From: Chryseobacterium gleum
Lineage (GTDB): Bacteria > Bacteroidota > Bacteroidia > UBA10329
Reading direction: 5' to 3'
DNA length: 64,000 nt
NCBI GenBank assembly: GCA_945903645.1
Contig: CAMDOM010000001.1
Location: 54,491-118,490 of the forward strand
A program made the position numbers and the translations under genes. Position 1 is the first letter of the stretch. Every line of letters starts with the position of its first letter. The notes beneath the pieces are model-generated. The model saw only the letters and a list, made by a program, of their open reading frames with translations, was not told where the DNA came from and ran no database searches. Of this stretch, positions 1-64,000 are shown piece by piece.

Positions 1-799
1 TCGGGCAAGCAAAGTGCCTAGCTACACCTGGAATTTGGAGGCCATGACCATGGATCAGGCTGCACTAGATGGCGTTACCCACATCATCCATTTGGCAGGT
101 GCTGGCATAGCCGACAGCCGCTGGACGTCCAATCGAAAGGAAGAAATCATCACCAGTCGTGTGATGCCTATCAAACTATTGGCCAACACACTAAAAGCGC
201 GAAATCAGCTCCTAGAGGCATTCATTTCCGCTTCGGGTATTGGGTATTATGGTGCCATTACTTCTTCATATATTTATACTGAAGACGATGCTCCTGCCGA
301 AGACTTCTTGGGTAAAACTTGCCAGCTTTGGGAAGATGCTGTGCAATTGTTTGATGGCATTGCCCAACGCGAAGTGCGAATCCGAACAGGTGTGGTGCTT
401 GATGAACAAAGCGGTGCGTTGCCCAAACTTATGTTGCCTGTTAAACTGGGTATGGCTGCAAGTCTCGGTAGCGGCAAACAATGGATGCCTTGGATTCATT
501 ACGAGGATTTGTGCCGCATCTACCTAAAGGCTATTGAAGATTCTGATTTTAGTGGTGCCTATAATGCCACTTCACCGCAACATTCCACTCACAAACAAGT
601 GTTGTCAGAATTATCTTCAGTATTGCGTAAACCTTTTTGGTTACCGAGTGTTCCCTCTTTTGTAATGAAAACTACAATGGGTGATATGGCGGATATAGTA
701 TTGCAAGGAAGTCGTATTTCATCGCAACGCATCATTCAAACAGGTTTTATTTTTCGTTATCCAGCATTGAAGCAGGCACTAAATCAAATTCTTAATTAG
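1..799 (+). CDS. TIGR01777-type NAD(P)-dependent epimerase (SDR family), 5' end cut by window edge
   Basis: Open frame continues upstream of the GTG at 14 (RASK-VPSYTW); motif HIIHLAGAGIADSRWTSNRKEEIITSR is typical of TIGR01777 epimerases. Confidence 0.85.
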   Translation, partial: RASKVPSYTWNLEAMTMDQAALDGVTHIIHLAGAGIADSRWTSNRKEEIITSRVMPIKLLANTLKARNQLLEAFISASGIGYYGAITSSYIYTEDDAPAEDFLGKTCQLWEDAVQLFDGIAQREVRIRTGVVLDEQSGALPKLMLPVKLGMAASLGSGKQWMPWIHYEDLCRIYLKAIEDSDFSGAYNATSPQHSTHKQVLSELSSVLRKPFWLPSVPSFVMKTTMGDMADIVLQGSRISSQRIIQTGFIFRYPALKQALNQILN

Positions 800-839
800 T
801 CCACTTATGTGTTCGTAAATCATAAATCATCTATTAGTA

Positions 840-1301
840 GTGTATTTAGTCCGAAAAGAATTTCATCAAGAGTTACCTATCAGCTTACAAGAGGCGTGGG
901 ATTTTTTGTCTACTCCCAGAAACCTGAATCTCATTACGCCAGACGAAATGAACTTCAATATATTAAGCGGAGGAAATACCCCCATGCACCCTGGCTTGAT
1001 AATTCAATACACCGTTACCCCAGTATTGGGCATCCCGATGGATTGGGTGACCGAGATAACTCATGTGGAACCCTTGCGGTTTTTCGTGGATGAACAACGT
1101 TTTGGTCCTTACAGCTGTTGGCATCATGAGCATTGGTTGGAAGCAACACCTACAGGGGTGCGTATGATAGATATATTGCATTACAGAGTGCCACTTGGCC
1201 CTGTTGGTAAGTTGATAAACGCTCTTTTTATAAGCAATAAAGTAGATGGCATCTTTGAATATCGAACGAAGGTTTTGAACAAGATGTTTCCGAAAGTCTA
1301 A
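840..1301 (+). CDS. SRPBCC (START-like ligand-binding) family protein
   Basis: 153 aa ORF; 'EFHQELPISLQEAWDFLSTPRNLNLITPDEMNFNIL' matches the SRPBCC N-terminus; exact start uncertain. Confidence 0.75.
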   Translation: MYLVRKEFHQELPISLQEAWDFLSTPRNLNLITPDEMNFNILSGGNTPMHPGLIIQYTVTPVLGIPMDWVTEITHVEPLRFFVDEQRFGPYSCWHHEHWLEATPTGVRMIDILHYRVPLGPVGKLINALFISNKVDGIFEYRTKVLNKMFPKV

Positions 1302-1354
1302 ATGGGCTTTTGTAAATCTTCATTTGTAATTCATCTATCGTAATTTCTCAAGTA

Positions 1355-2236
1355 GTGGCCCATTACAGCATAAAAGATTTAGAGAAGCTTTCTAACGTAA
1401 AAGCCCACACTATTAGGATTTGGGAAAAGCGTTACGACCTTATTCAGCCCGAACGCACGGACACCAACATTCGCACTTATTCGGATGAGGAGCTAAAGAA
1501 ATTGCTCAATATTGTTATGCTGAATAACAATGGCTGGAAAATCTCGAAAATTGCCAAGTTAAGGCATGACGAAATGAACAGTGCTTTAAATGACCTAACT
1601 GACACAGAATCTAGCTTTCAGGTAAATATCGACAGCCTTGTGGTGGCTATGGTTGATTTGGATAGAAGGAAATTCGAAAAAATACTTGCAGATTGTACGC
1701 TGCGAATGGGATTCGAGGATACTTGCGTGCAGGTTTTGTATCCATTTCTTCAAAAAGTGGGGCTCATGTGGCTTACTGATTCCATTAATCCGGCCCAGGA
1801 GCATTTTATAAGTAATCTCATTCGCCAAAAGCTATATGTGGCTATTGATGCATTGTATACTCCTAACTTGGAAGGAAAACCTAAAGTGGTAATGTATCTC
1901 CCAGAAGGAGAAATGCACGAAATGGGTTTGTTGTTCTATCGTTATCTCATGGAAAAAAGAGGTTACAACACTATTTATTTAGGTCAAAGTGTTCCGTTTA
2001 ATGATGCGGTCTACACATCAAAAGCGCACCAAGCTGATTTTATAGTCGTTGCTTTTGTAGCTTCAATTACTATGGATAAAATGGAGGCGTATCTCTCTAG
2101 CTTGTCCAGTAAGTTTGAGGGAAAGCAAATTATTGCCACAGGTGGACAAGTTGGTTCCATGACTTCCAAAATAGACCGTGTGTCTTTTTGTGCTAATGTG
2201 CCCCAGTTTGTTGAGCTTATAGAAGAGCTGGAATAA
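1355..2236 (+). CDS. MerR-family regulator with cobalamin (B12)-binding domain, CarH/LitR-like
   Basis: N-terminal MerR HTH (YSIKDLEKLSNVKAHTIRIWEKRYDLIQPERTDTNIRTYSDEEL); C-terminal W-x9-EH motif (W139..E149-H150) and GEMHEMG (His188, lower axial ligand position). Confidence 0.9.
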   Translation: MAHYSIKDLEKLSNVKAHTIRIWEKRYDLIQPERTDTNIRTYSDEELKKLLNIVMLNNNGWKISKIAKLRHDEMNSALNDLTDTESSFQVNIDSLVVAMVDLDRRKFEKILADCTLRMGFEDTCVQVLYPFLQKVGLMWLTDSINPAQEHFISNLIRQKLYVAIDALYTPNLEGKPKVVMYLPEGEMHEMGLLFYRYLMEKRGYNTIYLGQSVPFNDAVYTSKAHQADFIVVAFVASITMDKMEAYLSSLSSKFEGKQIIATGGQVGSMTSKIDRVSFCANVPQFVELIEELE

Positions 2237-2332
2237 TTTTCTCAAACTTCATTGTTCAATCAAATCGAGGCGACTATGTCGTTTTGGTTTGGCTTTTAGC
2301 TCTCCGTGCTCAGATAGATGCATTCGCTTCGC

Positions 2333-2556
2333 CCTAGTTTAAGCCAACGAAACAAAAGTGTTTGACTTTTTGACCTGAATTAGGGTAGTCTTATCCTGGA
2401 GCAATGGCCCATCCAAAGCCTTATTTAATCCAACGAAACAAAAGAGTTGAACCCTTTGACTTGAATTAGGTCATTCCTAGCCTAAAGTCTCGAATCATCC
2501 GAAGTCTCATATTAGCAAACGAAAGTAAAAGTGTTTAATCTTTTGACTGATTTGTG
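2333..2556. repeat. Three imperfect tandem units of 86 bp (starts about 2333, 2419, 2505; third unit partial)
   Basis: Aligned by eye: CCTAGTTTAAGCCAACGAAACAAAAGTGTTTGACTTTTTGACCTGAATTAGG / CCTTATTTAATCCAACGAAACAAAAGAGTTGAACCCTTTGACTTGAATTAGG / TCTCATATTAGCAAACGAAAGTAAAAGTGTTTAATCTTTTGACTGATTTGTG. Confidence 0.75.
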
Positions 2557-2699
2557 ATTTTCTTGTTTATAGATGATTGTTTTTTCGAACGGTTTTTAAT
2601 AAAAAAAGCAAGAGGATTTAGGCTTTTTAAGGAATTTCAAGCTTTCCTGACTTAGAATAATCGCCTCTTGGGAGCATTTTTTGAGTAAATGTGGTTAAA

Positions 2700-2733
2700 A
2701 TTGTTTAACGTTTTAAATAAAATGTAAAACAAT
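2700..2733. promoter_or_regulatory. Operator-like inverted repeat upstream of the ECF sigma gene
   Basis: ATTGTTTAAC-N14-GTAAAACAAT, 9/10 arm match; further TTGTTTAA/TTAAACAA-like motifs at about 2763 and 2849. Confidence 0.45.
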
Positions 2734-2820
2734 TTAATTGATTTTCAATCGTTTAGCTCATTTTGTTTAATAATTGTTAAAAAAGGTGAAACACATATGT
2801 CTAGGGGTGAAAAAACCACA

Positions 2821-2828
2821 TACATTTG
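2821..2828 (+). promoter_or_regulatory. Candidate Bacteroidota -7 element TACATTTG (TAnnTTTG) upstream of the ECF sigma gene
   Basis: Exact match to TAnnTTTG; implies translation from ATG 2847 or 2868 rather than the TTG at 2826. Confidence 0.4.
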
Positions 2829-2846
2829 TTTCATCAAATTTATAAA

Positions 2847-3374
2847 ATGTTAAACAAAATAAACGTCATGTCTACACTTTCTTTTAACGACCGAATAGTA
2901 AAAATGAGTGATGTATTAGAGTATTTCGCTTTGAGCCTAACAAAGGATAAAGAACAAGCGCAAGACCTTCTACAAGAAACATTGTTAAAAGCACTTACTT
3001 ACAAAGATAAGTTTACACCCGATACTAACTTGAAAGCGTGGATGCACACCATAATGCGTAACACGTTCATTAACGATTACCGCAAGTCCATCCGAACGCG
3101 TACCGTGGTTACTACCAAAGACGACATCGAAGTTTTGGATTTTGTGCCGGCTACTACATTTGCGGCACCCGATAGCGCAATTTCTCACAAAGAAATTATG
3201 CAGTTTATTAATAAGTTGGGCGAGCAATATCGCGTTCCATTTATAATGCATTTCAACGGATATAAGTACAAGGAGATAGCCGACCAGTTAAATATTCCTA
3301 TCGGGACTGTGAAAAGCCGTATCTATCTTGCGAAGCAATCGCTAATGGCAAATCTGTCGGGCGTGAGAGATTAA
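2847..3374 (+). CDS. ECF-type RNA polymerase sigma-70 factor
   Basis: Region 2 (DLLQETLLKALTYKDKFTPDTNLKAWMHTIMRNTFINDYRK) and region 4 (YKYKEIADQLNIPIGTVKSRIYLAKQSL); start reassigned from the ORF-track TTG 2826. Confidence 0.9.
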   Translation: MLNKINVMSTLSFNDRIVKMSDVLEYFALSLTKDKEQAQDLLQETLLKALTYKDKFTPDTNLKAWMHTIMRNTFINDYRKSIRTRTVVTTKDDIEVLDFVPATTFAAPDSAISHKEIMQFINKLGEQYRVPFIMHFNGYKYKEIADQLNIPIGTVKSRIYLAKQSLMANLSGVRD

Positions 3375-3383
3375 CACAACCAA

Positions 3384-3938
3384 ATGAAGTACCGTAAAGA
3401 ACACGTGATACTGTTGGACGGGAATGACAACTCCGTTGAAACAATGGAAAAGTTGGAAGCCTACCTTTACGGGTTGCTTCACCGTGCAGTTTTCGTGTTT
3501 ATTGTAAACCAAAAGGGAAAAATGCCGCTTCAAAAACGTGCCAAAAGCAAATATCATGTTACTGGACTTTGGTTCAATGCATGCTGTACCTATCCCTGGT
3601 TAAACGAAAGCACGGTTTATAGTGCCATGCCCAGAACGCGAGAAGAATTGGTAATGACTTGTCACTTTTCTCCAGCACATTCATTAAGCTATAAATCATC
3701 GGTAGAGAGTAATTTGGTGGAGCAAGAGTATCACTTCGGTTTTGTTGGAAAATATTATGTCGTGTTGGTTCCAAACAAAAATGAAATAGAAGAGTGTATT
3801 TTTGTACTGCTTGAGAACATCGAAAAACGGCCAATAGAAAGCCCAGAGGTGTTCACTATAGGGTTTCGAACCGCCTTTGTTAGGGTGAGCGAATACTTTG
3901 CAGGAATGGAATCCCAACCAAAGGGAGGAGTAGAATGA
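3384..3938 (+). CDS. Isopentenyl-diphosphate isomerase (Idi)-like Nudix protein with divergent metal site
   Basis: EHVILLDGNDN..METEAY-like N-term, GLLHRAVFVFIVNQKGKMPLQKRAKSKYHVTGLWFNACCTYP and VEQE align with Idi; two canonical His ligands are Tyr. Confidence 0.75.
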   Translation: MKYRKEHVILLDGNDNSVETMEKLEAYLYGLLHRAVFVFIVNQKGKMPLQKRAKSKYHVTGLWFNACCTYPWLNESTVYSAMPRTREELVMTCHFSPAHSLSYKSSVESNLVEQEYHFGFVGKYYVVLVPNKNEIEECIFVLLENIEKRPIESPEVFTIGFRTAFVRVSEYFAGMESQPKGGVE

Positions 3939-4351
3939 AGGTAACTGTGCATAGACTAGCCCATTTTAACGCGGCTCACCGGCTTCACAACCCTGAATGG
4001 TCCGCAACGCAAAACACTGAGGTGTTCGGCAAATGCAACAATCCCAATCATCACGGTCATAATTATGCTTTAACCGTAAGTGTGAAGGGTGAAATCGACC
4101 CCGAAACCGGATATGTTATTGATATGAAGGTTCTGAAAGAACTCATTCAAAAGCAAGTTGAAGAACCATTCGACCACAAAAATCTAAATCTCGATACCGA
4201 AGAATTTAAACATCTCAACCCAACAGCCGAAAATATAGCCGTGGTAATTTGGAAAAAGCTGCGACCATATTTGAATTCGGAGTTGGAACTAAAAATCACA
4301 TTACATGAAACAGAACGGAACTCCGTTGATTTTGCTGGAGAAGGACTTTGA
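3935..4351 (+). CDS. 6-pyruvoyl-tetrahydropterin synthase / 6-carboxytetrahydropterin synthase family (PTPS), copy 1
   Basis: FNAAHRLHNPEWS, FGKCNNPNHHGHNY, FDHKNLNLD, ETERN motifs. Confidence 0.9.
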   Translation: MKVTVHRLAHFNAAHRLHNPEWSATQNTEVFGKCNNPNHHGHNYALTVSVKGEIDPETGYVIDMKVLKELIQKQVEEPFDHKNLNLDTEEFKHLNPTAENIAVVIWKKLRPYLNSELELKITLHETERNSVDFAGEGL

Positions 4352-5000
4352 GCATATAGAGGAAATTGGTGACAATCACGCGTCTCTCAATTTAGAAACT
4401 CCTCTTCGCGAGGATGCCTTTGATATGAGTGATGCGGAGAAAATAAAAAAAATCGCCCATCACTTTTTTGAAATAATGCACACCATGGGACTCGACCTGA
4501 CGGACGATAGCCTAAGTGGAACCCCACTTCGTGTGGCAAAAATGTATGTTAAGGAAGTTTTTAGTGGCCTCGACCCGAAGAATAAGCCAGCAGTGAAGTT
4601 GTTTGAGAATAAATATGGCTACAAAGAGATGTTAGTAGAGCGCGATATTACAGTGCACAGTTTTTGCGAACACCATTTTGTGCCCATAATTGGAAAAGCG
4701 CACATTGCATATTTGAACAATGGTCAAGTGGTAGGGCTTTCCAAGCTAAATCGCATTGTAGATTATTTTTCGCGCAGACCACAAGTTCAAGAACGACTTA
4801 CTGTTCAAATTGCCAACGAATTGAAGCAATTGCTTCACACCGAAGATATTGCTGTAATACTTGATGCCAAGCATATGTGCGTATCGATTAGAGGTGTGGA
4901 AGATGTTGCAAGTAGCACGCTCACGGCCAGTTATCTCGGTGCATTTAAGCAAAAAGAGACTAGAGAAGAATTTTTGCAATATGTTTACGGTGAAAAATAA
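4305..5000 (+). CDS. folE: GTP cyclohydrolase I
   Basis: DDSLSGTPLRVAKMYVKEVFSG, HSFCEHHFVPIIGKAHIAYLN, GLSKLNRIVDYFSRRPQVQERLT; overlaps the 3' end of the PTPS gene. Confidence 0.95.
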   Translation: MKQNGTPLILLEKDFEHIEEIGDNHASLNLETPLREDAFDMSDAEKIKKIAHHFFEIMHTMGLDLTDDSLSGTPLRVAKMYVKEVFSGLDPKNKPAVKLFENKYGYKEMLVERDITVHSFCEHHFVPIIGKAHIAYLNNGQVVGLSKLNRIVDYFSRRPQVQERLTVQIANELKQLLHTEDIAVILDAKHMCVSIRGVEDVASSTLTASYLGAFKQKETREEFLQYVYGEK

Positions 5001-5069
5001 ATTGCATCTTGTTTGTCTATTTATAGTTGCAGTGTATTTCTTTTGATGCCTTACGCTTAATTTTCCAGC

Positions 5070-8000
5070 TTGGAAAAAAACCATGCTCACATGTATCAAG
5101 GGCTGGAGGAAGAAGTTGAATTTCTTCGCGAACTTATTCAAGCCTCTCCTCAGGTAATTTATGTGTATAATCAACTGAGCAATCGGTTGGAGTTTGCTTC
5201 CGGAAATCTTCACGCAATACTTGGATTTTCAATTGAAGAGTTACAGGCCCTGCCTAACGCACTTTGGGATGTTGTTCACCCAGACGATTTACCGTTGGTG
5301 AATGCACATGTGCAAAAAATGAGAAAAGTCGAAGATGGAACACCTGTTTCGTCCACCATTCGGCTACGTCACAAGGGTGGACATTATATTTGGGTCAATA
5401 CCGTAGACCGCTTTTTCAAACGACAAGCTGATGGACTTGTTTCTAAAACAATTGGATTTGCGTCTGATGTCACATCCATTATTGAATCAAAAAACGCGTT
5501 AGAAAGTTCGAGTAGCGCGGATTTGTTTTTGCTAAAATCGTCCAAAATTTTATCGGATGTTTCTTCCAGTCACAAAGAGACGCTTCAAAAATTATCCGAA
5601 TATGTCTCTGCGCATTTCGAAGCAGTATGTCATATCTCCATTGTGGCCTTGGGCGATAATGTTGTGAAATCAATCGCGCTGCATCATTCTAACCCATCTA
5701 TTCGAGAATCGTTTGACAATATTTTTGCGCAAGAGATAATAAAAGTTGGAGAAGGTGTGGTGGCCAATGTAATTGGCAGCGGTTTCGAAAATTTCGAATT
5801 GCAGGCAAGTGAAGCTACTAAAGTTCGGGTTAGAAGCATGGATCCACTGATTACACCTGAATCTCTTATTTGTTGTCCACTTCTAGGTGGACACAGGATA
5901 TTGGGTGCAGTAACCATGATTCGGTTAGAAAACCAGCCCATTTTTACTGAAACTGATTTGGTTCAAATAAGGAAACTGACGGAAAATGCGGCACTTTTTT
6001 TAGACAATGCTTTAATACGTGAGAATCAGAAAATTGAGCTTGAGCTCCGAAGAATCACACAAATTGAGCTGCATTATTCCAACAACGTAAATAATTTTCT
6101 GCTTAATATTTCTCGTATTCTCTCCAATTTTCAGGTAGATACGCACGAAACATTACAATTAGTTACACAAACCGTTGCGCTACACTTCAATGCATTTTGT
6201 GTGGTGTATTTAAATGATATTGAGCAAAACACCGTTATTCCTAAAACGTATTTCCATAAAGACGTGAAAGTACGAGATGCCTTGAAACGTGCATTTTCTG
6301 AAAATGAATTGGAAAATGGATTGAATGCAGCCCAATATGTAATTCGGAAATCTGAGCCTTTCATAGTTAAAGAGGTCACCGAGTTTAAACCAAAAGTTGG
6401 CACTATTGATAGTCATCTTTCTCCAAAATCTTATGGATTTTGGCCGCTAAAAGGCAAGCAAGCGGTTGGCGCACTTTGTTTATGCAGACCATCTAGCGAA
6501 GCAGTCTTTACTGACTATGAGCTTGAAATGGCTGAGAATCTAGCCAATTATATGTCCATTTTTCTGGAAAACATTCTCTTGAATGGCCGGCAAAAATTGG
6601 AAATTGAGCGAAGAAAGCAGGCTGAGGAGCGACTTGAAAAAAGTGAGGCGAATTTGCGCAGTATCTTAAATGCGGTACCGATTAATATTTCAAGGATTTC
6701 GAAAGATTTAAAGTACACTTTCTTAAATGATGCCTTTTCTAGAATAGGTTTCAATCCTGAGGAGTATGTTGGTCAACATATCCAATCAATTATAGGAATT
6801 GATGCCGTGGACAGACTTCTACCAAAGTTTGAAACGGTTCTTCAAGGAAATACGCTCAATTATGAAGAGCATCTGTACATGACAAATGGAGAAGACCGCT
6901 TTTTTAATGTGTTTATGGCTCCGGATATTCAAGAGGAAGGAGATATTGTAGGATTCTATGTTTGCACGGTGGATAAAACCGAAAGAGTGGAAACAGAAAG
7001 GGAATTAGCCATTAGCGGAGAACGTTATCGTTCTTTGCTCTTGAACTCTGGAGACGCATTTTGCTTTCATCGTATTACGGGCGAAATTCTCGATGTAAAT
7101 GTTTTTGCCACTACACTATTGGGATATTCTAGAGAGGAGCTTTTGAGTATGAGGATAAATCAAATTGATTTTAACTGGAATACGCCTCTTTATTTTTACC
7201 GATTGGAAAAGGTGATTTCAGATACTCCAATTACCATCGACACATTGGTTTATCGCAAGGATGGAACTCCAATTCCTGTAGAAGTTCGATTTGTGAAACG
7301 CATAGAACACGGCCAAGTAATGGTTCAGGCCTTGGTGCGAAATAGAACCGATAAGTATGAGCAAGAACAGCTACTTAGAAAATCGGAAGAGCGGCTTCGT
7401 ATTTTGATTGATAATGTTGACGATATAATTATAACCTTAGATTGGGAAGGAACCATATTATCCATTAACAAACCTCAACAGGGCCATACCTTAGAAGAAA
7501 CCATTGGTTCCAATATTTATGTTGGAATGGAAGAAGATGTGAAGGAAAGAATGAAAAAATGCATGTTGGTTGCAAAAGAAACTGGCCAAGCATTCGAACT
7601 TTTGCTTCGGCATAGAGGTCCAGATGGCACAATTGAATGGTATTTGACCCACTATTGCCCAGTTGAATGTGGGCAAATGTTGGTATGCGTATCTCGAATA
7701 ATAACCCACCTAAAGGAATCGGAACTACAAGTAATGAATGGGATGACTTTGGGCCAAGAACAAGAACGCAAAAGGCTTGGGGCTGAATTGCACGATGGTG
7801 TTGGGCAAATACTATCAGCCATTTCCTTAGAACTTTCTCAGATGGGTAAAAGTTTGTCTTCTATAGAAGAAACACAATCTCAATTGGCTGAATTGAGCAA
7901 TCGAGTGACCGAAGCAATACATGAAGTTCGAAATATTTCTCATGATTTGATGCCAGGTTTGTTAGAAAGCTTTGGACTGGAGGAAGCGGTTCGCGAGGTG

Positions 8001-8354
8001 TGCAGAAATATGCAGGAACGTACGGGTATAAAAATTCAATTTAACCCGATAGACCTTCAACCAAAGTACCTTGAATCTATTGAAACTCATATTTATCGAA
8101 TTTTACAAGAGCTGATTTTGAATGGCGTGAAACATGCCCATTGCTCCAAAATGTATGTTAATTTAATCGATGATGACGATGTAATTTCCCTAACGGTAGA
8201 AGATGACGGGATTGGGTTTGACGCCTCAAAATCATCCAATGGAATCGGTTTAAAAAACATAAGGTCTAGAGTTAGTATCTTAAGAGGCACTTTGTCCGTA
8301 GAAACCTCCAATACTTCTGGAACACTTATTCATATTGAACTCCCTAAATTTTAA
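5070..8354 (+). CDS. Multi-domain PAS/GAF sensor histidine kinase (HisKA_3 type)
   Basis: PAS motifs, GAF-like regions, ERKRLGAELHDGVGQILSAISLEL (HisKA_3), HATPase DDGIGFDASKSSNGIGLKNIRSRV; TTG start or ATG 5091. Confidence 0.9.
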   Translation: MEKNHAHMYQGLEEEVEFLRELIQASPQVIYVYNQLSNRLEFASGNLHAILGFSIEELQALPNALWDVVHPDDLPLVNAHVQKMRKVEDGTPVSSTIRLRHKGGHYIWVNTVDRFFKRQADGLVSKTIGFASDVTSIIESKNALESSSSADLFLLKSSKILSDVSSSHKETLQKLSEYVSAHFEAVCHISIVALGDNVVKSIALHHSNPSIRESFDNIFAQEIIKVGEGVVANVIGSGFENFELQASEATKVRVRSMDPLITPESLICCPLLGGHRILGAVTMIRLENQPIFTETDLVQIRKLTENAALFLDNALIRENQKIELELRRITQIELHYSNNVNNFLLNISRILSNFQVDTHETLQLVTQTVALHFNAFCVVYLNDIEQNTVIPKTYFHKDVKVRDALKRAFSENELENGLNAAQYVIRKSEPFIVKEVTEFKPKVGTIDSHLSPKSYGFWPLKGKQAVGALCLCRPSSEAVFTDYELEMAENLANYMSIFLENILLNGRQKLEIERRKQAEERLEKSEANLRSILNAVPINISRISKDLKYTFLNDAFSRIGFNPEEYVGQHIQSIIGIDAVDRLLPKFETVLQGNTLNYEEHLYMTNGEDRFFNVFMAPDIQEEGDIVGFYVCTVDKTERVETERELAISGERYRSLLLNSGDAFCFHRITGEILDVNVFATTLLGYSREELLSMRINQIDFNWNTPLYFYRLEKVISDTPITIDTLVYRKDGTPIPVEVRFVKRIEHGQVMVQALVRNRTDKYEQEQLLRKSEERLRILIDNVDDIIITLDWEGTILSINKPQQGHTLEETIGSNIYVGMEEDVKERMKKCMLVAKETGQAFELLLRHRGPDGTIEWYLTHYCPVECGQMLVCVSRIITHLKESELQVMNGMTLGQEQERKRLGAELHDGVGQILSAISLELSQMGKSLSSIEETQSQLAELSNRVTEAIHEVRNISHDLMPGLLESFGLEEAVREVCRNMQERTGIKIQFNPIDLQPKYLESIETHIYRILQELILNGVKHAHCSKMYVNLIDDDDVISLTVEDDGIGFDASKSSNGIGLKNIRSRVSILRGTLSVETSNTSGTLIHIELPKF

Positions 8355-8357
8355 ATC

Positions 8358-9005
8358 ATGGAAAAAATCGCTGTCATAGTGGTAGATGATCATCCTATGT
8401 TGCGCGGTGGCATTCGTTCACTGCTTCAAAAACAAGATGACATGATTGTGGTGGGAGAAGCAGAAAATGGAGCAGCAGCTATTCAATTAGCCCAAGAATT
8501 AAGTCCGAATGTAATGGTGATGGACATCAATTTGAATGGTATAATTGATGTGCAAACAACTGAAGAAATAAAGCAACGCTGGCCTGTAATAAAAGTGGTA
8601 GCATTTTCAATGCATAATGATGCTCAAATTATTCGGAGAATGCTTAAAGCTGGAGCGTCTGCTTATCTTACCAAAAGTGCTTCGCACGAAGAATTGACAG
8701 TCGCAATTCGCGCTGTGGTTAAAGGAGATGTTTATTACGATAGGCAAGTAATAGATGTAATAACGAGTTCATTGACAAATAGTAACTCGAATCTTGAATC
8801 GGACGTTAACTTGAGTCAACGCGAAAATGAAGTGCTTTTTTTCGTCTCTAAAGAATTTTCGAATCAGGAAATTGCAGAACGCATGGAAATTAGCCTTCGA
8901 ACTGTAGAAACACACAAACGAAATCTAGTAAAGAAATTACGCGTGAAAAATGTTGTGGGTTTAGTGCGATACGCCTTGGAAAACCAGTATCTTTTCGAAT
9001 CCTAA
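8358..9005 (+). CDS. NarL/FixJ-family response regulator
   Basis: Receiver VVDDHPMLRGGIRSLL..VMDINLNG; LuxR HTH LSQRENEVLFFVSKEFSNQEIAERMEISLRTVETHKRNL. Confidence 0.95.
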   Translation: MEKIAVIVVDDHPMLRGGIRSLLQKQDDMIVVGEAENGAAAIQLAQELSPNVMVMDINLNGIIDVQTTEEIKQRWPVIKVVAFSMHNDAQIIRRMLKAGASAYLTKSASHEELTVAIRAVVKGDVYYDRQVIDVITSSLTNSNSNLESDVNLSQRENEVLFFVSKEFSNQEIAERMEISLRTVETHKRNLVKKLRVKNVVGLVRYALENQYLFES

Positions 9006-9008
9006 GGG

Positions 9009-10004
9009 ATGGAAAAAACCAGAAAACCAACTTTGGATGCCGTTCCAAAGCAAATACTCATTTACGTTTTAAGTGGTTATGTCCTTCTTCAATTTGTTTG
9101 GTGGGCATTTATGTTGGTCGATTTGAATAACGAAGCGTATCATCTTCGCCTCGAAATACTTTCGAGCTCTGCTATGCCATCGCCCGAAGCTCAAATTCAA
9201 AAATCCATATTGGACGAAAAACTGTCTCAACGTATTTGGATGGTTTTGGGGGAAGGCGCAGTATTTGTTTTTATCCTTATTCTAGGTTTTAGGGCAGTTC
9301 AGCGCAGTATTTCTAGGGAATTGGAATTGGCCTCGCAACAAAAAAACTTTCTATTGTCTGTTACGCATGAACTGAAATCACCATTGGCTGCAATTAAATT
9401 GCAATTGCAAACGCTTGCTGGAAGAGAATTGCCAGAACAAAAACGCCAACAGATTTATAATAGGGCTTTGTCTGATACCGAGAGATTGCAAGGTTTAGTC
9501 GAAAATTTACTTTTGGTAAATAGAGTAGAGGCGGGAAAACTGCCGCTAAATATGAGCCAGCTTGATGTTTCTGCGTTACTCGAAGCGATATGTCAGCGTC
9601 ATTTCCCATCTCAACTAGAAAATGGAACCATCGTCCTTAATCTAGTTCCAAGCCTTTATGGAGTATGCGATACGGAGGCCATGCAAAGTATTATTTTAAA
9701 TCTGATAGAAAATGCAATCAAATATGGAGCTCAATCGGTTATTCAAGTTGGAATAAGTCGATCATATGAAGAAATCATCATTTATGTTTCTGATACTGGC
9801 CCAGGAATACCGGACAATGAAAAAGAACGGATTTTTCACCGCTTTTTTAGGTTAGGCAATGAAGACACAAGAGCAACAAAGGGCACTGGCATTGGGTTAT
9901 ATCTCGTAAAGCAATTGGTGCAAATGCAAAATGGCAGTATAAAGGCGCTTAACAATAGGCCAGTTGGAACCCGTTTTGAATTACGTTTTCCCGTATTTAA
10001 ATAG
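9009..10004 (+). CDS. Membrane sensor histidine kinase (HisKA/HATPase_c)
   Basis: Two TM segments; FLLSVTHELKSPLAAIKLQLQTL; NLIENAIKYG; DTGPGIP; GTGIGLYLVKQLV. Confidence 0.95.
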   Translation: MEKTRKPTLDAVPKQILIYVLSGYVLLQFVWWAFMLVDLNNEAYHLRLEILSSSAMPSPEAQIQKSILDEKLSQRIWMVLGEGAVFVFILILGFRAVQRSISRELELASQQKNFLLSVTHELKSPLAAIKLQLQTLAGRELPEQKRQQIYNRALSDTERLQGLVENLLLVNRVEAGKLPLNMSQLDVSALLEAICQRHFPSQLENGTIVLNLVPSLYGVCDTEAMQSIILNLIENAIKYGAQSVIQVGISRSYEEIIIYVSDTGPGIPDNEKERIFHRFFRLGNEDTRATKGTGIGLYLVKQLVQMQNGSIKALNNRPVGTRFELRFPVFK

Positions 10005-10071
10005 TCTACACAATAAACTATGAAGATTTGATTTTCTTTGTCGCCCTAATAGTTCCACCTAAATCCTGTGA

Positions 10072-12387
10072 ATGAAGAATCTAGTAATAGTAGAGTCGCC
10101 TGCGAAAGCCAAGACCATTGAAGGATTTCTTGGAAAGGATTTCATAGTTAAATCTAGTTTCGGGCATATTCGCGATTTACCTCAGAAAAAGTTATCGGTT
10201 GATACCGCAAATGGCTATGCCCCAGATTATGTGGTGCCAAAAGATAAGGAGGCGCTAGTTAAAGAGCTTCGAAAATTGAGCAGCGCTGCTGATATTGTTT
10301 GGTTGGCATCGGACGAGGACCGTGAGGGAGAAGCCATTTCGTGGCACCTTTTCGAGACATTGGGACTGAAAGAGGATAAAACGCGAAGAATTGTTTTTCA
10401 TGAGATTACGAAAACTGCCATTCTAAAGGCAGTAGAAAATCCGCGACCTATTGACCAAAACTTGGTTAATGCTCAACAAGCGCGAAGAATTCTTGATAGA
10501 CTTGTAGGGTACGAGCTTTCGCCAGTGCTTTGGAAAAAAGTGAAACCAAATCTTTCTGCTGGCCGTGTTCAATCAGTAGCGGTTCGACTTATTGTAGAGC
10601 GCGAAAGAGAAATTGATGGATTTTCCTCTGCATCCGCGTTTCGCGTTTTGGGATATTTCACTTCGGGCAATAAGGAGTTTAGAGCAGAACTCTCGCATCG
10701 ATTTGAAACGGCAGCCGAAGCAAAGGCACTTCTTGAACAATGCAAATCATCAGCGTTCACTGTAAATGATTTGCAGACTAAGCCAGCCAAGCGAACACCA
10801 GCAGCACCTTTTACTACCTCAACGTTGCAGCAGGAAGCGAGCAGGAAATTGGGGCTTAGTGTTTCCCGCACAATGCAACTTGCTCAAAATCTTTATGAGG
10901 AAGGAAAGATAACTTACATGAGAACGGATAGTGTGAATCTCTCAGATTTGGCTATCACTTCGGCTAAAGACGAGATTATTCGGAGCTACGGGGAACAGTA
11001 TTCAAAGTCGCGACAATTTACTTCCAAAGCCAAAGGTGCTCAAGAAGCGCATGAGGCCATTCGACCTACATATATGAATGAGCATAGTGCCGGCAGCACT
11101 GCTCAGCACCAGCGGTTGTATGAACTAATTTGGAAACGTACGCTCGCATCTCAAATGGCTGATGCAGAGTTAGAGCGCACTACAATTGAAATAAGTGCTT
11201 CTGGTGTTTCACATCTTTTTGTTGCAAAAGGGGAGGTCATCAAGTTTGACGGATTTCTAAAAGTATACATGGAAGGCACGGATGATGAGTCTTCGGATGA
11301 AGATCAAAAGGGGATGCTTCCATCTGTTACGGTAAAGCAAGTGTTGGGAATGAATCGAATAGAGGCTACGGAAAGATTTACTCAACCACCTGCTCGTTAT
11401 ACCGAAGCTAGCCTAGTGGGTAAAATGGAGGCACTTGGAATTGGTCGACCTTCTACTTATGCTCCAACCATTAGCACCGTTATCGCCCGAAACTATGTTG
11501 TTAAAGAGGATAGAGAAGGTGTGGAAAGGAAATACACCAATATCTTGCTTTCTAATTCAGTTATCAAAGAAGAATTAAAAACTGAAATTACTGGAGCTGA
11601 GAAAGCTAAATTGTTCCCAACTGACATTGGTGTTGTAGTCACTGATTTTTTGGTGGAGAATTTCAAGGATATTCTTGACTATAATTTCACTGCAGAAGTT
11701 GAAAAAGAGTTTGATGAAATAGCTGAAGGACAAAAGGAATGGGTAAAAATGATAGATGGTTTTTATAAGCCATTTCATCAAGCCACTATCGAAACAGGAG
11801 AGAACTCTAAAAAAGCCACTGGCGAACGATTGCTAGGAGTTCATCCTGATTCAGGAAGAAATGTATACGCCAGATTAGGGAAATTCGGTCCTATGATTCA
11901 AGTGGGAGAAACGGAAGATGAAGAAAAACCAGTTTTTACAAGTCTTTTAGCTGGACAGCGATTGTCTGAAGTTACATTGGCAGAAGCGCTCGATTTGTTT
12001 CGTCTACCTAGGAAGTTAGATGAATTTGAGGATAAACCGTTAATGATTGGAGTAGGCAAGTTTGGACCTTATGTTAAACATGGTAGCACGTTTACTTCAA
12101 TTCCTAAAGGGGAAGACCCATTAACTATTTCGCGTGATCGCGCAGTTGAGATAGTTATCGATAAACGAGAAGCGCTAGCTAAGTCAATTATTCTAGAATT
12201 TCATGAGGAAGATAGAATAATACAGGTTAAAGAAGGGCGTTTTGGGCCTTATATTGCTATGGGCAAGGAGAATTTCAAGATTCCGAAGGGAACTGTGCCA
12301 ACAGATTTGACTTTAGAAACGTGTAAAATCATTATGGCATCTGATGAATCCAAACCAAAACCAAAATTTAAAGGAAAGCGCAAATAG
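10072..12387 (+). CDS. topA: DNA topoisomerase I
   Basis: MKNLVIVESPAKAKTIEGFLG, DEDREGEAISWHL, ITYMRTDSVNLS, EALGIGRPSTYAPTISTV. Confidence 0.97.
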   Translation: MKNLVIVESPAKAKTIEGFLGKDFIVKSSFGHIRDLPQKKLSVDTANGYAPDYVVPKDKEALVKELRKLSSAADIVWLASDEDREGEAISWHLFETLGLKEDKTRRIVFHEITKTAILKAVENPRPIDQNLVNAQQARRILDRLVGYELSPVLWKKVKPNLSAGRVQSVAVRLIVEREREIDGFSSASAFRVLGYFTSGNKEFRAELSHRFETAAEAKALLEQCKSSAFTVNDLQTKPAKRTPAAPFTTSTLQQEASRKLGLSVSRTMQLAQNLYEEGKITYMRTDSVNLSDLAITSAKDEIIRSYGEQYSKSRQFTSKAKGAQEAHEAIRPTYMNEHSAGSTAQHQRLYELIWKRTLASQMADAELERTTIEISASGVSHLFVAKGEVIKFDGFLKVYMEGTDDESSDEDQKGMLPSVTVKQVLGMNRIEATERFTQPPARYTEASLVGKMEALGIGRPSTYAPTISTVIARNYVVKEDREGVERKYTNILLSNSVIKEELKTEITGAEKAKLFPTDIGVVVTDFLVENFKDILDYNFTAEVEKEFDEIAEGQKEWVKMIDGFYKPFHQATIETGENSKKATGERLLGVHPDSGRNVYARLGKFGPMIQVGETEDEEKPVFTSLLAGQRLSEVTLAEALDLFRLPRKLDEFEDKPLMIGVGKFGPYVKHGSTFTSIPKGEDPLTISRDRAVEIVIDKREALAKSIILEFHEEDRIIQVKEGRFGPYIAMGKENFKIPKGTVPTDLTLETCKIIMASDESKPKPKFKGKRK

Positions 12388-12392
12388 AGTCA

Positions 12393-13562
12393 ATGCCGGA
12401 GGATCTCTCAATTTTTTTTAAAGGATTACCAGCTGATTTCACTTCCGAATTTGAAGAGGGAACAGTTGGCCATCGATTAGATTTCTATGGTGTTGGATTA
12501 GATTTCCCTACCGTAGTTTCTCAAAGTATTGTGATTATCGGTTGCCTAGAATGTAGAAGGTCAAATTCCAACATTTCGGAATCCGGATTAAATGCCGTAC
12601 GCAAATCTTTCTATTCGCTTTCCGACCATTTTCCTTCCCTAAAGCTTATGGATTTCGGGAATATATTACCAGGCGAATCAGTGGAAGACACCTATTTCGC
12701 TCTTTCATCCGTTGTTGCAGCTATTGTAAAATCTCAGGGTATTGCTTTAATTCTTGGTGGTGGACAAGATTTAACCTACGCCAATTATTTAGCCTATCAA
12801 AAACTTGAACAGGTTGTTAATGTCGTGAGTATCGATTCAAGATTTGACATGGGTGATTTGCAAGATGATATTTCCGCGGATTGTTTTTTACAGAAAATCG
12901 TGCTTCATCAACCAAATATTCTCTTCAACTATAGCAATTTGGGGCACCAGTCTTATTACGTTCATGCGAAAGAGTTGGACTTGATGAAGAATATGTACTT
13001 CGATACCTATCGTTTGGGGCAAGTCCAGTCATATTTAGAGGAAGCGGAACCAGTTATTCGAACTGCTGATTTAGTTTCTTTTGATTGCACGTCTATTCGA
13101 GCTTCGGATAATCCGACAAATCATCGTAAAGAACCTAACGGGTTTTATGGCGAGGAAGTTTGCGCTATTAGTCGTTATATAGGTTTAAGCGATAAAATAT
13201 CATCATTCGGTATTTTTGAATTTGATGATGGTTTGGATGTAAATCAGCAATCAACATCCCTAATTGGTCAGATGCTTTGGTATTTTTCTTGGGGAGTGGC
13301 TAATCGAAAGAGCGATTATCCATTTACCGATAAGTCCGAAAACCTGAAGTATATCGTTTCAATTGAGGATGGTCAGTACGATATTGTTTTCTACAAAAGT
13401 CCACGAAGTGATAGGTGGTGGATGGAAGTTCCATATCCATCCTTAAAGGGCGAAAAGTATGAACGACACTTTATGATACCCTGTTCATATGCTGATTATA
13501 CATTAGCTTGTTCCAACGAAATACCAGACCGGTGGTGGCAGACATATCAAAAATTGGGATAG
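12393..13562 (+). CDS. Ureohydrolase-fold (arginase/formimidoylglutamase-like) protein with altered metal motifs
   Basis: GGGQDLTY, SIDSRFDMGD and SFDCTSIRASDNP occupy arginase-family motif positions; located topA-to-gldKLMN. Confidence 0.75.
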   Translation: MPEDLSIFFKGLPADFTSEFEEGTVGHRLDFYGVGLDFPTVVSQSIVIIGCLECRRSNSNISESGLNAVRKSFYSLSDHFPSLKLMDFGNILPGESVEDTYFALSSVVAAIVKSQGIALILGGGQDLTYANYLAYQKLEQVVNVVSIDSRFDMGDLQDDISADCFLQKIVLHQPNILFNYSNLGHQSYYVHAKELDLMKNMYFDTYRLGQVQSYLEEAEPVIRTADLVSFDCTSIRASDNPTNHRKEPNGFYGEEVCAISRYIGLSDKISSFGIFEFDDGLDVNQQSTSLIGQMLWYFSWGVANRKSDYPFTDKSENLKYIVSIEDGQYDIVFYKSPRSDRWWMEVPYPSLKGEKYERHFMIPCSYADYTLACSNEIPDRWWQTYQKLG

Positions 13563-13563
13563 C

Positions 13564-13593
13564 TTGAATATTTCAGGAATTTGTACATCTTTG
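13564..13593 (+). promoter_or_regulatory. Candidate Bacteroidota promoter for the porP/sprF-like gene
   Basis: TTG (13564) - N19 - CATCTTTG (one mismatch to TAnnTTTG). Confidence 0.4.
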
Positions 13594-13724
13594 CAAGCGA
13601 GTTGTTTTTTTTCGAAAGGAAAAATCAATAATGAATGTGAACTGATTTTTTATTTACTTAGCCGCTTCTTAAAAGTCTCGGCAAACGACTGAATAACTTA
13701 AGCAAGCAACCCGAACAAGCACTC

Positions 13725-14663
13725 ATGAAAAGGATATTTACTGCTGTTGCCTCTCTCTCTCTGTTGTTTACAGGCTTATCCGCCCAAGCTCAGCAAGACC
13801 CACAGTTTACGCAAAACATGTTCAACCGGTTATACACTAATGCTGGTTATGCCGGCACTAGTGATGGGATTTGTGCAACAGCCCTTCACAGGCAACAGTG
13901 GGTTGGGTTTGAAGGACGTCCAGTTTCTACAATAATTAACGTAGATGGAACTGTTAAGGCACTTCATGGCGGTATTGGATTATCAATTCTTTCCGATCAA
14001 TTGGGAGCTCAATACTCTGGTGGAGTTAAGCTTTCCTATTCATTCCATTTGAAACTAGGAGGAGGTACTTTAGGTATTGGTGTAGAAGGAGGTATTTTGT
14101 TTAATACTTTAGATGGTTCCAAATTGAACCCTATTCAAACTGGTGACCAAAACATTATATCATCTAATCAAGGTGGAGTAGCACCAGATTTGGGTTTTGG
14201 TGTGTATTATACAAATGACAAGTTGTACGCAGGTATTGCTGCTAACCACCTTATTGGCCCAACGTTGGAGTTTGCCGATCCAGTAACTGCAACTGTAAGT
14301 GAACTTGAGGTAGAGCGTCATTACTATGCCATGGCTGGTTATACTTGGGATGTATCTCCAAGTTTTGCACTTAAGCCGTCTGTGTTTGTTAAAACAGACG
14401 CTGCTTCCGCTCAGTTTGATTTGAACGTTAATGTTATGTGGAAAAACATGGTTTGGGCAGGAGCTTCATACAGAATTGATGATGCCGTAGCCATCTTGGC
14501 TGGAGTTCAATTATATGACTTCCGTTTAGGTTATTCGTATGATATCACAACATCTGGATTGAATGTTTACAGCAGTGGTAGCCATGAAGTAATGCTAGGA
14601 TATTGCTACAAACTCAAGACTCCTGTTAACAATCAGCGTTATAGAAACGTTCGATTCCTATAA
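13725..14663 (+). CDS. PorP/SprF family type IX secretion membrane protein
   Basis: Signal peptide then AQQDPQFTQNMFNRLYTNAGYAGTSDGICATALHRQQWVGFEGRP, the PorP/SprF signature; adjacent to gldKLMN. Confidence 0.92.
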   Translation: MKRIFTAVASLSLLFTGLSAQAQQDPQFTQNMFNRLYTNAGYAGTSDGICATALHRQQWVGFEGRPVSTIINVDGTVKALHGGIGLSILSDQLGAQYSGGVKLSYSFHLKLGGGTLGIGVEGGILFNTLDGSKLNPIQTGDQNIISSNQGGVAPDLGFGVYYTNDKLYAGIAANHLIGPTLEFADPVTATVSELEVERHYYAMAGYTWDVSPSFALKPSVFVKTDAASAQFDLNVNVMWKNMVWAGASYRIDDAVAILAGVQLYDFRLGYSYDITTSGLNVYSSGSHEVMLGYCYKLKTPVNNQRYRNVRFL

Positions 14664-14837
14664 ACTTTTATTCCCACTGCAACATTTGAATATTTTTTCC
14701 GTTCAAGCATTCCCAAGGTCGAAAAATCTCTTTTCTGAATCGCTTTGGGTTGTGTTAGTAATGGAACGGTTTATTCAAAAGATGTTAACCAATATGACGG
14801 ACTCCAATTACGGGTCCTCTTTTAAAAAACAACTGCC

Positions 14838-16109
14838 ATGAGAAAAATGCTTTATATGGGACTACTTGTCCTAGTAGGCTTCAGCTTTTTTGGCTGCGGT
14901 GGAGGTAACAGAGGCCAGTTGACTGGCGTGCAAGGTCGTGAGGAGTGGTATATGGATGATCCGTTCGGAATGTTGTATATCCCGATGGGAAGTTACAACA
15001 TGGGGCCCAGCGACCAAGATGTTCCGTATGCCGTTACTGCCCAAGCAAAAACGGTATCTGTTCAGGCATTCTATATGGATGAAACAGAAATTACGAATAA
15101 CGAATATCGTCAGTTTGTGAACCATGTTCGTGATTCTATTGCTCACTTGTTATTGGGCGAAGATCATATCCTCGAGGAAGGAGAATATGGCGAACGTATA
15201 AATTGGGAAGAAGAAATTGAATATGATGATGAAGAAGTGATGGAAGTTTTGGAAGAGATGTATCTTCCTGAGCACGAGCGTTTTTACAAACGCAGAGAGA
15301 TTGACACGCGTAAACTAAATTTTGAGTATTTCTGGATTGATTTAAAGGAAGCAGCTCGGAAAGAGAATCGCGAGCAAGGTATGAAGGATAGATCCGTATT
15401 TATAAAGAAGGATATACTTAACGTTTATCCGGATACATTAGCTTGGATACATGACTTTACATATGCCTTCAATGAGCCAATGACACAAATGTATTTTTGG
15501 CATCCTGCTTATGACGATTATCCTGTGGTTGGTGTTTCTTGGAAGCAAGCAAGAGCTTTTTGTATTTGGAGGACACAATTATTGGATAGCTACATGGATG
15601 GTAATGACGAGGCTTATGTAAATGCCTTTAGACTTCCTACAGAATCCGAATGGGAATATGCTTCTCGTGGAGGTTTGGCATTGCAAGCCTATCCATGGGG
15701 TGGACCGTATGTACGTAATAGTCGAGGCTGTTTCCTAGCCAACTATAAGCCATTAAGAGGTAATTATGTTGCCGATGGAGGTTTTCATACTGTAAAGGCA
15801 TCTCGTTATGCTCCCAATGATTATGGTTTGTATTGTATGGCGGGTAATGTTGCAGAATGGACCAGCAATGCTTTTGATGAAAGTGCGTACAGCTTTAATC
15901 ACGACTTAAATCCAGATTACTCGTATGAGGCGAAGGATTCTGACCCACCTTCACTGAAAAGAAAGGTAATTCGTGGCGGTTCTTGGAAAGATATAGGATA
16001 CTATTTGCAGGCTGGAACACGGACCTACGAGTATCAAGACACAGCCAAGTGTTACGTAGGTTTTAGAACGGTAATGACTTTCCTTGGAAGGGATAAGACC
16101 GATGATTAG
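14838..16109 (+). CDS. gldK: Gliding motility / T9SS lipoprotein GldK
   Basis: Lipobox FFGCGG; FGE-sulfatase domain (FYMDETEITNNEYRQFV, RLPTESEWEYASRGG, VIRGGSWKD); gldKLMN order. Confidence 0.93.
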   Translation: MRKMLYMGLLVLVGFSFFGCGGGNRGQLTGVQGREEWYMDDPFGMLYIPMGSYNMGPSDQDVPYAVTAQAKTVSVQAFYMDETEITNNEYRQFVNHVRDSIAHLLLGEDHILEEGEYGERINWEEEIEYDDEEVMEVLEEMYLPEHERFYKRREIDTRKLNFEYFWIDLKEAARKENREQGMKDRSVFIKKDILNVYPDTLAWIHDFTYAFNEPMTQMYFWHPAYDDYPVVGVSWKQARAFCIWRTQLLDSYMDGNDEAYVNAFRLPTESEWEYASRGGLALQAYPWGGPYVRNSRGCFLANYKPLRGNYVADGGFHTVKASRYAPNDYGLYCMAGNVAEWTSNAFDESAYSFNHDLNPDYSYEAKDSDPPSLKRKVIRGGSWKDIGYYLQAGTRTYEYQDTAKCYVGFRTVMTFLGRDKTDD

Positions 16110-16161
16110 TAAATTTAATTTTTCATAACTCAATTTTAATAACCCAACAAAACCAAAAATC

Positions 16162-16956
16162 ATGCACGGAAAGAAGTGGAAAAATTTTATGGCAAAACTT
16201 TATGGTTTTGGCGCTGCAGTAGTAATCATAGGAGCGATGTTTAAGATCCAACATTGGCCAGGAGCTGGACCTATGTTGGTGGTAGGGCTTTCTGTTGAAG
16301 CTGTAATCTTCTTCTTTTCTGCGTTTGAAAAACCGCATGAAGATCCAGATTGGAGTTTAGTTTACCCAGAACTAGCTGGCCTTCCGGGTGAAGGTGGTCA
16401 TGGTGGAGGAGGTGCTGGGGCTAAAGGTTCTTCAGCATCTCAGGAGCTTGACAAAATGCTGGAAGAGGCTAAGATTGGACCGGAGCTTATTGAGAGTCTT
16501 GGTAATAATTTGCGTTCTCTTGGTGATAATGTTAGCAAGATGAGCGTGATTACAGATGCATCTGTTGCTACTGAATCCTACGTTGACAATGTGAAAAAGG
16601 CTGCAAGTTCTGTTGGTTCCCTTTCTGAAGCGTATGTTAAGGCTTCTGCTTCTATTGGTGCTTTAATTGTGGATTCCGGTGAGGGCGTTTCTTTCGGTGA
16701 TGAAATGCAAAAGTTGGGAAGTAACTTAACGCAGTTGAATACGCAGTATGCGTTGCAGCTTCAAGGAACAAAAGAGTTTTTAAGTGCCTCTAGTCAGCTG
16801 TACGGTGGAATGGGTGAATTGATGGGAACCCTCAATGAATCTGTAGATGATGCTAAGAAATATAAAGATGAGGTGGCACTACTTGCAAGAAATATCAGCT
16901 CATTGAATACGGTGTATGGCAATATGTTGTCAGCAATGAATCGTCCTCAAGTTTAG
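16162..16956 (+). CDS. gldL: Gliding motility / T9SS motor protein GldL
   Basis: Two TM helices (YGFGAAVVIIGAMFKIQHWPGAGPMLVVGLSVEAVIFFFSAFEKP) and synteny. Confidence 0.95.
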   Translation: MHGKKWKNFMAKLYGFGAAVVIIGAMFKIQHWPGAGPMLVVGLSVEAVIFFFSAFEKPHEDPDWSLVYPELAGLPGEGGHGGGGAGAKGSSASQELDKMLEEAKIGPELIESLGNNLRSLGDNVSKMSVITDASVATESYVDNVKKAASSVGSLSEAYVKASASIGALIVDSGEGVSFGDEMQKLGSNLTQLNTQYALQLQGTKEFLSASSQLYGGMGELMGTLNESVDDAKKYKDEVALLARNISSLNTVYGNMLSAMNRPQV

Positions 16957-16999
16957 TTTTGTTTTTCTAAGTTTAACACAACAGGTTTAAGATAAGAAA

Positions 17000-18724
17000 A
17001 TGAGCGGAGGAAAAGAAACCCCTAGGCAGAAAATGATTGGGATGATGTACTTGGTACTCACCGCATTACTTGCGATGAATGTATCAAAAGAAGTACTGAA
17101 TTCGTTTATCCTGATTAATGACAGTTTGGTGGTTACCAATAGAAATTTTGAAGGTAAAAATATTTCTCAATACGACTCTTTCAAGGCTGCACTTCTTAAC
17201 GATAGGAAAAAGGTAGAACCTTGGTACAATAAAGCAATAGAAGTCAAAACGGCAGCTGATTCCTTGGTGGATCATATTGAGAGTTTAAAGCAATATCTTA
17301 TCATTGGAACGGACAAATTAGATTCTGTCGAAGTTAACGGGATGCTAGATAATTTTAAGAATGCTACTACTGAGGATCAGAGAAAAGCTGCTGCTGTAAT
17401 TGTTGATTCTATCTTCTCGTTACGTAATGTGAGTAGTAAGGATAATTACGACATCCCAACTAATATTATGATTGGGGGGGATGAGGGCAAGCCTAAGAAA
17501 GGTAGGTATACTGCCGAAGAGCTGAAATCATTCTTAGATTCGTACAGAAATCGTTTGATTGCTAAAGTTGACCCAAAAAAGGGGCAGTCAATTATTAATG
17601 CGCTTACTATGAATTTCAATACTGATACAACTTTTAAAATCAGTGATAGTGAAGTTCAAAATTGGCAACTTGCAAATTTCTATCATATACCACTTGCTGC
17701 TGTAATAACTAATTTGACTAAGATTCAGACGGACGTGAGAAATGCAGAGTCCGATGTTGTAAAGTATTTGTTTAGAGAAGTTGATGCAAGTGACTTTAAG
17801 TTCGATACGTTAGCTGCTAAAGTAATTGCTCCAAGCGTAGTGTTCTTTGGTGATGAGTATAAGGCTGAAATTTTTGTTGCTGCTTTTAGTACTACGCAGA
17901 ATCCAACCGTAATGCTTGGTCGCGTGGATACTACTCGCAATGTTATTGTTGGTGGAGTTGATTCTTCATCAGTTAAAGTGGATAAAGGAGTTGGTATTTA
18001 TTCATTGCGGGCTACTGCTGAAGGTCTGAAAGAGTATAGTGGTATTATCCGAGTAAAGGCACCATCTGGACAGGATTTAAACTATCCTTTCAAGGCTGAG
18101 TACATGGTAATGAAAACCGGAGTTGTAGTTTCACCTACGAAGATGAACGTTTTGTATCGAGGTGTAAAGAATCCTATATCCGTCTCTGTTCCTGGTGTAG
18201 CTCCTGAGAATGTAGTTGCCACTCTTGAGGGTGGTAAATTAAGTCCTGATTCTAAGCTTGGAAAGGGGAATTTCATTGCAGAAGTAGCAGGCGGAACTAG
18301 TGCTAAGGTCAAGGTTTCAGCAAAAGTTGACGGAAAGACTAGACCGATGGGTGACTTTGAATTTAGAGTTAAGGAAGTGCCAAATCCAGTTGGTCTGATT
18401 GCTGGTATAAAGGAAGGGTTGATTTCAGCGAATAGATTGGCAGCTTCTCCTAACGTTATTCCCAAAATGGAGAATTTTGACTTTGAACTATTTTTTAAGA
18501 CTACTAAGTTTGACCTTGTATTCCAAGTTGGAACCGATTTGATTACTAAGAATGTCACTGGTAGCAGTATTCCACCGGATGCATTGGAGCAGATTAAACG
18601 ATTGAAAAAAGGTTCGAGAGTCTTTATTGAGAATATTAGTGCAGTTATGTTGGACGAGAATAATCAGCCAGCTGCTGGGGTCACTCCAAAAAAGTTACTT
18701 CCAATTAATTTGAAGATTGAATAA
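17000..18724 (+). CDS. gldM: Gliding motility / T9SS protein GldM
   Basis: MSGGKETPRQKMIGMMYLVLTALLAMNVSKEVLNSF, classic GldM N-terminus. Confidence 0.96.
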   Translation: MSGGKETPRQKMIGMMYLVLTALLAMNVSKEVLNSFILINDSLVVTNRNFEGKNISQYDSFKAALLNDRKKVEPWYNKAIEVKTAADSLVDHIESLKQYLIIGTDKLDSVEVNGMLDNFKNATTEDQRKAAAVIVDSIFSLRNVSSKDNYDIPTNIMIGGDEGKPKKGRYTAEELKSFLDSYRNRLIAKVDPKKGQSIINALTMNFNTDTTFKISDSEVQNWQLANFYHIPLAAVITNLTKIQTDVRNAESDVVKYLFREVDASDFKFDTLAAKVIAPSVVFFGDEYKAEIFVAAFSTTQNPTVMLGRVDTTRNVIVGGVDSSSVKVDKGVGIYSLRATAEGLKEYSGIIRVKAPSGQDLNYPFKAEYMVMKTGVVVSPTKMNVLYRGVKNPISVSVPGVAPENVVATLEGGKLSPDSKLGKGNFIAEVAGGTSAKVKVSAKVDGKTRPMGDFEFRVKEVPNPVGLIAGIKEGLISANRLAASPNVIPKMENFDFELFFKTTKFDLVFQVGTDLITKNVTGSSIPPDALEQIKRLKKGSRVFIENISAVMLDENNQPAAGVTPKKLLPINLKIE

Positions 18725-18739
18725 CTAAATACTTAGGCC

Positions 18740-19588
18740 ATGAAAACCGTAGTCATTGCGTTTGCATTAGTGTTGAGTTCAGGGTTGTTTATGAGCTCTG
18801 ATTCATATGGTCAAAATGTGTTGGATGGTGTTTATGTAAAGGAACACTACCCTACTAGAAAGGTTGTTCCTTATACCCACCTGAGAGAAGCAGATGTGAT
18901 GTGGGCTACGCGTATTTGGCGAAAGTTGGATCTTCGTGAAAAGATTAATCATCCTTTTTATTACCCAACCGAAGCGATAAAAAATCGTAGAAGTTTGGCT
19001 CAAGTGATAGTTGAAGCTGTGCAGGAAGGTAGCCTTACTGCTTATGATCCATTGGATGATGAGTTTACTATCACGCTTACAAAAGCTGAGATTGAGCGTA
19101 AATTGAGTTATGTGGATACGCAGTATATTGAGAGTCCTGATCCTCCGTATGATTTGGTTATGACGGTTATACCGGAGGAATTTGATCCTTCGACAGTGAA
19201 AGAGTTTCGAGTTAAGGAGGATTGGTTTTTTGATCGTCAGCGTTCTGTATTGGATGTAAGAATCATAGGAATTCAACCGGTAGCTGAGAAAATTGATAAA
19301 ACAACTGGGGAAGTACGTGGTACGGAACCAATGTTTTGGGTGTATTTCCCAGAGGCTAGGAATATCTTTGCGAGTGCTGAGGTGTTCAATCGTCAGAATG
19401 ACGCGGAACGTAAGACTATGGAGGATATTTTTTGGAAGCGTATGTTTGGTTCATACATATATAAGGAAAAGAACGTGTATGATCGTTCAATTGGTGAGTA
19501 TATGTTGAACGGGCTTGATCAACTACTCGAAGCAGAAAGAATTAAGGAGAATATCTTTATTCTCGAGCATGATTTGTGGGAGTATTGA
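18740..19588 (+). CDS. gldN: Gliding motility / T9SS protein GldN
   Basis: READVMWATRIWRKLDLREKINHPFYYP; synteny. Confidence 0.95.
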   Translation: MKTVVIAFALVLSSGLFMSSDSYGQNVLDGVYVKEHYPTRKVVPYTHLREADVMWATRIWRKLDLREKINHPFYYPTEAIKNRRSLAQVIVEAVQEGSLTAYDPLDDEFTITLTKAEIERKLSYVDTQYIESPDPPYDLVMTVIPEEFDPSTVKEFRVKEDWFFDRQRSVLDVRIIGIQPVAEKIDKTTGEVRGTEPMFWVYFPEARNIFASAEVFNRQNDAERKTMEDIFWKRMFGSYIYKEKNVYDRSIGEYMLNGLDQLLEAERIKENIFILEHDLWEY

Positions 19589-19610
19589 TTTATCCAGTTT
19601 CACTAAGAAG

Positions 19611-19644
19611 AAAAGCCATGCATCATTGATGTTTGGCTTTTTTG
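19611..19644 (+). terminator. Rho-independent terminator after gldN
   Basis: aaaagcca...tggcttttttgtt hairpin with T tract. Confidence 0.6.
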
Positions 19645-19766
19645 TTGGATAGTATTTGCGCTGTTTTATTTGAAAGTGATTTTAGTTATTTGCATGTTGC
19701 GATTAAGTTTATCGAAACTGTTTTCTTGAATACAAATCAAGCTTATTTTGATAAACAGTAGAAGCT

Positions 19767-21014
19767 TTAGTTTGATCTAATAGCTTCAACAGGGCTTAAT
19801 CTAGATGCTAGATATGCTGGAACTATACCAGCGATTAATCCTATAATAACAGATATTGATATACCCTTAACTATATTGGCGACAGTAAGATAGAGATTTA
19901 CATCGAAAATATAGGAGGTAATCAGTGTAAGAACATAGACTATAAGAAGCCCAGCAATCCCACCAATAAGACTGAGAAATATCGCTTCCGAAAGAAACTC
20001 TAACATAATAAACCAGTTTTTAGCCCCTAGCGATTTTTCAATTCCTATGAGGTGCGTTCTTTCCTTAACAGAAACGAACATAATATTAGCGATGCCAAAG
20101 CCTCCTACTAAAATTGAGAATCCACCAATAATTCCTCCAGCAACGTTGAGCATGGTGAATAGGCTTGACAATGATTTGGAGAGCACGCTCACTTCGTTTA
20201 ATGCGAAATTATCTTCAGCAAGGGGTTTTAATCTGCGTAGTGTTCGCATAATGCCTTGCAGTTCATCCATGAGTTGTTCGGGACCTACACCTTGTTTTCC
20301 ACGAACCATAACCATAGGTCCTGATCCATTGCCATCAACTTTTATAAGCTGTCTTGCATAATTGATGGGCATTAAGAGTTGATTGTCCAAGCTGTTTCCA
20401 AAAATGCTTTCTCCTTCAACATCAAACACGCCAATCACAGTTACTTTCCTGCCATACACTTTTACTGATTTTCCTACTGGATTTTCTTTTCCGAATAATC
20501 CTTGTGAAATAGCCATTCCTATAACACACACATTTTTACCAGAATTTGACTCAAGGAGCGTGAAATAGCGTCCTGTGGCAATTTCGAATGATTTAATTTT
20601 ATCAAAGTCGTGGGTGACGGCAACCACATTTACGTTTTCCACTACATTCGAAGAGTGTTCTACCGTTTTGCTGGCGGAGGCTTGAAAAACTACAGCTTCA
20701 GCTGCTTTACTTCTCCGCTGAATTTCTTTGAATTCGTCTAGAGTTGGTTGAGGCCGCTGCCAATATTTCCACCACGTGTAATCTGTACCAGTAGCCCAAG
20801 GCCATTTTTGCACGTAAATAGTATTATCTCCTAATGATTGCACATTCTCACGAATATTACGCTCTAAGGAGTCAACCAAAGTGAAAACAGAAATTATCGC
20901 TAATATGCCGATTGATATTCCCAATAAGGAAAGGATAGTGCGCAGTTTATTAACCACCAAAGCATTCCATGCCATCCGAATGCTTTCATTCAATAGTTTG
21001 AGATAGACGGCCAT
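19767..21014 (-). CDS. MacB/FtsX-type ABC transporter permease
   Basis: NALVVNKLRTILSLLGISIGILAIISVFT; four TM architecture; LASRLSPVEAIRSN C-terminus. Confidence 0.92.
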   Translation of the reverse strand: MAVYLKLLNESIRMAWNALVVNKLRTILSLLGISIGILAIISVFTLVDSLERNIRENVQSLGDNTIYVQKWPWATGTDYTWWKYWQRPQPTLDEFKEIQRRSKAAEAVVFQASASKTVEHSSNVVENVNVVAVTHDFDKIKSFEIATGRYFTLLESNSGKNVCVIGMAISQGLFGKENPVGKSVKVYGRKVTVIGVFDVEGESIFGNSLDNQLLMPINYARQLIKVDGNGSGPMVMVRGKQGVGPEQLMDELQGIMRTLRRLKPLAEDNFALNEVSVLSKSLSSLFTMLNVAGGIIGGFSILVGGFGIANIMFVSVKERTHLIGIEKSLGAKNWFIMLEFLSEAIFLSLIGGIAGLLIVYVLTLITSYIFDVNLYLTVANIVKGISISVIIGLIAGIVPAYLASRLSPVEAIRSN

Positions 21015-21192
21015 TAATGTTAAAAACTATGGAAGAATTAGTACGATTGCTAGGTGGTAAAGGTAGACTAAGGGAAGTGAAAGGGCTACTTTTGCAGAAA
21101 TCGAAACGACCTAAGTTTTGAGGCTTTTCTAAGACTTAGGAATGTAGGATTTTGATTCAAAAGGGTGTATTAATTTAAATTAGAAGTAGATA

Positions 21193-22704
21193 ATGAGTGG
21201 TTCCGTAGGAATTCAGAATGCTTTAATTTCTGTTTATCACAAAGAAGGTTTAGAGCCCATTTTGAAACAATTGGTGAAGTACGGAGTGGGTATTTATTCT
21301 ACTGGAGGTACACAAACCTATTTGGAGGAGCTTGGCGCAAAGGTGCTGAAGGTTGAAGACCTGACGGGTTATCCTAGCATACTAGGAGGCAGAGTTAAGA
21401 CTTTGCATCCAAAAGTGTTTGGTGGAATTTTGGCAAGACGTAACAATAATGGAGATATTGCGCAATTAGAAGAATACGCAATCCCGACTTTAGATTTGGT
21501 TATTGTTGATTTGTATCCATTCGAGGATACGGTTGCTTCTGGCGCTTCGGAAGAGGAGATTATTGAAAAGATAGATATCGGTGGTATCTCGTTAATTCGA
21601 GCTGCGGCTAAAAATTTCAAAGACGTTATAATTGTTGCGTCAAAGAATGAGTATGCAGGATTAAATCAGTTGTTAAGTGAAGGCATCAGTTCAACCCTTG
21701 ATCAGCGAAAATCTTTTGCTGCAGCTGCTTTTGGTGTTTCATCTCACTATGATTCTGCCATTCACAAGTACTTTAATGGTGGCGGATTCGCCCATCAGGA
21801 AAAAGGGACAAAAGTGTTGCGCTATGGAGAGAATCCGCATCAGCAGGGGTTTTTTCATGGAGATTTAGATGCGTTGTTTGAGCAAATTCATGGAAAGGAA
21901 CTGAGTTATAATAATTTGCTGGATGTAGACTCAGCTGTAAATCTTATTGCAGATTTTGATGAGCCAACATTTGCAATCTTAAAGCATAATAACGCCTGTG
22001 GTTTGGCTAGTAGGGCAACTTTGGAAGAGGCGTATAAAGCGGCATTTGCTGGCGATCCTGTTTCAGCTTTTGGTGGAGTTTTGGTGGCAAACAGAGAAAT
22101 TAATTCAGCTACAGCCTTGGAAATGACCGAGTTATTTTTTGAGGTTGTAATTGCTCCTTCCTATACCACGGAAGCGCTTGTTATTCTTAAGCAAAAGAAA
22201 AATCGAGTTATCCTGATTCAAAAGATTGTTGCTTTTCCCAATAGGCAATTCCGCTCTTTACTAAACGGAGTTTTGGAGCAAGATCGCGACTTAAGTACGC
22301 AGTGGAGTGGTGATTTGGAACCTGTTACTACTGAACTTCCGACTTCCAAAGAAATTGAAGACTTGATTTTTGCCAATAAATTGGTGAAGCATACCAAGTC
22401 GAATACTATTGTTCTTGCAAAGGATAAGCAATTATTGGCCAGTGGTTGCGGTATGACATCCCGAGTAGATGCACTTCAATTTGCAATAACGAAGGCAAAT
22501 GCCTTTGGATTCGATTTGAAAAATGCTGTGATGGCATCAGATGCCTTTTTCCCTTTTCCAGACTGTGTTGAAATAGCGGGAAATGTTGGCGTTCGGGCGG
22601 TGGTTCAACCGGGAGGTTCAATACGCGACAGGGATTCTATTGACTATTGTAATGCTCATGGAATGGCTATGGTAGTTACTGGAGTCAGACATTTTAAGCA
22701 TTAA
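21193..22704 (+). CDS. purH: Bifunctional AICAR formyltransferase / IMP cyclohydrolase
   Basis: ALISVYHKEGLEPILKQLVKYGVGIYSTGGT, GGRVKTLHPKVFGGIL, KVLRYGENPHQQGFF, LKHNNACGLA, SDAFFPFPD. Confidence 0.96.
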   Translation: MSGSVGIQNALISVYHKEGLEPILKQLVKYGVGIYSTGGTQTYLEELGAKVLKVEDLTGYPSILGGRVKTLHPKVFGGILARRNNNGDIAQLEEYAIPTLDLVIVDLYPFEDTVASGASEEEIIEKIDIGGISLIRAAAKNFKDVIIVASKNEYAGLNQLLSEGISSTLDQRKSFAAAAFGVSSHYDSAIHKYFNGGGFAHQEKGTKVLRYGENPHQQGFFHGDLDALFEQIHGKELSYNNLLDVDSAVNLIADFDEPTFAILKHNNACGLASRATLEEAYKAAFAGDPVSAFGGVLVANREINSATALEMTELFFEVVIAPSYTTEALVILKQKKNRVILIQKIVAFPNRQFRSLLNGVLEQDRDLSTQWSGDLEPVTTELPTSKEIEDLIFANKLVKHTKSNTIVLAKDKQLLASGCGMTSRVDALQFAITKANAFGFDLKNAVMASDAFFPFPDCVEIAGNVGVRAVVQPGGSIRDRDSIDYCNAHGMAMVVTGVRHFKH

Positions 22705-22750
22705 TTTTTGTGAAAAAAGATTATTTATTGGATGGGTCTATTAAGGCGAA

Positions 22751-22768
22751 GTCCAAGTACCTTTGGAC
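22751..22768 (+). promoter_or_regulatory. Inverted repeat overlapping a -7-like element upstream of mreB
   Basis: GTCCAA-GTACCT-TTGGAC; TACCTTTG (22758-22765) fits TAnnTTTG. Confidence 0.35.
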
Positions 22769-22806
22769 ACTAAGCATTTACTTTTTAGCAACTTTAACTC
22801 ATCGTC

Positions 22807-23832
22807 ATGGGTCTGTTTAACTTCTTCCGACAGGACATCGCCATTGACCTAGGCACGGCCAATACTCTGATTATTTTTAATGATAAAATAGTTGTGGATG
22901 AACCGTCTATTGTGGCCAGAGATATTCAAACTGGTAAAATTGTCGCCATTGGGAAAAAAGCCCAGCAAATGCATGGCAAGACACATAAGAACATTGAAAC
23001 TATTCGTCCACTTAAGGATGGCGTAATTGCCGATTTTGAGGCAGCGGAGCAAATGATAAAGGGATTTATCAAAATGATAAATCCAGGCAAACGCCATTTT
23101 TTTCCGCCTCATATTCGCATGGTTATTTGCATTCCATCTGGTATAACAGAGGTTGAAAAACGCGCGGTACGTGACTCGGCAGAACATGCTGGTGCGCGCG
23201 AACCTTATTTGATTCAAGAACCAATGGCGGCTGCTATTGGAATTGGTATTGATGTGGAAGAGCCTATGGGCAATATGATTATTGACATTGGTGGTGGAAC
23301 AAGTGAAATTGCGGTAATCGCTCTGGGTGGTATTGTTTGTGACCGTTCGATTCGTACTGCTGGTGATGATTTTACTGCTGATATCGAGGATTACATGCGT
23401 AGGCAACACAATATCTTAATTGGTGAGCGGTCTGCCGAGCGTATTAAAATTGAGGTGGGAGCAGCTATTACCGAATTGGATAACCCACCGCCTGATTATG
23501 CCGTTCATGGTCGCGATTTGATGACAGGAATTCCAAAGGAAATCACAGTTTCTTATCAAGAGGTCGCTCACGCTTTGGATAAGTCGATAACCAAAATTGA
23601 AACAGCTATTTTGAATGCGCTAGAGATGACCCCACCCGAACTTTCGGCTGACATTTACCGCACAGGTTTGTATCTCGCAGGAGGTGGTTCTATGCTTCGC
23701 GGTTTGGACAAACGCATAAGCCTAAAAACCAAGTTACCTGTTCATATTGCTGAAGACCCATTGCGTGCAGTGGCGCGCGGTACTGGTATTGCACTTAAAA
23801 ATGTAGACCGCTTCCCATTCTTGATGAAGTAA
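22807..23832 (+). CDS. mreB: Rod shape-determining protein MreB
   Basis: FRQDIAIDLGTANTLIIFNDKIVVDEPSIVA; QEPMAAAIGIGIDVEEPMGNMIIDIGGGTSEIAVI. Confidence 0.97.
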   Translation: MGLFNFFRQDIAIDLGTANTLIIFNDKIVVDEPSIVARDIQTGKIVAIGKKAQQMHGKTHKNIETIRPLKDGVIADFEAAEQMIKGFIKMINPGKRHFFPPHIRMVICIPSGITEVEKRAVRDSAEHAGAREPYLIQEPMAAAIGIGIDVEEPMGNMIIDIGGGTSEIAVIALGGIVCDRSIRTAGDDFTADIEDYMRRQHNILIGERSAERIKIEVGAAITELDNPPPDYAVHGRDLMTGIPKEITVSYQEVAHALDKSITKIETAILNALEMTPPELSADIYRTGLYLAGGGSMLRGLDKRISLKTKLPVHIAEDPLRAVARGTGIALKNVDRFPFLMK

Positions 23833-23860
23833 TAAGTATCAATACTGGAATTGAAATTTA

Positions 23861-23895
23861 AAGGCCGCTCTGATACCAATCAGACCGGCCTTTTA
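23861..23895 (+). terminator. Rho-independent terminator after mreB
   Basis: ggccgctctgat-acca-atcagaccggcc followed by T-rich tail. Confidence 0.75.
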
Positions 23896-23932
23896 TTTTA
23901 GGGTAATGTGAAAGTCTAAGATTTTGAAAATA

Positions 23933-23957
23933 GAAAAGGCTCCCGAGAGAGCCTTTT
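23933..23957 (-). terminator. Terminator hairpin at 3' end of the minus-strand T9SS-cargo gene
   Basis: aaaaggctc-ccgaga-gagcctttt symmetrical hairpin. Confidence 0.65.
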
Positions 23958-23979
23958 CCGATTGATATGAATAGAGGAC

Positions 23980-24777
23980 TTAGTTCCGAACTACACGCTG
24001 AACACCAAGAGTAACCCCATCTTTTTGAAATTCCAAAAGATAGATTCCAGAAGGAATTTCAGTTAAAGAGATATTCATGCGTTGTAATCCATTGGTTGAA
24101 ATAGATTTCACCACCTGACCAAGTGTGTTGCGAAGCGTTATGCCATCAAGTGCATCTGCAGTTCCAAGATTAACGTTGATGTCGCCAACTGTTGGATTCG
24201 GGTATACTGAAACACCTTTCTCTACCAACCAATCAGAACCAATACTTTGTGGATTGCTTTCGATGGCTGCGTTAACTGTATTAATCATCTCATTCAAATT
24301 CTGATTCCAAATGTCGGCAGTAATCTCACGGTCTCCCGGGCGAATTACATTAATGGTTGGAAAACCTAACGGCCAATAAACGTTTCCATTCAAAGTAAGA
24401 GGAGCTTCATTTACGATGGGATGGTTAGTACCAGTAATCCAATCGCCTTGAGTTTGATTTCCAGTACCTTCTAAATCAGCCATAGTTGTTGTCGCGTCAG
24501 CCTCATAAAAAATAACGCGAATTTCATTTGTTCCGTTTGGGCCTTTTTGGGTGTTCAAATCATTGAGGTAATCTTGGTTGTGTACTCCCCAGCAAGTGCC
24601 GCACCACGTGGCTGAAGCATCAAGCACAACTACATAACCAGCGTCAAGAATTTCATACAAATGGTGCGTGTTTCCTTCAATGTCAGTAACAGTGAAATCA
24701 TGGGCAGTTCCAAGTTGAGAAAAGCCAGTATTAGCCGAAAGCATAGCGGCCGAAATAAAGAGTAATGATTTTTTCAT
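23980..24777 (-). CDS. Secreted thioredoxin-like protein with T9SS type A sorting domain
   Basis: Start reassigned to ATG 24777 (MKKSLLFISAAML signal peptide); SATWCGTCW redox motif; C-terminal VYPNPTVGDINVNLG..GIYLLEF.. sorting domain. Confidence 0.88.
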   Translation of the reverse strand: MKKSLLFISAAMLSANTGFSQLGTAHDFTVTDIEGNTHHLYEILDAGYVVVLDASATWCGTCWGVHNQDYLNDLNTQKGPNGTNEIRVIFYEADATTTMADLEGTGNQTQGDWITGTNHPIVNEAPLTLNGNVYWPLGFPTINVIRPGDREITADIWNQNLNEMINTVNAAIESNPQSIGSDWLVEKGVSVYPNPTVGDINVNLGTADALDGITLRNTLGQVVKSISTNGLQRMNISLTEIPSGIYLLEFQKDGVTLGVQRVVRN

Positions 24778-24804
24778 GTGAGTTAGGTTATGGTTAACAA
24801 GTCT

Positions 24805-24812
24805 CAAATGTA
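24805..24812 (-). promoter_or_regulatory. Candidate -7 element TACATTTG for the minus-strand redoxin gene
   Basis: Plus-strand CAAATGTA, exact reverse complement of a TAnnTTTG match, 28 bp upstream of ATG 24777. Confidence 0.35.
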
Positions 24813-24906
24813 AATGATGATTTTCGTAGAGAGATCACCATTGTTAAGATAATTTTGCCAAACGTCTAATCGCCACCGTTTTTACCGATAATTCTACAAT
24901 TTTCTC

Positions 24907-26436
24907 ATGCAAGAGACCATTTTGATACTTGATTTTGGTTCACAATACACGCAACTTATTGCCAGAAGAGTGCGTGAACTAAATGTTTATTGTGAAATTC
25001 ATCCATTCAATAAACCACCGCAATTGGGTGCGCATATCAAAGGTGTAATCCTTTCTGGTAGTCCATGTTCTGTTCGCGATGCAAATGCGCTTATTCCAGA
25101 TTTGAGTGCTATTCGTGGAAAATTGCCTCTTTTGGGTGTTTGCTACGGAGCGCAATATTTGGCATTTGCAAATGGAGGAAATGTGGAGCCGTCCAACACC
25201 AGAGAATATGGTCGTTCTGAGCTCAATTTTGTGAATCACGATAATCGTTTGCTCAAAGGTGTGCCAACCAGTTCGCAAGTATGGATGTCGCATGGAGATA
25301 CCATCACAGCATTGCCAGCTAACGCATCAATTATTGGAAGTACAACGGACGTGAAAGTTGCTGCATTTCAGTTTCAAAATGAAGAGACCTATGGCATTCA
25401 GTTCCATCCTGAGGTGACCCATTCCGTTGATGGATTAACTCTCTTACGCAATTTTGTTGTTGGAATTTGTGGGTGCAAACAAGACCATACACCCGATTCA
25501 TTCATAGAAAGCACTGTTTCGCAATTGAAACAAGAACTTGGGAATGATCGCGTTGTTCTAGGTCTCTCTGGCGGAGTGGATAGCAGTGTGGCAGCTATGT
25601 TGCTTGCCAAAGCTATTGGAACTAACCTCTACTGCATTTTTGTGGATAATGGGTTACTCCGTAAAAATGAGTTTGAAACGGTTTTGGAAACGTATCAAGG
25701 TCTTGGTTTGAATGTGAAAGGAGTAGATGCGAAAAAGCACTTTCTTGATGAGTTGAAAGGAGAATCGGATCCAGAAACTAAGCGAAAAATTATTGGCCGC
25801 GTGTTTATCGAAGTTTTTGACCGCGAAGCACATGGCATTCAAGATGTGAAATGGTTAGCGCAAGGCACCATTTATCCCGACATCATTGAGTCGGTATCGG
25901 TGAAAGGCCCTTCGGCAACAATAAAGAGCCACCATAATGTAGGTGGATTGCCCGATTTCATGAAATTGAAAGTGGTGGAGCCATTAAAAACGTTGTTTAA
26001 AGATGAAGTTCGTGAAGTAGGCAAACATCTTGGATTGCCAGATCGTTTGTTGGGAAGGCATCCGTTTCCTGGACCTGGCCTTGCTATTCGAATTTTGGGG
26101 GACATCACCGAGGAAAAAGTTCGCATTTTGCAAGAAGTGGATCACATTTTCATTTCCGCGTTGCGCGAATTTGATTTGTATGACTCGGTGTGGCAGGCAG
26201 GAGCGATTTTCCTTCCTGTGAATAGCGTGGGCGTTATGGGTGACGAGCGTACCTATGAAAATGCCGTTTGTCTTCGCGCTGTTTCTTCTCGCGATGGAAT
26301 GACGGCCGATTGGTGTCACTTACCCTATGAGTTTCTCGGAACCGTCAGCAATCGTATCATCAATAAGGTGAAAGGAATCAATCGGGTGGTGTATGATATT
26401 TCATCAAAACCGCCAGCTACTATCGAGTGGGAATAA
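24907..26436 (+). CDS. guaA: GMP synthase (glutamine-hydrolysing)
   Basis: [73 protein letters not shown]. Confidence 0.97.
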
Positions 26437-26523
26437 TAGTTGTAACTCTGATTGTCGCTCAATCTCGAAACATTACCTTCAACCACTGATTTAGAGCGTT
26501 TAAATGTTCTGAATTCCAACAGA

Positions 26524-28158
26524 ATGAGGAAAATACTATATTTTTTCTTGTGCATTCTTCCCTTCGCTACATTGGCCCAAGATGGAACAGTGCTGCGTTC
26601 AGATAGCCTCGTTCGAGTAGATGGGGAGGGCTTCCTGATTCATCAAATTGCCCCAAAACAAACGCTCTTTTCAATTGCTAAGGAGTATGGTATGACGTTG
26701 AGCCGATTGGTTTTTAGCAATCCAGGCGTTTTGGAAGGAATACAACCGGGTCAGTTTATACGAATTCCAAAAACCTACTTGGATGAAAATCTGAATGTAA
26801 AACCTGCAGAATCGTTGCAGGCTGATGGTGAATATGTGCTGTATGAAGTGCCATCAAAAATGACGCTTTATTCGGTAGCCAAAGAGCATAACACTACCGT
26901 AACTGCTTTGATGGATGCCAATCCTACATTGGTTGATGGATTGAAAGTAGGAAGTACAATCCGTATTCCTGTGGCTCGTCTTATTTCTCCCGAACAAAAA
27001 GGCGGTATGGATATGGAACGCAGAGAAACGCAAGTAATTTCTGAGCCTGCTAAAATTCGCCCTTTGGCTTCTGGCGCTTTTAATGTGAGCGTGTTATTGG
27101 ATTTCTATTTGAATGAGAACGATTCGCTATTCAATGGACAACAGCAACGCAAGCCAGAAGTATATAGCCGTTCGGAAATGGCGCTTCAATTTTATGAAGG
27201 CTTGCTCATTGCGGTAGATTCTATTCGTGTTTTGGGCATTGATGTACGCCTTCGTGTTTTTGACACGCAAAACAGTGAAACTCGGGTTCAAAGCATTATT
27301 GAAAAAGGCGATTTGAAAGGCTCAGACCTAATTGTGGGACCTTTTTACAGCGGTACCTTCAAGGTTGTATCGGCCTACGCAAAAGAGTTGGGTGTTCCAT
27401 TGGTTTCTCCAACCATACAAGGAAGTCAGATTATTCAGGATAATCCTGCAGTATTCAAGATAATCCCAACGGAGGAACAAATGATGGTGGCATTGGGAAA
27501 GTACCTTTCAAAATTGAAGGGCACTAATAATGTAGTTATGCATTATGGCAAGCCAGAGGAGCAAGCCTTAATGTGGCGTTTTCGCAAGGGCTTAGACGCT
27601 GGTAATCCTGGAAATCGTCCTTCGTTTCCAAGTGTAGATGCGAGCAAAGGTTTGCGCGATTCAGTCTTTCACCGGCTATCATCCACATTGCCAAACCATC
27701 TCGTTATTCTCACCAAACAAGAGGCTCGTGTCGCATCGTTAGCACGAACTGTAAGTACGTGGGGCGAAAAAATGAATATCACGGTCTATGGTCTTTCGGA
27801 CTGGCCAGACTTCCGAAATGTGGAGATGGATTATTTCGATAAAATGAAATTGCATGTGCCCGAGCCCTTCCGAGTGGACTATGAAGACGAAGCAACACAA
27901 CGCTTCATTCTAGAATTTAGAAACCGTTATGCAACTGAGCCGAATACCTTTGCCTATCGCGGTTTTGATATTGGAATTCATTTCTTGCGCGCCTTGCCGG
28001 GAATTCGAAAAGAAGGTGCAGCTCACATGCTTAAGGTGAAAGACCGTGGTTTGCAATCCGATTTTGATTGGAAACAAGAATCGGGTCAAGGTTTCGAAAA
28101 CGGAAGCCCACGCATTGTGAATTATACAGGGCTTAAAGCAACATTCGAGCGGCCGTGA
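26524..28158 (+). CDS. LysM-domain protein with periplasmic-binding-protein-like C-terminal domain
   Basis: Start reassigned to ATG 26524 (MRKILYFFLCILPFATLAQ signal); two LysM repeats (KQTLFSIAKEYGMTLSRLVFSNPGV, KMTLYSVAKEHNTTVTALMDANP). Confidence 0.85.
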   Translation: MRKILYFFLCILPFATLAQDGTVLRSDSLVRVDGEGFLIHQIAPKQTLFSIAKEYGMTLSRLVFSNPGVLEGIQPGQFIRIPKTYLDENLNVKPAESLQADGEYVLYEVPSKMTLYSVAKEHNTTVTALMDANPTLVDGLKVGSTIRIPVARLISPEQKGGMDMERRETQVISEPAKIRPLASGAFNVSVLLDFYLNENDSLFNGQQQRKPEVYSRSEMALQFYEGLLIAVDSIRVLGIDVRLRVFDTQNSETRVQSIIEKGDLKGSDLIVGPFYSGTFKVVSAYAKELGVPLVSPTIQGSQIIQDNPAVFKIIPTEEQMMVALGKYLSKLKGTNNVVMHYGKPEEQALMWRFRKGLDAGNPGNRPSFPSVDASKGLRDSVFHRLSSTLPNHLVILTKQEARVASLARTVSTWGEKMNITVYGLSDWPDFRNVEMDYFDKMKLHVPEPFRVDYEDEATQRFILEFRNRYATEPNTFAYRGFDIGIHFLRALPGIRKEGAAHMLKVKDRGLQSDFDWKQESGQGFENGSPRIVNYTGLKATFERP

Positions 28159-29054
28159 GTTGTACAAAGCAGGAGATAATTGACGGTTTTCGGGCGCTTC
28201 AACTCCGAATAACCAATCAATTGGAAGCAGAAGATGGTTTAGGTCAATTTCGTGAAGATGCATGGGAGCGGCCCGGTGGTGGTGGTGGTTTTTCGCGCAT
28301 TATGGAAGCTGGAGCTGTAATAGAGAAAGGAGGTGTGAATTTCTCGGCAGTTCATGGTCATCTTCCCGAAAATGTCACCAAGGCTTTAGGTGTGGCAGAT
28401 GCAGCTTTTTTGGCCACAGGAGTAAGCATTGTAATCCATCCTAATAGCCCGCTGGTTCCTATTATCCACATGAATGTGCGCTATTTCGAAATGGAAAATG
28501 GCACGTGGTGGTTTGGTGGCGGCATCGACCTTACACCGCATTATGTGGTAGAGGCTGATGCCAAATTCTTTCATGTGGCATTAAAAGCCACTTGTGATAG
28601 GACGGACGCTTCGTTTTACCCAAAATTCAAGCAATGGGCAGATGATTATTTCTATATTAAACATCGCAAGGAAACCCGCGGAATTGGCGGTATTTTCTTC
28701 GATAGATTAAACAGTGATAGCGGCCAAACCAAGCAGCAATTATGGAATTTTGTGCTGGCTGTTGGTGATACATTTGCCCCAACGTATCGGGTCTTGATGG
28801 CACGCCATAAAGAAGAAATGTTTACCGATGCGCAACGCCAATGGCAGTTATTGCGTAGAGGTCGTTATGTGGAATTCAATTTGGTTTACGACAAAGGCAC
28901 CAAGTTTGGACTTGATACGGATGGTCGCATTGAGAGCATTTTGATGAGTTTGCCAACTCTTGCTTCATGGGTATACGACCATAAAGTAGAACCAAATTCA
29001 GAAGAAGAAAAGACTTTAGGTCTGTTACGAAAAGGAGTGAATTGGGTTGAATAG
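28155..29054 (+). CDS. hemF: Oxygen-dependent coproporphyrinogen III oxidase
   Basis: WERPGGGGGFSRIMEAGAVIEKGGVNFSAVHG; WWFGGGIDLTPHYV; YVEFNLVYDKGTKFGLDTDGRIESILMSLP; GTG start overlapping previous stop. Confidence 0.97.
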   Translation: MSCTKQEIIDGFRALQLRITNQLEAEDGLGQFREDAWERPGGGGGFSRIMEAGAVIEKGGVNFSAVHGHLPENVTKALGVADAAFLATGVSIVIHPNSPLVPIIHMNVRYFEMENGTWWFGGGIDLTPHYVVEADAKFFHVALKATCDRTDASFYPKFKQWADDYFYIKHRKETRGIGGIFFDRLNSDSGQTKQQLWNFVLAVGDTFAPTYRVLMARHKEEMFTDAQRQWQLLRRGRYVEFNLVYDKGTKFGLDTDGRIESILMSLPTLASWVYDHKVEPNSEEEKTLGLLRKGVNWVE

Positions 29055-29083
29055 AATCCCCTAACAGGAGCAATCTATTTCAA

Positions 29084-29767
29084 TCACATCCTGATTATTT
29101 TACCGTCTTCCATTTCTATTATTCGATTGGTTCGGGCTGCAAATTCATTGTCGTGGGTTACAATCAAAAGCGATTGACCAAACTCCTGTGCCAATTGCTG
29201 AAATATACCGAATACAATATCACTATTCTTTTTGTCGAGATTGCCTGTGGGTTCATCACCCATAATTATTAGGGGATCATTGATTAAGGCACGGGCAATG
29301 GCTACCCGTTGCTTCTGCCCGCCAGACAGTTGATTGGGAGTTTTTCGAGCCTCACTATCAATTCCTAAAAGTTTGAGTTTTTCCATTGCCCTATGCTCTA
29401 CTTCTTTCGCGCTGTATTTCCCCAGTTTTAGACCAGGAAGCATCACATTTCTCAGAACCGAAAACTCGTTGAGGAGATAATGGAACTGAAATACAAATCC
29501 AATTTTCTCGTTGCGCACACGTGCCAATTCACCTTCCTTTTTGCCTTTCATGCTAATGCCATCTATGAACAATTCACCATCATAGTCGGTATCCATGGTA
29601 GATAAAATATAGAGCAAGGTCGACTTTCCGCAACCTGATTTCCCAATCACCGATACAAACTCGCCTTTGTGTATAGCGAAGTTTATGTCCTTAAGAACTT
29701 GCACCGTTACAGGGTCGTGAAAAGACTTCGAAACCTGAACAGCTTCCAATACTTTGCCTTCCATCAT
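29084..29767 (-). CDS. ABC transporter ATP-binding protein (LolD/MacB-like)
   Basis: Walker [29 protein letters not shown], Walker [13 protein letters not shown]. Confidence 0.95.
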
Positions 29768-31023
29768 TTGCCGCGTATGGTAATCACAGGGTCTATTTTA
29801 CTTGCCTTGCGCGAAGGAAAATATCCTGCCATATAGGTGGTGATAATTGAGAAAATACCTCCAATTATATAGAAGTTGGGATTGTAGTTAATAGGATATG
29901 TTTTTATAGTGGGAAGTGCTGCGGTAACGAATGGCACTTGGTCGATGATGGCCGAAACCGCTAAGCCCCCAAGAATGCCTAAGGTTCCACCAAACAGTCC
30001 AATGCTGAGGGCAATTACTATGAAAATTGCATTTACGTCATTGCCAGAAAATCCAGTGGCTTTAAGTATAGCTATCGAATCCATTTTATCGTAAATCATC
30101 ATGTTGAGAATATTGTAAATTCCAAATCCTGCAACAATCAAGAGGGTGATTCCTACCGCATAGGAAATAAGAGTTCTAACAAAACTTCCAGTTTCAAATT
30201 GAGAATTTGCCGTTTGGATATCTAACGCTTCAACCTCAAATAGCTTCCCGTATTGCTTTGCAAGATCTGGTGCTTGAGTAATGTCTTTTAACTTGATTTG
30301 AATATCGGTAACGTATCCGGCCGATTCTCCAAGGAGCTTTTGTGCTGTTGCTATAGATGCGTAACTCTGCACTTTATCCACATCCTGAAGTCCCGACTGG
30401 AAAAAACCAACCACTTTTAGCGGCATTCTGTCGCCTTTGGCCGTGGTTATCTGAATCACATCTCCAATGTTAGCAAGCATTTTCTCGGCAGCTCCAATCC
30501 CGAGAATAATACTGTTTGGGGTATTCTTCAAATCGACATAATTTCCAGAAACTACGTAATCGCTGAAGGTGAAAAGTTTATTCTCAGCATCAACCTCAAT
30601 TCCGTTGATTACCCCCGTAAGGTCAATGGCGCCAACGTTGTAAAACACCTGAGCGGTAATTTTTGGTGCAATACCCAATACGCGCTCATCGGTTCTAAGT
30701 GCTTGCATTATCGCACCGCTATTTCGAATTTCTAATTGTTCATTTTTGGGTTTTACTGACCTAACAAAATTGTAGTGATTTTTATAACCAAGCGCCTTAT
30801 CAATAGGTTGGAATTTCGATGGTTGAATCTCGTTGTATAACCGAATGTGAGGTGTTCGGTTAACAATTAAACTATCGAGCATATCATTTAGTCCCGACAT
30901 AAAACTAAGCAAGGCAATAAACATTGTGATACTAAATGTAACTCCAATTGCAGCTACCAAGGTCTGTTTCCATCTTGCTAGTAGTAATGCTTTGGAAACA
31001 CTAAGTATTAAACCCACCTTCAT
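29764..31023 (-). CDS. FtsX-like ABC transporter permease
   Basis: SKALLLARWKQTLVAAIGVTFSITMFIALLSFMSGLN; four TM layout; overlaps ATPase gene. Confidence 0.92.
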   Translation of the reverse strand: MKVGLILSVSKALLLARWKQTLVAAIGVTFSITMFIALLSFMSGLNDMLDSLIVNRTPHIRLYNEIQPSKFQPIDKALGYKNHYNFVRSVKPKNEQLEIRNSGAIMQALRTDERVLGIAPKITAQVFYNVGAIDLTGVINGIEVDAENKLFTFSDYVVSGNYVDLKNTPNSIILGIGAAEKMLANIGDVIQITTAKGDRMPLKVVGFFQSGLQDVDKVQSYASIATAQKLLGESAGYVTDIQIKLKDITQAPDLAKQYGKLFEVEALDIQTANSQFETGSFVRTLISYAVGITLLIVAGFGIYNILNMMIYDKMDSIAILKATGFSGNDVNAIFIVIALSIGLFGGTLGILGGLAVSAIIDQVPFVTAALPTIKTYPINYNPNFYIIGGIFSIITTYMAGYFPSRKASKIDPVITIRGK

Positions 31024-32102
31024 TCGGTGGGTTTTATCAGTTCATCTTGGGCAGTTATGCCAGACAGAATCTCCACTTGTTTGTAGTCTTTTAAGCCCGT
31101 TACAACCTTTACTGTATCTCCACTGCTTTTTAATACGATAGAATCATTTAGTATGTATTCGCGTGGCACGAGTAGCGCATTATTCTTAGTTTGTAGCACA
31201 ATATTGGCCTCAAAGGTTACGTTGGGATAGAGCAAATCGGGCTGTTTTACAAATTCAGCCTCCACCAAAAATGTTTTGCTTCGTTCGTTCATCATAGGAT
31301 AGATGCGAGATACTTTGGCTTCAAACACTTGGTCTTTGTAGCTGTCTAATGTGACCAAAACAGGCAAGTCCTTTTTGATTTTGAAGATGTCGTTTTCATC
31401 CACTTGCATTTCGAGAAAGAAATGTTGCGCATCGCCAATAACGGCCAGTGCAGTTTGCGGGCTCACCATTTCGCCTTTCACTTTATACAGGCTATAAACC
31501 ACACCATCTACTGCGCTTTTAGGCATAAAATCGCTTTCCATTTGGTTCGAAATGGCCAAGTTGTTTTGCGATTGCGATGAAGATAAATTGAGTTGGCGCT
31601 TGAGGTCGTTGTATTTAATAATGGCCGAACGATAGGTACTTTCTGCGTTATCAAATGCCAATTGGCGCTGTTCCAACTGCACTTCTGAACCTATTTTTTG
31701 ATTCCACAGTTTTTGTTGTCGCACCAATAGCACCGAATCATTTTCCATCCTGCTTTTTGCAAGGGCTATCAATTGTTTGGCATCGGTTAGTTTATCTTCA
31801 TTAGCTTTCAAATCGGCAAATGAGGCCGCAAGCTGAGCGTTATTCTTATTTAATCGCTGGGTTTCGTTTACAATAGAAAGGATGATAGTGCCTTTTTTAA
31901 TCGTGTCGCCTTCCGAAACAAATACCTCATTGATAATGCCACTTGCCGCAGCAAACAACTGATACTGATTTCTGCTTTTTATTAATCCAGACGCATAAAT
32001 GGATTCAGAAATTGCAGCCAATTTGGGCTTTACTTTTTTCACATCCTTGCCGCAGGAAAAAAGAAATATTACCACCATCAAATAGAAGAAACCTAAACGC
32101 AT
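31020..32102 (-). CDS. Periplasmic adaptor subunit (HlyD/MacA-like) lipoprotein
   Basis: Lipobox FLFSCGK; biotinyl-lipoyl-like IINEVFVSEGDTIKKGTIIL; operon with ABC permease/ATPase. Confidence 0.9.
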   Translation of the reverse strand: MRLGFFYLMVVIFLFSCGKDVKKVKPKLAAISESIYASGLIKSRNQYQLFAAASGIINEVFVSEGDTIKKGTIILSIVNETQRLNKNNAQLAASFADLKANEDKLTDAKQLIALAKSRMENDSVLLVRQQKLWNQKIGSEVQLEQRQLAFDNAESTYRSAIIKYNDLKRQLNLSSSQSQNNLAISNQMESDFMPKSAVDGVVYSLYKVKGEMVSPQTALAVIGDAQHFFLEMQVDENDIFKIKKDLPVLVTLDSYKDQVFEAKVSRIYPMMNERSKTFLVEAEFVKQPDLLYPNVTFEANIVLQTKNNALLVPREYILNDSIVLKSSGDTVKVVTGLKDYKQVEILSGITAQDELIKPTE

Positions 32103-32295
32103 AGGACAAAGGTATCTGTTGCTCTAATCAGAAATATGATTAAAGACAGGAGTTTTGAGATATAGATGAATTATAAATTCGAGAGGGGTGGCTGCAACCC
32201 CAAAAGAAATGGTTTAATTTGTCGTCTATTCTTCAACGAAGCGCTATAGCCCTACTTTACTTCTTTTCTTTCTGAATCGATACGTAACGGCCAAT

Positions 32296-33387
32296 TTGAA
32301 ACGGGCGATTGTCTCTGTAATTAACGACCTAGCCACCGACCAACGGGTGCATCGCCATTGCCTTACGTTGCAGGCCAAGGGCTACGATGTGGTACTTATT
32401 GGTAGAGTGCATCATGGTAGCACAACCTTAGCTGAACGCAGCTACAAAATGTACCGCATGTGGTTGTTGGTAGATAAGGGGCCGCTTTTTTATGCATGGT
32501 TTAACATTGCCCTCTTTTTTCAGTTGCTCTTTCGCAGGGGCGATGTGTATTTCGCCAACGACCTCGATACGCTTCTGCCCAATTTCATCGCAAGTACCCT
32601 GAAACGAAAACCACTTATTTACGATAGTCACGAATACTTTACTCAAGTGCCTGAGTTAGTTGATAGGCCAAGGATACAAGCCATTTGGGCTACACTAGAA
32701 AAGGCAATCGTGCCGCGATTGAAACATCCGTTTACGGTAAGTGCCGACATTGCCGAAGCCTACCAGCGGCAGTATGGTGTAAAATTTCAAGTGCTTCGAA
32801 ATTTGCCATTGCTTCAAGAATTCAAAGAGGTTCAACCGGTTCAACCACCCGTTATTCTATATCAAGGAGCGGTGAATGTTGGGCGAGGCGTTGATTTGGC
32901 CATTCGAGCTATAGCTTTTGTTGACCATGCGGTGCTTCACATAGCAGGAACTGGCGATGTGATTGACGAAATGAAACAGCTTTCGCGCGATTTGAAGTTG
33001 GAGAACCGTGTGGTATTTCTTGGCCGCATTCCTTTCGAGAAGCTTGCTGGTTTTACCCAAAGGGCATCTATCGGCATATCGATAGAAGAATCGCTAGGGC
33101 TCAATTATCAGTATGCCTTACCGAATAAACTGTTCGATTACATCCATGCACAGGTACCAGTTTTGGTAGCAAATCTGCCAGCTATGGCCGATGTGGTCAC
33201 CGAATATGGGGTAGGGCAGGTGTTGCATAGCCGCGATCCGGAACAAGTGGCAGCGCAACTAGAAGCCATGCTTGATGCGGATAAACAAAACGAATGGCGC
33301 GCCAATTGCCGTACTGCTGCCTTGAATTTAAATTGGCAGAAGGAAGTAACCGTTTTGGAACAACTGTTAGAAAGATTTCATGATTAA
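32296..33387 (+). CDS. Glycosyltransferase (GT4-like)
   Basis: VSVINDLATDQRVHRHCLTLQAKGYDVVLIGR; NRVVFLGRIPFEKLAGFTQRASIGISIEESLGLNYQYALPNKLFDYIHA. Confidence 0.88.
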   Translation: MKRAIVSVINDLATDQRVHRHCLTLQAKGYDVVLIGRVHHGSTTLAERSYKMYRMWLLVDKGPLFYAWFNIALFFQLLFRRGDVYFANDLDTLLPNFIASTLKRKPLIYDSHEYFTQVPELVDRPRIQAIWATLEKAIVPRLKHPFTVSADIAEAYQRQYGVKFQVLRNLPLLQEFKEVQPVQPPVILYQGAVNVGRGVDLAIRAIAFVDHAVLHIAGTGDVIDEMKQLSRDLKLENRVVFLGRIPFEKLAGFTQRASIGISIEESLGLNYQYALPNKLFDYIHAQVPVLVANLPAMADVVTEYGVGQVLHSRDPEQVAAQLEAMLDADKQNEWRANCRTAALNLNWQKEVTVLEQLLERFHD

Positions 33388-34498
33388 ACACGTTCATCTT
33401 ATCGCGTTCGATGTTCCGTATCCGGCCAATTATGGCGGTGTGATTGACGTGTATTATAAGGTGAAGGCGCTGGCAGACATGGGCGTTAGCGTGCATTTAC
33501 ATTGCTTCGAATATGGACGTCCTCCTGCCAAGGAGCTGAAATCTATTTGCGCTAGCGTAAACTATTACAGGCGGCATACCACTCGGAGCTACCTATTTCG
33601 TAGAAAACCTTACATCGTGGTAACTCGGTCGTCCGATGCTTTGATGGCTAACCTGCTCAAAAACAATTATCCCATACTTTACGAAGGCCTGCATACCTGC
33701 CTTTCGTTAGACGATGAGCGCCTTATGCATCGCCACAAGGTGGTGCGTACACACAATATCGAACACGAATACTACCGCAACTTGGCGGATGTAGAGCGCA
33801 ACCCATTCAAACGCTATTACTTTGGCAATGAAGCGGAGAAGTTGAAACGCTTCGAGCGCATTTTATGCAACGCACAAGCGATAGCAGCCATATCGCAAGC
33901 CGATGCCGCATATTTGGATAAGCACTATCCTAATGTGAACCATATTACAGCGTTTCATCCAAATACAGAAGTGCAATGCCGCGTTGGTAAAGGGGAATAT
34001 TGTTTGTATCACGGCAATTTGGACGTGGGTGAGAACAACGAAGCAGCGCTGTATTTGGTCCGAAAAATCTTCAACGCGATGAACATTCCGTTGATAATTG
34101 CCGGAAGCAAACCATCTGCGGAGTTGCAAGCCGAAGTGGCCAAGTATGCCCATATCGAACTGCGCGCCAATGGTACTACCGAAGAAATACACGATTTGGT
34201 GCGCAATGCTCAAATCAATGTGTTGCCCACGTTTCAGGCCACAGGCATCAAACTTAAATTATTGGCTGCCTTATTCATGGGTAGGCATTGCGTGGTTAAT
34301 CCACCAATGGCGAATAAAACAGGGCTCGAATCATTGTGTTTGGTAGAGGAAAACGACAGACGTTTTTTTGCTGCAATACAACGGCTATTCGCTACGGAAT
34401 TTGCTGAGGAGGATATAGAAAAACGGAAGAAGATACTCCTATCGGAGTTTTCGAATCGGTCTTCTGTAGCATCATTAATGGCGTTGCTTTTTCCATAA
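33380..34498 (+). CDS. Glycosyltransferase
   Basis: Rossmann-like N-terminus (HLIAFDVPYPANYGGVIDVYYKVKALADMGVSVHLHCFEYG), C-terminal EIHDLVRNAQINVLPTFQATGIKLKLLAAL. Confidence 0.85.
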   Translation: MIKHVHLIAFDVPYPANYGGVIDVYYKVKALADMGVSVHLHCFEYGRPPAKELKSICASVNYYRRHTTRSYLFRRKPYIVVTRSSDALMANLLKNNYPILYEGLHTCLSLDDERLMHRHKVVRTHNIEHEYYRNLADVERNPFKRYYFGNEAEKLKRFERILCNAQAIAAISQADAAYLDKHYPNVNHITAFHPNTEVQCRVGKGEYCLYHGNLDVGENNEAALYLVRKIFNAMNIPLIIAGSKPSAELQAEVAKYAHIELRANGTTEEIHDLVRNAQINVLPTFQATGIKLKLLAALFMGRHCVVNPPMANKTGLESLCLVEENDRRFFAAIQRLFATEFAEEDIEKRKKILLSEFSNRSSVASLMALLFP

Positions 34499-34545
34499 GC
34501 ACAGTTTTCGGAGATGGTGCATTACTTTTGAACCAAATTACGTTC

Positions 34546-34703
34546 ATGAGGCGTTTCCTTTCCGATTCGCTCTGCTCTTTATTGTGCCTTCTATAGCCGC
34601 TTGCTCCGATTCGGAAGATGGCACGGGCCACCATTACCTGACATGGGGCACAACTGGTGGCCTAGTTTCGGCCACGGAAACCGATGAAAACGCTTGCACC
34701 TAA
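34546..34703 (+). pseudogene. Possible remnant of a small lipoprotein gene (frameshifted signal peptide)
   Basis: ATG at 34546 gives MRRF..; shifted frame reads RFALLFIVPSIAACSDSEDGTGHHYLTWGTTGGLVSATETDENACT* with a lipobox-like AAC. Confidence 0.35.
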
Positions 34704-34804
34704 GGGATTACAGGTGTTGCGGTTGGAATTTAGCGTATTCACAACCGAATTTGATTGACTGCGAAGAATCGAAAAAACTGGATTTTTAGCAGGATTTATT
34801 TTGA

Positions 34805-36214
34805 TTATTGCTTCAACATCAATTTTACCACTTCAGGGCGGCCATTGGTGGCAATGTCGAGGGCATAAATACCGCTGGGTAGCGATGCAATGTCTATAGT
34901 GATGCGCTTATTGGGCATGGCTGCTGCAAGCATTTGCTGGCCTAGCATGTTTCGGATGGTGATGGTTCTACCGCTATGGGCAGGGGCTTCAATAGAAAGT
35001 TGCACCACGTTTTGGGCGGGGTTAGGCATCAGCATTGCGGTGTAGGCTGTCTGTTGGTCTGCTATCCCAGATGGAATACATGCTCCCGGTGTAGATTCTA
35101 AAACACCGCCAAATAGCGCTGCCACGCAGCTATTGTCGTAGGTAACGTTATCGCATCCACAAACGGGTTCGAATAACGGTGCATCGCAGCACAGGCTGGG
35201 CTGCACGCATATTAGGCTACTATCGATGCAGCCATCTGTGGCATATACCGAATCGCACCACGTATCGCTGCACTGGTCGCCCATATTGTCGAGGCCTTCT
35301 GCGGTAAGGCATACGTCATACCATCCCGGTTGGGCATAGGTGTGCATGGGGTTTTGTTGGAGGTTGCCGGGAGACCCATCGCCAAAATCCCATGAATAAG
35401 AAGTTATGGTAGTTACTGATTCGTTGGCAAAAGTGAAGGCCGTGCCTTCTTTGGAAGCGCTAAATCCTGCCACACACGCACCGCATACCCCCGAAGTATG
35501 GCTGGTAACTCCACCGGTAATTTCGGCTAAGCATGCGTTGCTGTAGGTGATGCCATCACAACCACACACGGGGTCGTACACTGCGAGGCAAAATACGGTT
35601 GGATCAATTTGGTTGGGGTCAACGCAGCCAACAGCTGGATATATCAGCATGAGGTCGTCTACGCGAAATTCGGTGGCTGCTGCTATGATGCCGCAACCGC
35701 CAAACACTTTGCCGCCAGTTATGGTGATGCGACATGAATCCCATGCTACAGCGTTTTGCGATAGCGGAATGGATTGCATGATGTATTCGGGTTGCGAGGT
35801 GGTGCTCTCCCAATAACCTTGATCAACTACAGCACCTTCGAGCAGTAACTCTACGAGGATACTGGCGGTGTCGTTATCTAAAGATTCGGGTCCGTTGATG
35901 CAGGGCGCAAAGCTAAGTTGGCACCAAAAATCGAGCTGCGTAGGGTGGGCACCCGTCACTTCAAACTTTGCGGTGGCATAGGGTTTTAGCACACCATTGC
36001 CATAGAAATTGGCTGCAAACGAGCCACTGTAGGCGTTGGCATCTTGCCGCACGATGTAGGGATCGTAGGGTGGCAGGGTCATGGGATAGCTGTTTGTAGT
36101 CCAATCGGTAAGTTGCGGAGCGCTACTCCAATTTTCCATACCGCTATTGGGTATTTGGGCAAATGCATTTGCCGTGAGGCATAAAAAAAGAAGAATTGAG
36201 CTGATAAATTTCAT
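34805..36214 (-). CDS. Secreted protein with two Kazal-type domains, a PKD domain and a T9SS sorting domain
   Basis: Kazal-like DPVCGCDGITYSNACLAEI and EPVCGCDNVTYDNSCVAAL; PKD TSYSWDFGDGSPGNLQQNPMHTY; C-term LMPNPAQNVVQLSIE..GIYALDIATNG. Confidence 0.88.
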   Translation of the reverse strand: MKFISSILLFLCLTANAFAQIPNSGMENWSSAPQLTDWTTNSYPMTLPPYDPYIVRQDANAYSGSFAANFYGNGVLKPYATAKFEVTGAHPTQLDFWCQLSFAPCINGPESLDNDTASILVELLLEGAVVDQGYWESTTSQPEYIMQSIPLSQNAVAWDSCRITITGGKVFGGCGIIAAATEFRVDDLMLIYPAVGCVDPNQIDPTVFCLAVYDPVCGCDGITYSNACLAEITGGVTSHTSGVCGACVAGFSASKEGTAFTFANESVTTITSYSWDFGDGSPGNLQQNPMHTYAQPGWYDVCLTAEGLDNMGDQCSDTWCDSVYATDGCIDSSLICVQPSLCCDAPLFEPVCGCDNVTYDNSCVAALFGGVLESTPGACIPSGIADQQTAYTAMLMPNPAQNVVQLSIEAPAHSGRTITIRNMLGQQMLAAAMPNKRITIDIASLPSGIYALDIATNGRPEVVKLMLKQ

Positions 36215-36444
36215 GGTGCGAGGGGTGGTTCAGAGTAATGACGCGAAAACTTAGTGTTGCGTTGCCTAAATGTTTCCTTGAATGGGTGATTTTAGTCGAG
36301 CATTGAACACTCCCTTCAAGGCCTCTAAATTCATCGGTTCTTTTTTCATGTGTCAAATTTTAGTGGTTAAAATTATTGACACAGTTTATTGTACACTCTC
36401 TTGCACACTCTCTCTTCATTCCTTAACTTCATCATCACCAAAAA

Positions 36445-37032
36445 ATGAACTCCATCCTCAATCGCAATCTCTTCTTTGTAAAAGAACATACGGGCATCTT
36501 TAAGGCGGCCAACAACTTCGACATTTACGAACCCGGCACCCTCAATATTATTTTGCATTGCCGCGAAGAGAAGTTGGGCATCTTCACCAAGTTGTTTCGG
36601 TTCACCGATTACAAACGCATGACCCCCTTCGATGTGGAAGTAACCACTCCCGATGGGTTGCCCATCCTATCGGTAAAACGCGGGGTGTCTATCTTTCGCT
36701 CCACGGTTCAGGTGCTAGATGAGAATCAGCGGCTGGTGGGCATATTTCAGCAGCGGCTGCTTTCCATTGGCGGCAAGTTTGATGTGTTGGACCTCAACCA
36801 ACGTGTGCTATCCACCCTCAAGGGCCAATGGACTAGCTGGGATTTTAATTTCGAGAAAGATGGAGTACAACTTGCCCAAGTAAGCAAAAAATGGTCGGGC
36901 ATTGGCAAAGAACTTTTTACCTCAGCCGACAACTACATGCTCGAAATTAAAGACACCGTGCTTCCAAACGACCCCCTGCGGCCACTTATACTAGCCGCAG
37001 TGTTGTGCATAGACATGGTGCTAAAGGAGTGA
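36445..37032 (+). CDS. LURP-one/phospholipid-scramblase (tubby-like fold) family protein
   Basis: Fold-family pattern: short N-term, repeated beta-strand modules (DVEVTTPDGLPILSVKRGVSIFRSTVQVLDENQRLVGIFQQRLLSIGGKFDVLD); ILAAVLCIDMV C-terminal helix. Confidence 0.6.
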   Translation: MNSILNRNLFFVKEHTGIFKAANNFDIYEPGTLNIILHCREEKLGIFTKLFRFTDYKRMTPFDVEVTTPDGLPILSVKRGVSIFRSTVQVLDENQRLVGIFQQRLLSIGGKFDVLDLNQRVLSTLKGQWTSWDFNFEKDGVQLAQVSKKWSGIGKELFTSADNYMLEIKDTVLPNDPLRPLILAAVLCIDMVLKE

Positions 37033-37093
37033 TTGAGTTAGGTAATGGGTAAGTAGTACGTTTTACACAAGCGCCATTGCATGTCCAATTTCA

Positions 37094-37132
37094 GAATTCC
37101 ATTCCGCTAAAATTCAGAATTCAGAATTCTAT
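37094..37132. repeat. AATTCAGAATTC-type short repeat upstream of the TonB receptor
   Basis: TTCAGAATTCCATTCCGCTAAAATTCAGAATTCAGAATTC. Confidence 0.5.
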
Positions 37133-37182
37133 ATTCTCTACGCCCATTGAATAGGTTATTTTTACGCCCCAAATCATAGCCC

Positions 37183-39498
37183 ATGAGAATAGTTTTACGC
37201 ATCGCCTTTATGTTAGCAGTGCTGTGCGCCACGGTAGTCGCCTCGCAAGCCCAGCAAGGCAAGATCAAAGGTTTTGTGTACGATAAAGCCACGGGCGAGC
37301 CAGTGCTCTTCACTTCTGTTTACCTTAAAGGAACTAGTTTGGGAGCCGCCACCGATGTAAATGGCTATTATCTCATCTCGAATATACCACCAGGCGATTA
37401 TCAATTGATGGTGACCTATTTGGGATACGACACGGTCAAGGTGGCTGTTTCGTTAGCTGCAAAGGCATTGGTAGCACAAAACCTATTCTTAGAAAAGTCA
37501 AGTGTAAAGCTCAATGAGGTTCAAATTAGTGCCGACAGGGAGGAGGCTACTACCGAAGTTCGCACTTCGGTCACCAAGCTCACTCCAAAGGAAATGAAGC
37601 AGTTGCCCAACGTTAGTGGCGAAAGCGATTTGGCACAGGTGCTTCAGGTGCAGCCAGGCGTTGTTTTTACTGGCGACCAAGGCGGTCAACTCTACATTCG
37701 TGGAGGTTCTCCTATTCAAAATAAAGTGTTGTTGGATGGTATGATTGTCTACAATCCGTTTCACAGCATAGGATTTTTCTCGGTATTCGATACCGATATT
37801 ATCAAAACTGCCGACATCTACACAGGAGGGTTCAATGCCGAATATGGCGATCGTATTTCGTCCATCATGGACATTAAAACCCGTGATGGAAATAGGAAAA
37901 GCTTCAGTGGAAAGCTCTCTGTCAATCCTTTTGGAGCCAACGTATTGCTCGAAGGTCCGATTTTGAAGATGAAAGAAGGCAGAGGAGGTAGCCTGTCGTA
38001 TTTGGTATCTGCCAAAACATCCTATCTCGAACAGACATCCAAATTGCTGTATTCCTATGCTGGCGAAGATGGGCTGCCGTTCAATTTTACGGACGTTTTT
38101 GCCAAACTATCGTTCAATAGTACAGCTGGCAGTAAGGTGAATTTATTTGGATTTAGCTTCAATGATAATGTGAAATTTCGCTCGGTGTCAGACTACCGTT
38201 GGAATTCCTACGGTGTGGGGGCCAATGTGATAATTGTGCCGCAGGGTTCATCAGTGTTGTTGGAGCCTTTTTTTAACTATTCCAACTATCGCATCGAGCT
38301 TTCAGAAACCAACCAACCCTCAAGGTTTAGCCAAATTGGAGGATTCACCGGTGGAATGAACTTCACCTATTTCTTGGGTAAGAATGAGTTGAAGTTTGGC
38401 CCGTTCTTGCAAGGATTTCAAACCGCTTATGAGTTTACAAACTCCGTGGGAGCGCGTATCGGTGGCGATGAAACCTACAATACCACCGACTTTGGCGCGT
38501 ATGCCAAGTTTAAATGGAACATAAAGAGCAAGTTGCTTATCGAGCCTAGTTTCCGCCTGCACTACTATGCTTCCCTTGGTGTAGCATCGCCCGAACCTCG
38601 CTTGGGCATTAAATGGAACGTGACCAAATGGATGCGGGTGAAATATGCTTTTGGCCTTTTTGCGCAGAATCTTATTAGCGCCAACTCCGACCGCGATGTG
38701 GTCAATTTGTTCTACGGATTCCTCACTGCTCCAGAAAATTTGCCCAAAGAATTTGATGGCAAAGAGGTGTCGAATCCCTTGCAGAAAGCCATGCATAATA
38801 TAGTGGGTATCGAGATTGACTTGGGCAAGCGCCTCACATTCCAAGTAGAGGGCTACATCAAACAGTTTACTCAATTGTCTAACGTAAACCGCAATAAACT
38901 TTATCCAGAGTCCAATACCGACCCGACCATTCCCGAAACCCTCAAACGCGATTACATTATCGAAACGGGTAATGCCATGGGTATCGACTTTGTGTTCAAA
39001 TACAGCTACAAGCGCTTGTATTTGTGGGCCGTGTATTCTCTGGGGGTGGTTACGCGTAATGATGGTATTCAAGAATATTATCCTTCTTTCGACCGTAGGC
39101 ACAACGTCAATTTGGTGGCAGCCTACACCTTCGGCAAAAATCTAAACTGGGAAGCTAGTGTGCGTTGGAATCTAGGCTCGGGATTTCCGTTTACCCAAAC
39201 CGCTGGGTTCTATGAAAATCAGCAGTTTGACAATGGTATTGGCACCGATTACACCACCCAGAATGGAAGTCTTGGTGTGCAATATGGCGAATTGAACAAA
39301 GGGCGCTTGCCATTCTACCACCGCCTAGACCTTTCTGTGAAACGTGATTTCGAAATCGGGAAAACAGTCTTGGGCGCAGTTATTGGCATCACGAATGTTT
39401 ATAACCGCGAAAACATTTTCTACATAGACCGTGTAAGTTACGACATCGTGAAACAGCTACCGATACTTCCAAGTTTGGGCGTTTCGTGGAGGTGGTAA
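37183..39498 (+). CDS. TonB-dependent receptor with carboxypeptidase-like regulatory domain
   Basis: Signal peptide, KIKGFVYDKATGEPVLFTSVYLKGTSLGAATDVNGYYLISNIPPGDYQL, plug QVQPGVVFTGDQGGQLYIRGGSPIQNKVLLDGMIVYNPFH. Confidence 0.95.
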   Translation: MRIVLRIAFMLAVLCATVVASQAQQGKIKGFVYDKATGEPVLFTSVYLKGTSLGAATDVNGYYLISNIPPGDYQLMVTYLGYDTVKVAVSLAAKALVAQNLFLEKSSVKLNEVQISADREEATTEVRTSVTKLTPKEMKQLPNVSGESDLAQVLQVQPGVVFTGDQGGQLYIRGGSPIQNKVLLDGMIVYNPFHSIGFFSVFDTDIIKTADIYTGGFNAEYGDRISSIMDIKTRDGNRKSFSGKLSVNPFGANVLLEGPILKMKEGRGGSLSYLVSAKTSYLEQTSKLLYSYAGEDGLPFNFTDVFAKLSFNSTAGSKVNLFGFSFNDNVKFRSVSDYRWNSYGVGANVIIVPQGSSVLLEPFFNYSNYRIELSETNQPSRFSQIGGFTGGMNFTYFLGKNELKFGPFLQGFQTAYEFTNSVGARIGGDETYNTTDFGAYAKFKWNIKSKLLIEPSFRLHYYASLGVASPEPRLGIKWNVTKWMRVKYAFGLFAQNLISANSDRDVVNLFYGFLTAPENLPKEFDGKEVSNPLQKAMHNIVGIEIDLGKRLTFQVEGYIKQFTQLSNVNRNKLYPESNTDPTIPETLKRDYIIETGNAMGIDFVFKYSYKRLYLWAVYSLGVVTRNDGIQEYYPSFDRRHNVNLVAAYTFGKNLNWEASVRWNLGSGFPFTQTAGFYENQQFDNGIGTDYTTQNGSLGVQYGELNKGRLPFYHRLDLSVKRDFEIGKTVLGAVIGITNVYNRENIFYIDRVSYDIVKQLPILPSLGVSWRW

Positions 39499-39504
39499 TC
39501 CGTT

Positions 39505-39612
39505 AATTACGACTGATGAATTTTGAATTACGAATGGTACTAGGATATCTAACGCAAGCTTTATGTTTACGGTTAATTCGTAATTCAGCATTCGTAATTC
39601 ATCATTAATTAA
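39505..39612. repeat. Long-arm AT-rich inverted repeat downstream of the TonB receptor
   Basis: GATGAATTTTGAATTACGAATG ... CATTCGTAATTCATCATTAATTAA; arms separated by about 45 nt. Confidence 0.6.
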
Positions 39613-39613
39613 A

Positions 39614-40258
39614 GTGGATTTTTTCCCTCAAGCCATAAACGATTACGCAGAAGCATTTACCCGAGAAGAGGGCGAAGTGCTTACTCAGTTAAATCGCGAA
39701 ACATGGGCCAAGGTGCTTACTCCACGCATGCTTTCTGGTCATATACAAGGGCAAACCCTGCGCTTATTTTCCCTTATGGCGCGGCCAAAGTATATTTTGG
39801 AGATTGGAACCTACACGGGCTATTCGGCCATTTGCCTTGCCGATGGATTGACGCAAGGAGGCAAACTTTTTACCATCGATATCAATGCCGAATTGCACGA
39901 TATGGTGCAGCGCTACATTAAGATGGCAGGAAAAGAACGGGAAATTGAGGCATTGGTAGGCAATGCAATGGAAGTTATTCCTACCATAGATGTGAAATTT
40001 GATATGGTGTTTATTGATGCCGATAAGGAAAACTATTCCAACTATTTCGACTTGGTGTTCGAACAACTGAACACTGGGGCGTTCATCATTGCCGATAATG
40101 TGTTGTGGAGTGGCAAGGTGGTTTTGCCCGATGCCGAATTGGATAAAGAAACCATCGCACTCAAAGACTTTGCGCGGAAGTTAAAAGCCGACCCGCGTGT
40201 AGAAACCGTGCTATTACCTATTCGTGATGGGTTGCTGGTAGCAAGAAAAGTAGGGTGA
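39614..40258 (+). CDS. O-methyltransferase (SAM-dependent, COMT-like)
   Basis: PKYILEIGTYTGYSAICLADGLTQGGKLFTIDIN; FDMVFIDADKENYSNYFD; GTG start. Confidence 0.95.
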   Translation: MDFFPQAINDYAEAFTREEGEVLTQLNRETWAKVLTPRMLSGHIQGQTLRLFSLMARPKYILEIGTYTGYSAICLADGLTQGGKLFTIDINAELHDMVQRYIKMAGKEREIEALVGNAMEVIPTIDVKFDMVFIDADKENYSNYFDLVFEQLNTGAFIIADNVLWSGKVVLPDAELDKETIALKDFARKLKADPRVETVLLPIRDGLLVARKVG

Positions 40259-40262
40259 AAGC

Positions 40263-41093
40263 CTAAAGAAATATTGCCCCTTCCACTTTTGGAAAGTTCG
40301 GGATTTTAGCACCAACTTCATACATGTGGTGCACTGCCAATCGGCCCTTCTCACCAAGATTTACTGAATAATCGTTTACGTATAAGGCAATATGTTTTCG
40401 CATCACATCCTCACTCATTTCTTGCGCATACTGGCAGGTGTACGGCATAGAATCGTTGGGATGTGTAAAGGCATACTCCACACTTCTGCGCAGCACACGG
40501 TCAATTTTCAACCGATTTTCGGGACTTAACCTTCTATGCACCGCTATTCCTCCTAATGGAATTGGGAAACCCGTTTTCTGCTCCCAATACTCCCCCAAAT
40601 CCACGATTTTATGAAAACCGCGTTCGGCATAGGTAAAGCGATTCTCGTGAATGATTACTCCCGCATCTACTTCTCCCTTAGCAACCGCGTTTTCAATTGC
40701 TGAAAACAGTATTTCTTGTTTATTCACGGCAAGCGGAAAAGCATAGCTTATTAAGAAATTTGCCGTAGTATGCTTGCCGGGAATTGCTATACGAAGAGCA
40801 TCTAATTCATTGGGTTGAATGTAGCGCTTTGAGATGAGCAATGGCCCACAGTTGGTGCCGAGTGCGCTGCCACTATTAAGCAATTGATACCGCTCGAACA
40901 CGTAGGCATAAGCATGAAAGCTCAATTTGGTAACCTGCAAGGCATTGGTCATCGCCAACCGATTTAGCTCTTCCACATCGGCCATGGTCACCTTAAATGT
41001 GAGTCCTTCGGTATCAATGCGACCGTGTACCATCGCATCAAAAATGAAGGTGTCGTTGGGACAAGGCGAAAAACCAAGTTCAATTTCCATCAT
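40263..41093 (-). CDS. mqnD: 1,4-dihydroxy-6-naphthoate synthase
   Basis: LGFSPCPNDTFIFDAMVHGRIDTEGLTF; adjacent mqnB. Confidence 0.93.
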   Translation of the reverse strand: MMEIELGFSPCPNDTFIFDAMVHGRIDTEGLTFKVTMADVEELNRLAMTNALQVTKLSFHAYAYVFERYQLLNSGSALGTNCGPLLISKRYIQPNELDALRIAIPGKHTTANFLISYAFPLAVNKQEILFSAIENAVAKGEVDAGVIIHENRFTYAERGFHKIVDLGEYWEQKTGFPIPLGGIAVHRRLSPENRLKIDRVLRRSVEYAFTHPNDSMPYTCQYAQEMSEDVMRKHIALYVNDYSVNLGEKGRLAVHHMYEVGAKIPNFPKVEGAIFL

Positions 41094-41721
41094 TCATGTT
41101 TTGAAGCACAAGTAGCATGCTGTTGGTTAGGTTTTGTAATGCCAATGGAATGTTCCAAAGGTCTTTGTTTCGGGGCTCTACACGATTTGAAATAGTGCGT
41201 ATTTGTATGGAAGGCACCTCGAAATGGCGACAAACTTTGAAGAATGCGGCACCTTCCATGCTTTCCAATTGAGGATTCCATAGTTCAACGGCTTTTTGGA
41301 TACTGAGGCTATTCCCATGCGCCAAGTTTACAGTGATTGCAATCGCTTTAGGGAAAATGGGTTTGGTATAAGTGGCTTTAAACACCGCATCTTCAATTGC
41401 ACACAACCCAATTTGTTCGGCTGAAAGAAACGTATCACTGTCCTCAGCACCAAAGTAGGCAATACGGTCTGTATGCACTTGCACCGTGTCTCCAATCGCG
41501 ATAGAAGCATCAAAACTACCAGCAATCCCCATGTTTATTGCGATGCTTGGGCAGTCTGTGGCAAATTGTTGGGTAAGCTGCATTGCGGTGTTCACCATGC
41601 CAACACCTGTTACAATCCACATAATCTCTAAGTTCGAAAATGATGCAGCTTCGCAATGGTTGCGCAAACTATCCAGTTCCATTGATGTGGCTGCTACCAC
41701 GGCAATTTTCTTCCTCGTCAT
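41080..41721 (-). CDS. mqnB: Futalosine hydrolase
   Basis: Nucleoside phosphorylase-like (VVAATSMELDSL, NMGIAGSFDASIAIGDTV, ESMEGAAFFKVC, RTISNRVEPRNKDLW). Confidence 0.92.
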   Translation of the reverse strand: MTRKKIAVVAATSMELDSLRNHCEAASFSNLEIMWIVTGVGMVNTAMQLTQQFATDCPSIAINMGIAGSFDASIAIGDTVQVHTDRIAYFGAEDSDTFLSAEQIGLCAIEDAVFKATYTKPIFPKAIAITVNLAHGNSLSIQKAVELWNPQLESMEGAAFFKVCRHFEVPSIQIRTISNRVEPRNKDLWNIPLALQNLTNSMLLVLQNMNDGN

Positions 41722-41884
41722 TGGCGTTTCGAAAGTAGCAATCCTTCAAGGTTTATAGGCATTTAAAGGATGGATTTTTACAGGTATTTCCGGACTTTTT
41801 TCGGAGCCGTAATTCCAATTATTCGTCTTGGCAAACCTTCTTAGTCAGAGTATATTTGCACCCCTTTTTGAGACCTAGACACGG

Positions 41885-42298
41885 ATGATTTTTATTACAC
41901 GTAGGGAACGTTTTAATGCCGCACACAAACTCTATAATGAGGCGTGGTCGGCAGAAAAGAATGCTGAAGTATTTGGTAAATGCGCAAATACTAATTGGCA
42001 TGGTCACAACTTCGATTTGATTGTTACGGTGAAAGGAGAAGTGAATCCCGATACTGGATTTGTGGTCAATCTCAAAGATTTGAGCACCTTGTTGCGTGCG
42101 TGCATCATTGACCGCGTAGATCATTGCAATCTGAACTTGGATGTTGATTTCATGCAGGGAATTTTGCCCAGTACTGAGAATTTGGCCATTGCAGTTTGGA
42201 ATCAGTTGGATGCTGAAATTGAATCTATGGGTGCAACGTTACATTGCATCAAGTTGGTTGAAACGGAGAACAATTACGTAGAATATTACGGAGGTTAG
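41885..42298 (+). CDS. PTPS / 6-carboxytetrahydropterin synthase family, copy 2
   Basis: FNAAHKLYNEAWS, FGKCANTNWHGHNFDL, VDHCNLNLD, VETENN; paralog of 3935-4351. Confidence 0.92.
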   Translation: MIFITRRERFNAAHKLYNEAWSAEKNAEVFGKCANTNWHGHNFDLIVTVKGEVNPDTGFVVNLKDLSTLLRACIIDRVDHCNLNLDVDFMQGILPSTENLAIAVWNQLDAEIESMGATLHCIKLVETENNYVEYYGG

Positions 42299-42336
42299 TA
42301 AGTTATGCAGCTTCTAAAAACAAAATGTATTAAAGT

Positions 42337-43212
42337 ATGAAGGCATATATTTTTCCCGGCCAAGGCGCCCAATTTACGGGTATGGGCAAAGGGATTTACG
42401 ATAGTTCGGTTGAGGCAAAAGCGTTATTTGAAAAGGCGAATTCGCTATTGGGATTTCGGATTACCGATATTATGTTTGAAGGAACGGAGGAGGATTTGCG
42501 TCAAACCAAAGTGACTCAACCCGCAGTGTTTTTGCATTCTGTGGTTAGTGCGCTAACGCTGGAAAATTTTCAGCCAGATATGGTTGCAGGTCATTCGTTG
42601 GGCGAGTTGTCGGCATTGGTGGCCAACAAAACCATAAGCTTTGAAGATGGACTTAAGCTGGTGGCCGAAAGAGCGCTTGCTATGCAGGCCGCTTGCGAAT
42701 TGCAGTCTTCAACTATGGCCGCGATTCTTGGTGTAGAAGATGAAGTAGTAGAACGTGTTTGTCGCACTATTGATGACGTGGTAGTTCCGGCAAACTACAA
42801 TTGCCCTGGCCAATTAGTGATTTCGGGAACGATTGAAGGCGTTGAAAAAGCCTGTTTGCTCTTAGAGGAAGAGGGTGCAATGCGCACTATTCGACTCAGT
42901 GTTGGTGGTGCGTTTCATTCTCCATTGATGCAACCGGCCAAGGAGAGGCTGGAAAACGCGATACACGCCACCAAGTTTTCCAAACCAATTTGTCCAGTTT
43001 ATCAGAATATCACGGGGCAAGCGGTGAGCAACCCAGATATTATTCAAGCCAATTTGATTGCACAATTGACTGCCCCTGTAAAATGGACCCAAACTATGAA
43101 TCAGATGATTCAAAACGGTGCAACTTCATTCATCGAAGTTGGGCCTGGTAAAGTACTTAGCGGTCTGTTGAAGAAAATTAACCGCCAGATGGTGGTGTCA
43201 TCTGTGGGTTAA
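42337..43212 (+). CDS. fabD: Malonyl-CoA:ACP S-malonyltransferase
   Basis: AYIFPGQGAQFTGMGKGIYD; VAGHSLGELSALVA; VGGAFHSPLM. Confidence 0.97.
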   Translation: MKAYIFPGQGAQFTGMGKGIYDSSVEAKALFEKANSLLGFRITDIMFEGTEEDLRQTKVTQPAVFLHSVVSALTLENFQPDMVAGHSLGELSALVANKTISFEDGLKLVAERALAMQAACELQSSTMAAILGVEDEVVERVCRTIDDVVVPANYNCPGQLVISGTIEGVEKACLLLEEEGAMRTIRLSVGGAFHSPLMQPAKERLENAIHATKFSKPICPVYQNITGQAVSNPDIIQANLIAQLTAPVKWTQTMNQMIQNGATSFIEVGPGKVLSGLLKKINRQMVVSSVG

Positions 43213-43270
43213 AATCACGGTTTCTTAAGGAATCAAAAGGCAATAATCAGATATTTGAGGGAATACGCGG

Positions 43271-44260
43271 TTAAGCGTAGTTCTTTTTGAACCATTCCAA
43301 TGTTGGTGGCATTCCTTCTTGCATGGTAATTTGCGGTTCGTATCCCAAGTAAGCTTTAGCTTTAGAGATGTCTGCCAAGGAGTCGCGCACATCGCCATTT
43401 CGTGATTCACGATAGGTAGGTTCAACATTTCCTCCAACTAAATCTCGAATTGCGTAAAACAATTGGTTTATTGTAAAACGTTCTCCGCAAGCCACATTAT
43501 ACACCTGACCCGTGGCGCCTTTGGTTTGTGTAAACATGGCGCGTACGTTAGCCTGAACTGCATTATCTACGAAAGTGAAATCGCGCGATTGTTCACCATC
43601 GCCATTCACAAATGGAGATTTCCCTTTAAGCAAAGCATCCATAAAAAGTGGAATTACCGCAGCGTAAGGGCCATCTGGCTTTTGATTAGGGCCAAAGATG
43701 TTGAAATACCGCAGACCAATAATTTCCATCCCGTAATTGAGGGCATACACCCCAGCATACACCTCATTCACAAATTTGGAAGCTGCATAAGGCGACAATG
43801 GTCTGCCTATATGTTCTTCAATTTTGGGAAGTCTAGGGCTATCGCCATACACAGATGAGGAACTTGCAAAAACAAACCGCTTCACCTTGGCGTCTTTTGC
43901 AGCAGTCAACATATTCAGAAAGCCAGTAACGTTTGCCGCATTGGTAAGTAATGGCGTGTCTATGGAGCGCGGAACTGAACCCAGCGCAGCCTGATGCGTT
44001 ACGTAATCTGTGCCTTCGCAAGCCGCAGCACACGTGGCCGCATTGGTGATGTCGCCCTCAATGAATTCAAAATTAGGAAGCTCAATAAAAGCGTTAATAT
44101 TCTGTAGTCGGCCTTCGCAAAGGTTGTCTAATACGCGCACCTTTTTCGCTCCATGTTGAATAAGATAACCCACAATGTTGGAGCCAATAAACCCTGCACC
44201 ACCTGTAACTAGAAAAGTTGAGGTACTCAGGTCTTGGTTATGGTGTACTCTATGCGACAT
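43271..44260 (-). CDS. NAD-dependent epimerase, WbpP-like UDP-N-acetylhexosamine 4-epimerase
   Basis: HQAALGSVPRSIDTPLLTNAANVTGFLNML; YAASKFVNEVYA. Confidence 0.88.
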   Translation of the reverse strand: MSHRVHHNQDLSTSTFLVTGGAGFIGSNIVGYLIQHGAKKVRVLDNLCEGRLQNINAFIELPNFEFIEGDITNAATCAAACEGTDYVTHQAALGSVPRSIDTPLLTNAANVTGFLNMLTAAKDAKVKRFVFASSSSVYGDSPRLPKIEEHIGRPLSPYAASKFVNEVYAGVYALNYGMEIIGLRYFNIFGPNQKPDGPYAAVIPLFMDALLKGKSPFVNGDGEQSRDFTFVDNAVQANVRAMFTQTKGATGQVYNVACGERFTINQLFYAIRDLVGGNVEPTYRESRNGDVRDSLADISKAKAYLGYEPQITMQEGMPPTLEWFKKNYA

Positions 44261-44287
44261 GTAGCTTAGCGTTAAGTGTAGTTGCGT

Positions 44288-45340
44288 TTAACGCTCCTGA
44301 TATTGTTTGGTGTAATACTGTTGATAGTGGCCCGAAGTAACGTTGTTCAACCAAGCTTCATTGTTGAGATACCAATCAACTGTTCTTGGCAAGCCTTCTT
44401 CAAATGTTAGACTAGGTTCCCAGCCCAATTCGCGTTTCAACTTGGACGAGTCGATTGCGTAGCGCAAATCGTGACCAGCGCGGTCTTTTACATAGGTAAT
44501 CAGTTGCTCAGAAGTCCCAGCGGAACGACCAAGTTTTTGATCCATTACTCGGCATAGCAATAGAATTAAATCAATGTTCGTCCATTCGTTGTTGCCACCA
44601 ATGTTGTAGGTCTCTCCCAATTTTCCTTTATGGAAAATGACATCAATTGCTGAAGCATGATCTTCTACAAACAACCAATCGCGCACATTTTCTCCTTTTC
44701 CATAAATGGGAATAGGAAGATTGTTTTTGATGTTGTTAATGGCTAACGGAATCAGTTTTTCAGGAAAATGATTCGGACCGTAGTTGTTCGAGCAATTTGA
44801 TATAACAATTGGAAAACTATACGTATGAAAGTAGGCACGAACAATATGATCGCTGCTCGCTTTCGAAGCAGAATACGGACTTCGCGGATCGTAGGGCGTT
44901 TCTTCTGTAAACAATCCTTCTTCACCCAACGAGCCATACACTTCATCGGTAGAAATGTGGTAGAAACGTTTGCCTTCCCAGTTTTTGTTCCAAACAAGTC
45001 GCGCGGCATTCATCAAATTTACCGTGCCCTCAATGTTCGTACGAATAAAAGCCATTGGATTCGCTATAGAGCGATCTACATGCGATTCTGCTGCCAAATG
45101 AATTACACCTTCAGGATTGTATTTTAGAAATACGGCATTTACCGCTTCCGCATCTACGATATCAGCTTTTTCAAACACATAGTTTGAAGCATGTTCCAAA
45201 TCTTTAAGGTTCTCAAGATTACCTGCATAGGTGAGCCCATCAAGATTTACAATTTTATATTCGGGATAGCGATTCACAAATCTGCGCACCACGTGCGAGC
45301 CAATAAAACCAGCTCCTCCAGTAATTAGTATCGTTTTCAT
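44288..45340 (-). CDS. rfbB: dTDP-glucose 4,6-dehydratase
   Basis: ILITGGAGFIGSHVVRRF; HLAAESHVDRSI; HISTDEVYGSLGEEGLFTEETPYDPRSPYSASKASSDH. Confidence 0.95.
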   Translation of the reverse strand: MKTILITGGAGFIGSHVVRRFVNRYPEYKIVNLDGLTYAGNLENLKDLEHASNYVFEKADIVDAEAVNAVFLKYNPEGVIHLAAESHVDRSIANPMAFIRTNIEGTVNLMNAARLVWNKNWEGKRFYHISTDEVYGSLGEEGLFTEETPYDPRSPYSASKASSDHIVRAYFHTYSFPIVISNCSNNYGPNHFPEKLIPLAINNIKNNLPIPIYGKGENVRDWLFVEDHASAIDVIFHKGKLGETYNIGGNNEWTNIDLILLLCRVMDQKLGRSAGTSEQLITYVKDRAGHDLRYAIDSSKLKRELGWEPSLTFEEGLPRTVDWYLNNEAWLNNVTSGHYQQYYTKQYQER

Positions 45341-46359
45341 AGTCCTTGAGCTTTACAGTGTTGTTCCCATTTCCAAGCAGAAGACAATGCGTCTTCTAAG
45401 GTCAATTCAGATTTCCAGCCCAGCTTTTGATTTGCAAGGTCAGTTTTGGCATACACTTGAGTTATGTCGCCCTCTCTCCTTGGGCCAATGGAATAGTTGA
45501 GCGGTTTGCCACTCACTTTTTCAAATGTTTGGATTACTTCCAAAACAGATGAACCCTTGCCAGTGCCAATATTAAAAACTTCATGCACAGATTCGGTGCG
45601 ACCTGTCAATAACCGTTGAAGAGCACTTATATGTGCTTTTGCTAAATCGACTACATGAATGTAATCACGAATGCAGGTGCCATCATACGTTGGATAATCA
45701 CCTCCATGAACAGTTAGTTTTTCGCGTTTACCAATAGCAGTTTGTGTAATGTACGGCACCAAATTATTTGGTGCGCCAATGGGCAATTCGCCAATTAGAG
45801 AAGATTCATGCGCCCCAATTGGATTAAAATATCGCAGCGAAATGGCTTTCAATTCACCAGCTTTTGTTACGTCATTCAATACATCTTCGCAAATCATTTT
45901 GGTATTTCCATAGGGAGATTCGGGCTTTTTTCTTGGCACCGATTCATCAACGGAAATTTGGTCTGGTTGCCCATAAACAGTACATGAAGAGGAAAAAACA
46001 ATACGATTTACCCCTTTTTCCTCCATGCAGTTGAGCAAAGTCAAAAGGCCTTGTACGTTAACACGGTAATACATCAATGGAAAGGCCACCGACTCACCAA
46101 CAGCTTTTTTTGCCGCAAAATGAATTATGCCATCTATTGAATCGGGATACTTTCTGAAAAGAGCTTGTAGTGCTTGAAGGTCAGTTACATCCACTTTTTC
46201 AAAAGCAGGACGAATTCCAGAAATCTGCTCGATAGCATCTAACACTTCCAAACGCGAGTTCGAAAGGTCATCAACGATAAGAACTGGGTGGCCCGCTTTA
46301 TGCAGTTCTACAACTGTATGCGATCCTATGAAACCAGTGCCTCCTGTTACTAGAATCAT
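45337..46359 (-). CDS. galE: UDP-glucose 4-epimerase
   Basis: ILVTGGTGFIGSHTVVELHKAGHPVLIVDDLSNS; HFAAKKAVGESV; SLRYFNPIGAHESSLIGE. Confidence 0.96.
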   Translation of the reverse strand: MILVTGGTGFIGSHTVVELHKAGHPVLIVDDLSNSRLEVLDAIEQISGIRPAFEKVDVTDLQALQALFRKYPDSIDGIIHFAAKKAVGESVAFPLMYYRVNVQGLLTLLNCMEEKGVNRIVFSSSCTVYGQPDQISVDESVPRKKPESPYGNTKMICEDVLNDVTKAGELKAISLRYFNPIGAHESSLIGELPIGAPNNLVPYITQTAIGKREKLTVHGGDYPTYDGTCIRDYIHVVDLAKAHISALQRLLTGRTESVHEVFNIGTGKGSSVLEVIQTFEKVSGKPLNYSIGPRREGDITQVYAKTDLANQKLGWKSELTLEDALSSAWKWEQHCKAQGL

Positions 46360-46360
46360 T

Positions 46361-47656
46361 TTATAGGCTCCAATATGCTAAACGACTTATTTTTCCTTTA
46401 TATACGCCTTTCACGTCTACCACAATTCCTTTTTTGCTGAGAATGCCCTCGAAATATTCCTCAGAAAGACCTACATATTCTTTATGATTTACGGCTATCA
46501 CAACTGCCTCGTAGCCTTTGGACACTTCAGTTTCTAACTCAAATCCATATTCATGTTTTACATCTTTGGATGACGCATGTGGGTCAATTACATGCACACG
46601 AACACCAAATGATTCCAATTCTCGAATCACATCCACGACTTTAGAATTTCTTATGTCAGCAACATTTTCTTTGAATGTGGCACCCATAATAAGCACCTTT
46701 GCTTTGCTTATATCTTTTCCCTTAGCTATGATACGCTTAACAGTTTCTTGTGCCACGTATGCACCAACAGCATCGTTTGTGGCTCTTCCTGAGATAATTA
46801 CCTTAGAATGAAAACCAAGCTGACGCGCTTTGTGGGTTAGATAGTAAGGATCAACGCCTATGCAATGTCCACCTACCAAACCTGGGAAAAACTTAAGGAA
46901 ATTCCATTTGGTTCCAGCCGCTTCCAAAACATCAAAGGTATTGATTCCCATACGATTGAAAATCATGGAAAGTTCGTTCATCAAAGCAATGTTCACATCG
47001 CGTTGTGTGTTTTCAATGATTTTGGCTGCTTCTGCAACTTTGATTGAAGGAGCACGATGAACGCCAGCATCAACTACTAATTCATACGTACGCGCTATAT
47101 TTTCCAACGATTCATCGTCACATCCCGAAACCACTTTAGTAATCTTTGCTAGTGTATGTTCTTTATCTCCTGGATTGATTCGCTCTGGAGAATATCCAAC
47201 CTTAAAATCTACGTTGAATTTTAATCCCGAAACCTCTTCCAGAATTGGAATGCAATCTTCCTCGGTGCATCCTGGATAAACGGTAGATTCATACACCACG
47301 TAATCTCCTTTTTTTAGAACAGCCCCAACTGTTCTTGAGGCAGAAAGCACTGGGCGTAAGTCGGGTAGATTATGCTCGTCAATTGGCGTGGGAACCGCAA
47401 TTATATAGAATTGCACGTCTTTCAAGTCATTCTGATTAGCCGAGAAAAGAATATCGGCACCATCAAAATCAGAGGCGTTTAATTCTTCGCTTGGGTCAAT
47501 GTTGTTTTTCATCAACTCAACACGTCCAGCATTGATGTCAAAACCGACAACTTTAATTTTTTTGGCGAAAGCCAAGGCAATGGGTAGGCCAACATAACCC
47601 AATCCTATAAGGGCAAGTTTATTTTCCTTGGCTACTAATCTGTTATAAATGCTCAT
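46361..47656 (-). CDS. Nucleotide sugar dehydrogenase (WbpA/TviB-like)
   Basis: LALIGLGYVGLPIALAFAKKIKVVGFDIN; GYSPERINPGDKEHTLAKITKVVSG; GGHCIGVDPYYLTHKARQLG. Confidence 0.93.
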   Translation of the reverse strand: MSIYNRLVAKENKLALIGLGYVGLPIALAFAKKIKVVGFDINAGRVELMKNNIDPSEELNASDFDGADILFSANQNDLKDVQFYIIAVPTPIDEHNLPDLRPVLSASRTVGAVLKKGDYVVYESTVYPGCTEEDCIPILEEVSGLKFNVDFKVGYSPERINPGDKEHTLAKITKVVSGCDDESLENIARTYELVVDAGVHRAPSIKVAEAAKIIENTQRDVNIALMNELSMIFNRMGINTFDVLEAAGTKWNFLKFFPGLVGGHCIGVDPYYLTHKARQLGFHSKVIISGRATNDAVGAYVAQETVKRIIAKGKDISKAKVLIMGATFKENVADIRNSKVVDVIRELESFGVRVHVIDPHASSKDVKHEYGFELETEVSKGYEAVVIAVNHKEYVGLSEEYFEGILSKKGIVVDVKGVYKGKISRLAYWSL

Positions 47657-47673
47657 GTTTAGTTGTTTTAAGT

Positions 47674-48714
47674 TTAATTGTTTTTTGCTAATAGTGATGC
47701 GGGCCGGTGGCTGTAGATTCGTTCAATAATATCCACAACCTTTAGTCCTTCAAGGGCATTGGTAGTCATAGAAGTTCTGCCTTTTAGAGTGTCAACCACA
47801 TTTTCAATAATAAAATGATGGTTTGCAGCTGACCCTTTGTATGCTCCATAATCATTGGCAGGGCTAGATGGGGGAAGTTCGGGCATTGTGTATCCTGAGA
47901 TATTGCAAACTTCCACTTCGTTCATGTATTGCCCTCCGATTTTTACGCTACCATTTTCAGCCACAATGGTCATGCTACTCTCTAGATTCTGATCCCAGAC
48001 ACTGGTTGAGTAGTTGATGCAGCCCATGCCACCATTGATAAAGCGGAAAGAAACTTGTCCAGAATCTTCAAAATCGGTGGAATGTTTGTGATTGAAATCT
48101 GCGAATTGCGCTTGAATATCTGTCGCATCTCCAAAAAGCCAATACATTATATCTATGAAATGACTAAATTGGGTAAATAACGTTCCTCCATCTAGCTCCT
48201 GATTGCCTTTCCAATTTTTACCTGTGTAGTATCTGTCGTCTCTATTCCAGTAGCAATTGATTTGTACCATAAAAATCTGACCAAGTATTCCTTGGCTAAT
48301 TACGTCTTTTATCCAAGCAGATGGTGGGGAATATCGATTTTGCATTACGCAAAAAACATTCTTCGACATTTGAAGCGACTTGAAGATAACTGCTTCGCAA
48401 TCGGCTTTGGTCAACGCCATAGGTTTTTCACAAACCACATGCTTTCCGGTTTCCAAACATGCAATACTTAACTCCGAATGCAATCCATTGGGAGTGCAAA
48501 TACAAACAACATCAAATTCTAATTTCGCGTCTAACAGATTTTGCAGGGATGTAAAAAACGGCACTTCAAAATGTTCGAGTTTGAGTGAATTCCTTTCGGC
48601 AGTGTCGCACATTGCAATTAATTCAGCTTCTGGATGGCGCAGTATCATTTCTGCATGACGTTTTCCAATGTGTCCACATCCAACAACTGCGAATTTAATT
48701 TTCTTGTTATCCAT
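47674..48714 (-). CDS. Gfo/Idh/MocA-family oxidoreductase (WbpB-like)
   Basis: FAVVGCGHIGKRHAEMI; KHVVCEKPMALTKADCEAVI; LDGGTLFTQFSHFID. Confidence 0.92.
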   Translation of the reverse strand: MDNKKIKFAVVGCGHIGKRHAEMILRHPEAELIAMCDTAERNSLKLEHFEVPFFTSLQNLLDAKLEFDVVCICTPNGLHSELSIACLETGKHVVCEKPMALTKADCEAVIFKSLQMSKNVFCVMQNRYSPPSAWIKDVISQGILGQIFMVQINCYWNRDDRYYTGKNWKGNQELDGGTLFTQFSHFIDIMYWLFGDATDIQAQFADFNHKHSTDFEDSGQVSFRFINGGMGCINYSTSVWDQNLESSMTIVAENGSVKIGGQYMNEVEVCNISGYTMPELPPSSPANDYGAYKGSAANHHFIIENVVDTLKGRTSMTTNALEGLKVVDIIERIYSHRPASLLAKNN

Positions 48715-48719
48715 CTCAG

Positions 48720-49295
48720 CTACAGTTTAGTGACTCTTCCTCCCTTTAACTCATACGATTCTCCGCTTTCTGAGCACAACGCTTGGCCAGCCTCATTAAA
48801 CTTCAAGCGTTGGCCGTATTCACTCATCCAGCCAATTTGCTTGGATGGATTACCAACTACTAGTGCATAAGCAGGAACTTCTTTAGTCACAACTGCTCCC
48901 GCACCAATGAATGCATAATCTCCAATGTTATGACCACAAACAATTGTAGCGTTCGCGCCAATTGTGGCGCCCTTACCAACATAGGTTTTTAAGTACTGAT
49001 TTTTGCGATTTATGGCACTTCGTGGATTGATTACGTTTGTAAAAACCATTGATGGCCCAAGAAAAACATCGTCATCACATATTACTCCTGTGTAAATAGA
49101 AACATTATTCTGAACTTTTACATTGTTTCCTAAAACCACATCTGACGATACTACGACATTTTGTCCCAAATTGCAGTTTTCTCCAATTGTGCAATTTGAC
49201 ATAATGTGACTAAAGTGCCAAATACGGGTTCCCTTTCCTATTGTGCATCCCTCATCTATAGCAGCGGTTTCGTGAGCTAAATATTCCATGTTCAC
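48720..49295 (-). CDS. Left-handed beta-helix acyltransferase (WbpD-like N-acetyltransferase)
   Basis: Hexapeptide repeats ([50 protein letters not shown]). Confidence 0.92.
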
Positions 49296-50278
49296 TTTTT
49301 AATGTAGCCTTCGAATTTGTTGTGTTCCTTCCTGTAAAGTTCCTCTTGAGATAAGCCCTTGAAGTACTCGTAGGTAATTCTTAACCCTTCCGCTCTTTGA
49401 ACTTTTGGTTCCCATCCCAAAATGCTTCGAGCCTTTTCTATGTTTGGCTGACGCTGCATTGGGTCATCAACGGGTAGGGGCTGATATATTACTTTTTGTT
49501 TCGTGCCAGTGAGCGCAATTATTTCTTCGGCAAATTGAGAAATGGTTATTTCATCTGGGTTTCCAATATTCATTGGTTCCGCATAATCGGACATTAGTAA
49601 ACGGTAAATGCCTTCAACCAAATCATCCACATAGCAAAATGAGCGGGTTTGAGAACCATCTCCAAAAATCGTAATATCCTCGCCACGCAAGGCTTGGCCT
49701 ATAAATGCTGGAAGTACGCGACCATCATTCAAGCGCATACGTGGGCCATATGTGTTGAAAATACGAATAATTCGAGTTTCCAATCCATGATAGCGATGAT
49801 AAGCCATAGTGATAGCCTCTTGAAATCGCTTCGCTTCATCATAAACACCCCTGGGACCTATAGGGTTTACATTGCCCCAATACTCTTCTGTTTGAGGATG
49901 AACCGTAGGGTCACCATACACTTCGGATGTGGAAGCAATAAGCATTCTAGCATTTTTTGCCTTTGCCAAGCCAAGAAGGTTATGCGTTCCAAGTGAACCA
50001 ACTTTTAGCGTTTGGATTGGTATTTTTAGATAATCAATCGGGCTAGCAGGCGAGGCAAAATGGAGTATGTAATCCACATTTCCGGCCACGTAAACAAACT
50101 TGCTTACATCATGATGATAAAATTCAAAACCACGCTGCTTAAAAAGGTGCTCGATATTCCTCAAATCTCCAGTAATGAGATTGTCCATTCCCACTACTTG
50201 AAATCCCTCTTTAATAAATCTATCGCATAAATGAGAGCCTAAAAAACCAGCTGCTCCTGTTATTAGTACTCTTTTCAT
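49292..50278 (-). CDS. UDP-glucuronate decarboxylase (UXS)-like SDR
   Basis: [75 protein letters not shown]. Confidence 0.95.
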
Positions 50279-50330
50279 TGCGTTTCTTAAAGAGGTTTAT
50301 TAGCTTGCAAATAGCCCAAATACACTAATC

Positions 50331-51647
50331 TTAAGCAGGTATTACCGTTTTACGACCTATACTATTATAGTAGAAACCTAATTCCTTTAGTACGGGTAAA
50401 TCGTACAAATTTCTGCCGTCAAAAATGACTTTTTCTTTTAATAATGCGGTGATTGTGTCAAAATCTGGAGACCTAAATGCCGACCATTCCGTAGCAATTA
50501 TTAATGCATCAGCATCTTTTAGCGCTTCGTATTGATCACTGGCAAAAGCAATTTTATCTCCAAGTAATCTCTTTACATTAGGCATGGCTTCGGGATCGAA
50601 AGCGGTAACTGTTGCACCTGCATCCAAAAGTTTATCAATAACATACAATGCGGGGGCTTCGCGAATATCATCTGTGTCGGGTTTAAAAGCTAAGCCCCAA
50701 ACTGCGAAATGCTTGCCTGTTAGGTCTCCTCCATAGAAGTCTACGATTTTTGGAATAATTATCGTTTTCTGCTCCTCATTAACCCGCATAACTGATGTTA
50801 AAATGGAGAAATCATAACCCACCTCTGCAGCTGATTTGGCTAATGCTTGAACGTCTTTTGGGAAACAACTCCCACCATAGCCTATACCTGGAAAGAGAAA
50901 CCGTTTGCCAATTCTAGTATCGGTTCCAATTCCAAGACGAACCTTGTCCACATCAGCGTCTACGAGTTCGCACAGATTTGCAATCTCATTCATAAACGTG
51001 ATTTTAGTGGCAAGAAATGCGTTAGCGGCATATTTTGTCAACTCAGCCGAACGCTCATCCATAAAAATTATTGGATTTCCCTGACGAACATATGGCCTAT
51101 ACAACTCTTCCATGATGTGTTGGGCACGATCAGAAGATGTTCCTACTACAACACGATCAGGCTTAAGGAAATCATCTACAGCAAATCCCTCACGTAAAAA
51201 TTCTGGATTAGAAACTATATCGAATTCGACAGTGGCGTGCTTTGCTACAGCAGCCTGTACTTTTTCGGCAGTTCCAACGGGTACAGTGCTTTTGTCAACA
51301 ATAACCTTATAACTAGTCATCATTTCCCCAAGCTGATGCGCAACACCAAGCACATAAGATAAATCGGCCGACCCATCTTCACCGGGAGGGGTTGGTAGGG
51401 CCAAAAAAATAACCTTGGCGTGCTCTATAGCAGATTTCAAATCTGTTGTAAAACTTAGACGACCTTGTTTGATATTTCGCTCGAAAATAACGTCAAGATG
51501 CGGTTCGTATATTGGGATTTCACCATTCCGCATCTTGTTTACTTTAGACTCATCTATGTCTACACAAATCACGGTATTGCCCGTTTCTGCAAGACATGTC
51601 CCTGTTACTAAACCTACGTATCCTGAACCAACTACAGCTATGTTCAT
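50331..51647 (-). CDS. ugd: UDP-glucose 6-dehydrogenase
   Basis: IAVVGSGYVGLVTGTCLAETGNTVICVDID; VSNPEFLREGFAVDDFLKPDRVVVG; GYGGSCFPKDVQAL. Confidence 0.96.
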   Translation of the reverse strand: MNIAVVGSGYVGLVTGTCLAETGNTVICVDIDESKVNKMRNGEIPIYEPHLDVIFERNIKQGRLSFTTDLKSAIEHAKVIFLALPTPPGEDGSADLSYVLGVAHQLGEMMTSYKVIVDKSTVPVGTAEKVQAAVAKHATVEFDIVSNPEFLREGFAVDDFLKPDRVVVGTSSDRAQHIMEELYRPYVRQGNPIIFMDERSAELTKYAANAFLATKITFMNEIANLCELVDADVDKVRLGIGTDTRIGKRFLFPGIGYGGSCFPKDVQALAKSAAEVGYDFSILTSVMRVNEEQKTIIIPKIVDFYGGDLTGKHFAVWGLAFKPDTDDIREAPALYVIDKLLDAGATVTAFDPEAMPNVKRLLGDKIAFASDQYEALKDADALIIATEWSAFRSPDFDTITALLKEKVIFDGRNLYDLPVLKELGFYYNSIGRKTVIPA

Positions 51648-51670
51648 TTTTCTTGGATAATTTTTTAATT

Positions 51671-52810
51671 CTAATTAGAGGGTTTTCCAACGAACGCAAG
51701 GACATGATCAATGATAAATTGCTGCTGATCAACATCCATTTCTGTATGGATTGGTAGCGAAATCACATTGTCGCAAAGATTGTCGGTTACCGGAAAAGCC
51801 GAATCATTGTAACGGGTGTCTTTAAATGCTTTTTGTTTATGCAATGGAATGGGGTAATACACCATGCTTGGAATTCCATTTTCAGCAAGATAGCTGCGCA
51901 ACGCATCTCTACTTAAACCATTTAAAACCATGGTGTATTGATGATATACATGCGAAGAACGCGAATGTGCAAAAGGCGTTGTAATTGCTGAAATGTCCTT
52001 GAAGGCCAAGTCGTAGCTATGTGCCACTTCTTTTCTTCGAGCAATATACTGATCTAAATGAGGCAGTTTGATGCGCAAAACCGCTGCTTGAATGGCATCT
52101 AATCGCGAGTTGCAACCTACTTCATCGTGCACATACAATTTTGTTTGTCCGTGAGATGCGATCACTTTAGCCAAATGGGCTAGATTGTCATCATTAGTCA
52201 TAATGGCACCTCCATCACCAAAACAGCCTAAATTTTTGGAAGGAAAAAAGGAAGTGCAACCAAAAATTCCCATAGTTCCAGCCTTTACTTTTTTGCCATC
52301 TGCAAAATGATAATCAGAACCAATGGCTTGAGCATTATCTTCTATAACATGAATGCCATGTTTATCAGCTAACGCAAGTAGACGCTCCATATCTGCGCAT
52401 TGTCCGTAAAGATGAACGGGCACAATGGCTTTGGTGCGTGGCGTGATTGCCGCTTCAACTTGTTTGATATCAATGGTGAATGTATCCGGTTCTACGTCCA
52501 CCAAAACGGGAGTTAGACCCAAAAGTGCAATTACTTCTGCCGTGGCGATATAAGTAAATGTGGGAGTAATCACCTCATCACCTGGTTTTAATCCAAGTGC
52601 CATCATTGCAATTTGAAGCGCATCCGTTCCATTGGCGCAAGGAATAACATGCTTAACACCAAGATAGGTTTCGAATTCTTTTTTGAAGCCATCAACTTCA
52701 GGACCGCCAATATATTTGGCCGAGCGAATGACTCCCAATACTGCCGCATCAATCTCTTCCTGAATGTGGGCATATTGCGCCACAAGATCGACCATTTGTA
52801 TTTCTCTCAT
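51671..52810 (-). CDS. DegT/DnrJ/EryC1/StrS aminotransferase (WbpE-like)
   Basis: Start reassigned to MREIQMVDL (52810); HVIPCANGTDALQIAMMALGLKPGDEVITPTFTYIATAE; ENLG-type SFFPSKNLGCFGDGGAI. Confidence 0.95.
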   Translation of the reverse strand: MREIQMVDLVAQYAHIQEEIDAAVLGVIRSAKYIGGPEVDGFKKEFETYLGVKHVIPCANGTDALQIAMMALGLKPGDEVITPTFTYIATAEVIALLGLTPVLVDVEPDTFTIDIKQVEAAITPRTKAIVPVHLYGQCADMERLLALADKHGIHVIEDNAQAIGSDYHFADGKKVKAGTMGIFGCTSFFPSKNLGCFGDGGAIMTNDDNLAHLAKVIASHGQTKLYVHDEVGCNSRLDAIQAAVLRIKLPHLDQYIARRKEVAHSYDLAFKDISAITTPFAHSRSSHVYHQYTMVLNGLSRDALRSYLAENGIPSMVYYPIPLHKQKAFKDTRYNDSAFPVTDNLCDNVISLPIHTEMDVDQQQFIIDHVLAFVGKPSN

Positions 52811-52927
52811 TATTCCTGTTTGAATCAATTCTGATTTATTAGTGCTGGCAAATATAGACATTGAAAATAGCTAAGAAGCCAATAAAAAGGGCTCTCTCAT
52901 TAGCTTTCTGTTATGTCGGTATGCATT

Positions 52928-54073
52928 CTAATTGTTGTCCCATGTTATCATTTCGCTAGCAAAACTATTCCATTCAAATCGCAATTTCTCTTTAGGTAAT
53001 TGTAATCTAAATTTTACTTCATCATTCCCGGAAAAAAACAAGGATAGTTGCTCTGAAATTACCTGTGGTTCGGGCTTACAGACGTAACCAACTACTTTAT
53101 TTGGCACTATTTCAGCCAATCCACCAACGTTCGTTACAAGCATTGGTGTTTCAAAATGATAGGCAATTTGGGTAACTCCACTTTGCGTAGCAGTTCTGTA
53201 GGGTTGTGCTACAATATTGGAGGCGCAGAAGTAATATTTCACTTCTTCTTCTGGGATAAATTCATCGCGAATAATTACGTTTTCTTCCAAACCAAATGAT
53301 TTAATAATAGATAAACAATGTGCTTTACCTTCGTAAAATTCTCCTGCAACAAGTACTTTAATATACTCTCTTTGTGGCATTTTTGCTACTGCTTCAAGCA
53401 AAATATCTAATCCTTTGTAATTACGAACTAGTCCAAAAAACAGAATCACTTTGTCGAGATTACTCAGTCCAAGGTATTCACGGGCTTTTTGCATCTCTAT
53501 TTTCTCACCAAAATGGTCGTAAACAGGGTGATACAGCAGCTTTCTTGTTTTAACACGATCAAAAGAGCTAAGGTCGGACATCACACTGCTCGACATTACT
53601 GCAAAATAATTGCACGAATTCAAAAACAATTTGGTTAATAATCTGTCGCCAAAACGGTTTTCGTGGGGAATTACATTGTCCAATAATCCAACCACGGGGA
53701 TGTTTAATTTTTTTCTGACATATCGCGATGTATATGCCAAACAGGGCGCCATAAATGGAATCCAAAATCGGACTATAATTATTGCAGGTCGCTCTGCAAC
53801 AATCATTTTGGCCGTGGAAATCCAAGTCCAAGGTGCAATAGAATTGATAATGGAATGAATCTGAAAGTTCTTGAAAGTTTTGTCACCAATTTCTTTCTGA
53901 GATTTTCCAGGGAAAAGAAATTCAGGATACTGCAGCGAAAATGAGTAGATGCTCGTTTCCACTCCTAGCACGGTCAATTGCTGCGCCAATGACTCGTTCA
54001 ATTGGGCAATTCCGCCCCGAAGTGGAAACGCAGGACCTATGATGACACACTTGGCGGGAAGAGCCACGTTCAA
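52928..54073 (-). CDS. Glycosyltransferase family 4-like
   Basis: CVIIGPAFPLRGGIAQLNESLAQQL; KVILFFGLVRNYKGLDILLEAVAK; QPYRTATQSGVTQIAYHF. Confidence 0.9.
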   Translation of the reverse strand: MNVALPAKCVIIGPAFPLRGGIAQLNESLAQQLTVLGVETSIYSFSLQYPEFLFPGKSQKEIGDKTFKNFQIHSIINSIAPWTWISTAKMIVAERPAIIIVRFWIPFMAPCLAYTSRYVRKKLNIPVVGLLDNVIPHENRFGDRLLTKLFLNSCNYFAVMSSSVMSDLSSFDRVKTRKLLYHPVYDHFGEKIEMQKAREYLGLSNLDKVILFFGLVRNYKGLDILLEAVAKMPQREYIKVLVAGEFYEGKAHCLSIIKSFGLEENVIIRDEFIPEEEVKYYFCASNIVAQPYRTATQSGVTQIAYHFETPMLVTNVGGLAEIVPNKVVGYVCKPEPQVISEQLSLFFSGNDEVKFRLQLPKEKLRFEWNSFASEMITWDNN

Positions 54074-55020
54074 TCTATCGTTTCAGACACTTGATAATGA
54101 TTGCGGTCACTTGAAGAGCGCGCAATCATTTCGGCTAAAAATCCAGCTAAAAAAAGCTGCGTTCCAATAATCATCGCCATCATTGCCAAATAGAAAAGTG
54201 GCTGCTCTGTCACTTCTCTGGCAACCGTTCCATTGGCTACATGAAGTACTTTTTGTAGGAGTAACCAAAAACTAACGGCACCACCCATCAAGAACATGAG
54301 CATTCCAACGCTTCCAAAGAAATGCATAGGCCGCTTTCCAAATCTGCTCACAAATGTGATTACCAGCAAATCCAATGGTCCGTTTACAAATCGCTCCATT
54401 CCAAACTTGGTGATACCAAATTTGCGTTCCTGATGCTGCACCGATTTCTCTCCAATTTTATTGAAACCAGCCCATTTTGCAATTACTGGAATGTACCGAT
54501 GCATTTCGCCATAGACCTCTATGCTTTTTACAACATCTTTCCGGTACGCCTTCAATCCACAATTGAAATCGTTAAGTTGAATGCCCGACATGCGTCTTGC
54601 CGCCCAGTTGTATACTTTGGTTGGAATCGTTTTGGACAAAGGGTCGTATCGCTTTTCTTTCCATCCAGAAACAAGGTCGAAACCATCCTGAGTTATCATT
54701 TTGTACAAATCAGGAATTTCATCTGGACTATCTTGCAAATCGGCATCCATTGTGATTACCACATTGCCTTTTGCCTTGGCAAATCCACAATTCAATCCAG
54801 CGGATTTCCCGTAGTTTCTCCGAAACCGAAGTGCAACAATGTTCGAATTTTCAAGCTTGAGCTTTTGAATAACTTTCCACGAATTATCGGTGCTACCATC
54901 ATCTACATACACAATCTCGTAGGTAAATTCATTGGCATCCATCACCCGTTTTATCCAAGCTGTAAGTTCGGGCAGCGATTCTGCCTCATTAAAAAGTGGA
55001 ATTACTAGCGAAATCTGCAC
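54070..55020 (-). CDS. Glycosyltransferase family 2 (GtrB/DPM-like) with two C-terminal TM segments
   Basis: ISLVIPLFNEAESLPELTAWI; EIVYVDDGSTDNSW; ITMDADLQDSPDEIPDL. Confidence 0.95.
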   Translation of the reverse strand: MQISLVIPLFNEAESLPELTAWIKRVMDANEFTYEIVYVDDGSTDNSWKVIQKLKLENSNIVALRFRRNYGKSAGLNCGFAKAKGNVVITMDADLQDSPDEIPDLYKMITQDGFDLVSGWKEKRYDPLSKTIPTKVYNWAARRMSGIQLNDFNCGLKAYRKDVVKSIEVYGEMHRYIPVIAKWAGFNKIGEKSVQHQERKFGITKFGMERFVNGPLDLLVITFVSRFGKRPMHFFGSVGMLMFLMGGAVSFWLLLQKVLHVANGTVAREVTEQPLFYLAMMAMIIGTQLFLAGFLAEMIARSSSDRNHYQVSETID

Positions 55021-55524
55021 TTATTTGAAATTGGCCTCAAACGACTCGTCATTCTTTTTGAAAATGGCTGCGGCAATAAGGGAAATGATGAAACCTGCGA
55101 ATGCGCTACTGAAAATGGCGATAAAAAACATGGGAACAGGTTGAAACATTTTCTCATACATACCCATCATCATATCCACTTGCGATTGTGGCACTTCACT
55201 TTCAAACAACTGGTCTTCCATATTGGCCAGCAACCGTTCTAGTTGATGCGTGTCAATAAAACTCATGTGAAGGAAGGAATAGAAGGCGGCAATCACGCCT
55301 CCAAAAAATGAAATTGCCGTGCCAGTTGCCAAACCTTCGCTATAGGAAATAAAACCGTTTTGTTCTTTTCTACGTTGAAAAATGCCATAACAGATAACTC
55401 CAATTATGAACACGTATGCAATTCCAGTAAGACCCGATTCGTTTAAATCGAGGAGATATAATGCCAACGAAAGCATAATGAGAAGCATGCCTAGCACAGC
55501 TCCCCAGTTCATAGCGTGTTTCAT
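55021..55524 (-). CDS. DUF4199-like four-TM membrane protein
   Basis: Four predicted TM segments; NWGAVLGMLLIMLSLALYLLDL; next to GT2 gene. Confidence 0.75.
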   Translation of the reverse strand: MKHAMNWGAVLGMLLIMLSLALYLLDLNESGLTGIAYVFIIGVICYGIFQRRKEQNGFISYSEGLATGTAISFFGGVIAAFYSFLHMSFIDTHQLERLLANMEDQLFESEVPQSQVDMMMGMYEKMFQPVPMFFIAIFSSAFAGFIISLIAAAIFKKNDESFEANFK

Positions 55525-55615
55525 TTGTGCGAATTCAGTTTAGCGACAAATATAGGAATGCACACTTCCAAAATTGATTAGTTCAATTAGCCAATTCGTG
55601 TATTACCTTTGTACT

Positions 55616-55713
55616 GGGGTAAGTCCTGTGCGACCAGCTCCCACTGAATCCTCCAGGGCAGGAATGCAGCAAAGGCAGGTGGTTGTAGCGGTGCGACACA
55701 GTCAGCTTACCCC
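55616..55713 (+). ncRNA. ffs: Bacterial signal recognition particle RNA (4.5S type)
   Basis: Closing stem GGGGTAAG...CTTACCCC, apical CCTCCAGGGCAGGAATGCAGCAAAGGCAGG motif, T tract after the stem, TACCTTTG -7-like element at 55604. Confidence 0.93.
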
Positions 55714-55780
55714 ATTTTTTATGCCCTAAAGTGGCGTAAAACTCAATCTTTGAGAGATTTTTTAACCGGAAACAGGCGGA

Positions 55781-55975
55781 TTAAGTTGAGTGTCCAAGCG
55801 TTTCAAACACATTTTTCCATGCTGCATATATTTCTTTTTTGCGCTCTGAGGGATAATCGTACGAATTTGTCTGGTAATTTTTGCGGCTGTCTATTTCCTG
55901 CTGAATAGGTGATTTCGCGTTTTCAAATCCAGTAATTTCAAGTGTTTTATACATTGCCATTTTTGACCTTGGCAA
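55781..55975 (-). CDS. Short ORF of unknown function (64 aa), uncertain
   Basis: ORF between ffs and the GT1-like gene, overlapping its 5' end; no recognisable family. Confidence 0.2.
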   Translation of the reverse strand: MPRSKMAMYKTLEITGFENAKSPIQQEIDSRKNYQTNSYDYPSERKKEIYAAWKNVFETLGHST

Positions 55976-57180
55976 ATAGGTTAGTGGCCGTTGGTCACAA
56001 TGTCACAGTTGCTTGCACAAGTGTAGACGGCAAGGATTATTCTTTTCAAGGTGAGAAGGGAGGATTCCGAACCATTAAGGTAAATAAGAGCTTTTCGCAG
56101 GGCCAAAATCTTTATGCGCTCACCAATTCTTCCAATCCATTGTTGGAATTGAATGCACTTCTCTCCAATTACTTTGAGCCTGCAGTAGAAGAAATGTATA
56201 ATGCATCTGAGGAACTATGCACAACATGTGATTTGGTAATTGGCCACATCTTGTGCCACACCCTTCTCAGAGCGGCTGAGAAATTCAATTGCCTCCATAT
56301 GTCTTTGGCTTTGTCGCCCATGTCCATTCGCTCCTATTATATTCCTCCAATCGGGCCAGATCTTGGAAAGGCAGTTAATTGGTTGTTGTGGGAAATCGGT
56401 GATTTGGTGATGACTAAAATTCTCTTTTTGAAAGCAAACAAATTGAGAAAGGATTTAGGATTGTCTCCCATTCGAAGTCTTCAAAGTAGTTTGTTTATGT
56501 CAAAATCATTAACTCTTGTAGCCGCTAGCAAAGCACTTTGCCCGCGTCCATTAGATTGGGGAGAACACATACAAGTTTGCGGATTTTTGAATCCTCAAAC
56601 CTATACGCTTTGGGAAATGTCCGAAACCTTGAGGCAATTTATTAACGAGGGAAAACCGTCTGTTTACATGACATTTGGAACGTGTATGCAATTTGATTTG
56701 GAGCAAAATACGCGTTTGTTTATTGATGCAGCGAAGCGTTTCAGGCAACGAGCGATTATTCAAATAGGTTTCAATTCGGGAAACAAAAATTCAAATACTA
56801 GTGATGTTTTTTATGTTGAAAGTCTACCGCACCATCAGGTATTTCCCTTTTGTTCGGCAGTAGTGCATCATGGTGGAGCTGGAACTACACAGGCGGCTTT
56901 AATCGGTGGTAAACCATCAATAGTTGTAGCGCATGCCTATGACCAAATGGATTGGGGCAATCGGCTGCAAAAAGTTGAAGTTGCAGGTAAAGTGCTCAGC
57001 AGAAAAAAGGTGGATTCTATTCAATTAGCAAAAGCCATTAACGAAGTTTTGAATTCCACAGTTGTACGCCAAAATGCAGAAAAGATTGGGGCGAAGATGA
57101 GCGATGAGAATGGAGTAAGCACAGCAATAAAACTATTGGAACAGCGATATGCTCAGCTATCAGTCATCAAACCTGTTTAA
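55942..57180 (+). CDS. GT1/MGT-type glycosyltransferase, apparently short at the N-terminus
   Basis: LPFLTLANRLVAVGHNVTVACTS then VYMTFGTC, FPFCSAVVHHGGAGTTQAALIGGKPSIVVAHAYDQMDWGNRLQ; GTG start. Confidence 0.85.
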   Translation: MFYTLPFLTLANRLVAVGHNVTVACTSVDGKDYSFQGEKGGFRTIKVNKSFSQGQNLYALTNSSNPLLELNALLSNYFEPAVEEMYNASEELCTTCDLVIGHILCHTLLRAAEKFNCLHMSLALSPMSIRSYYIPPIGPDLGKAVNWLLWEIGDLVMTKILFLKANKLRKDLGLSPIRSLQSSLFMSKSLTLVAASKALCPRPLDWGEHIQVCGFLNPQTYTLWEMSETLRQFINEGKPSVYMTFGTCMQFDLEQNTRLFIDAAKRFRQRAIIQIGFNSGNKNSNTSDVFYVESLPHHQVFPFCSAVVHHGGAGTTQAALIGGKPSIVVAHAYDQMDWGNRLQKVEVAGKVLSRKKVDSIQLAKAINEVLNSTVVRQNAEKIGAKMSDENGVSTAIKLLEQRYAQLSVIKPV

Positions 57181-58449
57181 CTAGGTTTTTTGCTTCTTTT
57201 TCTTAGCCGCTGGAAAAAGAATATTGTTCAGAATAAGGCGGTATCCTGGGGAATTTGGATGAAGATTCAGGTCGGTTGGTGGGTCGTACACGTAGTGTTG
57301 ATAATCCTCAGGATCGTGACCTCCAAACCAACTCCATTGGCCTTTTCCAAGCGTGCCATGAATATATCGTGCTTCATTTAGCGCCTTATTTTCGCCCAAA
57401 ATCAATACTTCTGATTTGATGAATTCCTTGCCGAAAGAAGTAGTTTGACCCATGAATCCATGAATAATTGATTCATGATTTTGGCACAACATAGTGGGAA
57501 CAACATCCCATTTTGCGGAGAATTCAAACAGAGAAAAAAAATCGTTGTTTTCAGCCACTTTTCCTTGCCTGCGCTGGGTGGCGTCAATGTTGGAGAATTC
57601 GTATTCGGCAGGATTTGTACTCAACTTAAAATCTTTAAAAGCTAAGCAGTTGTTGAAATTGAGTTGAGCGTTGTAGTTGGGTGTAGTGCCATCTCCATCA
57701 AACATCGATTCACAAATATCGAGTTCGTGTGCGGCCAAGGCAATATCATAACTATCTGTAGCAGAACACATGGCGAACATAAATCCACCACCAACCACAA
57801 ATTCTTTTATCTTGTTGCTTACCGCAAGTTTTAATGCCGAGACTTTGTTGAATCCATTTCTTCTCGCAATGCCTTCAAGGTATTTTTCTTGCTCTTTATA
57901 CCAAGGAACATTCTGATAGGAAGCCCAAAATTTACCATACTGACCCGTAAAATCTTCGTGATGAAGATGAAGCCAATCGTATAGCAAGAGTTTCCCATTC
58001 AGCACTTCATCATCATAAATTACATCGTAGGGCACTTCGGCATACGTCAAAACGAGCGTTACCGCATCGTCCCAAGGTTGTTTGCCTTCTGGGCTATAAA
58101 CAGCCACTTTCGGAACTTTGTCCAATCGCGCTACGTCCATATTTGCTTCTGGATTGGCAATTTCAGTGAGGATGGATGTGGCTTGCACATCAGCCACAAT
58201 TTCGAAACTTACGCCTCGAATTGCGCATTCATTCTCTATTTCTTTGGCGTATTTACACATGAAACTTCCGCCTCTGTAATTCAAAAGCCAGTCTACTTCC
58301 ACATTGCGTTGAAGCGTCCAAAAAGCAATGCCATACGCTTTTAGGTGATTTTTTTGCCCATTGTCCATAGGAATGAGCAAATAGGCACCTTGCACATTCT
58401 GTAACAGAATTGTGAGTAGTAGAATTAAAACTAGCGACAATCGTTTCAT
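57181..58449 (-). CDS. Conserved secreted Bacteroidota protein (often named 'asparagine synthetase B')
   Basis: Signal peptide; AYLLIPMDNGQKNHLKAYGIAFWTLQRNVEVDWLLNYRGGSFM; C-terminal GQWSWFGGHDPEDYQHYVYDPPTDLNLHPNSPGYRLILNNILFPAAKKKKQKT. Confidence 0.75.
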   Translation of the reverse strand: MKRLSLVLILLLTILLQNVQGAYLLIPMDNGQKNHLKAYGIAFWTLQRNVEVDWLLNYRGGSFMCKYAKEIENECAIRGVSFEIVADVQATSILTEIANPEANMDVARLDKVPKVAVYSPEGKQPWDDAVTLVLTYAEVPYDVIYDDEVLNGKLLLYDWLHLHHEDFTGQYGKFWASYQNVPWYKEQEKYLEGIARRNGFNKVSALKLAVSNKIKEFVVGGGFMFAMCSATDSYDIALAAHELDICESMFDGDGTTPNYNAQLNFNNCLAFKDFKLSTNPAEYEFSNIDATQRRQGKVAENNDFFSLFEFSAKWDVVPTMLCQNHESIIHGFMGQTTSFGKEFIKSEVLILGENKALNEARYIHGTLGKGQWSWFGGHDPEDYQHYVYDPPTDLNLHPNSPGYRLILNNILFPAAKKKKQKT

Positions 58450-58479
58450 AACGAATGCAAAGTTAAGCCTGACCGCGCA

Positions 58480-60018
58480 TTAGAATGGGCTGCCGTCATC
58501 TAGGTCATCATTCACGTCATTCATTTTTGACATGCGCGTAACTACTGACGGGCCATTATCAAATTCGGAAGAGCGTGGAAGGGGAGCAGGACTATTGCCG
58601 TCAATGCTTACTTGAGGGTCATCATAATCCACAAATTTTGCCAACGAATTCAAGAAACGCAAGGAAACAGTTCCCGTAGCACCATTTCTGTGTTTGGCTA
58701 TAATCAATTCTGTAAGTCCGGGTGATGGCAGATTAGTTTCTTCTGAAGCATCTAAACCATAGTATTCGGGGCGGTACAGGAACATAACCATGTCGGCATC
58801 TTGCTCAATAGCTCCAGATTCGCGAAGGTCGGAAAGCATAGGTCGCTTAGTGCCACCGCGAGTTTCTACAGCACGACTTAACTGCGAAAGGGCTATGACT
58901 GGAATTTGCAGTTCCTTGGCTATACTTTTTAACGAACGCGAAATAGTGCTGATTTCTTGTTCGCGGTTGCCGCCATTGCCACCAGCAGTCATCAATTGTA
59001 GATAGTCGATAATGACCATTTCAATTTTGTGCGTGGCTTTTAATCTTCGGCATTTGGCACGCAATTCAAAAACGGATAGCGCTGCTGTATCATCAATAAA
59101 CAGTGGAGCATCGGCTAGCTGTTTTAGCGAAGTGTGCAGATGATTCCAGTCGGCCTGAGTTAGTCGGCCTTTTTTAAGTTTATCGCCATCAATGCCCGAT
59201 TCGCTGGCAATAAGGCGATTTACCAATTGAATTGAGGCCATTTCCAACGAAAAGAATGCTACCGGCCGTTTGTGTTCAACCGCCATATTGCGGGCCATGC
59301 TCAACACAAACGATGTTTTACCCATTGCTGGGCGAGCTGCAATAATGAGGAGGTCGTTGGGTTGCCAACCGCCAGTCATACGGTCAAGTTCTGTAAATCC
59401 TGTGGGCACACCAGTTACACCGTCTTCTTTGCTTGCCGCTTCTTCCACCACTTTAAGCGCTTCGCTAACGAGTGTTGCCATAGTGTCGTAGCTCTTGCGA
59501 AGGTTGCCTTCGGCTACTGCAAATAGGCTGGTTTCGGCTTTATCGAGCAATTCGAGAACATCTGTAGTATCCTCAAATGCCTCGTTGTAGATATCGCCAG
59601 AAACTCGAATTAGCTCCCGTTGAATGTGTTTTTGGGCAATAATCCGTGCGTGAAATTCCGCATTGGCCGAACTTGCTACACGGTCGGTAAGCTTACTTAC
59701 GTAATACGGACCGCCCACCAAATCCAGCATACCAGCCTTTTTTAACCAGCTGGTAACTGTAAGAATATCAATGGGCTCGCTTTTGCTAAACAAGTCCATG
59801 ATGGCCTCAAATATTTTTTGGTGTTCAATTTTGTAGAAGCTTTCAGGCTTCAAAATTTCTACCACATCGGTCAGTGCTTCACTTTCAAGCATAAGTGCTC
59901 CGAGCACTGCATCTTCCAATTCCACCGCATTTGGCGGCACTTTTCCGTGTTCCATAGTTGGAAGCGGACTGGTATAATTTCTTTTGGTTGCAAACCGCTG
60001 TCGTGTGTCCATCACCAT
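58480..60018 (-). CDS. dnaB: Replicative DNA helicase
   Basis: PPNAVELEDAVLGALMLES; LLIIAARPAMGKTSFVLSMARNMA; DYLQLM; LSDLRESGAIEQDADMVMFLYRPEYY. Confidence 0.97.
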   Translation of the reverse strand: MVMDTRQRFATKRNYTSPLPTMEHGKVPPNAVELEDAVLGALMLESEALTDVVEILKPESFYKIEHQKIFEAIMDLFSKSEPIDILTVTSWLKKAGMLDLVGGPYYVSKLTDRVASSANAEFHARIIAQKHIQRELIRVSGDIYNEAFEDTTDVLELLDKAETSLFAVAEGNLRKSYDTMATLVSEALKVVEEAASKEDGVTGVPTGFTELDRMTGGWQPNDLLIIAARPAMGKTSFVLSMARNMAVEHKRPVAFFSLEMASIQLVNRLIASESGIDGDKLKKGRLTQADWNHLHTSLKQLADAPLFIDDTAALSVFELRAKCRRLKATHKIEMVIIDYLQLMTAGGNGGNREQEISTISRSLKSIAKELQIPVIALSQLSRAVETRGGTKRPMLSDLRESGAIEQDADMVMFLYRPEYYGLDASEETNLPSPGLTELIIAKHRNGATGTVSLRFLNSLAKFVDYDDPQVSIDGNSPAPLPRSSEFDNGPSVVTRMSKMNDVNDDLDDGSPF

Positions 60019-60311
60019 TTTTTCTTCATCATATTGCTCTTACTGCGTTGTTCTTGCTCAATTCTCTCTTGCTTCTCTATCCGTTCTTTCTCATTTTGGG
60101 AGGTAGTGATGTATACCCAAGTTAAAATCCCTGTTATTGAAATAACGATTATACTCATCCAAACCAAGTAAACTCCATACTTCCGAAAGAACCGTTTGAT
60201 GTAATATCCTCTGGGTCGTTTCTTCAACTTTGTGCGTTCTCTGTAGCGAACACGAATCTTCTGTCGTCTTAACTCCCGTTCAGGTCCTATATCTTCGGAT
60301 CCAGTTTCCAT
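60012..60311 (-). CDS. Small single-TM basic membrane protein, unknown function
   Basis: 99 aa ORF; one TM (VYLVWMSIIVISITGILTWVYI) flanked by basic N-terminus and charged coil; overlaps dnaB start. Confidence 0.55.
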   Translation of the reverse strand: METGSEDIGPERELRRQKIRVRYRERTKLKKRPRGYYIKRFFRKYGVYLVWMSIIVISITGILTWVYITTSQNEKERIEKQERIEQEQRSKSNMMKKKW

Positions 60312-60442
60312 AGTTCAAGTTTGTTTCCCCGAGAACCGTTCGGGTCGGGCGGACCTCAAAGTAACGGATAATAAGAGGAAATTGATCCACCATTTTATTC
60401 ACATACCATTCGTTGATAAGCCGTGAATAACTTTACTGCGTA

Positions 60443-61735
60443 ATGTTGAACTCCCGCTTTCTCGTTTTGATTTCCCTTTCATCCGTGCTTTTGTTTTCGT
60501 GCGAAAACGAGGACACTGAACCGCCTTCCGTAGAAATCACCTCCCCATCGGAATCTGCTCAATTTCAAGTTTATGATACCATTCCTGTTTACTATCATGT
60601 TTCTGATGACAGAATTGTAGAAAGTGTCACTATCAAGTTGGTGAATCAAGATTTTGTACCTGTTTCTGGTCAGCAGACGAAAACTATAGGTGCAGCAGAT
60701 TTCTCAGGATTTGAAGCTTTGGTGGTGGACAATCGGCAACTGCCAACTGGAACTTACTACGTTCTAATTACTGCAACCGATGGCACTAATGACAAGAACG
60801 CCTACCTGGAAGTTCGCGTGCAGGAGTTTCCTTTTGCATTGCGCGCCATCTATTTTGGGGATGCCAATTCAAGTGGCCAAAATTCAATTTTCCGAATTGA
60901 TTCCCTTTTCAACTCCGTTACACCGTTCGTATCAATTGGACAAGATGTTCGGAAGCTTTCCGTCAATTCTATGTTCGATAGATTGAATATTGCTGGAAAT
61001 CTGGATGGAGGCATTGTTCAATACAATTTGGCTGGGCAAGGAATTCGTTGGTCTGCATCGGCAAGCATGCAGCCACCTGCACCTACTTTTTTAGATATGA
61101 CTAGCGCTGCTGGAAATGTCTATGTATCGCTTTACAACAATGAAATTCGAGGATATACTAACGATGGGGCACTTATTCTTAATCTCCAAACTTTTGGCGA
61201 TAGACCCAACACGTTATATGCAGATGAAAATCATTTGTTCGTGGAACGCAGGCAGATTGGTGGCATTTTGAATACGCTTTTTGTTTATCGAGTTAGCAAT
61301 TTTTTTCAAAAATGGGAATTGAGTTTGCCCATGCAGGTGGTTGCGTTTTGTGCTCGGACTGCAACGGAACTATTCATTTTTGGCAATGAAAACGGACAGG
61401 CAAGAGTGTTGCTCTACAACGTGGAGGATAATTCCTATTGGGAACCGCGCGCACTGCCTTTAGGCAAGTTGCTTCACGCAGTGAAAGGAGATGGGCAAAC
61501 TTATTTTTTGGCGCACGAAAATGGATTGTATTCCTACACTTATAACCCGAATTATTTGAACCAAATAGGATCTGGCGATGTATATCAACAGCTTTGTTTC
61601 GATAGAGCGGATGGGTTACTTCTAGGCGCCTCAGGAAATGAAGTGAGGGTAATTGCAGGTTTGCAAGGTGCCGTTGTAGCTACTTTCGCGCATTCGGATA
61701 GTATTGTGAGTTTGGATATTCATTACACAAAATGA
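60443..61735 (+). CDS. Lipoprotein with N-terminal Ig-like domain and probable beta-propeller
   Basis: Lipobox LLFSCENED; PPSVEITSPSESAQFQVYDTIPVYYHVSDD; repeated beta-strand pattern. Confidence 0.75.
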   Translation: MLNSRFLVLISLSSVLLFSCENEDTEPPSVEITSPSESAQFQVYDTIPVYYHVSDDRIVESVTIKLVNQDFVPVSGQQTKTIGAADFSGFEALVVDNRQLPTGTYYVLITATDGTNDKNAYLEVRVQEFPFALRAIYFGDANSSGQNSIFRIDSLFNSVTPFVSIGQDVRKLSVNSMFDRLNIAGNLDGGIVQYNLAGQGIRWSASASMQPPAPTFLDMTSAAGNVYVSLYNNEIRGYTNDGALILNLQTFGDRPNTLYADENHLFVERRQIGGILNTLFVYRVSNFFQKWELSLPMQVVAFCARTATELFIFGNENGQARVLLYNVEDNSYWEPRALPLGKLLHAVKGDGQTYFLAHENGLYSYTYNPNYLNQIGSGDVYQQLCFDRADGLLLGASGNEVRVIAGLQGAVVATFAHSDSIVSLDIHYTK

Positions 61736-63468
61736 CCAGTAGCGATGTAATCAAAGTTGGTGCGCAGGTCATTTGCGATGGTTTTGATGAATATCATACT
61801 GCGTTTAAGGCGCTTACCCGCCATGCCTCTAAGGTTTTTGCCTTTCGCGATTGGAGTGCCGTTCCAGAATTAACCCGAAATCGCCAGAGTCATTACCGCG
61901 ATTTTATTGATAAAACCGCCCAACGGGTAACTCTGATTTTGGGTGATACTATAAATGAATATGCTACCTGGGCCAGCCTCAAGCGGGAGTTTGCGCTACT
62001 TATTCAGGAGCGAAGAGATGGTCCCATTTCCGAAAGTTTTTTCAATTCGGTGCTGCGCAAAATGTTTAGTACCGAAGGGATTGATGCCGATCTGGAGTTT
62101 ATCAACTTTCATCGCAGAGGCATAAATACCAATCCTAGCGAACCGATTTATGATAGATTTTATCTTGGTTCGGATGAAATGGAAACCATGTGGGCACGGA
62201 TTTTAAAGTCGTATGGATTCCGATTTGCCTTTCAGGATTTTGATAGGGATGTTGAGCAAATAGCGGAGGCAATTCGTGCCAAAATTGTAGAAACATTAGG
62301 CCGTTTAGAGGATGTAGACCAATTGGACATGGTGCGTTCAGTTTTCTACCGCAACAAAGGAGCTTATTTGGTAGGCAAGATTACCAAAGGAAACGTCCAA
62401 ATTCCTGTGGTGCTTCCGTTGCTGCATCACGAAGACGGTGTGGCGGTAGATGGTGTGCTGTTGTCTAAAGATGAAATTGCAGTCATTTTCAGTTTTAGCC
62501 GTAGCTACTTTTTTGTTGAAAGTGAAAATCCAGTGGAGTTAATTCACTTTTTACGGCCGCTGATGTCGCATAAAAACCTGTCGGAATTGTATGCCAGCAT
62601 TGGCTACGACAGGCATTCAAAAACGGTATTGTTCAAAGAAATTCAGCAACACTTAGAGCGGTCTGATGATCAGTTTATTGTAGCTCCCGGAACCAAAGGA
62701 ATGGTGATGGCCGTATTTACCCTCCCTAACTTTAATGTGGTGTTTAAGGTGATTCGCGACAAGTTTGGGCCTACCAAAAACTTCGACCGCCAACACGTAA
62801 TCGATAGTTATCAATTGGTTTTAATGCACGATCGCGTGGGCCGACTAGCTGATGCTATGGAGTATGAGCAGATTAAATTTGACCTCAATCGGTTTTCTAC
62901 CGCGGTGCTCGATGAATTACTAAACGAATGCAGTAAAACCGTTTTTATTGATGGCGACAAATTGATTGTGCGCCATTTGTTTACCGAGAAAAAGTTAGTG
63001 CCACTTAACTTATTTCTTGAAGCTGCTTCGCCCGAAAGCGCCTCCGCTGTAATAATTGATTACGGTTTTGCGGTGAAGGAATTGGCGGCTGCCAATATCT
63101 TTCCGGGCGATTTACTGCTGAAGAATTTTGGGGTTACGCGCCATGGTCGTGTCATATTTTACGACTATGATGAATTGTGTTTTCTGGACCAGGTAAACTT
63201 TAGGAGAATACCAACCCCGCGCAGACAAGAACAGATTTATTCAGGAGAACCGTGGTATACGGTAGAAGAAAACGATGTTTTTCCTCAGGAGTTAGATGCT
63301 TTTATGGCTCCTTTGGGAGAGCTGAGAACCGTGTTTATAAAACATCATTCCGACCTTTTTGATGTCGCTTTCTGGAAAGAAATGCAACAGGTGCAACGCG
63401 ATGGGCGCTTGGCTGATTTCTTCCCCTACAAAAGAAATAAAGTAGCGTTGGGATTCAGTATTGAGTGA
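61732..63468 (+). CDS. aceK: Isocitrate dehydrogenase kinase/phosphatase
   Basis: APGTKGMVMAVFTLPNFNVVFKVIRDKFGPTK; AAANIFPGDLLLKNFGVTRHGRVIFYDYDELCFLDQVNFRRIPTPR; EPWYTVEENDVFPQEL. Confidence 0.95.
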   Translation: MTSSDVIKVGAQVICDGFDEYHTAFKALTRHASKVFAFRDWSAVPELTRNRQSHYRDFIDKTAQRVTLILGDTINEYATWASLKREFALLIQERRDGPISESFFNSVLRKMFSTEGIDADLEFINFHRRGINTNPSEPIYDRFYLGSDEMETMWARILKSYGFRFAFQDFDRDVEQIAEAIRAKIVETLGRLEDVDQLDMVRSVFYRNKGAYLVGKITKGNVQIPVVLPLLHHEDGVAVDGVLLSKDEIAVIFSFSRSYFFVESENPVELIHFLRPLMSHKNLSELYASIGYDRHSKTVLFKEIQQHLERSDDQFIVAPGTKGMVMAVFTLPNFNVVFKVIRDKFGPTKNFDRQHVIDSYQLVLMHDRVGRLADAMEYEQIKFDLNRFSTAVLDELLNECSKTVFIDGDKLIVRHLFTEKKLVPLNLFLEAASPESASAVIIDYGFAVKELAAANIFPGDLLLKNFGVTRHGRVIFYDYDELCFLDQVNFRRIPTPRRQEQIYSGEPWYTVEENDVFPQELDAFMAPLGELRTVFIKHHSDLFDVAFWKEMQQVQRDGRLADFFPYKRNKVALGFSIE

Positions 63469-63492
63469 AAACACGTCTGACCTGAAACTGCA

Positions 63493-64000
63493 TCAAACTG
63501 GCTTAACCACCATTTGAACCGTTTTTCCTGTTTTAATTTCCATCAAAACTTCTTTGCCCACCAGCACACGAGCTATGGTAGCATCGTCAAAATGGCGAAT
63601 GGTTATTAATTCCAGTCCATCTTGCTGGATTACTTTGAAATTTTTGCTCAAATCGTCAACCAAACTGGTAAGTCGGTCTCTATCGTTGTCTACCGCCACT
63701 GCAAAACTTACCGCAGAATTTTGCATCACGTTAATACGTATGCCATGGTCGGCAAAGCGGGTAAAAATGTCCCGAAGGTTGTTTTCTACGATAAACGAAT
63801 AATCAAGCGGCATTATGGATAACAACACTTGGTCCATTCTAAAAATGAATGATGAAATGGGATTGGAGGTTTCTGTGTCACTTACCACTGTCCCAACGGC
63901 ATCTGGGTTCACAAACGATTTCACACGAAGCGGAATCTTCTTATTCTGCAACGGTTTTATGGTTTTTGGATGAATTACGCTTGTACCGAAATAAGCCAAT
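63493..64000 (-). CDS. Aspartate kinase, C-terminal part (catalytic tail + ACT domains), N-terminus beyond window
   Basis: AYFGTSVIHPKTIKPLQNKKIPLRVKSFVNPDAVGTVV; ACT-like C-terminal half. Confidence 0.9.
   Translation of the reverse strand, partial: LAYFGTSVIHPKTIKPLQNKKIPLRVKSFVNPDAVGTVVSDTETSNPISSFIFRMDQVLLSIMPLDYSFIVENNLRDIFTRFADHGIRINVMQNSAVSFAVAVDNDRDRLTSLVDDLSKNFKVIQQDGLELITIRHFDDATIARVLVGKEVLMEIKTGKTVQMVVKPV

Follow-up and report, generated by a model that had tools for sequence, protein, structure and literature searches.

A locus-specific tandem array of predicted stem-loops between a CarH-like regulator gene and its sigma factor gene in a Bacteroidota genome

CarH operators in Thermus thermophilus and Bacillus megaterium are built from 11-bp direct repeats with the consensus nAnnTnnACAn, and CarH homologues themselves are defined by the signature motifs Wx9EH and ExHx2G (review PMC8156234). 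Three or four such repeats stand side by side over the promoter. Short, imperfect intergenic palindromes in tandem are a feature of the REP/BIME-type repeats, which are dispersed in many copies, and a variable, covarying closing stem around a conserved core, likewise in tandem, characterizes structured intergenic RNAs such as orphan ncRNA motifs and riboswitch-like elements. The array described here, located in a 64,000-nucleotide stretch of a Bacteroidota draft genome (the window), shares with these systems, respectively, repeated sites adjoining a CarH-like regulator gene, tandem intergenic palindromes, and a covarying stem that closes over a constant core. It differs from CarH operators in its 86-bp spacing, its position away from the sigma promoter and the absence of the consensus from units 1 and 2; from REP-type repeats in occupying one locus rather than many; and from tandem structured RNAs in having no Rfam match or homologues and in lying outside a clear 5' leader, its status as an RNA being predicted.

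The regulator gene (1355-2236, + strand) encodes a MerR/B12 protein with Pfam MerR_1 and B12-binding domains, and both CarH photoreceptor motifs accompany the MerR domain, as W139-x9-EH and E186xHxxG (E186MHEMG); the NCBIfam CarH model matches this protein below the model cut-off. An ECF-type sigma factor gene follows on the same strand (2868-3374). 3' of it, between 3384 and 5000, lie an isopentenyl-diphosphate isomerase-like Nudix gene, a PTPS/QueD-like gene and folE, a set that suggests a pigment and pterin operon for photoprotection.

In the gap from the MerR/B12 gene to the sigma gene (2237-2825), three units begin at 2333, 2419 and 2505, exactly where the original prediction had placed them, the first two occupying 2333-2418 and 2419-2504. 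The array is real: at lag 86 it matches itself with a score of 31, whereas 100 dinucleotide shuffles gave 10.5 on average and 14 at most. When 84 intergenic gaps of 150 bp or more were compared, from 455 kb of the source genome (the window plus a 390-kb sample of genome stretches), no better tandem came to light. Another degenerate intergenic tandem repeat occurs in the same genome at L149:5515-5620 (period 64, score 21). Tandem Repeats Finder does not list the array, presumably owing to the strong degeneracy of its copies; units 1 and 2 agree at 62/86 positions and the two pairs that involve unit 3 at 44/86 and 41/86. Unit 3 aligns to the others over its first 53 nt only and has a 1-nt insertion after position 20. 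Owing to this insertion, the 86-bp spacing holds for the unit starts and not for the cores, which are separated by 86 and then 87 positions. No ORF of at least 60 aa overlaps 2246-2825, in agreement with what had been claimed, and with a period that is no multiple of 3 a coding repeat is ruled out.

Each unit is composed of a 52-53-nt element and a poorly conserved 34-nt spacer. Read on the + strand, the elements lie at 2333-2384, 2419-2470 and 2505-2557 (the last containing the insertion) and the spacers of units 1 and 2 at 2385-2418 and 2471-2504, with 19/34 identities between these two. In unit 1 the core is enclosed by outer arms at 2333-2343 and 2374-2384. The 31-nt core is constant, with 26/31, 26/31 and 25/31 identities across the three unit pairs (81-84%), and AACGAAA is its most conserved stretch. 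The arms of units 1 and 2 agree at 17/21 positions, and this drops to 8/21 and 9/21 (38-43%) when either is compared with unit 3. Spacer identity ranges over 12-19/34, and the element is more identical than the spacer in every unit pair (p = 0.007, 0.023 and 0.006).

The dyad AAAAG...CTTTT that had been proposed for each unit is complete in units 1 and 3 (6/6 pairs, G-U counted) and reaches only 5/6 in unit 2; as an inner stem it is paired in 94% of the cells of the unit alignment. What had been overlooked is a longer outer inverted repeat, of 11 + 11 positions bracketing the core, which is found in all three units. This outer stem pairs at 10/11 positions in unit 1 and at 9/11 in both unit 2, whose own fold is the weakest, and unit 3, where changes relative to unit 1 have occurred on both sides. 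Over the whole alignment 28/33 cells are paired and four pairs have changed on both sides, a covarying helix of the kind expected of a structured RNA element, and sliding the partner arm by 1-3 columns lowers the pairing to 21-60%. When columns were shuffled and the best 11-position helix was taken from anywhere, 55/8000 shuffles reached the observed pairing and 1/8000 reached pairing and covariation together, values that derive from three sequences of a single locus and from a helix length and score weights chosen after inspection. Although 13 substitutions separate its arms from those of unit 1, unit 3 keeps 9/11 pairs; neutral random substitution of the unit 1 arms retained at least nine pairs in 0.4% of trials. 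The conserved 5' bulge, CMAACGAAA, may in addition pair with the loop (11/12 cells), with one more both-side change, the fifth overall. Folds of the single units are unexceptional against background (z -0.3 to -1.5), and the full gap folds with z -1.55. The array is locus-specific and carries a conserved-hairpin signal above the controls used.

With G-U pairs counted as they would occur on the + strand, 28 cells are paired, a value reached by 0/300 shuffles, whereas on the - strand the best helix has 26 cells and is matched by 32/300 (0.107); these statistics lean towards an RNA of the + strand. Watson-Crick pairs by themselves are also significant (24 cells, 0.007), and a DNA dyad in place of an RNA hairpin is possible.

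The most likely reading, which we put forward tentatively, is that the array is a tandem triplicated stem-loop predicted to act as RNA; it ranks above neutral decay, and neutral decay above operator units of an auxiliary or relic kind. On this view a 52-53-nt stem-loop would have been triplicated in tandem, locally and in this lineage only, in the gap that separates the CarH-like gene from the sigma gene. Each element would fold into an outer 11-position stem, a 5' bulge perhaps paired with the loop, and the inner AAAAG/CTTTT stem, and the working form would be a + strand RNA, either a small RNA or the read-through 3'UTR of the regulator gene, in which a binding partner would meet the same core three times. 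The repeated small RNA entertained in the original prediction finds support in the covariation of the outer stem and in the constant core; the transcript itself we infer, as we do its strand, the pseudoknot and any function of the array. Counting against the RNA reading is a terminator-like hairpin 3' of the MerR/B12 gene (2260-2292, + strand, a consensus match only), which stands between the regulator gene and the array. The sequence just upstream of the array showed no promoter of the Bacteroidota type, and an Rfam scan of positions 1-5000 of the window returned nothing within it up to E = 5; no tRNA-like or known RNA was identified there. Downstream of the array, at 2605-2685, an AAGAGG...CCTCTT hairpin followed by GCATTTTTT forms a possible terminator, with an energy no better than that of shuffles.

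The array occurs once in the 3.2-Mb draft genome: the second-best BLAST match is at E 0.6, and a search with the covariance model brings up nothing further under E 4. With only these three units in the genome, a dispersed genome-wide repeat, an outcome that the original prediction had named as fatal to it, is ruled out. None of eight congeners was found to have the array, and in all six with a readable spacer the regulator-sigma gene order is kept and the array is absent. Among 28 local alignments to the congeners' spacers and to the window's own downstream gap, two gave p <= 0.05, as expected by chance. Two class draws (149 and 395 genomes) and a phylum draw (396), which partly overlap, yielded only isolated matches near chance level, and the weak covariance-model matches L057-L060 in other genomes were rejected as single, near the chance count, in some cases inside ORFs, and without the gene context. 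Phage and plasmid collections gave no convincing match; the core pattern appears in 36 viral contigs, once in each and never in tandem.

Such a distribution would also be left by a neutrally decaying tandem duplication of intergenic DNA without present function, an explanation that we regard as rather unlikely. Covariation would then be due to chance, or to mutation by template switching within a quasi-palindrome, from one arm to the other. The array's absence from every congener that has the gene pair, low identity between copies and the want of a homologue in the Bacteroidota genomes sampled all fit such decay, but the differences are unevenly divided between the 52-nt element and the spacer, conservation of the core is equal for each unit pair, and only 1/8000 column shuffles reached the covariation.

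The third explanation, that the units serve as auxiliary DNA-binding sites for the CarH-like regulator or are a decayed array derived from an operator, is more doubtful still, and has to be judged against the spacers of other CarH-sigma pairs. An iterated matrix finds the half-site TTTTGTTTAAY in 63/65 other Bacteroidota CarH-sigma spacers, in most cases no more than about 120 bp from the start of the sigma gene, and the 8-mer TTAAACAA/TTGTTTAA is present in 60/65. In the window, the three best half-sites, at 2696-2711 (+), 2758-2773 (+) and 2847-2862 (-), score 12.6, 15.6 and 16.1 bits and lie some 140-305 bp 3' of the array; the TnnACA part of the 11-bp CarH consensus is contained in the downstream TTAAACAA. 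Given this conservation, the cluster at 2696-2862 is a candidate operator to which the CarH-like protein would bind. The -7 element of Bacteroidota promoters has the consensus TAnnTTTG; a promoter-like copy, TACATTTG (2821-2828, + strand), stands ahead of the sigma gene between the half-sites, and the array contains none. Two further strong matches in the window, at 14092-14107 (12.5 bits) and 22808-22823 (10.6 bits), are possible regulon members.

In register, units 1, 2 and 3 score only 4.7, -2.9 and 9.5 bits (a degraded match, none and a fair one), which makes a role as the main operator unlikely for the array; the MerR operator array first proposed is weakened further by the strong sites at 2696-2862 and by the congeners that have the same gene pair without the array. 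An operator-derived origin, in which each core formerly held AAAA-n-TGTTTAAC-n-TTTT, is possible because the majority core AAAAGTGTTTAACCTTTTGAC weakly resembles the conserved half-site, although a near-invariant base is broken in units 1 and 2. The score of unit 3 has P about 0.045 per shuffled segment, the consensus unit aligns to the downstream gap at the 2697 site (p = 0.035) and R2 likewise picks 2696-2716, weakly, but the alignment p-values lose significance after multiple tests, and the operator motif lacks AACGAAA, the stretch of the core that is best conserved.

A limited literature search recognised nothing on the TTTTGTTTAAY motif or on a CarH-like system in Bacteroidota. Returning to the stem-loop RNA, its fullest form, a new lineage-restricted small RNA of three tandem pseudoknotted stem-loops that takes part in the response to light, such as by titrating a protein or binding a cofactor, is improbable as it stands. 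Transcription of the array, if it occurs, would yield a structured RNA in tandem copies, placed in a light-response locus and confined to a single lineage within an uncultured group of Bacteroidota. Independently of this, TTTTGTTTAAY provides a testable operator motif for a pair of CarH-like regulator and sigma factor that is widespread in Bacteroidota.
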